Part shown: in pieces, positions 1 to 35,818 of the stretch
Layout of the letters: each line of letters opens with the position of its first letter
Numbering within the stretch: position 1 is the first letter of the stretch
Source: Methanobacteriota archaeon
Lineage (GTDB): Archaea; Thermoplasmatota; Poseidoniia; Poseidoniales; Thalassarchaeaceae
Direction: 5' to 3'
Length of the DNA stretch: 35,818 bases
NCBI GenBank assembly: GCA_002722595.1
Contig: PBMO01000005.1
Span: forward strand, 1 to 35,818
Translations under genes and position numbers: made by a program
Notes under the pieces: generated by a model
Told to the model about the DNA's origin: nothing
Databases searched by the model: none
Seen by the model: only the letters and a program-made list of their open reading frames with translations

Positions 1-2
1 TG

Positions 3-3000
3 GGTGAATCTCCATTGTTCAACGGATACGAACAGTTGCCATACTATCAAAATACAGATGGATACCAGAACCAATTGGCATTTGATGCCTCAGGTAACAT
101 GTACTATGCCAACCGATACTCAACCTCGGTCGGGGCCCAATCCAATACACAATTCAAGACGGGTTCAAACACCCATTGGGTGAACGGATATGCTGTAGAT
201 TCTGACGATGTTTTCGTTGCCAAGCGCGGCTTGGATGGAACTTGGGATTGGGTGGTTTCTGCACAACTTTGCAGCGGTCAAGTTAGAGAAATGATGAGTG
301 ATTCACAGGGCAATTCATACGTTCTGGTGAATTTCTTTGGCCTTGCATACAGTTCAAACTGTGACGTTGAAATTAAGGCCATGAATGTGGAAGAATACCT
401 CAGCACGGTCAATTATTATGATTCCATGGTCATGAAATTGGATTCAAGTGGGAATTTGCTTTGGGTGACTTCTTCATCTGGAACCCGCACTACCGGCACC
501 CCAGTGCTTCTCTCGACCGACATGGTCGTAGATTCCAACGGTAACGTTACGATTTCGGGTAGAGCAAATATTCATTATTCTGCAAACAACATCACCTTCG
601 CCGGCATGGATTTAGATTTGGGTACGAGCTGTCTCAGCACCCATCGTGCATTTGTTGTTCGGTTGGATGGCAATGGAAATGGCGCTTGGGCTCAGGGTGC
701 GCACTCTTACAGTAGCTGTGGCGCAGAGAATAGCAACGTCAAGGTCGTATCGCACCCTGACGGTTCAGCCACAATCGCCGGTTCGACAAATTATGGATTG
801 GATTTCGATGGGAATCAAATCTCACACAATTCGAACAATTATCGGTATCTTGCCCATGTGGATGCTTCAGGAAATTGGCAATGGGCGAAGAATATCACTC
901 AATCGTCCCATTCGATGGGTACAAACACCGACAATGCAATCTTGGAAACCTTGAGTGATGGAAGCATGCTGTTTGCGACAGCCCAGTTTAACGGCTACTG
1001 CGGCAGTGGTTGTACACTGAACATGGATGGTACCAGTCTAGACGTCGAGAATCAGTATTACGTCGCAGCCATGCGATTGGGTACGGATGGTACTCAACAT
1101 TGGGCTCAAATGTTGGGCGATTCTTGGGGTTCCCATACAACGGGTGGGAGCATGTATTCTACAGTGGATGGCGATGGAATTGTCAACATCCTCATGGATA
1201 CGGAAACCAGCCCGACCTGGAGAATGTTTGGTCTTTCAGACGATGGTGATTTGGTATACTACACTGGATCATACTCTGGTTCTACGGGTGGTTCAGTCTC
1301 TGACATGGGGACCGATCACTTTGGCCAACCGTATTTCATTGCAAATCTGAGGAACACTAACTGGGGCAAGAACACGCTATTGAATACTTACAGTAGCAAT
1401 GGACAATACGCTCCTTCCTCGATGTATTTGTATCGAATGTTCGGTTCTGTGGACCATGCTGCGAATCACACCCTGATTGGAAATAATTCGAATGTCTACT
1501 TGCCTGCCATGGGTGCGGGTTGCAGTGGTTATGCCACGATGTCATGTGGAAGCTACGCCAGTTGGACCTTGTATCCAAGCCCACCATCTGGATTGAGTTT
1601 AGATTCAAACACAGGACGTCTCGTTGGAACACCCAATCAAATGGTTGCGAATGCAACCTACATGCTGAATGCGACCATCACTTCACCGGTGACTCGAACC
1701 CTTTCGGTCAACATCACCTTTGGAATTGCACCCGAGGCTCCAACTGTCACTTGGGATGACAACATGACTCAGACGATCACCCGTGGAGATGCGATTGTCA
1801 CAGTGACTCCGACGATTGCCACGCCGCAATATGTGGCATCGTTTGTAGTTGAACCTGCACTGCCTGCAGGTGTGACCTTGGACCCTGTCACGGGTGTTCT
1901 TTCGGGTACGCCAACAGGGAACATGACGACTGCGGTCTTTACCCTGAAGTCTTGCAACAGTTGGGGGCTTTGCAACGAAGGCTCAGAATTCACGCTAACT
2001 GTAGTGGAACCACTTCCTGTAATTTCGTATTCGGATACAGAATATGAATTCCCCAAGGAGGCTCCGATCACTCCATTGGTGCCAACCAACTTGGGTGGTA
2101 TGGTTGAGACTTGGGAGGTTTCACCAGATTTGCCCTATGGATTGACCTTGGGTGATGGAGGAATCATCTCAGGAATTCCCGCTGGGAATGCTCCTGCGAC
2201 TAACTATACCATTTGGGCTAACAACTCGGGCGGTAGCACCAGCGTAACCATCTCTATAGCCATCAATGGGACTGGAATGTATGTATTCTATCCATACGAT
2301 GAACAACGATTGGCGATTGATTATCCAATCATGACCGTCTACCCGTCCTCACTTGGCGCCGTGCCGATTACTTGGTCGATTACTCCTGATTTGCCAGACG
2401 GTCTAGAGTTTGGAACTGCGAACGGAACCATTTGGGGGACTCCCACGACATTGACGGACTTGGAAACTTACACGGTCTTCGCTCAAGGATTTGATTTGGA
2501 TGCCAATTCATCAACTACCCTGACCATTGCCATCCTGCCCGATTTGGATGGCGACGGGATTCCGGATGAATCAGACCCTGATTCAGATGGTGACGGTTGG
2601 TATGATGATTACGAGGCAGAGTGTGAGACCAATGCAAGTGATCCAAACAGCCGTCCATTCGATTCTGATGGTGACGGTATTTGCGACGGAATTGATGAAG
2701 ATGATGGTTCGATGATTCTGATGGTTTATCCCTCTGCAGTGCTTGAGCTGTCGTTAAACGTAACCATGACTGACTTCGTACCTTATGCTGCAGGTGGAGA
2801 CATCGACACTTGGGAGATTAGCCCGGCTTTGCCATTGGGCTTGAACTTCGATGGTGTTAGCCCTGCACGTTCGACATCAGATACTGGTATAATTTCAGGA
2901 ATTCCAACTGAACTATTGGATCCAACATTGTATACAGTATGGGCCAATAATTCAGATCACAGTGCAACGTTTACTATCATGGTTTCAGTATTGCCTGATA

Positions 3001-4907
3001 ACGATCTAGATGGATTGCCTGATGTCTATGATGATGATGATGACAACGATGGTTGGTCCGATGAAATGGAAGATCTCTGTTCGAATGATGGGATGGATGA
3101 TTCAAGTACACCGCAAGATACTGATGGTGATGAATTGTGCAACTCCGTCGATGATGATGATGATGATGATGGCTTCACTGATGAAGAAGAAGCCACCTGT
3201 ATCTCTGACCCCGAAGATGCGAATGATACTCCATCGGATCTTGATGGAAATGGAGTTTGTGATGCTCTCGAATCTGACACCGATGGTGATGGTTGGGCAG
3301 ATGGCTTAGAGAATGCCTGTGGTACAGATCCGATGGATTTGTCAAGTGTACCTGATGATGCCGATGCCGATCAATCCTGCGACGTCTTAGATGATGATGA
3401 TGACAACGATGGTTCACCTGATATCCAGGATGCATACCCATTCGATTCTGGTGCACACACTGACACTGATGGAGATGGTGATCCTGATGAATTACTGTAT
3501 TCACCATACTTTGGAAACCTTACCGAAGACATGGATGATGATGGCGATGGTTGGAACGATACCGTTGAGATTGATTGTGGTACTGAACCACTCAACGCCA
3601 CCAGTATCCCAGTGGATGCCAATGGAAACGGAATCTGTGATGTGAACGAAGAGTCTGTAATTGAAGGCGAGCCGGATGAGGATACAACTGACGAATCGAA
3701 TTCAGGTGTCAACCAATATCTCAGTTGGACAGCATGCTGTATTCTCCTGCTACTTCTTCTATTGCTACTCCTTGTACTACTTCGAGGTAGAGATGTGTCG
3801 GTCTTGACACTGATTCAAAGATTCAGAGATGCAGAACCTGAACACACAACGTCGAAGCCGGTGTTCATGTTCGGTGTCGGCACACGTGAAGATCCATTCA
3901 TGCTAGAACCAGTTGAAGGCCTGGCTTGCGGGTCATCGGTAGAAAGCAAGGAACTCATCACCATCGACAATCTAGATGCAGGTAGCATCATTCGATTCAA
4001 CGACATCAATGAGAGTGAAAATGGTGGCAGATTTAGAATGGATTCGATTGAGGTCCACGACGATGATGGAGATGGCAATGGTTCCATCCAATTCCGTTTG
4101 AAGTTCGATGACAGCATTGGGTATGGGACAGATGGAGGTGTCTATTATGATGGACTGATTAAATGCGGTGTATCTTCTGTATACTTCCTGTGGAATGTCG
4201 AAACTTGGGAAGATCCAAAGAATCGGAAGACCCGCGAAAATTACGAAGCCGAAGAACGCAAGGTTGAGGAGGATAGAATCCGTGAACAGGCCAAGGCTGA
4301 GGCACTTGCTCAGGTGGCCCAAGAGGCTGAGAAAGAGAAGAAGATGCGTGCAGAGGTTGAAGAAAAGCTCCGTGCAGAGGCAGAAGCCAAGGTTCGAATT
4401 GAAGCGGAAGCCAAAGCCAAGGCTGAGGCTGAGCAGAAAGCTAAGGCTGAGGCTGAGAAGAAAGCTAAGGAGATTGCCAAAGAGCGAGAGGCTGCAGAAC
4501 GTCAAGCCAGCAAAGAAGCCGCAGCATTAGCGCAGCGCGATGCAGAAAAACGCCTTGCAGAGATGGAAGAAAAGATGGCGGCCAAGATGGCAGAAATGGA
4601 GGAAAAGATGGAAGGTCTGTCCAAGAAGGAAGCCGAACTTGCTCGAGTAGCAGCCAAGGCAGAATTCATCGATTTCAAGACTCTTGGTGTTGCCAAAGAA
4701 TCTGATAAGGATGACTTGCAGAAAATCAAAGGAATTGGACCATTTATCGAAGAGAAACTCAATGCACTGGGCATCTACACCTTTGCACAAGTATCCAAGA
4801 TGACTCCAGAAATCGAAGAGCAAGTCAACGTTGCAATCGAGTTCTTTAGAGGCAGGATACGACGAGACAAGTGGGCTCAGCAAGCCAAGGAATTGAACTC
4901 AAACTAG
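3..4907 (+). CDS. Giant membrane-anchored surface protein: beta-propeller, Ig-like, Ca-binding repeats, cytoplasmic coiled coil and HhH (5' partial)
   Basis: The frame is open to the window edge, so the N-terminus is missing. Residues are counted from the TTG at 15. Residues 1-510 carry repeats of the SBBP/beta-propeller kind, each with a VxxLDxxGNxxW-like strand. Residues 515-840 hold four putative Ig (He_PIG) units with LPxGLxLDxxTGxxxGTP cores, and a fifth lies near 900-995. Acidic thrombospondin-3-like repeats (DxDGDGxxD) occupy 842-900 and 996-1216 and probably bind calcium. A leucine-rich membrane segment spans about 1236-1259. Beyond it come an unrecognised domain (1270-1405), an Ala/Glu/Lys coiled coil (1406-1549) and a C-terminal helix-hairpin-helix-like domain with the core IKGIGPFIEEKLNALGI. 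The expected topology is a large ectodomain with a cytoplasmic tail. The role is probably adhesion or envelope structure; this is inference. No protease motif is visible. Confidence 0.85.
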   Translation, partial: GESPLFNGYEQLPYYQNTDGYQNQLAFDASGNMYYANRYSTSVGAQSNTQFKTGSNTHWVNGYAVDSDDVFVAKRGLDGTWDWVVSAQLCSGQVREMMSDSQGNSYVLVNFFGLAYSSNCDVEIKAMNVEEYLSTVNYYDSMVMKLDSSGNLLWVTSSSGTRTTGTPVLLSTDMVVDSNGNVTISGRANIHYSANNITFAGMDLDLGTSCLSTHRAFVVRLDGNGNGAWAQGAHSYSSCGAENSNVKVVSHPDGSATIAGSTNYGLDFDGNQISHNSNNYRYLAHVDASGNWQWAKNITQSSHSMGTNTDNAILETLSDGSMLFATAQFNGYCGSGCTLNMDGTSLDVENQYYVAAMRLGTDGTQHWAQMLGDSWGSHTTGGSMYSTVDGDGIVNILMDTETSPTWRMFGLSDDGDLVYYTGSYSGSTGGSVSDMGTDHFGQPYFIANLRNTNWGKNTLLNTYSSNGQYAPSSMYLYRMFGSVDHAANHTLIGNNSNVYLPAMGAGCSGYATMSCGSYASWTLYPSPPSGLSLDSNTGRLVGTPNQMVANATYMLNATITSPVTRTLSVNITFGIAPEAPTVTWDDNMTQTITRGDAIVTVTPTIATPQYVASFVVEPALPAGVTLDPVTGVLSGTPTGNMTTAVFTLKSCNSWGLCNEGSEFTLTVVEPLPVISYSDTEYEFPKEAPITPLVPTNLGGMVETWEVSPDLPYGLTLGDGGIISGIPAGNAPATNYTIWANNSGGSTSVTISIAINGTGMYVFYPYDEQRLAIDYPIMTVYPSSLGAVPITWSITPDLPDGLEFGTANGTIWGTPTTLTDLETYTVFAQGFDLDANSSTTLTIAILPDLDGDGIPDESDPDSDGDGWYDDYEAECETNASDPNSRPFDSDGDGICDGIDEDDGSMILMVYPSAVLELSLNVTMTDFVPYAAGGDIDTWEISPALPLGLNFDGVSPARSTSDTGIISGIPTELLDPTLYTVWANNSDHSATFTIMVSVLPDNDLDGLPDVYDDDDDNDGWSDEMEDLCSNDGMDDSSTPQDTDGDELCNSVDDDDDDDGFTDEEEATCISDPEDANDTPSDLDGNGVCDALESDTDGDGWADGLENACGTDPMDLSSVPDDADADQSCDVLDDDDDNDGSPDIQDAYPFDSGAHTDTDGDGDPDELLYSPYFGNLTEDMDDDGDGWNDTVEIDCGTEPLNATSIPVDANGNGICDVNEESVIEGEPDEDTTDESNSGVNQYLSWTACCILLLLLLLLLLVLLRGRDVSVLTLIQRFRDAEPEHTTSKPVFMFGVGTREDPFMLEPVEGLACGSSVESKELITIDNLDAGSIIRFNDINESENGGRFRMDSIEVHDDDGDGNGSIQFRLKFDDSIGYGTDGGVYYDGLIKCGVSSVYFLWNVETWEDPKNRKTRENYEAEERKVEEDRIREQAKAEALAQVAQEAEKEKKMRAEVEEKLRAEAEAKVRIEAEAKAKAEAEQKAKAEAEKKAKEIAKEREAAERQASKEAAALAQRDAEKRLAEMEEKMAAKMAEMEEKMEGLSKKEAELARVAAKAEFIDFKTLGVAKESDKDDLQKIKGIGPFIEEKLNALGIYTFAQVSKMTPEIEEQVNVAIEFFRGRIRRDKWAQQAKELNSN
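3030..3415 (+). repeat. GAT-rich repeats encoding poly-Asp calcium-binding loops
   Basis: Runs of GAT codons occur near 3030-3045, 3150-3171 and 3391-3404 inside the thrombospondin-3-like region of the surface protein gene. A 24-base word (ATGATGATGATGAC followed by AACGATGGTT) occurs twice, about 360 bases apart. The repeats are in frame and encode DDDDDNDG loops, so they look like coding repeats shaped by duplication or slippage. Confidence 0.7.
4419..4466 (+). repeat. 24-bp tandem duplication in the coiled-coil coding region
   Basis: Two adjacent 24-base copies, 4419-4442 and 4443-4466, differ at one base. Each encodes the eight-residue unit KAEAE(Q/K)KA. The copies keep frame and extend the Ala/Glu/Lys helix, which suggests that the coiled coil grew by short tandem duplication. 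Confidence 0.75.
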
Positions 4908-4911
4908 GAGG
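4906..4911 (+). promoter_or_regulatory. Shine-Dalgarno of the MscS gene
   Basis: AGGAGG lies nine bases before the ATG at 4921 and overlaps the TAG stop of the preceding gene. This arrangement suggests coupled translation. Confidence 0.75.
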
Positions 4912-4920
4912 ATTGAGATT

Positions 4921-6237
4921 ATGGTGACGGTAAGTGAATTATTTGCGGATGCAGTGGATATATTGGACAGTTTAGCATGGTATTACCGGTTCTTAATCTC
5001 GGTTGGATTGAGCGTATTGGCAGTCTATTCTCTGAAGCGGTTCGTGATGCGAAGAGTCGCCGAGTTGGTCAATGAAACAAAGACTGGGTGGGACAACGAT
5101 CTATACATCGCACTGGAATCTAAAGTAGTAATTTTCTTTGGCATTATTTGTTTTAATTTATCACTAATTTGGGTAAGTCCAGATTTGTTAGAATCGATAT
5201 TTCCCTTTGTTAATTCGCTTTACATATTGCTATTGACAATGATGCTAGCAACTACTGTGAAGGTGGCAACTCCTCCTCTAATGGCTTGGTTGAATAGTAA
5301 CAAGAAAGGAGGCGTCTCAGTCACCGGCGGGAATCATTTTGTCAGTATTATAGTTAGAATGATTATTTGGTTAATTGGTATCAATGCGATTCTGAAAGAA
5401 TTGAGTTTTGATATTACTGGAATACTTGCTTCCTTTGCTTTGTTCTCGTTAATCATCGGCCTTTCCCTTCAGCACACGATTGGTAACATCCTCAACTCAT
5501 TCATGCTCGCCATGGATAGTCCATTTGATGTAGGAGATCGAATTATTGTCGATGGCACTGAAGGTAGAGTTGTATCAACCGGTATACTTTCAACAAAACT
5601 TCTTTCTCATTCCGAGGAATTGGTAGTCATCCCGAACAATACTTTGGTACAGGCCAAGATTGTCAATATGGCTCGTGGTGGAGGGGATGGTGAACCACGT
5701 AGAATCAATCTACTGATTGATGTTGCTGCGGCTTATGGGGAGGAACCTCCGCATGTCAAGCAGGTTTTGATGGATATAGCAAAGTCATGTCCCTATACAG
5801 TCGACGATCCAATGCCACGAGTTCTCGTAGTAGGGCTTGGCGATTATTCTGTAGACTTCAGGATATATGCATGGATTGACAATTACGCAGATCAATGGCC
5901 AGCACGAGACTGGATTCTTCAGAACGTATTCGATCGCTTCGCTGATGAGGGCATAGAGATTCCATTCCCAACTTCGATTGAGTTGAACGCCACTCCAGGA
6001 GCTACTACTGATGCAGGACTGCGTCGTAAGAAAGCACGACAAAAGGCTGCACGAGTACAGATGTCAAAGGATGAGAAGTTCTACCGTGAGGAGCGTGACT
6101 CATTGAAGGCATACGTCGAAGATTTAGAGAAGCAACTGAAAGATGCAACCCTAAGTTCGAGGGAAAAAGACCGATTGAGGGAAGAGATTTCCAACATGAG
6201 CAGAACACTTGATCGCTTTGATGGAGTCGACGATTGA
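4921..6237 (+). CDS. MscS-family mechanosensitive ion channel with coiled-coil tail
   Basis: This is a 438-residue small-conductance mechanosensitive channel homologue. Several N-terminal membrane helices (about 18-40, 70-118 and 140-190) lead into the MscS pore and beta domain, which has the family signature near GNILNSFMLAMDSPFDVGDR and IPNNTL. An alpha/beta vestibule domain follows to about residue 355. The last 75 or so residues are charged and predicted coiled coil, which is more than the minimal E. coli MscS has. It probably releases osmolytes on membrane tension. The start is the ATG at 4921. An AGGAGG Shine-Dalgarno at 4906-4911 overlaps the stop codon of the surface protein gene, so the two are very likely co-transcribed and translationally coupled. 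Confidence 0.93.
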   Translation: MVTVSELFADAVDILDSLAWYYRFLISVGLSVLAVYSLKRFVMRRVAELVNETKTGWDNDLYIALESKVVIFFGIICFNLSLIWVSPDLLESIFPFVNSLYILLLTMMLATTVKVATPPLMAWLNSNKKGGVSVTGGNHFVSIIVRMIIWLIGINAILKELSFDITGILASFALFSLIIGLSLQHTIGNILNSFMLAMDSPFDVGDRIIVDGTEGRVVSTGILSTKLLSHSEELVVIPNNTLVQAKIVNMARGGGDGEPRRINLLIDVAAAYGEEPPHVKQVLMDIAKSCPYTVDDPMPRVLVVGLGDYSVDFRIYAWIDNYADQWPARDWILQNVFDRFADEGIEIPFPTSIELNATPGATTDAGLRRKKARQKAARVQMSKDEKFYREERDSLKAYVEDLEKQLKDATLSSREKDRLREEISNMSRTLDRFDGVDD

Positions 6238-6240
6238 AAT

Positions 6241-7392
6241 CTAAATCAGACTTCCAATAATTGCACTACCTGCAATCCATGCACCAGCAGTTGAACCCAA
6301 ATTGGCCAGCGCAGTCACAAGTAAGACTCTACCAACTTTGTTTTTCCAGAAAAGTGACAATTGATCAAGTTTGAGAAATTCTTGCAATTCCTTAGTCGAT
6401 GGGGCTGCGACTTTCAACTGTACAAGGCCAGCAAACCAACCAGCAGCTAACATCGGATTGAGTGAAGTAATAGGGCTGGCAATCGCAGCAGTTAGGATAG
6501 CAAAAGGGTGACCTCTAGCTAGTAGCGCCCCTAGGGCTGCCAGGGCAGCATTGAGGGTCAACCAAGTTACTGCTGCATCCTTGAGTGACGCTACATCACC
6601 TTGCGATGCAATCCAAGCAAAAAGTCCGACCATCAAGACAGGTATACCCCACTTGACAATTTTCCATGCAGGGTTCGGAGGAGCAATGTGTTTCAAATCC
6701 TGCATGCGCTGTTCATCAGCAACATCGCCGCAACGCAATCGCTCAGCAACTCCTTCTAGGTGCCCTGCTCCAATTACTGCAAGCACCTTTCCTTCCGTGC
6801 GTAATTTCTGAATATTCGCAGCAAGATATTCATCTCTCTCGTCTATCAAAACCTCTCCAGCACCTGGTGCAACATCTCTCAATTCGTCCATCATTTGGGT
6901 GATTAAGTCTGTATTTTCCAAGAGTTCATCGACTTTTACATCATCATCTTCATCCTCTGCAAATAATATTACAGATATGATTCGCCATTTCTCTCGGAAA
7001 CTCATTTTTCTCCAAGCACGACGAAGTGTGACTTGGATATCTCTATCGACTAGTGCCACATTTTTCTCTGCATCTTTTGCCGCATCTATTGCAGCAAGCA
7101 AGTCAGTGCCAGGTTTCTCGCCTTCAGCCAAACCAAGTTTGCGTTGCTCTAGAGCCATCATTGATTGGAAAAGGACCAAAGGAGCCTTACCTTCCCTCAA
7201 TACCTTTCCTAGAGTCTCGTTATCGAAGTGCTCTGGTTGAGTCAAAGCTCCTAAACGGCTTTTACATAATTCGACAGCGACAATATCAGGTTCATATTCC
7301 TCAACTTCTCTCTTAGCAGCATCTGCACTCACTCTAGAAATGTGGGCTGTACCTAATAGTCGAAGATTTTCATCTATGTCTACGACCGTCAT
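6241..7392 (-). CDS. TraB/PrgY-family membrane protein
   Basis: This 383-residue protein belongs to the TraB family (pheromone shutdown/TraB-type), related to the TIKI/GumN metalloprotease-like fold. The N-terminal signature LLGTAHIS is followed by an EVEEYEPDIVAVELC-like stretch, in which the Glu is typical of the family. A second conserved block, VLAVIGAGHLEGV, lies near residue 210. The C-terminal third holds several hydrophobic helices (about 245-380), so the N-terminal domain is membrane-tethered. Its biochemical activity is unsettled in archaea. The gene starts inside the end of folP: an ATGA overlap joins its ATG at 7392 to the folP TGA, indicating translational coupling. Its stop lies three bases from the convergent MscS stop. 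Confidence 0.88.
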   Translation of the reverse strand: MTVVDIDENLRLLGTAHISRVSADAAKREVEEYEPDIVAVELCKSRLGALTQPEHFDNETLGKVLREGKAPLVLFQSMMALEQRKLGLAEGEKPGTDLLAAIDAAKDAEKNVALVDRDIQVTLRRAWRKMSFREKWRIISVILFAEDEDDDVKVDELLENTDLITQMMDELRDVAPGAGEVLIDERDEYLAANIQKLRTEGKVLAVIGAGHLEGVAERLRCGDVADEQRMQDLKHIAPPNPAWKIVKWGIPVLMVGLFAWIASQGDVASLKDAAVTWLTLNAALAALGALLARGHPFAILTAAIASPITSLNPMLAAGWFAGLVQLKVAAPSTKELQEFLKLDQLSLFWKNKVGRVLLVTALANLGSTAGAWIAGSAIIGSLI

Positions 7393-8222
7393 TCTACAAC
7401 CTCCGGGCGTAATGTTGCCATTGTAGTCAGCAGATCGGAATGCTCCTCTACGTCGTGAACTCGTAAAATGTCGACACCTTCTAACATTGCATGTGCTGCA
7501 ACTGCCAATGTACCTGACAATCGCTGACTTGATTCATCTCTACCTAGTAATTCCTTGAATATAGACTTCCGGCTGACGCCCCACAATATTCTATATTTCG
7601 ATTTACTACGGGAATGAAGAAGGTCTAAATTATGGCTCAAAGATTTACCAAAACCAATCCCAGGGTCAAGACATATTAGGTTCTCAGGGTGCCCCTTTGA
7701 GACCAATCGTTCTGCAATTTCAGTCAAAGAATCATATACTTCTGAGAATACATTCTCGTATTGTGGATTGGTTTGCATGTTTCCAGGTTCTCCTTGCATA
7801 TGCATAATGCAAACAGCACAACCCGATTCTAAAACCAATCTTTCCATTTCAGGGTCCCGTAGTCCACTCACATCATTGATCATGTTGGCACCCGCTTCCA
7901 ATGCAATACGGGCAACACTCGGCCTACGGGTGTCAATCGAAATCAAACCTTCTGGATTGGCTGAGCGCAGTGCTTCTACTACAGGTAGAATTCTACGGAT
8001 TTCTTCCTGTGGTTCCACAGGTTCTGCACCTGGGCGGGTTGATTCGCCTCCGATATCAATCCAGTCAGCACCAGATGCCCACATCCACAGCCCCTTCTCA
8101 ACAGCAGTTTGTGAATTGACACGAGAGTCTGGATGAAATGAATCAGGAGTCACATTCAGGATGCCCATCAATCTACACCGTCCGTCGGGGCGGCGACGCA
8201 GAAAGGGTCCCAAGTCGACCAT
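7389..8222 (-). CDS. folP: Dihydropteroate synthase
   Basis: This 277-residue TIM-barrel enzyme condenses 6-hydroxymethyl-7,8-dihydropterin pyrophosphate with p-aminobenzoate to make dihydropteroate in folate synthesis. All family blocks are present in order: GILNVTPDSF, DIGGESTRPGA, SIDT, NDVSG, DPGIGFGK and GVSRKS. The length matches the family. The start is the ATG at 8222, which has no clear Shine-Dalgarno and is divergent from the small membrane protein gene. The traB-family gene follows through an ATGA overlap. A folB homologue is also in this window (30460-30828), supporting a folate-type C1 carrier pathway. Enzymes of this fold also act in tetrahydromethanopterin synthesis in some archaea, but the motif set here is the classical one. 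Confidence 0.95.
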   Translation of the reverse strand: MVDLGPFLRRRPDGRCRLMGILNVTPDSFHPDSRVNSQTAVEKGLWMWASGADWIDIGGESTRPGAEPVEPQEEIRRILPVVEALRSANPEGLISIDTRRPSVARIALEAGANMINDVSGLRDPEMERLVLESGCAVCIMHMQGEPGNMQTNPQYENVFSEVYDSLTEIAERLVSKGHPENLICLDPGIGFGKSLSHNLDLLHSRSKSKYRILWGVSRKSIFKELLGRDESSQRLSGTLAVAAHAMLEGVDILRVHDVEEHSDLLTTMATLRPEVVE

Positions 8223-8247
8223 GTTAGGCCCCGGTGGGATGGCATGG

Positions 8248-8254
8248 TTTATGA
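8248..8254 (+). promoter_or_regulatory. Candidate TATA element
   Basis: TTTATGA lies about 26-32 bases before the ATG at 8280, the spacing expected for an archaeal TATA box of a leaderless transcript. It is part of the reason for preferring that start. One short AT-rich word is weak evidence. Confidence 0.3.
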
Positions 8255-8279
8255 TGTGTGGAGAGGGCGTTCGCCCCGC

Positions 8280-8963
8280 ATGGCAGAAGGGGCAAGTTCC
8301 GATAGCATGGCATTAGTGCCATTGGATGCCGATGAAGAGGCGGCAATATTGTCTCTAGAAGACTTCGAATCTTACTCTTCGACTCCATCTCCAGATTCAC
8401 TTGAACTTGCAGAATCGATACTTCAACGACTCAAGCCCGCAGATCGCCATGAAATGGGTCAATTGGTATTCCAAAAGGCTGTCGCCTCTGGTGTACTATT
8501 GATGGCAGTAGCACTATTTTGGTGGCTTACAGTCACAGTTTTCGCAGGAGAACTTGGTTCTAGCGATGCAGTCGACTCATTGATTTTCAGCCTTAATTTC
8601 AAAACCGTCGCTGCTTTAGTACCAATTCTTGTTTTCTTCGCGACAGTTTTGATGAAGATGTCCCGGGAACGCAGTCAGCCATGGCCTGGGTTGTTGGCCG
8701 GTGCAATGCTAATCCTTGCCCTTTTCCTGTCAATTGAGCCAATAGGTCACCTAACATTCGGTGATGCTCCAGTTGTCCTTCTACTTCATTCTGCAAGGTT
8801 GCTAGTGCTTGGCGTAATGGTCCATTACTGTGCCTCAATGTTCCTAGATGCGCTTTTACTACGCTGGGTTAGAGATTTACTCTCAAGCTTCCCTGTTGAT
8901 ATTTCTCCACTGGGTGGTGCCCCCGCAGAGGGACAGGCTGAAGAAGAAGCGTCATCGGCCTGA
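8280..8963 (+). CDS. Uncharacterised membrane protein, four predicted helices
   Basis: I do not recognise a family. From the ATG at 8280 the protein has 227 residues. The first 70 are acidic and soluble, and include LESAD/SPDSLELAESILQRL-like helical sequence. About four hydrophobic helices follow (SGVLLMAVALFWWL, TVAALVPILVFFATVL, LAGAMLILALFLSI and a last one near VLGVMVHYCASMFLDALL), and the tail is short and acidic. An earlier in-frame ATG at 8244 would add 12 residues; I prefer 8280 because it leaves room for a promoter between this gene and divergent folP. The stop is four bases before the aTrm56 start, so the two genes probably form one transcription unit, possibly with carAB. Confidence 0.75.
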   Translation: MAEGASSDSMALVPLDADEEAAILSLEDFESYSSTPSPDSLELAESILQRLKPADRHEMGQLVFQKAVASGVLLMAVALFWWLTVTVFAGELGSSDAVDSLIFSLNFKTVAALVPILVFFATVLMKMSRERSQPWPGLLAGAMLILALFLSIEPIGHLTFGDAPVVLLLHSARLLVLGVMVHYCASMFLDALLLRWVRDLLSSFPVDISPLGGAPAEGQAEEEASSA

Positions 8964-8967
8964 GTAT

Positions 8968-9519
8968 GTGCCCGCCGATGTAACAGTGGTCCGACTTGGC
9001 CATCGCCAACAGCGAGACAAGCGTATTACCAGTCACCTTGGATTAACTGCTCGTGCTATGGGGGCAAACCACTTCGTTCTTTGCGGTGATGTTGATCAAG
9101 GAGTTTTGGATACATTGGCTGATGTCACAAGTACCTTTGGCGGATCATTCACGTCAGAGCATCAAGCAAAGCCTCTTGGATATTTGAGGAAATTTAGCAA
9201 GGATGGTGGAAAAGTCGTCCATTTGACTATGTATGGTGAATCATTTGAAGCCGCAACACCAACAATACCAACAGATGCACCAATCGCTGTAGTTGTAGGT
9301 GGAGCAAAGGTCCCAGGGGAGATTTACAAGTTGGCTGACTACAATATTTCTGTCGGCAATCAACCTCATTCAGAGGTCGCTGCACTTGCACTTTTCATGA
9401 ATATACTAATGGGGGGAGTAGCCGATTCGGACAACTTTCCTGATGCCCGTTTAGAGGTTAAACCACACCCTTCCGGAAAGGTCGTAATAGACAATCAAGA
9501 AGATTCGAATCCATCTTAA
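8968..9519 (+). CDS. tRNA (cytidine(56)-2'-O)-methyltransferase aTrm56
   Basis: This SPOUT-class enzyme methylates the 2'-OH of C56 in the T-loop of archaeal tRNAs. The opening VVRLGHRQQRDKRITSHLGL is the family signature, followed by GLTARAMGA. The knot region contains VVVGGAKVPGEIY and NISVGNQPHSEVAALALF, which contribute to the SAM-binding trefoil. The open frame extends upstream into the previous gene, but the family starts just before the RLGHR motif. I therefore place the start at the GTG at 8968, giving 183 residues, the usual length. The start is four bases after the preceding stop. Confidence 0.93.
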   Translation: MPADVTVVRLGHRQQRDKRITSHLGLTARAMGANHFVLCGDVDQGVLDTLADVTSTFGGSFTSEHQAKPLGYLRKFSKDGGKVVHLTMYGESFEAATPTIPTDAPIAVVVGGAKVPGEIYKLADYNISVGNQPHSEVAALALFMNILMGGVADSDNFPDARLEVKPHPSGKVVIDNQEDSNPS

Positions 9520-9560
9520 TGACTATAGCCTGTTTTCATGGAGAGTCGTAGGGTGCGAAG

Positions 9561-10877
9561 GTGACGGTTACTGGAGGTTTTACTCCCGGTTCCGGCCAAC
9601 ATGGTGTTTCGAAAGCCTTCATTGCGCGTGATGCCGCAGACTTATTGCTTCCCGGCACCCCATCTAGTAACCATTCTGAAGCAAAGGGCAGGGGTGTCCT
9701 ATTACTCGCTGATGGTTCACGATTCGAGGGTGATTTGTTTGGTGCCGCAACTATCGCCGAAGGCGAATTGGTATTTACCACAAACATGACTGGTTACCAG
9801 GAATCACTTACAGATCCGTCCTTCGCTGGTCAAGTTCTTACATTCACATGGCCATTACTTGGCAACTATGGCATATTGCCTGGGATATCAGAATCAGCTG
9901 GTGTGTGGCCACGTGGAGTGGTTTGCCGTGAATTAATGCTGGAACCAGATCACAGAGATTGTATTGGGACTGTGCATGACTTGCTATTGGCCCACGGCGT
10001 CCCAGGAATATCTGGTGTGGATACAAGGGCAATTACGCGTAGAGTACGTGAATACGGTGTAATCCTCAGTATATTTGGCCCACTTGATAGGGAAGAAGAG
10101 ATGCTCAAAACTCTTGGTAATATGAAATCCCCAGACATCGAAGATCTTGCAGATGAAGTAAGCAGAAACGATGCAGTTTTGCTGAATGAAGGCGCTACTG
10201 ATTCAGAAGGCAATCCTTTACCACGAGTTGCCGCATTAGATTGTGGAATAAAATACAACATTCTCCGTGAACTATGTGCACGCTTCGAAGTTCTTTGGTG
10301 CCCACCAGAAATGGATTGGGATGAATTGCAAACAGTCTACAATATCGACGCATTATTCTGCAGTAATGGACCAGGTGATCCAGCACACCCCGGAAAGGCA
10401 ACCTCGGCTAGACACACTTTGGCCAAGGCAACCAAATCAGGAATACCTGTGATGGGCATATGCCTGGGACACCAATTGATGGGTCTTGCCAGTGGCTTGA
10501 GAACTTACAAGTTACGTTATGGACATAGGGGTGGTAATCAACCAGTTCTGGATTTACAAACACAAAAGGTCAGCATTACTAGTCAAAATCACGGATTTGC
10601 AGTAGAAGATCCAGTACAAGGTATGCTTGCGCCACATCCATCCGGTGCGAATTCTGGCGATGTCGAGAATCTGCATGGCTGCGATGTAGAAGTAAGGTAT
10701 GTAAATGCAAACGATCGAACTGTCGAAGGCCTTGATGTCAAGGGCCGTCCAGCGTTTACCATACAATTTCATCCAGAAGCATGCCCAGGGCCGCATGATG
10801 CCAGTCCTCTCTTCGATCGGTTTGCAGATTTAATCACACAGCATCTGGAGGTGAAAGCAAATGCCAAGACGCGATGA
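9561..10877 (+). CDS. carA: Carbamoyl-phosphate synthase small (glutaminase) subunit
   Basis: This subunit hydrolyses glutamine and channels ammonia to CarB for carbamoyl phosphate, used in pyrimidine and arginine synthesis. The N-terminal CarA domain begins near residue 45 (GVLLLADGSRFEGDLFGA). The class I amidotransferase domain carries the nucleophile Cys301 in GICLGHQLMG and the His404/Glu406 pair in FHPEACPG. The protein has 438 residues from the GTG at 9561, some 45 more than typical. The first 44 residues (Gly/Ser-rich, then LLLPGTPSSN) have no counterpart I recognise, and the start could lie further downstream. The gene overlaps carB by 17 bases. Confidence 0.95.
   Translation: MTVTGGFTPGSGQHGVSKAFIARDAADLLLPGTPSSNHSEAKGRGVLLLADGSRFEGDLFGAATIAEGELVFTTNMTGYQESLTDPSFAGQVLTFTWPLLGNYGILPGISESAGVWPRGVVCRELMLEPDHRDCIGTVHDLLLAHGVPGISGVDTRAITRRVREYGVILSIFGPLDREEEMLKTLGNMKSPDIEDLADEVSRNDAVLLNEGATDSEGNPLPRVAALDCGIKYNILRELCARFEVLWCPPEMDWDELQTVYNIDALFCSNGPGDPAHPGKATSARHTLAKATKSGIPVMGICLGHQLMGLASGLRTYKLRYGHRGGNQPVLDLQTQKVSITSQNHGFAVEDPVQGMLAPHPSGANSGDVENLHGCDVEVRYVNANDRTVEGLDVKGRPAFTIQFHPEACPGPHDASPLFDRFADLITQHLEVKANAKTR
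10847..10854 (+). promoter_or_regulatory. Perfect Shine-Dalgarno of carB
   Basis: GGAGGTGA lies within the end of carA, six bases before the carB ATG at 10861. It is an ideal complement to the 3' end of 16S rRNA and shows that carB is translated from its own site inside carA. Confidence 0.85.
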
Positions 10878-13800
10878 TATACAGAAAATCATGATTCTAG
10901 GAAGTGGACCTATTCGAATAGGGCAGGCTGCAGAGTTTGACTTCTCAGGTTCACAAGCATGCCGGGCTCTTCGCGCAGATGGCTACGAAGTAGTACTGGT
11001 TAACTCAAATCCTGCAACAATACAAAATGATCCTGAAATGGCAGATAGAATCTACATTGAACCTCTTCTTCCTGATGTTGTGAAGCGAATATTGGAAATC
11101 GAAAAGCCGGATGCTTTGCTTGCAGGCATGGGCGGCCAAACTGCATTGAACATTGCTAGTAGTTTGGCACATGGTGGAGCTTTGGCAGAATTAGGCGTTG
11201 AATTGATTGGATGTAATTTACGTTCTATCGATGAAGCCGAGGATCGTGATTTATTCAACCAAGTTTGTGAGGAAATCGATTTACCAATTTCAAAAGCAAT
11301 GGCTTGTAATTCTATAGATGAGGTACTTGCGGCAGCAGATGAACTTGGAAAGTATCCAATTCTGATACGCCCAGCATTCACACTAGGAGGCCTAGGTGGC
11401 GGAACTGCTTGGAATAAGGGAGAACTTGTAGAGATTGCCAGCCAAGGTATTCTACATTCACAGATTGGCCAAGTACTAATTGAAGAAAGCATTCTAGGTT
11501 GGCAGGAATTCGAATATGAGGTGATGCGTGATGCAAATGATAATTGCACAATTGTTTGTACAATGGAGAATATTGATCCAATGGGCGTTCATACTGGTGA
11601 ATCAGTAGTTGTAGCACCTGCCCAGACATTGTCTGATAGAGATCACCAGGGGCTTAGGGACGCTGCACTTCGGTTAATCAGACGCCTAGATATCAAGGGA
11701 GGGTGTAACGTACAATTCACCGTCAACCAGAATACTGGCGAATATCGAGTTATTGAAGTCAATCCACGCGTTTCTCGCTCGTCAGCACTTGCATCTAAGG
11801 CTACAGGTTACCCTATCGCTAGAATGGCTGCACTGATTGCAGTTGGATACACTCTAGATGAACTCCCAAATCCAATTACCGGAGAGGGCACAACTGCAGC
11901 ATTTGAACCCACACTGGACTACGCAGTAGTCAAAATACCTCGCTGGCCGTTTGATAAATTCAGGACTGCAGATCGCACTCTCGGCACCAGCATGAAATCG
12001 ACAGGCGAGGTAATGGCCATTGGTCGCAACTTCGAAGAAGCCTTCCTCAAAGCTGTAGCATCTTTGGAGTACGGCCAACCGCATCCGCGTCCATTGACAC
12101 TAGCAGACGCTAGTGATGGTGAATCAATGGATGAGCGAGCCCATGAGCCACTTTCAGATGAGATTCTTAGCAACTGGCTGAAAGTGCCTACAGATCGACG
12201 TATGGGGGCATTAGTGGAGGCATTCCGCAGAGGCATGGGAATTGAGGAAGTTCGGGAAGGTACAGGGAACATCACCAGGTGGTTCCTACATCGTTTCAAG
12301 AAGATAGCAGATGTCGAGGCAGAAATTGTTTCTACTAATTGCGATGCAAGTCAAATTACAGAAGAACAGATGCGTAAGTGGAAGGGACTCGGTTTCACTG
12401 ATGCACACATTGCAGACGCCCTTTCAGGATTCCCAGCATCAGGGTGGAACCGCCTTCCAACAGGCCGTACAGAAATAGATGTGATGAATCGTCGGCACGA
12501 ATTGTCAATCCATCCACGATTCCGAATGGTAGATTCATGTGCAGCAGAATTTGCAGCTGTCACTCCTTACTACTACGCCACTTATGAGGGGGGAAGCGCA
12601 CCGTTAGGAGTGGATTTTGTACCTTCAGAAAAACAGCCAGACTGCAGCCGATTGGTGGTTGTTGGTTCAGGGCCTATACGGATTGGACAAGGTATTGAAT
12701 TTGATTATGGCGCAGTTCATGCAGTTCAGGCAATACGTGAGGCCGGCCATGAAGCAATTATTGTAAACAATAACCCGGAGACTGTGAGTACAGATTTCGA
12801 CACCTCTGATAGATTGTATTTTGAGCCATTGACTACAGAATGCGTATCTGAAATATTGCTCAGAGAGGGAGCAGACGGCATCCTCTTGCAGTTTGGAGGT
12901 CAAACTGCAATCAATCTTGCTCTACCTCTTGATGAACGGATGCCCCATCTAGCCCAGATGGGCCTTGAATGTTCCATGCTAGGCACATCGCCCGATGCAG
13001 TAGACGAGGCCAGTGACAGGGAACGTTTCGAGGAGTTTGGAAAGCGGAGCGTAATACGTTTACCTGATGGCCGTACTGGTAAGACACCAGATGAAATACG
13101 AGCGGCTGTGAAAGAGATTGGATATCCAGTACTTGTCCGACCATCATATGTACTCGGAGGAAGAGGAATGGAGATCCTAACTGATGATGCACAGTTGGAG
13201 ACCTACATGGCTGATGCTTACATTGCACCTGACAAGCCACTCTTAGTGGATGAGTATCTTGGTGGTGCAATAGAGTTGGATGTAGATGCAGTCTGCGATG
13301 GTGAGGATGTATTGGTTGGGGCGGTAATGGAGCATCTGGAGGAGGCTGGTATTCACAGTGGTGATTCTACATGTTTCATACCCACACAGAACGTAAGTGA
13401 GGACATACTTACTAAAGTCCATGAATGGACAAAAGAGATTGGAATTGGACTGAATATACGAGGTTGTTTCAACATTCAATTCTGTATATGTCGTGGTGAA
13501 TTATATGTTCTTGAGGTTAATCCTAGAGGCTCACGAACTTTCCCATTTGTCGCCAAGGCTACTGGCATCCCTCTCGCACGAATTGCAGCACACATCACGA
13601 TTGGAGAGCAACTCAAAAACATGGAAATTCCTCGCCGACAAACAGATGCTGTTTGTGTTAAGGCACCAGTATTCCCATTCCTCAAGTTGCGTGGACTTGA
13701 TCCTGCCCCTGGTCCTGAAATGAAGAGCACCGGTGAAGTTATGGGTAGCCATGTGGATGCCGCTTCAGCTTATCTAAAGGCACGTTTAGCAACTGAATTG

Positions 13801-14214
13801 CCAGTTCCTACACGAGGTGGCGTATATCTCACTGTCAAAGACGAAGACAAAGAGAATCTCATTCCAATGGCTAAATCTCTACATGATATGGGCTTCACAT
13901 TACATGCCACTTCTGGGACATCCCGATATCTGCGCAATGCAGGTGTCGATGTTGAGACTTGCTACCGAATAGCCGAGGGTCAGTCACCTGATGCATTGGA
14001 TTTGATGCGCTCAGGTAAGATCCAACTGATTATCAATACACCCCGGAATTCAGGAGGGGCCGTTCTTGATGGAAATATGATGAGGAGATTGGCAGTAGAG
14101 TTGAATATTCCATTTGTAACTACAATGTCTGGTGCACGAATGGAATGCGAAGCAATCGCAGTTGCTCAGGACGGTATGCCTGAACCACGAAGACTTGTGG
14201 TTGATTACATCTAA
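10861..14214 (+). CDS. carB: Carbamoyl-phosphate synthase large subunit
   Basis: This 1,117-residue enzyme makes carbamoyl phosphate from bicarbonate, ammonia and two ATP. Two homologous halves are visible. The first opens with ILGSGPIRIGQAAEFDFSG and has an ATP-grasp domain with RPAFTLGGLGGG. The second repeats VGSGPIRIGQGIEFDYGA with an ATP-grasp domain containing RPSYVLGGRGM. An oligomerisation domain separates them. A C-terminal MGS-like allosteric domain (after about residue 980) contains FTLHATSGTSRYL and LIINTPRNSGG. All expected domains are in one chain, whereas some archaea split carB. It is slightly longer than E. coli CarB (1,073). The stop codon abuts the stop of the convergent zinc-ribbon gene. 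Confidence 0.97.
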   Translation: MPRRDDIQKIMILGSGPIRIGQAAEFDFSGSQACRALRADGYEVVLVNSNPATIQNDPEMADRIYIEPLLPDVVKRILEIEKPDALLAGMGGQTALNIASSLAHGGALAELGVELIGCNLRSIDEAEDRDLFNQVCEEIDLPISKAMACNSIDEVLAAADELGKYPILIRPAFTLGGLGGGTAWNKGELVEIASQGILHSQIGQVLIEESILGWQEFEYEVMRDANDNCTIVCTMENIDPMGVHTGESVVVAPAQTLSDRDHQGLRDAALRLIRRLDIKGGCNVQFTVNQNTGEYRVIEVNPRVSRSSALASKATGYPIARMAALIAVGYTLDELPNPITGEGTTAAFEPTLDYAVVKIPRWPFDKFRTADRTLGTSMKSTGEVMAIGRNFEEAFLKAVASLEYGQPHPRPLTLADASDGESMDERAHEPLSDEILSNWLKVPTDRRMGALVEAFRRGMGIEEVREGTGNITRWFLHRFKKIADVEAEIVSTNCDASQITEEQMRKWKGLGFTDAHIADALSGFPASGWNRLPTGRTEIDVMNRRHELSIHPRFRMVDSCAAEFAAVTPYYYATYEGGSAPLGVDFVPSEKQPDCSRLVVVGSGPIRIGQGIEFDYGAVHAVQAIREAGHEAIIVNNNPETVSTDFDTSDRLYFEPLTTECVSEILLREGADGILLQFGGQTAINLALPLDERMPHLAQMGLECSMLGTSPDAVDEASDRERFEEFGKRSVIRLPDGRTGKTPDEIRAAVKEIGYPVLVRPSYVLGGRGMEILTDDAQLETYMADAYIAPDKPLLVDEYLGGAIELDVDAVCDGEDVLVGAVMEHLEEAGIHSGDSTCFIPTQNVSEDILTKVHEWTKEIGIGLNIRGCFNIQFCICRGELYVLEVNPRGSRTFPFVAKATGIPLARIAAHITIGEQLKNMEIPRRQTDAVCVKAPVFPFLKLRGLDPAPGPEMKSTGEVMGSHVDAASAYLKARLATELPVPTRGGVYLTVKDEDKENLIPMAKSLHDMGFTLHATSGTSRYLRNAGVDVETCYRIAEGQSPDALDLMRSGKIQLIINTPRNSGGAVLDGNMMRRLAVELNIPFVTTMSGARMECEAIAVAQDGMPEPRRLVVDYI

Positions 14215-15486
14215 TCAACAGGCATCAAATGCTTCGATTATGTATTTTGTGAATGGGCTTGTCCAGGCTAGTTCAGACAATCCGCCTTCACCTTCTCCAG
14301 AGTAAATCCGTACAACATCTTGAACACGTACATTCCCTTCAGCTGAACGTGCAAGGATGGTCTTGGGTTTCAGAACCTTTCCAGTCCCATGTGGGTCGAA
14401 AACAGTATCCAGTGCCTCTGCCAAGAACCAATCGACTTTACCATCTGGCTCACCTTCGTATGTCTTTTTCGCAGCACCTCTTCGTACCATAGGTGGTGCA
14501 GCCTTCTTTTGTGCAGGTTTCGGCTTAGGCTTTGACCCAGCAGATGTCGACCTCCTTCCACTGGAACCACCTCTAGCAGCCATATCGGCTCGAATTTCAG
14601 ATTCAATACTCTCTCGAAGTTCTTCTTCAACCTTCTTCCGGATATCATCTTCTACTTCAGCAAGTAATTTCGGTCGTAATTCTTTAGTAATTTTTTCTGA
14701 TATTGCACTCTCATCAAGCGCCGATAGTTGAGTAACTAAATCATCACGTTGTGCCTCTGCTGATTGTACTTGTGAGATGTAATGTGCCGCAACTTGGACT
14801 AAACTGGTTTCCATCGCTGCTTGAGCCTGTAATTGGACAACTTCTCCAGAATGATCTCGCCATTTTCTCCACTGCAGCATTGTGTGTGAATGTATATCTG
14901 AACCACACTTTGGACAGAAAGAGCGCTTTGGAGGCTTTAGAACAGGGATGCTTCGGAGATCTTCATTGGTGAGACTCGTTTCATCTATTCCACCTGCTGC
15001 AATATCGTGGATGTGATGACTCGCTTCCATACCCAATGCCATTGCTTCTAGAAATAGAGTATCGCGTGTATCTATAGAACCTGACTGGATTAAACCCCAT
15101 GCATCTGTCTGTGAACTCATCAAAGCCACTGCTGCTGCTGCTGCTGGACTTGTTGTGTAACTCATTGCAGATTCTGAAAGACTTCCCTTGACAACTTTTG
15201 GAGCCGCTGCTTGTGCCTCCATCTGCTCAGGAGTAATACCGCCTGAGTCGGCTGCTGCTGCCAAACCTAACTCAATAGGATTCGCTCCTTCCTCGACTTT
15301 TGCAATGAGGTCGAATTTCTCCGCCATCGAGAGATCATCTCTACCTCGAATCAGTTCCTTTAGTTGACGAACATCGTGGCCAGTAGAGGTAATTGGGCCA
15401 TCTTTTTCGAGGTCGTGACCACATTGGAGACAGAATTTTGCAACAGCCTCTACACCGGACTCACAACTTGGGCAATACACCGGCAT
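14215..15486 (-). CDS. Uncharacterised zinc-ribbon and coiled-coil protein
   Basis: I do not recognise this protein. From the ATG at 15486 it has 423 residues. It opens with a zinc ribbon (CPSC then CLQCGHD), followed by a helical segment (RGRDDLSMAEKFDLIAKVEEG) and an alanine-rich middle encoded partly by GCT-type repeats. Next come a second CPKCG element, a charged coiled coil (about residues 240-310), a basic Lys/Pro/Ala linker and a compact C-terminal domain ending SPFTKYIIEAFDAC. There is no signal peptide or membrane helix, so it is probably cytosolic. A TTG at 15498, six bases after an AGGGGAG, is an alternative start. It lies 63 bases downstream of LysRS on the same strand. The zinc ribbons and basic linker hint at nucleic-acid or scaffold roles only weakly. 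Confidence 0.8.
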   Translation of the reverse strand: MPVYCPSCESGVEAVAKFCLQCGHDLEKDGPITSTGHDVRQLKELIRGRDDLSMAEKFDLIAKVEEGANPIELGLAAAADSGGITPEQMEAQAAAPKVVKGSLSESAMSYTTSPAAAAAVALMSSQTDAWGLIQSGSIDTRDTLFLEAMALGMEASHHIHDIAAGGIDETSLTNEDLRSIPVLKPPKRSFCPKCGSDIHSHTMLQWRKWRDHSGEVVQLQAQAAMETSLVQVAAHYISQVQSAEAQRDDLVTQLSALDESAISEKITKELRPKLLAEVEDDIRKKVEEELRESIESEIRADMAARGGSSGRRSTSAGSKPKPKPAQKKAAPPMVRRGAAKKTYEGEPDGKVDWFLAEALDTVFDPHGTGKVLKPKTILARSAEGNVRVQDVVRIYSGEGEGGLSELAWTSPFTKYIIEAFDAC

Positions 15487-15549
15487 TGTTCTGGCCAAAC
15501 AATTCTCCCCTTTCAAGCGTGCGGAGGTTTGGGGTTTCTGAATAGTAAT

Positions 15550-17556
15550 TCAGGAGGACAATTCATTCACTGCTAATTTGAGTAAACTGACGACATCTAC
15601 TCGTTCCATTTCACTAAGTATCGAAGCTAGTTTCGGACCATATTTCTGGTCGAGAAAAATCCAGTAAAGCAATTGGAACGCATCACCTATATTCATTCCA
15701 TTCTTTTTTGCTTGATTGCATATACTATCATTAATTTCATCAGCATTCCAAATGCAATCCTCTAAATCTGAAATTAAGTCGAATAAATAATTGTAATCAC
15801 GTGAGTCCATATTTTCCTTTGCAGCCGGGGAAATATCACTTTGGATTCTCAATCGGAAACCTTCGGGAAAATGAGGTGATTTTATCCAGTTTCGAATTGT
15901 TTTCAACCGAATTGGCAATGTGCTAGTCCGACCAACTTTCATTCCCAGGGATATTTGTTCCTGATAGTGATGATTCCAAACGGTCTCTTCGATTGACATG
16001 TCCCACTGCCTTTTTTCATCGACTTCCTTAGCAATTTCAGCATTTTCCAATAAGTATTGTTCATAGTCAAATCCATCGCGACTATGCACTACACCATTTT
16101 TGATGTAGTATTCTGAAGATATATTCTGGTTCCCAAATTCCATAAGCAGATCAAAGCTTGAATCAATCATACCCGATTTACGTAGTGATTCCCAAACATC
16201 AGCGTCATTTTCAAACAACTGTGCAAGTAGGGCGAGGTGCCGGAATGAAGCAATATGTGTGTCAGATGCAGCCTGTGAAACTTCTTCATCCCATGCTTCT
16301 CCAGTAAAACCACCAAATGTCAGATCATATACCTGCGAGTAGGCAATTTGGTTGATTTGTACAACCCATGCCTTTTGTTGCCGTTTACTCATCGAATCGT
16401 AATTTTCAGGTTCACCTTTCGCCAGTTCACTACAATTTCTTTGGTATTCATCAGCCAATTCAATTAATGATGTACCAGTGTCGAATTCAATATGTCTTCG
16501 AGGTTGATTCCTCGCGATTAGATATCGAACAATTTCAGGCGGGACAATTTCTAGAACCTCCAGTGGCCCAATCGTTGTGCCTACGCTACTGGACATTGCA
16601 CCAACACCTTTCAGTGAAATCCATTCATATGTCAGGTCGTATGGCGCCTTGATATTGAATAAGGGGGCGATTTTTTTGCCGGTGTCAAAAGACCCCCCGG
16701 ATGCCCCGTGATCTTTTCCAAATGGTTCACAGGTGACCCCATGTATCGCCCATTTTGCTGGCCACTCTATTCTCCACGGAAGTTTCCCTTCACCCTTTCT
16801 GATATCAGATTGACCGCTTTCTCCATGATTATCCATCCAACTGACAAACGGATATTCATATCCTGTTACTTTCACACCATCCATGGAACCATCTGAACCG
16901 ACGGGATTGAATGGAAACCAGTCTTCTGGTAGTTCCCTTCCTGAAACCTTTGTGATTATATCTTTGAGTTTTTCAACATTAGAGCAAGCAATATCGATAC
17001 ATTCAGCGAATTCCCCATTCTCATAACACTTCAGATTATCAACAATTCTTGGCCGCACCCCAATTTTTTTCAGTGCTTGAATAAAAGGTGCCAAAAAATG
17101 GTCAGCATAAGACTCACCATTTTCAAATCGCACATAGTCGGGTTTTCCGTCCGCATTAGGGGGTGGGATTTTACCCAATTGGTGGCCAATGAACTGTTCA
17201 TATGATTGATCTAGGAATGGATAGACTTTACGAAGTGGATCAGCACTATCCACAATAAAAATGAAATCCAATACCAATTCCTCCTGGGAAATCGCCAGTT
17301 CACGGGCATAAGTCCATTCTTCCTCTGTAATTCCAAGTCCCCTAAGAATTCCTTGGAATTCTTCATATCGATTTCCACTGGTCCAAGAAAAATTCCTACA
17401 TGCGCGATAAATCAAATCGCAAGTCAGTATCTCTCGTAAGTGCCCGATATGAAATTCTCCAGAGGGAGTGATTCCTGCAGCGATAATGATGTTATTTTGT
17501 GACCCTGACTTCGTTGGCCGAGATAGTTTTCCCGCAACAAAGTCGGCCCAGTGCAC
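15550..17556 (-). CDS. lysS: Lysyl-tRNA synthetase, class I
   Basis: This is a class I LysRS, the type found in most archaea, which charges tRNA-Lys. The HIGH motif is at residues 36-39 (EFHIGHLREIL), preceded by AAGITPSG. The KMSKS-equivalent is at 320-324 and reads AMSSS, in the context GVGAMSSSVGTTIG. A helical anticodon-binding region makes up the C-terminal third. At 668 residues it is clearly longer than the roughly 530 of many archaeal class I LysRS; the extra length seems spread through the middle and C-terminus. The start is the GTG at 17556, five bases after a GAGGTGA Shine-Dalgarno (17562-17568) that overlaps the stop of the upstream gene. This implies co-translation with the GfcR-like regulator. 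Confidence 0.93.
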   Translation of the reverse strand: MHWADFVAGKLSRPTKSGSQNNIIIAAGITPSGEFHIGHLREILTCDLIYRACRNFSWTSGNRYEEFQGILRGLGITEEEWTYARELAISQEELVLDFIFIVDSADPLRKVYPFLDQSYEQFIGHQLGKIPPPNADGKPDYVRFENGESYADHFLAPFIQALKKIGVRPRIVDNLKCYENGEFAECIDIACSNVEKLKDIITKVSGRELPEDWFPFNPVGSDGSMDGVKVTGYEYPFVSWMDNHGESGQSDIRKGEGKLPWRIEWPAKWAIHGVTCEPFGKDHGASGGSFDTGKKIAPLFNIKAPYDLTYEWISLKGVGAMSSSVGTTIGPLEVLEIVPPEIVRYLIARNQPRRHIEFDTGTSLIELADEYQRNCSELAKGEPENYDSMSKRQQKAWVVQINQIAYSQVYDLTFGGFTGEAWDEEVSQAASDTHIASFRHLALLAQLFENDADVWESLRKSGMIDSSFDLLMEFGNQNISSEYYIKNGVVHSRDGFDYEQYLLENAEIAKEVDEKRQWDMSIEETVWNHHYQEQISLGMKVGRTSTLPIRLKTIRNWIKSPHFPEGFRLRIQSDISPAAKENMDSRDYNYLFDLISDLEDCIWNADEINDSICNQAKKNGMNIGDAFQLLYWIFLDQKYGPKLASILSEMERVDVVSLLKLAVNELSS

Positions 17557-17561
17557 TTATT

Positions 17562-17568
17562 TCACCTC
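17562..17568 (-). promoter_or_regulatory. Shine-Dalgarno of class I LysRS, fixing the GTG start
   Basis: On the minus strand GAGGTGA precedes the GTG at 17556 by five bases and overlaps the TGA of the upstream regulator gene. It supports the non-ATG start. Confidence 0.8.
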
Positions 17569-18142
17569 AAACTCGAATGGCTCGAATAAGACCTCGAAGG
17601 GGGATACCAGAGACTGAGTTCTCTTCGGTCTTGTTAACCAAGACCACGCAAAGTACAATTTCTGCACCTGCCTTTTGTAGGGTACTGATTGTACGTCGCA
17701 TAGTTTCTCCTGATGAAAGTAAATCATCTACGATTACGATTTTTCTTCCACCAACATTTCCGTATTTGTTTGATAGGTGCCCATCAACTTCGTCTGATAC
17801 CGATCGATAGATTGCGATGTCAGCATCTATCTGGTCCGCAATTGAATTTGCAAAAAGTATGCCATTCAAACTGATTCCTACAATTGTATCTACGTCAGGG
17901 CATTCCTCAACAACAACATCAGCCATTATTGCTCCAATTGCATTGATTCGATTGGGTCTAACGCCAATAGTTCTCCAACCAATTCGGACATCATCTGGAT
18001 GGTCGACTTCTGCTGCACCGCTGTTCAACCATATCACAGTTCTTTGAGAGATTGAAAGTTCATCAGCAATCTGTTGAGTGTTCAATCCTCGCATAGTCAA
18101 ATCAGCGACTTTATCACGTAGTTCGTCGATGCTTAATGCCAT
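17567..18142 (-). CDS. GfcR-type HTH/orotate phosphoribosyltransferase-like regulator
   Basis: This 191-residue protein combines an N-terminal helix-turn-helix (about residues 5-40, with LNTQQIADELSISQRTV) and a type I phosphoribosyltransferase domain. The PRPP-binding signature is VIVDDLLSSGETMR. Proteins of this architecture are annotated as orotate phosphoribosyltransferase-like, and the haloarchaeal member GfcR is a transcription regulator of sugar catabolism. The target here is unknown; the neighbours (dUTPase, LysRS, carAB nearby) make a nucleotide-responsive regulator plausible. The ATG at 18142 is preceded by an AGGAGG. An inverted repeat just upstream (18164-18184) could be its own operator. 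Confidence 0.88.
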   Translation of the reverse strand: MALSIDELRDKVADLTMRGLNTQQIADELSISQRTVIWLNSGAAEVDHPDDVRIGWRTIGVRPNRINAIGAIMADVVVEECPDVDTIVGISLNGILFANSIADQIDADIAIYRSVSDEVDGHLSNKYGNVGGRKIVIVDDLLSSGETMRRTISTLQKAGAEIVLCVVLVNKTEENSVSGIPLRGLIRAIRV

Positions 18143-18163
18143 AGTATCAACCCCTCCTACAAT

Positions 18164-18184
18164 CGGTGACCTATCAAATCACCG
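18164..18184. promoter_or_regulatory. Inverted repeat upstream of the HTH regulator, candidate operator
   Basis: CGGTGA, nine bases, then TCACCG form a perfect 6+6 dyad. It sits 22-42 bases before the regulator ATG, in the 63-base gap after dUTPase. The position overlaps where a promoter would lie, which suits an autoregulatory operator. A 6-base dyad can occur by chance, and no second copy was found. Confidence 0.4.
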
Positions 18185-18205
18185 CAAATAGTACTCAATA
18201 GGGTG

Positions 18206-18655
18206 TTAGAATCGACCTGTACTTCCAAACCCACCATCGCCTCTTTCCGTAGAATCTAATTCACTAATTTCAACCTCAACAAAGCGTATATTTGGAACAC
18301 GTTTGAATAATAGTTGACCAATTCTTTCTCCCTTTTCTATTGTAAAGGATGAACCTTCGCCAATCCAATGTGCTAACACCATTAATTCCCCACGGTAATC
18401 TGCATCGATTGTACCGATGCCATTGGGCAGAATCAGTCCCTTTTTGCCTAAACCCGAACGGCACCTAACTTGACCTTCCCACCCAGGTGGTATGGCCAAA
18501 ACTAATCCTGTGGGGAGCATTTCAGTGGTTCCCTTCTTCACATCGACTCTCTCAACTGAGTGTAAGTCAAAACCTGCTGCAAGATTACTTCCTTGTGCTG
18601 GTAACTGTGCATCAGGGTGGATGCGTGCAATCCTCACATCGATAACTTCGTCCAT
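18206..18655 (-). CDS. dut: dUTP diphosphatase (trimeric type)
   Basis: This enzyme hydrolyses dUTP to dUMP and pyrophosphate, keeping uracil out of DNA and feeding thymidylate synthesis. The five trimeric dUTPase motifs are visible: AGFDLHS, RCRSGLGKKGL, NGIGTIDADYRGEL, GERIGQLLF and the C-terminal P-loop-like RGDGGFGSTGRF. The last is diagnostic for dUTPase/dCTP deaminase relatives. The ATG at 18655 gives 149 residues, the normal length; ATG 18682 and TTG 18703 are in frame upstream but add non-family residues. No Shine-Dalgarno is evident. It is divergent from aIF2-beta. Confidence 0.94.
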   Translation of the reverse strand: MDEVIDVRIARIHPDAQLPAQGSNLAAGFDLHSVERVDVKKGTTEMLPTGLVLAIPPGWEGQVRCRSGLGKKGLILPNGIGTIDADYRGELMVLAHWIGEGSSFTIEKGERIGQLLFKRVPNIRFVEVEISELDSTERGDGGFGSTGRF

Positions 18656-18728
18656 TATTTGCTGCGTATCACAGGAGAGCATTTGTTTTGTCGGTGGTCT
18701 CAAGAAGGGGGCATAGGTGGGAGGTGTG

Positions 18729-19139
18729 ATGACGGACTTCGATTATGAGTCACTTCTCGACCGTGCCAGGGATAAAATCCCTGAAGATATATCTTCACGT
18801 AGTCGATGGACACTACCTGAACCAGATGTAATGATCGAAGGGTCACAAACAATCCTTCGCAACTTCAGCGATATGGTTTCAATGATGGACAGAGATGCCA
18901 ATCATGTCTACCAATATCTCCAGAACGAATTGGGTACAAGTGGCACACGTGAAAAGGGTCGAATCCTTCTCAAAGGTCGAATACCTCCTCGGAGAATTAA
19001 GGAGAAAATTGTAACATACGTCAAGACCTACATCCTTTGCCACCAGTGTAACGCACCCGATACCTCCTTCGTTAAGGAAGATCGAACCACCCTGATGAAG
19101 TGTCAAGCTTGTGGTGCCACTCGCCCGGTTAAACTCTAA
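18729..19139 (+). CDS. Translation initiation factor aIF2, beta subunit
   Basis: The beta subunit of the aIF2 heterotrimer helps deliver initiator Met-tRNA to the small ribosomal subunit. The 136-residue protein begins MTDFDYESLLDRARDKIPED, as in the family. It continues with the aIF2B core (NFSDMVSMMDRDANHVYQYL, GTSGTREKGRILLKGR) and ends in a zinc ribbon, CHQC then CQACGATRPVKL. I chose the ATG at 18729 by family alignment; a GTG at 18717 is also in frame. A GGAGGTG lies only three bases before the ATG, unusually close, so the transcript may be leaderless. The stop codon touches that of the convergent oxidoreductase gene. Confidence 0.96.
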   Translation: MTDFDYESLLDRARDKIPEDISSRSRWTLPEPDVMIEGSQTILRNFSDMVSMMDRDANHVYQYLQNELGTSGTREKGRILLKGRIPPRRIKEKIVTYVKTYILCHQCNAPDTSFVKEDRTTLMKCQACGATRPVKL

Positions 19140-20153
19140 TTATTGTGGACTAAAATCCAACAATACTTTTCCTCGATTACCACGATTGTGTATGTGTTTT
19201 TGTGCTTCGGCAACATCTTCAAACCTGTAAACTGAATCTATTACAGGATTGATTAATCCTGCTTCAAGCATCTTTGCAAGAGCAATCATTTGTTCTTTAG
19301 CGACCTCTTGGTCCTCCCATCTTCCCATATGTACACCGTATACTGATTTATTTGAGTTCATCATTCTGATTGGGTCAAATTTAGGCGTACTCTTCCACAT
19401 TCTGATAGCAGTTAGCAATGACCTTCTTGGGCCTTTGACTGCAGAAGATGCGCCGAAAACATACAACCTACCCCCATTTCTGAGGGCCTTATATGACTGC
19501 ATTACGTGTTTTCCTCCAACTGGGTCCAGGGCATGGTGAACACCTCCGATTTCATCCTTGATTCGCTTGACAAAGTCCTCTCCTCTTGGAATGTGGATCA
19601 TTCCTTGTTGCTCAACAAATTTTGATTTCGAAGCTGAAGATGTACCATAAATCACTCCTCCTCCAAGGGCTTTGACAAGTTGTGCTGTGGCTGTGCCAAC
19701 ACCTCCTGCTGCATGGTGGACTAGCACTGAGTCCCCTTTTCTAAAGTTACCAAGATGTACCAGCATATGATGGGCAGTGAGGTAAGTCACAGGCATCGCT
19801 GCTGCCATATCAAAGGAAACATTGTCCGGTATTTTCCATACTCGTTGTTCAGATACAACAACTTGTTGAGCGTAGCCTCCGAACCCAGTCAAAGCAACAA
19901 CTCGATCTCCAACTTGACATCCTTCGACATTTTTTCCAACTTTGAGAACGATTCCAGATACTTCGTATCCTGGCGTGAATGGGAAATCAGGAGCAGCCCC
20001 ATAGAGGCCCTGTCTCATCATCAAATCTGCAAAATTTATGCCTGCCCTATGTACTTCAACTAAAACTTCACCTTTTTCAGGTTCAGGACTTTCTTCTTCG
20101 ATGATTTCGATGGCTTCCAAGCCACCTCTCTTTGCATAGACAACTCTTTTCAT
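19140..20153 (-). CDS. VAT1-like quinone oxidoreductase (MDR superfamily)
   Basis: This 337-residue medium-chain dehydrogenase/reductase is of the zinc-free quinone oxidoreductase type. The catalytic domain has AGINFADLMMRQGLY and PFTPGYEVSGIV. The nucleotide-binding domain has HHAAGGVGTATAQL, the AAGGVG variant typical of QOR, which uses NADPH. The C-terminal block (GRLYVFGASS, VYGVHMGRW, NRGKVLLDF) resembles VAT1-like members in particular, by pattern recognition. The substrate is unknown. It is the last gene of a tight minus-strand run with a nitroreductase 16 bases upstream, so a redox role on quinone-like or electrophilic compounds fits. Confidence 0.9.
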   Translation of the reverse strand: MKRVVYAKRGGLEAIEIIEEESPEPEKGEVLVEVHRAGINFADLMMRQGLYGAAPDFPFTPGYEVSGIVLKVGKNVEGCQVGDRVVALTGFGGYAQQVVVSEQRVWKIPDNVSFDMAAAMPVTYLTAHHMLVHLGNFRKGDSVLVHHAAGGVGTATAQLVKALGGGVIYGTSSASKSKFVEQQGMIHIPRGEDFVKRIKDEIGGVHHALDPVGGKHVMQSYKALRNGGRLYVFGASSAVKGPRRSLLTAIRMWKSTPKFDPIRMMNSNKSVYGVHMGRWEDQEVAKEQMIALAKMLEAGLINPVIDSVYRFEDVAEAQKHIHNRGNRGKVLLDFSPQ

Positions 20154-20169
20154 AGTAATTCACGACCTT

Positions 20170-20742
20170 TCATGGGAGATAAAATTTGAATTCGTTCGGG
20201 TTCTTTTTTTCATTCGTTGGCACAATTTCTGGATATCCGACTTTTAGAAAACCAATAATTCTCTCTTTTGTCGAATCTATCTCGAGTACCGAATAAGTTC
20301 TTTCATCTCTGGTTATTGCTCCAGTACTCCATTGTGATCCTATGCCCAAATCCCACAAGGAAAGCACAAGATTGTGCAGAGAACATACAGTCGCAGCATA
20401 GTCTTCTTTTTCACGGAATAAATCGTTTCGACTCAATTTAGATGTGACAACAATCATTCTTGGGACATCCATGATTTTCGAAATTGCCCTTTCCTCTGCC
20501 ATTTGAACATCATCTTCTTTCTTTTTAGCGGCCTTATCTCTGGCAAGTGAAACAACTGCAGGCAGTAATTTTTTCCTAGTTTCTTTGCCTACAACATAGA
20601 ATTTCCATGGGAAAGTTAGTTTGTGGCATGGAGCATTATTTGCGGCTAAAAATCCGGTTTCCAAATCTAAATCGCTAACATCCTCACTAGTAAATCGGTA
20701 AATTGTCCTCCGATTATTGAGAATTTCCTGAACTTCTCTCAT
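20170..20742 (-). CDS. Nitroreductase-family FMN oxidoreductase
   Basis: This 190-residue protein has the nitroreductase fold pattern: an opening RRTIYRFTSEDVSD with the Arg pair that binds FMN phosphate, AANNAPCHKLTFPWKFYVV, and LHNLVLSLWDLGIGSQW, the usual helix and glycine turn near the flavin. The C-terminus has IGFLKVGYPEIVP. It is expected to be an FMN-dependent NAD(P)H oxidoreductase acting as a dimer; its true substrate cannot be read from the sequence. It lies eight bases after the PCD-like gene and 16 before the VAT1-like gene, in one likely operon. Confidence 0.88.
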   Translation of the reverse strand: MREVQEILNNRRTIYRFTSEDVSDLDLETGFLAANNAPCHKLTFPWKFYVVGKETRKKLLPAVVSLARDKAAKKKEDDVQMAEERAISKIMDVPRMIVVTSKLSRNDLFREKEDYAATVCSLHNLVLSLWDLGIGSQWSTGAITRDERTYSVLEIDSTKERIIGFLKVGYPEIVPTNEKKNPNEFKFYLP

Positions 20743-20750
20743 GTGAATAC

Positions 20751-20996
20751 CTAGTCCAAATTATCGATGCGTTCGCAGAGAAGCAAATCTCTTGCAGAAA
20801 TCCCGTCAATATCATGACTCCAAGTTCTAACCAAAACTTTCCCCCAACCAAGAACCATCTCAGCATGATGATTGAGTTCTTCGCATAAATTTCCTACTTT
20901 GTTAACAAAATCGAGTGCTGTAACAAAGTCGGGAAATTCCCATTCGCGTTCATAGTGATGGTCATCAATCAATTTCCAATCATCATGGATAGCCAT
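20751..20996 (-). CDS. Pterin-4a-carbinolamine dehydratase-like protein
   Basis: This 81-residue protein matches the PCD/DCoH family in length and motif. The signature NHHAEM is followed by VRTWSHDIDGISARD, corresponding to the His-His and later His of the active site. The family dehydrates 4a-hydroxytetrahydropterin and recycles pterin cofactors of aromatic amino acid hydroxylases. In organisms without such hydroxylases its role is unclear, with suggested links to molybdopterin or other pterin metabolism. No hydroxylase is seen here. It starts at the ATG at 20996, four bases after the upstream gene ends. Confidence 0.9.
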   Translation of the reverse strand: MAIHDDWKLIDDHHYEREWEFPDFVTALDFVNKVGNLCEELNHHAEMVLGWGKVLVRTWSHDIDGISARDLLLCERIDNLD

Positions 20997-21000
20997 TCAA

Positions 21001-21429
21001 TCATCCCCAAAGGTGGTCATCATCGCTTCCTTTGGTCTTCTTCTCAACATCTTCGTGGATTTTCGTTCTACGTTTTTGGTCTTCACGCTCAAACTGTAAG
21101 AGTTCAGAATCATCAATGTAAGCAGGTCGCATGTGCGCAACTAAACGCACTTCTACAATTACATCTCTAGCAATGTAACGGTACGTCCCCTCACTGTCAA
21201 GAATTTCAATACTCATCTTATTGGTTCCAATTAATCTCCCTCGGACCCATTCTTCAGCACCTTTGGGCAGTGATCTTGCATCGAGAAGGACTTCGACCAA
21301 GTCATCACGCCGCATCCCTGCTCTTCTTTCAAGGAGTGGCCCTGTTAACACATCTTCATGTATCTCGGGTTTGCCAAGTGATTCCCATATGGAAACCGCC
21401 CATTTTGGTAAATCATGTGAATCTGCCAT
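21001..21429 (-). CDS. Conserved-looking hypothetical protein
   Basis: I do not recognise this 142-residue protein (ATG at 21429; a TTG at 21447 is an alternative). It is soluble and mixed alpha/beta in appearance. A central block, VRGRLIGTNKMSIEILDSEG, followed by YIARDVIVEVRLVAH looks like a small beta-barrel, faintly Sm/Lsm-like. A highly charged C-terminal helix (LLQFEREDQKRRTKIHEDVE) and an acidic end follow. It is the first gene of the minus-strand run with the PCD-like, nitroreductase and VAT1-like genes. The barrel idea is only an impression. Confidence 0.75.
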   Translation of the reverse strand: MADSHDLPKWAVSIWESLGKPEIHEDVLTGPLLERRAGMRRDDLVEVLLDARSLPKGAEEWVRGRLIGTNKMSIEILDSEGTYRYIARDVIVEVRLVAHMRPAYIDDSELLQFEREDQKRRTKIHEDVEKKTKGSDDDHLWG

Positions 21430-21497
21430 CGTAATCGCCCATCGCAATGTGCCGTTATTCTTGAACCGATGGGTTATGCAATCCGATTACTAGGCCC

Positions 21498-21503
21498 AAT
21501 ATA
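21498..21503 (+). promoter_or_regulatory. Candidate TATA box in the divergent region before the NOG1-like gene
   Basis: AATATA lies 51-56 bases before the GTPase ATG at 21554, in the 124-base divergent gap 21430-21553. A start site about 25 bases downstream would leave a short leader carrying the GAGGGAG near 21543-21549. I see nothing else in this gap. Confidence 0.3.
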
Positions 21504-21553
21504 CTCGCTTGTTTGAATAGTAGTGGTCGCCGCCGAGGGAATGAGGGAGACTC

Positions 21554-22675
21554 ATGGGTTCAGTGGTTTGGAGAGAAATTCCAACGGTTTTAACAGCCGA
21601 GGAACTCCTCGATAAAGCATTCAGTCGCGCAAAGAAAGCAGGTGACGCTGTAGTGGACAAGGATCGTATATATCGGACACGAAAACAGATGATACGAATG
21701 GTTGGTTCAGCAGGAGATTCTCTATCAGCAACTCTTGTCGGATGGGTTCACAAATGGCCCAGTTTAGACCGGATGTCTTACTTTGACGTGGCAATGGTTG
21801 AAGCCGCAGTAGGGTGTGATCAATATCGACAGAGTTTGGGAGCATGCCAGTGGGCTGCTGGAAAATGTGTCGAGATAGCCCAACAAAATGCCAAGAAAAT
21901 CAGGAGGATGGTCAATCTTCCTCCCATGCATGAGGCGAGAAGGGAAGCCTATGGCCGAATATCCAGTATTATGTATCGGATAGACAAAGATTTGGATTTC
22001 TTGATGGAGGCACGTGAAACCCTTCGGACATTGCCAATGATTGCCTCAAGCGAACCATGCGTCGTTGTCGCAGGGGCTCCAAATGTAGGTAAATCTGCGT
22101 TGATTGCTTCTATGTCTACTGGGAAACCAGAAATCGCATCTTATCCATTTACTACACAACAGCTTCATGTTGGCCATTTCATCAACCGTAGATTGCGCTA
22201 TCAACTAGTCGATACACCGGGGCTACTTGACAGGCCTATGGAAGAAAGAAATCCAATTGAGATGCAGGCGATTGCAGCACTGGAACATATTGGAGATCTT
22301 TGTCTCTTCTTATTCGATAATTCTGAAACCGGAGGCACCTCTATACAGGCACAAAAAAACCTCCTAAGTGAGGTTGCACAGTTACTTCCACAAACTCCAC
22401 TAATTGTCGTTGATGGAAAAGGAGACCTAATTGAATCAATCAGTTCTGAGGATTGGTTGGCTGTTTGTAAGATGGAAGCCGATTTGGAAAATGATCCTGA
22501 TGGTCCAATACCTGAAATCAGAAATCCCGATACAGGACATCTGGTAATTAGCGCAACAGAGATGGCAGGAATCGAACGACTAAGATTCGAAATAATTGAG
22601 AGGATTGGTGAGCAACAGGATAAGAATCCACTTTCTCTACCAGAAAATTGGCCAATTCGTGACGATTCGGTGTAA
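21554..22675 (+). CDS. NOG1-type GTPase
   Basis: This 373-residue GTPase is of the OBG/NOG1 class, whose members act in large ribosomal subunit assembly. An N-terminal helical NOG1 domain (about 1-160) precedes the G domain. G1 is GAPNVGKS (174-181), the G2 region is SYPFTTQQLHVGHF, G3 is DTPGLLDRP and the G5-like element is ISATEMAG. The G4 element, normally NKxD, reads VDGKGD, so guanine specificity may be weakened or supplied differently. The ATG at 21554 follows a GAGGGAG element. The TAA stop abuts the stop of a convergent 38-residue zinc-ribbon gene. Confidence 0.92.
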   Translation: MGSVVWREIPTVLTAEELLDKAFSRAKKAGDAVVDKDRIYRTRKQMIRMVGSAGDSLSATLVGWVHKWPSLDRMSYFDVAMVEAAVGCDQYRQSLGACQWAAGKCVEIAQQNAKKIRRMVNLPPMHEARREAYGRISSIMYRIDKDLDFLMEARETLRTLPMIASSEPCVVVAGAPNVGKSALIASMSTGKPEIASYPFTTQQLHVGHFINRRLRYQLVDTPGLLDRPMEERNPIEMQAIAALEHIGDLCLFLFDNSETGGTSIQAQKNLLSEVAQLLPQTPLIVVDGKGDLIESISSEDWLAVCKMEADLENDPDGPIPEIRNPDTGHLVISATEMAGIERLRFEIIERIGEQQDKNPLSLPENWPIRDDSV

Positions 22676-22792
22676 TCAAATCTTTGTTACACGCCCACAT
22701 CTAGTGCAGTAAATCTCTCTCTCGGCAAACGACGGTTCGAGTCCACTGATGTCAATTGGGGCACCGCAACCCTCGCAGCGGAAATCACTCAT
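22676..22792 (-). CDS. 38-residue zinc-ribbon microprotein
   Basis: A short reading frame from ATG 22792 to TGA 22676 encodes 38 residues with two CxxC pairs, CEGC (Cys6, Cys9) and CTRC (Cys31, Cys34). The paired spacing is right for a single rubredoxin-like zinc ribbon, and the intervening GAPIDISGLEPSFAEREIY is mostly polar. Its stop touches the NOG1 stop and it lies 43 bases downstream of the membrane protein gene on the same strand. The perfect fit into the gap and the four cysteines make it a likely real gene. Its function is unknown; zinc ribbons this small often bind nucleic acid or partner proteins. Confidence 0.7.
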   Translation of the reverse strand: MSDFRCEGCGAPIDISGLEPSFAEREIYCTRCGRVTKI

Positions 22793-22835
22793 AACTTGCC
22801 CATGAGGGCTCGGTTCTTGAAATCGACGCTGCTGC

Positions 22836-23405
22836 TCAGTCCTTACGAATGGTTCCCATCATTGGAAATGCCATGTGCAATCCTGATGCACATAGGCCAA
22901 CTCCGGTAAGTCCCAAAATGGCTTCTACCCATGTTGCGAGATGAACTGACCATTCCGTAGTGACCTCATTATCCTGTAATTCAATGGCTCCTTCGGTCCC
23001 ACCTGTAACGAACCGAACAGCACCTGGTTCGAGACTGTGTGATATTTCACCATCATGATTTGGCCCTCCTGCCAAGAACGTGTAATCTGATGCAGTACAA
23101 TTCGTCAAACCGGTATCGCCTGGTGGACAAGTGATTGCATAATTCGAATCAACGATACCAATCCATGCTTCTTCATCAAGCTCCATTGAAATCTCAATTT
23201 CGACATCCAATAGCAAAAATGCAGCAGGGACATCCAAATCTGACTCTGACATACCAGTGGCACATTCATCTTGTGATCCTAAGCATGGTAATGCTGGTAT
23301 TTCATCGTCAATTGTTCCTGATGCAAACCCGAATAGGGACACAATCACTAGGATGATACAAATTGCGCCTGTTGCAAATGGGAGCACAGAAAATATGCGA
23401 ACCAT
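22836..23405 (-). CDS. Uncharacterised two-helix membrane protein with cysteine-bearing ectodomain
   Basis: I do not recognise the family. From the ATG at 23405 the protein has 189 residues. An N-terminal hydrophobic helix (FATGAICIILVIVSLFGFAS) is followed by about 120 residues of beta-like extracellular sequence with cysteines in CLGSQDEC and CPPGDTGLTNC that could form disulfides. A C-terminal membrane helix (WVEAILGLTGVGLCASGLHM) ends it. An ATG at 23501 would extend it into the upstream gene and is less likely, because MVRIF directly precedes the membrane segment. It lies 20 bases after the DUF2116-like gene in the UMP kinase operon. Confidence 0.75.
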   Translation of the reverse strand: MVRIFSVLPFATGAICIILVIVSLFGFASGTIDDEIPALPCLGSQDECATGMSESDLDVPAAFLLLDVEIEISMELDEEAWIGIVDSNYAITCPPGDTGLTNCTASDYTFLAGGPNHDGEISHSLEPGAVRFVTGGTEGAIELQDNEVTTEWSVHLATWVEAILGLTGVGLCASGLHMAFPMMGTIRKD

Positions 23406-23425
23406 CACAGACACGATATCACCAA

Positions 23426-23746
23426 CTAAGCAGACCCCATTAACTGTAAAACAAGAGCTCCAACCATAATTGCGGGTGCTACATAAAGCAGGATATTCCA
23501 TCTCTTACGCTGCCGCTGACGATTTTCATATTCCTCAATGCAACTACCCTCGCCACAAATTGATGGGTCACGTTTTAGTGCAATAGGAATCTGGCAAACT
23601 AGGCAATGCCTGTGCGGGGCAACATATGAATTTGAACTAGAGGATTTAGGTAATCCCGTTTTACTTCCTTTGCGCTTTTTATCGGTATTATCGGCGTGCT
23701 GAGCATTATCCCGTATGCGATCTGCCAGTTTTTGTTTGTTGACCAT
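23426..23746 (-). CDS. DUF2116-like zinc-ribbon protein with C-terminal membrane anchor
   Basis: This 106-residue protein has a basic, Lys-rich N-terminus (about 1-40) and a compact cysteine block, HCLVCQIPI followed by CGEGSCIEEY. A charged stretch (ENRQRQRKR) and one C-terminal membrane helix (ILLYVAPAIMVGALVLQLM) follow. This arrangement matches archaeal DUF2116 proteins as I remember them; function is unknown. It would be tail-anchored with the zinc ribbon in the cytosol. Its ATG directly follows the TAG of UMP kinase with no base between, so they are co-transcribed. Confidence 0.82.
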   Translation of the reverse strand: MVNKQKLADRIRDNAQHADNTDKKRKGSKTGLPKSSSSNSYVAPHRHCLVCQIPIALKRDPSICGEGSCIEEYENRQRQRKRWNILLYVAPAIMVGALVLQLMGSA

Positions 23747-24445
23747 CTAGCGCACCTCAATCAATGTCCCCGTAAACGCTAGCCCTGAAAGTGCCTTCGC
23801 TAACCGGCTCAAGTCTCGACCATCTAGTACAGCAAGTGGTAACTGATTATCGATTGCGGCTTGAACACCTATTGGGTCGATAACTCCCGAACCTCCAGCT
23901 TTACCATGGATTGGTGGCCCAACAATTGCCTGCAAATCATCTAGAGTCATCTTTTCTATAGATTCTGCAGAAGGATTCGAACGCGGATCGGATGTGTATA
24001 CAAAGTCAACATTCGTAGCTATCAAACATCGAGATGCACCACTTTCGACTGCTAGGCGAATTGCTACATTGTCTGTTGTATGCCCAGGGCGAGTCCCACC
24101 CATTACAACGAATTTGTGTGTGCTTAGGCCACGTGATGCCGATAAAACATCAGATGGTATGCCGTTACAAACGTCAAGGCCGGCGCCTTGGAGGACCTGT
24201 GCTACAATGGATGCATTAAGTCGTGTTGCTGCAATCCCAATCTCGTCTAGAGCCGAAATATCCTCAATCACAGGTTTTGCCAACTCAATTGCTTCTCTAG
24301 CAGGTGCTCCTCCGCCTACAACGATTCCAACAGGAACTTTGCATTCTGCTAGAATATCTGTTAGTTTGGCCAACCACGCGTGCCTTTCAGCCTCTTCAGG
24401 ACGGAGTAAACTACCGCCCAAGGCGACGACTATTGGGGCTGCCAT
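23747..24445 (-). CDS. pyrH: UMP kinase, archaeal type
   Basis: This 232-residue amino-acid-kinase-fold enzyme phosphorylates UMP to UDP. The opening VALGGSLLRPEEAERHAWL, the glycine motif VVGGGAPAREAIELA and the late block IATNVDFVYTSDPRSNPSAE are those of archaeal UMP kinase, which is shorter at the N-terminus than the bacterial enzyme. With carAB and dut it adds to the pyrimidine genes in this window. The ATG at 24445 has a GGAG a few bases upstream. It heads a minus-strand operon of four genes and is divergent from aRF1. Confidence 0.92.
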   Translation of the reverse strand: MAAPIVVALGGSLLRPEEAERHAWLAKLTDILAECKVPVGIVVGGGAPAREAIELAKPVIEDISALDEIGIAATRLNASIVAQVLQGAGLDVCNGIPSDVLSASRGLSTHKFVVMGGTRPGHTTDNVAIRLAVESGASRCLIATNVDFVYTSDPRSNPSAESIEKMTLDDLQAIVGPPIHGKAGGSGVIDPIGVQAAIDNQLPLAVLDGRDLSRLAKALSGLAFTGTLIEVR

Positions 24446-24468
24446 CGTAACTCCGGCATCACTGGCGA

Positions 24469-24519
24469 TTCATCAGACCTTCCCTTCCTAGCGGCTACGC
24501 CGCTGGAAGGATTGATGAA
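24469..24519. other. Strong nested inverted repeat between pyrH and prf1
   Basis: In the 106-base divergent gap, CCTTCCTAGCGGC (24483-24495) pairs with GCCGCTGGAAGG (24499-24510) through a three-base TAC loop, with one bulged T: a 12-bp GC-rich stem. Outside it, TTCATCA (24469-24475) pairs with TGATGAA (24513-24519), giving a nested second stem. It could be an RNA structure in the 5' leader of either gene, an operator or a small RNA. There is no T-run, so a terminator is unlikely, and both flanking genes point away from it. Confidence 0.6.
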
Positions 24520-24551
24520 GTCCGGGCTACCGCCATGTGCGAGGAAGCGCG

Positions 24552-25805
24552 ATGTCCGACGACCTAGAGATGCAGCAGCGCCGCCTCAAAGCTAAGAACG
24601 CGCTTGACGATTTGAGCAAGATGCGAGGCATGGGGACAGAACTAGTTACAGTGATTATTCCGCCTGATAAGGCAATACATGATGTCCGTCAACAACTCTC
24701 GCAAGAACTTGGTCAAGCAGCAAATATCAAGTCAAAGCAAACCAGAAAACATGTCGCTGATGCGATTGAATCTGCTGTTTCTTCGATAAATAACATGAGA
24801 GAAACCCCCTCTAAAGGTATTGCAATTTTCGCAGGTCACGTCATTGTTGGGAATAACAAGACACGTATGACAACAATAGTAATCGATGATCCACCTGAAC
24901 CATTCCGTTCATCGAGGTATAGGTGCGACAGCACATTCGAAGTTACGCAACTTGAGGACATGCTTGTTGACAAAACGTGCTATGGTATTTTTGTGATAGA
25001 TCGAGGTGAAGCGGCTTATGGGGTTGCGAGCGGTAAAACAGTACATTGTCAAGAGGAAATGCAGTCAAATATAATGGGTAAACACCGTCAAGGTGGGCAG
25101 TCAGCACAGCGTTTCGAGCGACTTATTGAGGAACATGCACACAAGTTTTTCAAGCGTTCAGCAGAACATGCAAGTAATTACTGGCTTGGTTTAATCGACA
25201 ATATGGAAGGCATAATCATTGGTGGGCCTGGTGCCACTAAAGATCAAGTTCTCAAAGGCGAGTTCTTCCATCACGAAATCGCGAAATTGGTTCGAAAACC
25301 AACTTTTGATGTCGGCTATTCAAATGAGTCAGGCCTCAGAGAATTAGTGCAGCGGGCCGGTGGGTTGATGCATGAGATTGAATTGGACGCAGAACGCCAG
25401 TTAGTAGACCAATTTCTTGCGGAAATCATGCGACAACATCCGAAAGCAACATATGGTGAGATGATGGTCAGAAGTGCCTTGGATCAAGGTGCAGTAGATA
25501 CCCTTCTGTTATCTGAAGGACTTCGGAAAGTTCGTCAGGCTTTTACTTGCAGACAGTGCCAACACGGCTGGCAAATCACAACTGTTGGATTAACAGAAAT
25601 CCCCCCTTGCCCTTCATGTAATGCTGCAGCCGATCAAGTTAGAGAGGATCCTGATAACACTGTATCTCTAATGGATGAACTAACTGAATTAGCAGGGCAT
25701 TCATCAAGCAAGGTCAAACTCATATCAATGGATACAGAGGAGGGAGCCACTTTGATGGAAGCCTTTGGTGGTTTAGCAGCATTGTTACGATATCCATGGA
25801 GTTGA
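24552..25805 (+). CDS. prf1: Peptide chain release factor aRF1
   Basis: This archaeal/eukaryotic class 1 release factor reads all three stop codons and triggers peptide release. The stop-codon recognition loop NIKS is at residues 58-61 and a YRCDSTF element follows in the same domain. The catalytic GGQ is at 181-183 (RQGGQSAQRFERL), and a C-terminal zinc-ribbon insert has CRQCQHGW and CPSC. From the ATG at 24552 it has 417 residues, the usual length, with GAGGA six bases upstream. A GTG at 24537 is the only earlier in-frame start. argS follows four bases after the stop. Confidence 0.97.
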   Translation: MSDDLEMQQRRLKAKNALDDLSKMRGMGTELVTVIIPPDKAIHDVRQQLSQELGQAANIKSKQTRKHVADAIESAVSSINNMRETPSKGIAIFAGHVIVGNNKTRMTTIVIDDPPEPFRSSRYRCDSTFEVTQLEDMLVDKTCYGIFVIDRGEAAYGVASGKTVHCQEEMQSNIMGKHRQGGQSAQRFERLIEEHAHKFFKRSAEHASNYWLGLIDNMEGIIIGGPGATKDQVLKGEFFHHEIAKLVRKPTFDVGYSNESGLRELVQRAGGLMHEIELDAERQLVDQFLAEIMRQHPKATYGEMMVRSALDQGAVDTLLLSEGLRKVRQAFTCRQCQHGWQITTVGLTEIPPCPSCNAAADQVREDPDNTVSLMDELTELAGHSSSKVKLISMDTEEGATLMEAFGGLAALLRYPWS

Positions 25806-25809
25806 TTTT

Positions 25810-27528
25810 ATGCAAGCAATGATTGATGCTGTAATTCCGGCTCTAGGCGACGCAATGTCTACAGTTGGTGTCAAGGGTGATTTTTGGAGAAATATGCTTG
25901 GAAGATCCAAGGAATCAAGTCAAGGTGATTTAGCCCTACCTTGTTTTCCATTTGCCAAACAACTCGACTGTTCTCCTAATGAAGCTGCTTCGAGAATAGC
26001 GGATGCACTGGAACTTGATATCGGTGAAGCCGTCGCAGTGGGTCCATATGTCAACATTCGAGCATCCCTTTCTTGGCTTTCGAATCAAATAAATCGTGAA
26101 CCACAATCTAAAGGCTCAATTCTTATTGAACATACGTCGGCTAATCCGAATGGTCCGTTTCACGTTGGCCGTGCTAGAAATGCCGTATTGGGAGACACCT
26201 TCGTCCGTATGCACAGGGCGGCTGGATACGATGTTACTGCCGAATACTATGTTGATGACATGGGAAAACAAGTGGGGATTCTTTGCTGGGCCCTAGAGAA
26301 CCTAGATCACGAGCGTGTACATGCATTACTCGATGAAGGGGGTATTTCATCCGAGACCTCACCCCATTCAGAAAAGCAAGACCATGCAAGAGTTCTGTGG
26401 TATCAGGCCGCAAATCTTCTGAAGGCCCAGGATGCTACCGTAGATTCTGGTGTGACTGAATTGGTTCAATTGAGTGAAGAGGCCAATGCTGATGTGTTGA
26501 ATCGATTCGAGTCTTCGTATCAACCAGTCTTGGACGGGATGCTCCAAACGTTGGGACGAATGGGAATAAATTTCGATTCCTTTACGAAGGAATCTCGATT
26601 CATCGTAGATGGTAGTGTCGAGATAGTGATGGAAAAATTGCAGTCCTCAGAATTGCATGGTGTGGCAGAAAATGGTGCACATTACCTTGAATTAGAAAGT
26701 AAAGGCGTCAAAGGAAAATCCACTCAGTTCTTCTATCGCCGTGGAGATGGTAGCAGTTTGTATGCGACACGCGATTTAGCTTACCATCAATACAAGTGGA
26801 CTCAATCGGATCGACTTTTGAATATCCTCGGAGAAGATCATAAATTACAATCAAGACAAGTTGGGATTGCACTAGATGAATTGGGTATTAAGCCCCCTGA
26901 AGTCGTGTTCTATGCCTTCACCAAGTTAGCGGATGGAAAGATGAGTACCCGACGAGGAAACGTAGTCTACATGGACGATCTTCTCGATGAGGCCCAAGCA
27001 CGTGCACTTGAAACAGTACGTGAAAGCAAACCCGATTTATCTGAAGAGAAGTTGGTGGAAATCGCTGAAGCTGTTGGTATCAGTGCAACTCGTTTCAATA
27101 TCGCTAGAATTTCTCCTGAGAAAGGTATTACATTTCGCTGGTCGGACGCCTTGAGCCTTGAAGCAGATAGCGCCCCATTCATCATGTACAGTTATGCACG
27201 CGCCTGCTCGATTCAAAGAAAAGCAGGCGTTGTGGATGCCGCATTCGAATTCGATCCCAATTTATTGGAGGGTTCTGCGGCCGCCTTGATTCGCCGGTTG
27301 GCCTACATGGATGATGAATTGCAAACCGCAATAGATTCTCGCTCTCCACACAATTTCTGTGCATGGTTGAGTGCCTTAGCGGTCGATTACAATCGATTCT
27401 ATCGAGATAATTATGTCATCGATGATGATGGTGTAAATGCTCAAAATCTGTACATTAGCGAATTGGCCCGTGAGCATATACGTCGCGGATGTGAAGCGGT
27501 GGGTATTATCCCCATTGAAGAAATGTAA
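25810..27528 (+). CDS. argS: Arginyl-tRNA synthetase
   Basis: This 572-residue class Ia synthetase charges tRNA-Arg. The N-terminal Add1-like tRNA-elbow domain occupies about the first 90 residues. The HIGH-equivalent reads HVGRARN after ANPNGPF, a variant I recall from some archaeal ArgRS. The KMSKS-equivalent is KMSTRRGN (context KLADGKMSTRRGN), followed by a C-terminal DALR anticodon-binding domain with FIMYSYARACSIQRK and FNRFYRDN-like sequence. The ATG at 25810 follows GGAG with a seven-base spacer, just after the aRF1 stop, so the two translation genes are co-transcribed. Confidence 0.96.
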   Translation: MQAMIDAVIPALGDAMSTVGVKGDFWRNMLGRSKESSQGDLALPCFPFAKQLDCSPNEAASRIADALELDIGEAVAVGPYVNIRASLSWLSNQINREPQSKGSILIEHTSANPNGPFHVGRARNAVLGDTFVRMHRAAGYDVTAEYYVDDMGKQVGILCWALENLDHERVHALLDEGGISSETSPHSEKQDHARVLWYQAANLLKAQDATVDSGVTELVQLSEEANADVLNRFESSYQPVLDGMLQTLGRMGINFDSFTKESRFIVDGSVEIVMEKLQSSELHGVAENGAHYLELESKGVKGKSTQFFYRRGDGSSLYATRDLAYHQYKWTQSDRLLNILGEDHKLQSRQVGIALDELGIKPPEVVFYAFTKLADGKMSTRRGNVVYMDDLLDEAQARALETVRESKPDLSEEKLVEIAEAVGISATRFNIARISPEKGITFRWSDALSLEADSAPFIMYSYARACSIQRKAGVVDAAFEFDPNLLEGSAAALIRRLAYMDDELQTAIDSRSPHNFCAWLSALAVDYNRFYRDNYVIDDDGVNAQNLYISELAREHIRRGCEAVGIIPIEEM

Positions 27529-27562
27529 CCTAGTTTTTGTCTAATAGGGTAAGTTTTTGGGA

Positions 27563-28969
27563 ATGCAGGATAACGGCTCCCCAATGGCACTGGAAGGAAT
27601 GGGGCCCATTCTGCCTTACTATCTGAAGAAAATTATGCAAATTAATCTCCAGACAGGAGATACCTTGGGATTGACTTACATTATTTGCTTCCTCTCGATT
27701 CTGACACTGATTGTTCTCTGTTTTTTGGCTGCGCTGATTCTCAAAGCACGAAGCCATGCACCGGAAAATCGCTTCATGGCCATTCTACTACTCGCCGAAG
27801 GGTACCGGGTGATGGCCTCTTGGTACAACGCATACCCATTCAGTTCGGACATGTTGCCGGTGATGGAGTACTATCGTGTAGGGTGGTATTTCTGCTCTCT
27901 GTTATGCCTCTTCATGTATCTCTCGACGGTTTCCTTCTATCCGTCCAAGCGTTTGGACTTCATGGCCAAAGACAAGATACGAAACAATCTTTGGTGGGCT
28001 CTTCCTGTAATCACAGCCGTCCTCATTACTGCTTTGGTATCTTCTAGTGGAGGTGTTGTCGAGGCCTTTGGTGGTAACTATCACATTGAATGTAGATCCG
28101 TTGATGAAGACGTAATACTGACCTCGACCCCTGGTTCACCTCCAATCATAGCAGGTTGTGTCGACACAGAGGAAACCTTCCCATATTCTTGGTTTGTACC
28201 GGGCAGTTCATCAGCAGGCAAATTTTTGCTACTCGCGCCTCCGCTCTCGGCTATTATTGCTGCATTTCTAATGCGCAGCGCATGGAACCGGTTTGATGAA
28301 GAAGATGGGATGGAGGACCAAGCAAATGAAGCACGCTCACTCTTCATCGGATTCGCAGGTAAAGCGACAATCAAGGGTATCATGGTCATGTCAATCGTTT
28401 ACATGACCGCACGATTTGGTGACTTCAATCTAGCAGATTTGGCTTCGATTGATGGTGAACTTTTACCGATTTATTTGTATTGTTTATATGGATTTATGTT
28501 GAGTATTTTACTCACTGGGATGTTTGAAGGATTCATGTTCAGTTATGCGATTCTCAAGAATGACATCTTAGGTATCGATGAACAATTGCGAAGAAGCATG
28601 TCTTGGGGTGTATTCGTTTTCACTGGCGCAGTGTGTATTCTTGTTGTTGCTGAGTTATTGGAAGGAATAATACCGTATGGTGGCGTTGCGAGTGCACTAG
28701 TTGTTGGTGTTCCACTTACTGTGATGCGTAAACCGATTTACAATACAATCAACATCCTTGTCGTAATTCTAATGCCAGAAGCGTTCACCAAGGACGAGCA
28801 GAGTTATATTGAGGCCTATTCAATGGTGATGGATGATGGCATCCTCACAGAAAATGAAAGGAAATTATTGACTCTCCAAGCCAAGAATCTCGGATTAGAC
28901 GAAACCCGTGTTGAATATCTAGAAGCATGGTATGCGGAATCGTTAGGTGGGTCTAGAGAAGAAGAGTAA
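27563..28969 (+). CDS. Polytopic membrane protein with 7TM-sensor-like core and TerB-like C-terminal domain
   Basis: I do not recognise an exact family. From the ATG at 27563 it has 468 residues with about nine hydrophobic helices (roughly 38-62, 75-92, 105-125, 143-163, 218-238, 270-290, 303-330, 345-367 and 370-388). The fourth and fifth are separated by a cysteine-containing loop, probably extracellular. The step from the seventh helix, GFMFSYAILKNDILGIDEQL, resembles the exit of the HisKA_7TM sensor module into its linker, but no kinase follows. Residues 415-462 form a soluble helical domain (MDDGILTENERKLLTLQAKNLGLDE) with a TerB-like or EF-hand-like look. It starts 34 bases after argS, with no clear Shine-Dalgarno. 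Confidence 0.8.
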   Translation: MQDNGSPMALEGMGPILPYYLKKIMQINLQTGDTLGLTYIICFLSILTLIVLCFLAALILKARSHAPENRFMAILLLAEGYRVMASWYNAYPFSSDMLPVMEYYRVGWYFCSLLCLFMYLSTVSFYPSKRLDFMAKDKIRNNLWWALPVITAVLITALVSSSGGVVEAFGGNYHIECRSVDEDVILTSTPGSPPIIAGCVDTEETFPYSWFVPGSSSAGKFLLLAPPLSAIIAAFLMRSAWNRFDEEDGMEDQANEARSLFIGFAGKATIKGIMVMSIVYMTARFGDFNLADLASIDGELLPIYLYCLYGFMLSILLTGMFEGFMFSYAILKNDILGIDEQLRRSMSWGVFVFTGAVCILVVAELLEGIIPYGGVASALVVGVPLTVMRKPIYNTINILVVILMPEAFTKDEQSYIEAYSMVMDDGILTENERKLLTLQAKNLGLDETRVEYLEAWYAESLGGSREEE

Positions 28970-28971
28970 GT

Positions 28972-29052
28972 TCATTCTTCTTCTAGGATTTCTTCGATAA
29001 CCTCGTCCACCCCAAACATCGAAGCGATGATAGCAGAAATCCAACCAACCAT
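28972..29052 (-). CDS. Possible 26-residue microprotein
   Basis: A short frame runs from ATG 29052 to TGA 28972. It encodes a hydrophobic half (WISAIIASMFGV) followed by an acidic helix (DEVIEEILEEE). It fills the 87-base space between the convergent 7TM-like gene (stop 28969) and the upstream minus-strand gene (stop 29057) almost completely, four bases after the latter. Chance frames of this size are common, so the case rests on its fit in an extremely compact genome and its amphipathic composition. There is no Shine-Dalgarno. Confidence 0.35.
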   Translation of the reverse strand: MVGWISAIIASMFGVDEVIEEILEEE

Positions 29053-29056
29053 ACAA

Positions 29057-29614
29057 TCACTCTGTGATATCTTCAGACATAGAATCAAACTTTTTTTGTT
29101 GTATGGTTCTTCTTTCCCGGTCTTTTTCACTCAACCATGCTTCTCTTGATGGCATACGTTCAGACATCCCTGCTGAGTTTGATTTCGCTCGCATTTCCAT
29201 TAATCCCTTGTGTGCTGATTCAAAGCTATCTGAGCGTTTATTCCAATTTGCAGAAGGCCAACCACAGTCCCACCGCCCAGGCTCAAATCGATTTTCCTCT
29301 ATCCAAGCGCCACATCGACTATAGTAGCATCTCGCTCTTTCATCTTCACCTTCCACCCAAAATGATAATTCTGTACAAACTGGGCAACTTTTTCTATCAA
29401 AGGTTGCCAATTCGAAGGATCCCTCTTCTCCAACGAAATCGATTTCCCACGCCACGATGCTAGCAGTAACTACCTGCGTTTCTCCTGCTTTAGAAAGAAA
29501 TGCACGCATAACATCCCATGCATCTTGTTCTGAAGACAAAACTCCCAATTGCGTCTTTTCACCACCTGGTGTTGCGACGACAGGCACGTAGACCTGTTTG
29601 AGGGGCTCGTCCAT
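29057..29614 (-). CDS. Uncharacterised tryptophan- and cysteine-containing protein
   Basis: I do not recognise this 185-residue soluble protein. The first 75 residues look alpha/beta (KQVYVPVVATPGGEK, SSEQDAWDVMRAFLSKAG). A likely zinc site follows with Cys77/Cys80 (SCPVCTEL) and Cys96/Cys101 (CYYSRCGAW), then a Trp/Arg-rich stretch (GRWDCGWPSANWNKR) and a charged helical tail. It lies 52 bases downstream of the thioredoxin-like gene on the same strand, so a redox or zinc-stress link is possible, but nothing in the protein proves it. Confidence 0.78.
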   Translation of the reverse strand: MDEPLKQVYVPVVATPGGEKTQLGVLSSEQDAWDVMRAFLSKAGETQVVTASIVAWEIDFVGEEGSFELATFDRKSCPVCTELSFWVEGEDERARCYYSRCGAWIEENRFEPGRWDCGWPSANWNKRSDSFESAHKGLMEMRAKSNSAGMSERMPSREAWLSEKDRERRTIQQKKFDSMSEDITE

Positions 29615-29666
29615 GTATGGGCCTGTACTTTGCGGCTGTTTGAACTAATCGCTGAAAATACGCCCA

Positions 29667-29966
29667 TCATAGGGCATCTTCGAGTCGTTTTATTGTCGCC
29701 GCCCTTACTGTTTTGATACACTCACCATGGGAAAAGATCCCTGCGAATGGTAAGACGTCAACAGCTGCTGAAAATATTGGGAATTGCTGGAATATCTCTT
29801 TTGCATCTTTTCGATTTATCCACAGTAATGGGACTCCCATGTCATGGTTTTCTAGTTGTGCTTCAAGCTCAATACAATTGAGACAATCATCCGTTCGAAT
29901 AATGATTATTCCATGTGATGATTGTACTATCTTGGACCATGGCATGTCAAAGGCCACAGGGCGCAT
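29667..29966 (-). CDS. Thioredoxin-like protein with CLNC motif
   Basis: This 99-residue protein has a thioredoxin-fold pattern: a beta strand GIIIIRTDDC, a CxxC motif Cys28-Leu-Asn-Cys31 at the start of a helix, and a later VDVLPFAGIF in which Pro73 fits the cis-proline before the fourth strand. A final strand and helix follow (HGECIKTVRAATIKRLEDAL). It lacks the usual WCGPC and is close to the minimum thioredoxin length. Its ATG at 29966 lies 31 bases from the divergent peroxiredoxin ATG at 29998, so the two share a promoter region. It is probably a disulfide reductase or electron donor for that peroxiredoxin; this is inference from fold and position. Confidence 0.72.
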   Translation of the reverse strand: MRPVAFDMPWSKIVQSSHGIIIIRTDDCLNCIELEAQLENHDMGVPLLWINRKDAKEIFQQFPIFSAAVDVLPFAGIFSHGECIKTVRAATIKRLEDAL

Positions 29967-29997
29967 GTTCTTAGCGTGGTCGCTACCCCCGGAGGTT

Positions 29998-30459
29998 ATG
30001 GTAAACGTAGGAGATAAGGCCCCAGATTTTACTTTGAAAGCACACGATAAGAGCGAAGTAACACTTTCAACATTTCATGGTAAGAAGGTGATACTATCTT
30101 TCTATCCGGCTGCATTCACAGGAGTATGCAAGAATCAAGCTTGTACTGTCAACAATCAGTACAATGATTTAGTATCAAATAATTGTGAAGTAATCGGCAT
30201 ATCAGTCGATTCACCATTCGCAAATAATGCATTCAGAGAGGCAAATGGAATTGAATATCCCTTGCTCTCAGATGTGCATAGGGAAGTTATCACGGCCTAT
30301 GGCGTTACATTCGAAAATTTCGCAATTGATGGATACACAGTTGCACAAAGATCCGTTTTTGTTATTGAGGAAGATGGGACAATTGGATATGCGTGGTATG
30401 CTGAAAATCCGGGTATAGAACCAAATTACGATGAACTTTTTGCATACATGTCATCTTGA
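29998..30459 (+). CDS. Peroxiredoxin, BCP/PrxQ type
   Basis: This thiol peroxidase reduces hydrogen peroxide and organic hydroperoxides. From the ATG at 29998 it has 153 residues, the family norm. It opens VGDKAPDFTL and carries the active site FYPAAFTGVCKNQAC, with peroxidatic Cys44 and a second Cys49 five residues on, the CX4C spacing of atypical 2-Cys PrxQ/BCP enzymes. Later blocks (VIGISVDSPFAN, YPLLSD, RSVFVIEEDGTI) fit. The frame is open far upstream, but those residues are not family sequence. A GGAGG ends only two bases before the ATG, too close for a normal Shine-Dalgarno, so the message may be leaderless. The stop touches the convergent folB stop. Confidence 0.94.
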   Translation: MVNVGDKAPDFTLKAHDKSEVTLSTFHGKKVILSFYPAAFTGVCKNQACTVNNQYNDLVSNNCEVIGISVDSPFANNAFREANGIEYPLLSDVHREVITAYGVTFENFAIDGYTVAQRSVFVIEEDGTIGYAWYAENPGIEPNYDELFAYMSS

Positions 30460-30828
30460 CTAGAATGTCAATCCTTCAGGCCACGTTCTCTCCACAACAG
30501 CTAAACCACCATCGTGCGGCATTGGAGCCTGTGGTTTCTCTATTCGAATTTTGACACCTGCAACATTCAGATGGCCGGAAATAGTTTCGATTATTTTATC
30601 CGACAATGTTTCCATCATATGGACCGATTCTCCACGTGAAATCACATCATGTACAACTCTCTGGAGAAATCCATAGTCGACACTAGTTCCTATATCATCA
30701 TCTTTAGCGGATTCTTTCAAAACAACCCACACGCTAACAATGAATGGCTGGTCCTTTTCGCGCTCATGGTCAAACACACCGTGTTTACCTTTGACTTTGT
30801 AATTCTCAACAGCAACAATGGTACTCAT
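30460..30828 (-). CDS. folB: Dihydroneopterin aldolase
   Basis: This enzyme cleaves 7,8-dihydroneopterin to 6-hydroxymethyl-7,8-dihydropterin, upstream of folP. The 122-residue protein has the family features: GKHGVFDHEREKDQPF with the conserved Glu22, SVDYGFLQRVV, and the C-terminal KPQAPMP whose lysine is catalytic. The length is right for the bacterial FolB octamer subunit. The ATG at 30828 is preceded by GAGGTG (30834-30839), five bases away, overlapping the stop of the parvulin gene, so translation is coupled. Many archaea use an unrelated enzyme (MptD) for this step, so a bacterial-type FolB is worth noting. Confidence 0.93.
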   Translation of the reverse strand: MSTIVAVENYKVKGKHGVFDHEREKDQPFIVSVWVVLKESAKDDDIGTSVDYGFLQRVVHDVISRGESVHMMETLSDKIIETISGHLNVAGVKIRIEKPQAPMPHDGGLAVVERTWPEGLTF

Positions 30829-30837
30829 GACTACACC

Positions 30838-31134
30838 TCATTCGTCGCGACCATGTACCCAGATGATATGATATCCGAACTCTGTTTTTACGAAGCGGTC
30901 TACTTCCTTTAGTGGTTGCTCAAAGCATGCTGCACTAAATTCTCGGACCATTTGATGCTCCTCAAACCAACCTAAATCTCCACCTCTTTGACCACTTGGG
31001 CATTTACTGTACTTCTTTGCGGCTTTCTTGAATGCTTTGAGAGGTTTTTTCGCATCTTGTATTTCAGACAATAATCGAACAGCATCCGATTTTTGTTTTA
31101 GCAATATGTGGCTTGCATGTGCCCGTCTTGCCAT
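30838..31134 (-). CDS. Parvulin-type peptidyl-prolyl isomerase
   Basis: This 98-residue single-domain parvulin accelerates cis-trans isomerisation of proline peptide bonds. The opening RAHASHILLKQKSDA contains the first active-site His, the middle KKYSKCPSGQRGGDLGWF is the family signature, and FVKTEFGYHIIWVHG holds the second conserved His. There is no signal peptide or anchor, so it acts in the cytosol. It sits between the M28 peptidase (four bases upstream) and folB (nine bases downstream) in one operon. Confidence 0.94.
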   Translation of the reverse strand: MARRAHASHILLKQKSDAVRLLSEIQDAKKPLKAFKKAAKKYSKCPSGQRGGDLGWFEEHQMVREFSAACFEQPLKEVDRFVKTEFGYHIIWVHGRDE

Positions 31135-31138
31135 CGAA

Positions 31139-32890
31139 TCAACTCCATGCTAACCAAGCGACGTATGAACCATAGATTATTCCACTGACAGCTAACGATT
31201 CTTCATTGAATCGGTCCATGGTATCTTTGTAAGTGTGGTATTCCCATGAACCTGATCCATAGCAGACGACCGCTCGTCCCCTTTCATCTCCTTCTTCCTG
31301 TTGGATATCATAGACAAACGGTGCATGGTCTGAATTGTAGGGCATCCCATTTGATGCCCCTTTTGGGCCATCCAAAGTGTTGGTATGAATTGTATACTTG
31401 CTAGCAAGACCCTGAGGGTTCTCCTCTTCGAATAAATCGACAATTTGCTCGATATATTCTGTGTCTCTCCTGTCATTGCCGAATAGCCAAATTCCATCCC
31501 CTCTTTGATCAATATCAATGTCGACGTGATTCATATCGAGATTTACATACAATCTGAGATTTTCTTGTAAAACTGTGAGGTATGCTGCGACGAAAGCCTT
31601 CGAGCCATGTAACCCTTCCTCCTCACCTCCCCATGTGCAGAATTTGAGAGTATAATACGGGTCCCCCCTACTCTGTGCCATGTTAGCAAATTGACGAGCC
31701 AATTCCAATACTGTTGCAGTCCCTGAAGTATCGTCAACAGCTCCTGGTCCATTGTATACAGTGTCGTGATGCGCACCAAAAATAATCAATTTGTCAGTCT
31801 GACCTGGAAGTATTCCACATGGTGCTTTGACATCTCTTTCACCTTGATTGTCTACACTCACAATCATTCGAATAAGACCATCTCCATTTACAACATCATC
31901 TCGTATTTGTTCGCCTACATCATTACTGACCATGATGAAAGGAATTCCTGGTGGAAGGCTTTCAAATTGACTTGTATCTACCGATTTAAAGTAAGGAACG
32001 CATCGGCCATTTTCCCCTGGGAGTTTGCAGTTGTTAGGTGCGCTTGCGTCATCACCCCCAGAGTTCCATGTGACAATTATTAGCCCATACAAATCGTTTT
32101 GTTGTGCTTTAAGGAAGAGTTCAGTGTTGCTGGATACTCCTCCTTGGCCAAAGACTAACCCAATACTTGCAGCGGCACTCCCCCACACCTCATCATCACT
32201 TGCATTACCCAAATCCACGACAGGAATCTGGTCCTGGTATTGATAATCTGAAGATCCTGAATATCCTTGGAGAACAAAGTCACTTCTATGTGTGAAAATT
32301 GTCTCTTGACTTCCTATGTCCGAAAATCCACAAGGTGGGAAAAAGATTCCAGGCATACAAATTGATAATTGCGGTTCTTCTTGAATCTCAAACATTGGTA
32401 CTGCGTAACTGTTATCCTCAGTTGCTAAACCAAAGTCACTGAAATTTTGAAGATTTGATTGGGCTGTATTGTGTTCTTCAATAGTGCCGCTCATTCTCCC
32501 CTCCCATTCAGGATGACCTAATGCAAGGAGACCTTCCGCGAAAGCTCGTGTTTGGGTTGCGTCGAAGTCAATCAATTCCCCATCGAATTCATCTGCAGAG
32601 AACCAATCCATTATTTCATCACCAAATAATATCGCAGTTGCCCCCCCTCCTACTACTAGAAGTAAAACAACAGCAATTACAGGTACTGTGGCCCACGGGA
32701 AGGTTTGTTGCAATCTTTCAAACGCACTCACATCAATACTGACATCGTCCTCAATTGAGTTGATTTTCTGTTTTGAATCATCCCAAATCAGTGCAGCAAC
32801 CCTTTCGGCCTTTGACCTTGGGACAATTATTCCGCGCTCTTTCAGGAGGGCTCCTAATTCTGCGTGAGTGCGGTCCTCATACTGCATCAT
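31139..32890 (-). CDS. Membrane-anchored M28 peptidase with N-terminal SAP-like and PA-like domains
   Basis: This 583-residue protein begins with a SAP-like helix pair (residues 3-37, YEDRTHAELGALLKERGI then SKAERVAALI) on the cytoplasmic side. One membrane helix follows (about 66-90), then a large ectodomain. Residues 215-345 look like a protease-associated (PA) insert with four cysteines nearby. The M28 zinc-peptidase domain follows: AHHD (from 373), GPGAVDDTSGTATVLE, TWGGEEEGLHGS, NLDM and SDHAPF with YHTYKDT at the end. All expected zinc ligands and the general-base Glu appear present. It is probably an exported aminopeptidase for peptide scavenging. The ATG at 32890 is preceded by GGAG and by a TATA-like element at 32911-32916. 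Confidence 0.92.
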   Translation of the reverse strand: MMQYEDRTHAELGALLKERGIIVPRSKAERVAALIWDDSKQKINSIEDDVSIDVSAFERLQQTFPWATVPVIAVVLLLVVGGGATAILFGDEIMDWFSADEFDGELIDFDATQTRAFAEGLLALGHPEWEGRMSGTIEEHNTAQSNLQNFSDFGLATEDNSYAVPMFEIQEEPQLSICMPGIFFPPCGFSDIGSQETIFTHRSDFVLQGYSGSSDYQYQDQIPVVDLGNASDDEVWGSAAASIGLVFGQGGVSSNTELFLKAQQNDLYGLIIVTWNSGGDDASAPNNCKLPGENGRCVPYFKSVDTSQFESLPPGIPFIMVSNDVGEQIRDDVVNGDGLIRMIVSVDNQGERDVKAPCGILPGQTDKLIIFGAHHDTVYNGPGAVDDTSGTATVLELARQFANMAQSRGDPYYTLKFCTWGGEEEGLHGSKAFVAAYLTVLQENLRLYVNLDMNHVDIDIDQRGDGIWLFGNDRRDTEYIEQIVDLFEEENPQGLASKYTIHTNTLDGPKGASNGMPYNSDHAPFVYDIQQEEGDERGRAVVCYGSGSWEYHTYKDTMDRFNEESLAVSGIIYGSYVAWLAWS

Positions 32891-32910
32891 ATCAACTCCG
32901 TGTGGCCATT

Positions 32911-32916
32911 GATAAA
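32911..32916 (-). promoter_or_regulatory. Candidate TATA element before the M28 peptidase gene
   Basis: TTTATC on the minus strand starts 26 bases before the ATG at 32890, in the 52-base gap after ubiX, which is the largest gap in this minus-strand run. It could give the peptidase-parvulin-folB genes their own promoter. Confidence 0.3.
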
Positions 32917-32942
32917 CAGCCGTTATTCTTCAAGGCACGGGT

Positions 32943-33515
32943 CTATTGTACCTCTTCACCGGTCCATCTTCGACCCAATGAGTGTTCCACGTGCATTTGA
33001 TCTAGAATTCGAGCAACAACGAAATCAACTAAATCTTCGATAGATGTTGGGCTGTTGTAAAAACCGGGACTTGCAGGTAAAACAACAACGCCCCACTGAG
33101 ACAATTTTGTCATATTCTCTAAATGGACGGTTGCATAAGGTGATTCTCGTGGCACTACAATCAGTGGGCGCCTTTCCTTGAGAGCCACTAATGCAGATCT
33201 AGTTACGAGATTATCGGAAATCCCTGCTGCGATTTTACTTATTGTGGTTCCACTAGCAGGGCAAACAACATAATAGTCAATTTTCGCTGAACCTGAAGCA
33301 GATCTAGCGGCAAGATTGTCATTGTCCTCAAGTGATACACCCGGTAATTTAGCAAGGTCTTCAGAAGTGACGCCTAGTTCCAGTTCTAGGTTTATTGAAC
33401 CTTCACGAGTTACGATTAGTAGAATGTCCCAATCAGCTTCAGACAGGGCTCTAACCAGACGTTCAGCATACAGCGCCCCCGATGCCCCTGTGATGGAGAT
33501 TACAGCCTCTGGCAT
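32943..33515 (-). CDS. ubiX: UbiX-family flavin prenyltransferase
   Basis: This 190-residue flavoprotein attaches a dimethylallyl group to FMN, making the prenyl-FMN cofactor of UbiD-type decarboxylases. The N-terminal Rossmann motif is ISITGASGALYAERLVRAL. The middle has VVCPASGTTISKIAAGISDN and the later block LIVVPRESPYATVHLENM with the conserved Arg-Glu. In archaea a UbiD-like decarboxylase can serve in a modified mevalonate pathway; none is in this window, so the client enzyme is unknown. The aminotransferase gene is nine bases upstream on the same strand. Confidence 0.94.
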   Translation of the reverse strand: MPEAVISITGASGALYAERLVRALSEADWDILLIVTREGSINLELELGVTSEDLAKLPGVSLEDNDNLAARSASGSAKIDYYVVCPASGTTISKIAAGISDNLVTRSALVALKERRPLIVVPRESPYATVHLENMTKLSQWGVVVLPASPGFYNSPTSIEDLVDFVVARILDQMHVEHSLGRRWTGEEVQ

Positions 33516-33524
33516 ATTATTGGG

Positions 33525-34646
33525 TCAATGGTTTCCTTCTTGAATGCTTGTTAGGAACTTGGAGAGTATTGGCAGAGCATTCTCAAATTCTTGTGGATCG
33601 GACCCCCAGCATATTCGCAAATGGTTACGGAGTTCTGAATGAAACATTCCCCCAGGTGTTGCTAGAAGGCCCAATGGCTTGCCGTATTCTGCCATTGCCT
33701 GAACCGCATCAACACCTATTGAGAATGCCCCAAAAATGCCGAAAGGTGGTGGATTCCAGTCGATGCCATGCGATTTAACTAACTCGACTAATTTTGGGAG
33801 ATTCTCTCTTCGGGTATCCCACATGGCATCTAGTGCTTCATCGAGCCTTGGGAAAATTGAACCAGCAATAGACATCGATGGAGCACTCGTCAAACCCTGC
33901 ATATTTTGGAATGCATTACGTGCATTTTGGATCATTGATTGTGGCCCAATAAGCCAGCCAAAACGCAGTGGACCGAGGCCATAAGTTTTGGTAAGTGAGT
34001 TGATTGAAATAGAATTATTTGACATTTCGAACATCGGTCTATAGAAATCAGTGCCCTTGGTAGAATCCAGATATACTTCGTCAGATACAATGTTCACTCC
34101 AGCGGATTGTGTTGCCTCAATTAACCAGTTTTGATCATCTTCAGAAATCATCTCTCCAGTCGGATTCATTACAGGGGTGAGTACAATCACTCCTACTCGA
34201 GGCAATATTTCACTCACTTCACTTCGATTTAATTTCCATTCTCCTTCATTTGGCCCTCTGTGAAATGGGATTACTTCGCAACCAAGTAATCTCGCACATT
34301 GTGAAACTACGGCAAAGGACGGCATTTCAACTCCGACAGCACGTGGTTTATTGGATGGTAATGCCGCGAGAATCGCTAAAGAAATAGCCTGACATGCTCC
34401 ATGGGTGACACATACTTGTTCTGATTCTACGCCATACCTTTCAGCAACCCAATCGGCTGGTTGTTCACCTTTTTTCCAAAACTTGAGCATTTCCATTGTA
34501 TCAATATCGACATCCCAGTCATATGCGAATCCGGATTGTGATAAGTCATATGGTCGATTCTCTTGCAATCTTGGGATGTACCAAGATAGGTAATCCACAG
34601 GAGGTATGTTTTCTCCAGAAACAGGACCGCCTAATCTTGGCTCCAT
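33525..34646 (-). CDS. PLP-dependent aminotransferase, class I/II
   Basis: This 373-residue fold-type I aminotransferase has its PLP lysine at Lys220, in the motif NSLTKTYGLGPLRFGWLIG. Other blocks are THGACQAISLAIL (cofactor phosphate region), VLTPVMNPTGE and IVSDEVYLD with the Asp and Tyr that contact pyridoxal, plus a C-terminal RICWG with the substrate-carboxylate Arg. The acceptor and donor cannot be assigned from the sequence; the family includes aspartate, aromatic and histidinol-phosphate aminotransferases. It lies six bases after the BI-1 gene and nine before ubiX. Confidence 0.93.
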   Translation of the reverse strand: MEPRLGGPVSGENIPPVDYLSWYIPRLQENRPYDLSQSGFAYDWDVDIDTMEMLKFWKKGEQPADWVAERYGVESEQVCVTHGACQAISLAILAALPSNKPRAVGVEMPSFAVVSQCARLLGCEVIPFHRGPNEGEWKLNRSEVSEILPRVGVIVLTPVMNPTGEMISEDDQNWLIEATQSAGVNIVSDEVYLDSTKGTDFYRPMFEMSNNSISINSLTKTYGLGPLRFGWLIGPQSMIQNARNAFQNMQGLTSAPSMSIAGSIFPRLDEALDAMWDTRRENLPKLVELVKSHGIDWNPPPFGIFGAFSIGVDAVQAMAEYGKPLGLLATPGGMFHSELRNHLRICWGSDPQEFENALPILSKFLTSIQEGNH

Positions 34647-34652
34647 TACTGA

Positions 34653-35399
34653 TCACCGGCGACTATGTAATTTCGCTAGAAGACGCAACATTTCGATGTA
34701 AATCCAAACTAGAGTAACTAAAAGTCCGAATACAGCTCGCCATTCTTGATTCTTTGGAGCGCCATTTTCCACACCTCGCTCAATGAAATCAAAGTCCGCG
34801 GCTAAGCAAAAAGCCCCCAGCCCAATTACGAGTACTGAAAAGGCGATTCCAACTGGTCCACTTCCATGGATATACGGTACATCAAATCCAACAAAAGCCC
34901 CAATTAAAGATATCATATACACTAGGAATACGGCACTCATTGCACTGAATAGTGCAATACGAAAGTTGTCAGTTACAGGAATCAATCTTGCTCTATAAAT
35001 CACTAACATACCTCCGAAAACAGCCGCTGTTAGCAGGAATGCTTGAATTGCAATCCCAGGATATACAGATTCAAAAATAGTGGTCAATCCTCCAAGGAAT
35101 AAGCCCTCCAATGCCGCATAAGTCAGAACAGCTATCGGATTATCAGATAACCCTGTGAATAGCATAACAAGGAAGAAAATAAAACCGGCAACCCAGCCTA
35201 CAAGACTCAGAAGCATTGCTAATTCAGCGTTCCCAGATATGAATAATCCGAAAACAGACATCCCACTAAAAATCATTACTATAAATGTCAGCAATCCCTT
35301 TTCGGCTACGCCTTCGATGGTCATCTTTTCACCTATTAGGTCGTTAAGAGTGAATACAGAATCATTCAGCGCGGGGTTCTTTGTTCGATACATCATCAT
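34653..35399 (-). CDS. Bax inhibitor-1/YccA family membrane protein
   Basis: This protein, about 248 residues long, has seven hydrophobic helices arranged as in the BI-1/TMBIM/YccA family, some members of which are pH-sensitive calcium leak channels. The N-terminus (MYRTKNPALNDSVF, then TLNDLIGEKMTIEG) is the usual bacterial-type opening. The last helix, LVTLVWIYIEMLRLLAKL, carries the conserved Glu region. Three consecutive ATG codons (35399, 35396, 35393) follow a GGAG; the first is used here, and a TTG at 35426 is less likely. Prokaryotic function is unsettled. It lies 23 bases after lipB. Confidence 0.92.
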   Translation of the reverse strand: MMMYRTKNPALNDSVFTLNDLIGEKMTIEGVAEKGLLTFIVMIFSGMSVFGLFISGNAELAMLLSLVGWVAGFIFFLVMLFTGLSDNPIAVLTYAALEGLFLGGLTTIFESVYPGIAIQAFLLTAAVFGGMLVIYRARLIPVTDNFRIALFSAMSAVFLVYMISLIGAFVGFDVPYIHGSGPVGIAFSVLVIGLGAFCLAADFDFIERGVENGAPKNQEWRAVFGLLVTLVWIYIEMLRLLAKLHSRR

Positions 35400-35422
35400 C
35401 ACTCCCGAAGTATTGCAGGTTC

Positions 35423-35818
35423 TCAAGACTTCGCATCAATCCGTTCTACTGATTCAGGCATTGTTTGCAGTAATGCATTGACCAAATCATCCGGCTGAAC
35501 ATCGTAGCCTAATCGATCTAAAGATGTTGTAGTACCTGCTTCCAAACCACACCCATTTAGTATCTCGACTCGCCCTCTCGGAGTCGCAAAATTTAGTGTG
35601 AATCCATGCCGTGAAGTCCATCTCAGGAACGCTAGACCAATTGAGGCAATCTTGTGACCATCTACCCAGACTCCTTGCATTCTGTCGTCTGTTTTTCCCT
35701 GGATACCAATAAGAGAAAGTGCATTTATCATCCAATTTTCGATTTTAGATGTAATTGATTTGACGTTTCTTTCATCATCGTAGTCCCACTTAAAAATGGG
35801 ATAAAATACCACTTGTCC
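35423..35818 (-). CDS. lipB: Lipoyl(octanoyl) transferase (5' partial)
   Basis: The frame runs off the window edge, so only the C-terminal 131 residues are present. They match LipB: VVFYPIFKW near the edge corresponds to the GQLVxYPI strand, then MQGVWVDGHKIASIG with the catalytic Lys, HGFTLNFATP, and NGCGLEAGTTTSL with the acyl-carrying Cys. LipB moves octanoate from acyl carrier protein to the E2 or H subunits of oxo-acid dehydrogenases or the glycine cleavage system. The GTG at 35812 is internal and not the start. It heads the visible minus-strand run. Confidence 0.92.
   Translation of the reverse strand, partial: GQVVFYPIFKWDYDDERNVKSITSKIENWMINALSLIGIQGKTDDRMQGVWVDGHKIASIGLAFLRWTSRHGFTLNFATPRGRVEILNGCGLEAGTTTSLDRLGYDVQPDDLVNALLQTMPESVERIDAKS

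Follow-up and report, generated by a model that had tools for sequence, protein, structure and literature searches.

PhaH of Caulobacter crescentus (NCBIfam NF045508) coats PHB granules and carries a C-terminal helix-hairpin-helix (HhH) domain. A 2025 review attributes to this domain DNA binding without sequence preference and states that the granules are positioned along the nucleoid (PMC13052382). An HhH domain is also present in the tail of Haloferax PhaC (PMC12028471). In Alphaproteobacteria, NuoE of complex I and the ribosomal proteins bL21 and uS2 carry the same domain in C-terminal extensions. Homologous domains, termed H3TH, occur in a 41-kDa subunit of complex I (9wqv) and in protein O of the RC-LH1 complex of Dinoroseobacter shibae (8yy9). 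The function of the latter domain was described as obscure, with only the N-terminal membrane part of protein O traced (PMC12079452).

Here we describe a giant surface protein of a marine archaeon that ends in a homologous domain. Like PhaH, it is a cell-structure-bound protein with a C-terminal HhH domain, but PhaH has no known membrane helix, ectodomain, Ig-like collar or long charged helix. Protein O shares with it a membrane anchor, a flexible part and a C-terminal H3TH domain; in contrast, protein O and the 41-kDa subunit are small, belong to photosynthetic or respiratory complexes and lack an ectodomain. No surface-protein carrier was seen here among the alphaproteobacterial-type NuoE, bL21 and uS2 extensions. 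The H3TH domain is already known and named. Its position below a giant surface protein, the beta collar, archaeal NuoI, NuoJ and eL21 as carriers and the pairing with mscS were not found in the open-licence literature searched, nor was any HhH domain in Marine Group II in such papers; the architecture, carrier set and gene pairing look undescribed.

Architecture of the Surface Protein

The window, that is, the whole stretch of DNA analyzed, covers the opening 35.8 kb of contig C5, which belongs to a MAG of 1.64 Mb (76% complete) from Ca. Thalassarchaeaceae, Poseidoniales (Marine Group II). Among named genomes, Candidatus Thalassarchaeum / Thalassarchaeaceae and Euryarchaeota MAGs stand nearest to it. 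The surface protein gene begins upstream of the contig, and the 1634 residues encoded are therefore the C-terminal portion of the protein (Table 1). The visible part has no signal peptide, the 5' end lying beyond the contig. Orthologous frames extend up to 3000-3500 residues and are likewise cut, and relatives overall measure 3000-6000 aa; some full-length relatives begin with signal peptides (L042, L046 and L047; judged by eye).

Table 1. Features of the surface protein gene and its downstream neighbor (window coordinates)
Feature	Position	Strand	Evidence or remark
Surface protein gene	3..4907	+	1634 codons plus stop; 5' end missing at contig start
Best He_PIG Ig-like domain of four	2013..2264	+	Residues 671-754; Pfam PF05345, E 4.5e-23
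TSP3-type Asp-rich calcium-binding repeat	3276..3338	+	Residues 1092-1112; Pfam PF18884
Single membrane helix	3717..3782	+	Residues ~1239-1260; acidic before, RGR after
Juxtamembrane cytoplasmic Ig-like (HYDIN/PapD-like) beta domain	3834..4205	+	Alignment, survey, AF2, Foldseek
Long A/E/K/R helical arm	4215..4664	+	AF2 helices; composition, salt-bridge count
Conserved linker FIDFKTLGVA...	4665..4706	+	Alignments; L053, L026, L077, L082
C-terminal H3TH / helix-hairpin-helix domain (KDDLQKIKGIGPF...GRIRRDKWAQQAKEL)	4707..4895	+	Profile matches, alignment, AF2
mscS-family mechanosensitive channel	4921..6237	+	Pfam MS_channel_2nd/3rd; AGGAGG ribosome site

The initial annotation had assigned propeller, Ig-like and calcium-binding repeats to the ectodomain. 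Four He_PIG Ig domains were indeed identified by Pfam, and the calcium-binding repeat was recovered just under the curated cut-off (24.1 bits against 25, E 3.1e-5). A propeller was not recovered for the in-window part, since Pfam gave no match in residues 1-500; FVAKxxxDGxWxWxxS-type repeats are visible in the protein, and RCC1 propellers are present in the full-length relatives L042 and L046. The ectodomain is strongly acidic, with 27 K/R against 194 D/E, and contains 22 sequons.

One membrane helix was found, as had been proposed. Because an acidic flank precedes this helix and an RGR flank follows it, the C-terminus is predicted to lie inside. The cytoplasmic position of the tail, also part of the original proposal, is well supported by this positive-inside pattern, by the signal peptides of the relatives and by the presence of the same tail on cytoplasmic carriers (NuoI, eL21 and soluble proteins), which together rule out a tail outside the cell.

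Between the membrane helix and the helical arm lies a beta domain of ~120 residues that had previously been overlooked. It gave no match in a Pfam search; in Foldseek, PapD-like domains of HYDIN and domains of the ciliary central pair came up as similar folds (E 9e-4 to 1e-2, prob about 1). The domain was observed in 66 of the 146 Poseidoniales genomes surveyed (at least 80% complete; the window's own genome was added to this set), and comparison of the two lists showed that 62 of the 66 also have H3TH. Surface proteins with the beta domain but without H3TH either finish directly after it in a short, often lysine-rich end (L122, L124, L125 and L128) or run off the contig.

The arm that follows is 146-154 residues long and consists to 77% of Ala, Glu, Lys and Arg. 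It contains 16 K-to-E pairs at i+4, against 9.2 +/- 2.3 in shuffles, and 27 E-to-K pairs at i+3/i+4, against 18.5 +/- 3.3, and the occupancy of a/d positions by hydrophobic residues other than alanine drops to 0.17 mid-arm. The excess of i/i+4 K-E pairs and the near-empty hydrophobic a/d positions give the middle of the arm the look of a single alpha-helix rather than of a classic coiled coil. By these sequence features, the probability of a rigid single helix is no lower than that of a coiled coil, and the last ~45 residues, a third of the arm, appear more coiled-coil-like. The earlier description as a coiled coil of ~145 residues is probably partly wrong. When fully extended, an arm of 146 residues would measure about 22 nm. 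A comparable arrangement is that of TolA, in which a membrane anchor, a very long Ala/Lys/Glu helix and a globular far-end domain form a compartment-bridging arm; in contrast to the window protein, TolA spans the periplasm and has a different end domain. The match to the TolA profile reflects compositional likeness (31 bits against a curated cut-off of 59).

In alignments, the FIDFKTLGVA... linker stands ahead of H3TH on nearly all carriers. Many paralogues (among them L002, L010, L024 and L036) have a ~50-residue beta insert between the IDF-TLG linker and H3TH, with the motif ELEVGDxSxFxxSGxAxIxDxxGxxxIxWTGKxxNxLTGVxGxxRxFA; the window protein is without it. Compared with L032, L034 and the window protein, the orthologue L035 / L041 has a chimaeric tail, in which the insert and the first half of H3TH are paralogue-like and the second half is orthologue-like, a product of either recombination or an assembly artefact. 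Another type of surface protein occurs in the window's own genus (L016, L018 and L020); its membrane helix is followed by a short coil and H3TH, and it ends in the conserved acidic sequence FxDVDWE.

The Tail Is an H3TH Domain

AF2 was run on 13 relatives. Within the fragment of the inside part that was modeled, the prediction comprises the membrane helix (3-30), the beta domain (50-170), two long helices (173-245 and 253-323) and, at the extreme C-terminus, a compact helical domain with a separate helix-hairpin-helix fold. The pLDDT of this domain is mostly 82-88 in context; alone, it was predicted as four helices with pLDDT 84.4 and pTM 0.74. A surface protein with a membrane helix, a helical arm and a C-terminal HhH tail is confirmed. 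The possibility that the HhH segment is only part of the coil, raised in the initial annotation as an outcome that would speak against it, is ruled out by this confident separate domain.

A chance look-alike is ruled out by matches far beyond chance in NCBIfam and the PDB. The C-terminal extensions of alphaproteobacterial NuoE, uS2, bL21 and PhaH were matched with E 3.3e-19 to 5.8e-10; in the PhasinPhaH model (NF045508), tail residues 3-68 align to positions 168-232 of 234 (E 5.8e-10). The PDB entries 9wqv_a and 8yy9_O were matched with E 4e-12 by single sequence and about 1e-17 by profile. Homology with the NuoE, bL21, uS2, PhaH and protein O tails spans the whole ~65-residue domain, including its GRxxRDxWxxQA half, and by these matches the window tail belongs to their H3TH (COG3743-like) family. 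Proteins of the COG3743 type bear the label 'predicted 5' DNA nuclease, H3TH'. The Pfam families suggested at the outset scored below their curated cut-offs: HHH_5 (PF14520) at 19.1 bits against 27, and DUF4332 (PF14229) at 13.2 against 23.2, so that membership of DUF4332 was rejected. The paralogue L116 exceeds the HHH_5 cut-off with 30.7 bits.

The homology to PhaH suggests a DNA-binding head at the end of the arm, and the remote sequence and fold neighbors Dpo4/Pol IV, Pol beta, RecG and RadA, whose HhH domains belong to DNA-handling proteins, point the same way. A separate globular domain that ends a rigid helix would suit such a function. The domain is slightly acidic, with a mean net charge of -2.1 (n=145), which would speak against DNA binding; the HhH domain of RadA from this genome is likewise acidic (-5), so charge was dropped as proof for or against. 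A second difficulty lies in the soluble coil proteins described below, where the second hairpin Gly is often Asp (KGLDEFSQKKLN), a change that should weaken phosphate contacts.

SAM protein-interaction domains are also among the nearest folds, and it is possible, if somewhat doubtful, that H3TH is instead a SAM-like module for protein docking or self-association. Surface proteins, complex I and soluble coil proteins would then be drawn together by their tails, which meet directly or via a common adaptor, to form clusters in the membrane or a cytoskeleton built of coils, much as the SAM domains at the C-termini of Eph receptors act below their ectodomains. Like the window protein, an Eph receptor runs from an ectodomain through one membrane helix to a small helical domain at its cytoplasmic end; the window protein, unlike it, has no kinase. 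Docking is favored by the Eph SAM domains among the structural neighbors, by residues of the GRxxRDxWxxQA type that scarcely vary, if at all, from carrier to carrier or between kingdoms, and by paralogues that lose the second hairpin Gly and keep the rest. Against it, the fold similarity is weak and non-significant (best Foldseek SAM match E 0.99, prob 0.28), no SAM family was matched by the tail in Pfam, and the sole function reported for a close homologue, that of PhaH, is DNA binding (PMC13052382).

Carriers and Distribution

The H3TH tail was found in 82 of the 146 Poseidoniales genomes, in one to six copies each, and was absent from 64. Outside Poseidoniales, a 295-genome sample of the phylum showed it in one sister family of the class, while one further family has a diverged version; no match was obtained among 50,697 phage records. 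As the survey proposed in the initial annotation brought out, most tail carriers in Poseidoniales are surface proteins. The others are NuoI (with two 4Fe-4S motifs), NuoJ (the C-terminal half of NuoJ within a nuoD-H-I-J-J'-K-L operon), ribosomal eL21 (PF01157, E 4e-31), a COX1-like protein, a HEAT-repeat protein and soluble coil proteins. The NuoI, NuoJ and eL21 carriers (L026, L009, L077 and L082) parallel NuoE, bL21 and uS2 of Alphaproteobacteria. In S. meliloti, H3TH is on a protein encoded between nuoF and nuoG, and a membrane protein of R. lusitanum has two H3TH copies. The domain tree, which has 72 columns only and many unresolved forks, splits the Poseidoniales tails from bacterial plasmid tails (95/95). 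It requires 32 carrier changes, whereas shuffling gives 57.8 on average, which indicates that carriers are mixed, but not random.

On NuoI, the tail is present in some genomes only: the open frames measure 427-479 aa with it and mostly 317-380 aa without it, and 96% identical orthologues lack it. In one genus, five of seven genomes have it on eL21, which is then 225-244 aa long instead of 123-124 aa. The tail is thus dispensable for these machines and quickly gained or lost, among orthologues that are 93-96% identical. Assembly chimaeras are unlikely for the NuoI, NuoJ and eL21 carriers, which come from several independent MAGs, and possible for L116/L136, where the contig ends inside a repeat. 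Such recent gain and loss, together with the 64 genomes without a tail, could be accounted for by a general sorting, turnover or assembly tag without tethering, or by a nearly neutral cassette that spreads passively. We consider this very improbable, as the mean column identity of 72% among 26 diverse members (H3TH is the best conserved part of the surface protein in the alignment) and the invariant residues argue for selection, and it would have to be coincidence that Alphaproteobacteria attached the domain to complex I and ribosomal proteins in parallel.

Several genomes have a single H3TH gene. Since tails are readily gained and lost and only one carrier is present in many genomes, the partner is expected to be either universal (DNA or RNA) or the tail itself, a step that is weakened by the incompleteness of the MAGs. 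For docking, with the same caveat on MAGs, such genomes leave homotypic contacts or a universal partner only. More favorable to docking are the many tails with two or three H3TH copies and the soluble coil proteins with the same head in two genera of the window's own family (g4 and g10; L052, L086, L087 and L111). These proteins have 513-918 residues, mostly coil, and are candidate cytoskeletal elements; one soluble coil protein (578 aa) has a UPF0227 hydrolase domain in front. Attachment to DNA, for its part, is consistent with the variety of carriers and the patchy gain and loss, as expected of a tag whose target exists in every cell.

The COX1-like protein (L104, L116 and L135) is a multi-membrane protein with EF-hands, its likeness to COX1 being judged by eye only, and in one case its H3TH cassette adjoins a SAP domain. 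SAP domains are usually DNA-binding, and this neighbor would fit a nucleoid target. The 83% identical orthologue L135 has a SAP tail without H3TH, so the pair is not obligatory. Replacement of H3TH by SAP is ruled out by comparison of L104 (L134) with L135, in which the cassette is seen to be inserted ahead of the existing SAP tail.

Pairing with mscS

The gene downstream of the surface protein starts 13 bases past its stop codon and encodes an MscS-family channel, with the MscS beta domain at 61.1 bits (cut-off 20.2) and the C-terminal domain at 51.4 bits (cut-off 21). An H3TH gene followed by mscS on the same strand was observed in 25 genomes from 7 genera and both families, with gaps of mostly 17-172 bases, against about 0.03 pairs expected by chance; pairs were matched by hand from two search tables. 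This pairing is the strongest functional hint beyond homology. A TraB/PrgY/gumN-family gene lies at 6241-7392 of the window on the minus strand, and the block of surface protein, mscS and TraB genes is kept in three relatives.

The tail might mainly serve tension sensing, as the cytoplasmic arm of a unit formed with the MscS channel encoded next to it, in which the surface protein is anchored outside, the Ig-like collar or H3TH touches the cytoplasmic cage of MscS, and pulling gates or localizes the channel. The conserved gene order agrees with this, as do two g13 genomes in which the H3TH member of the pair is a small soluble protein. On the other hand, many carriers (NuoI, eL21 and surface proteins such as L044 and L046) have no adjacent mscS, many mscS copies are located away from H3TH genes, and neighborhood is not contact; we regard this as unlikely.

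A Possible Link between Envelope and Nucleoid

In the initial annotation, chromatin, a cytoskeleton and a partner were each named as possible targets of a link from the envelope through the tail. Chromatin is favored among these because the homologous PhaH tail is reported to bind DNA, and we infer the same for the window tail. Our tentative reading, held at a little less than even confidence, is that the arm, anchored in the membrane, ties the envelope to the nucleoid in the manner of PhaH; it rests on the full-length match to the PhaH, NuoE, uS2 and bL21 tails and on the other observations given above. The large ectodomain would face the sea water. Below the membrane helix and the cytoplasmic Ig-like collar, a stiff charged helix of about 20 nm would carry the H3TH domain into the cytoplasm, where it would hold the envelope on the nucleoid as the PhaH tail reportedly holds PHB granules. 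On other carriers, the same domain would hold complex I, the COX1-like protein or ribosomes on the nucleoid. The tight gene pairing with mscS, conserved in 25 genomes, suggests a role of this tether in envelope tension, which the link between envelope and nucleoid may share in sensing or bearing.

A broader generalization, that H3TH is a general module for attachment to the nucleoid (or to a hub), put independently on complex I and the ribosome in Alphaproteobacteria and Poseidoniales and, in addition, on MscS-paired surface proteins, appears rather unlikely at present. If true, envelope, energy and translation machines would be physically tied to the chromosome. The known, functionally obscure H3TH extensions of bacterial NuoE, bL21 and protein O gain a common hypothesis. 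A modular tail shared, across two domains of life, by surface proteins, subunits of complex I and a ribosomal protein offers a testable case of a physical link among envelope, energy machinery, ribosomes and nucleoid, with the conserved mscS partner as a handle on mechanosensing in uncultured marine archaea.
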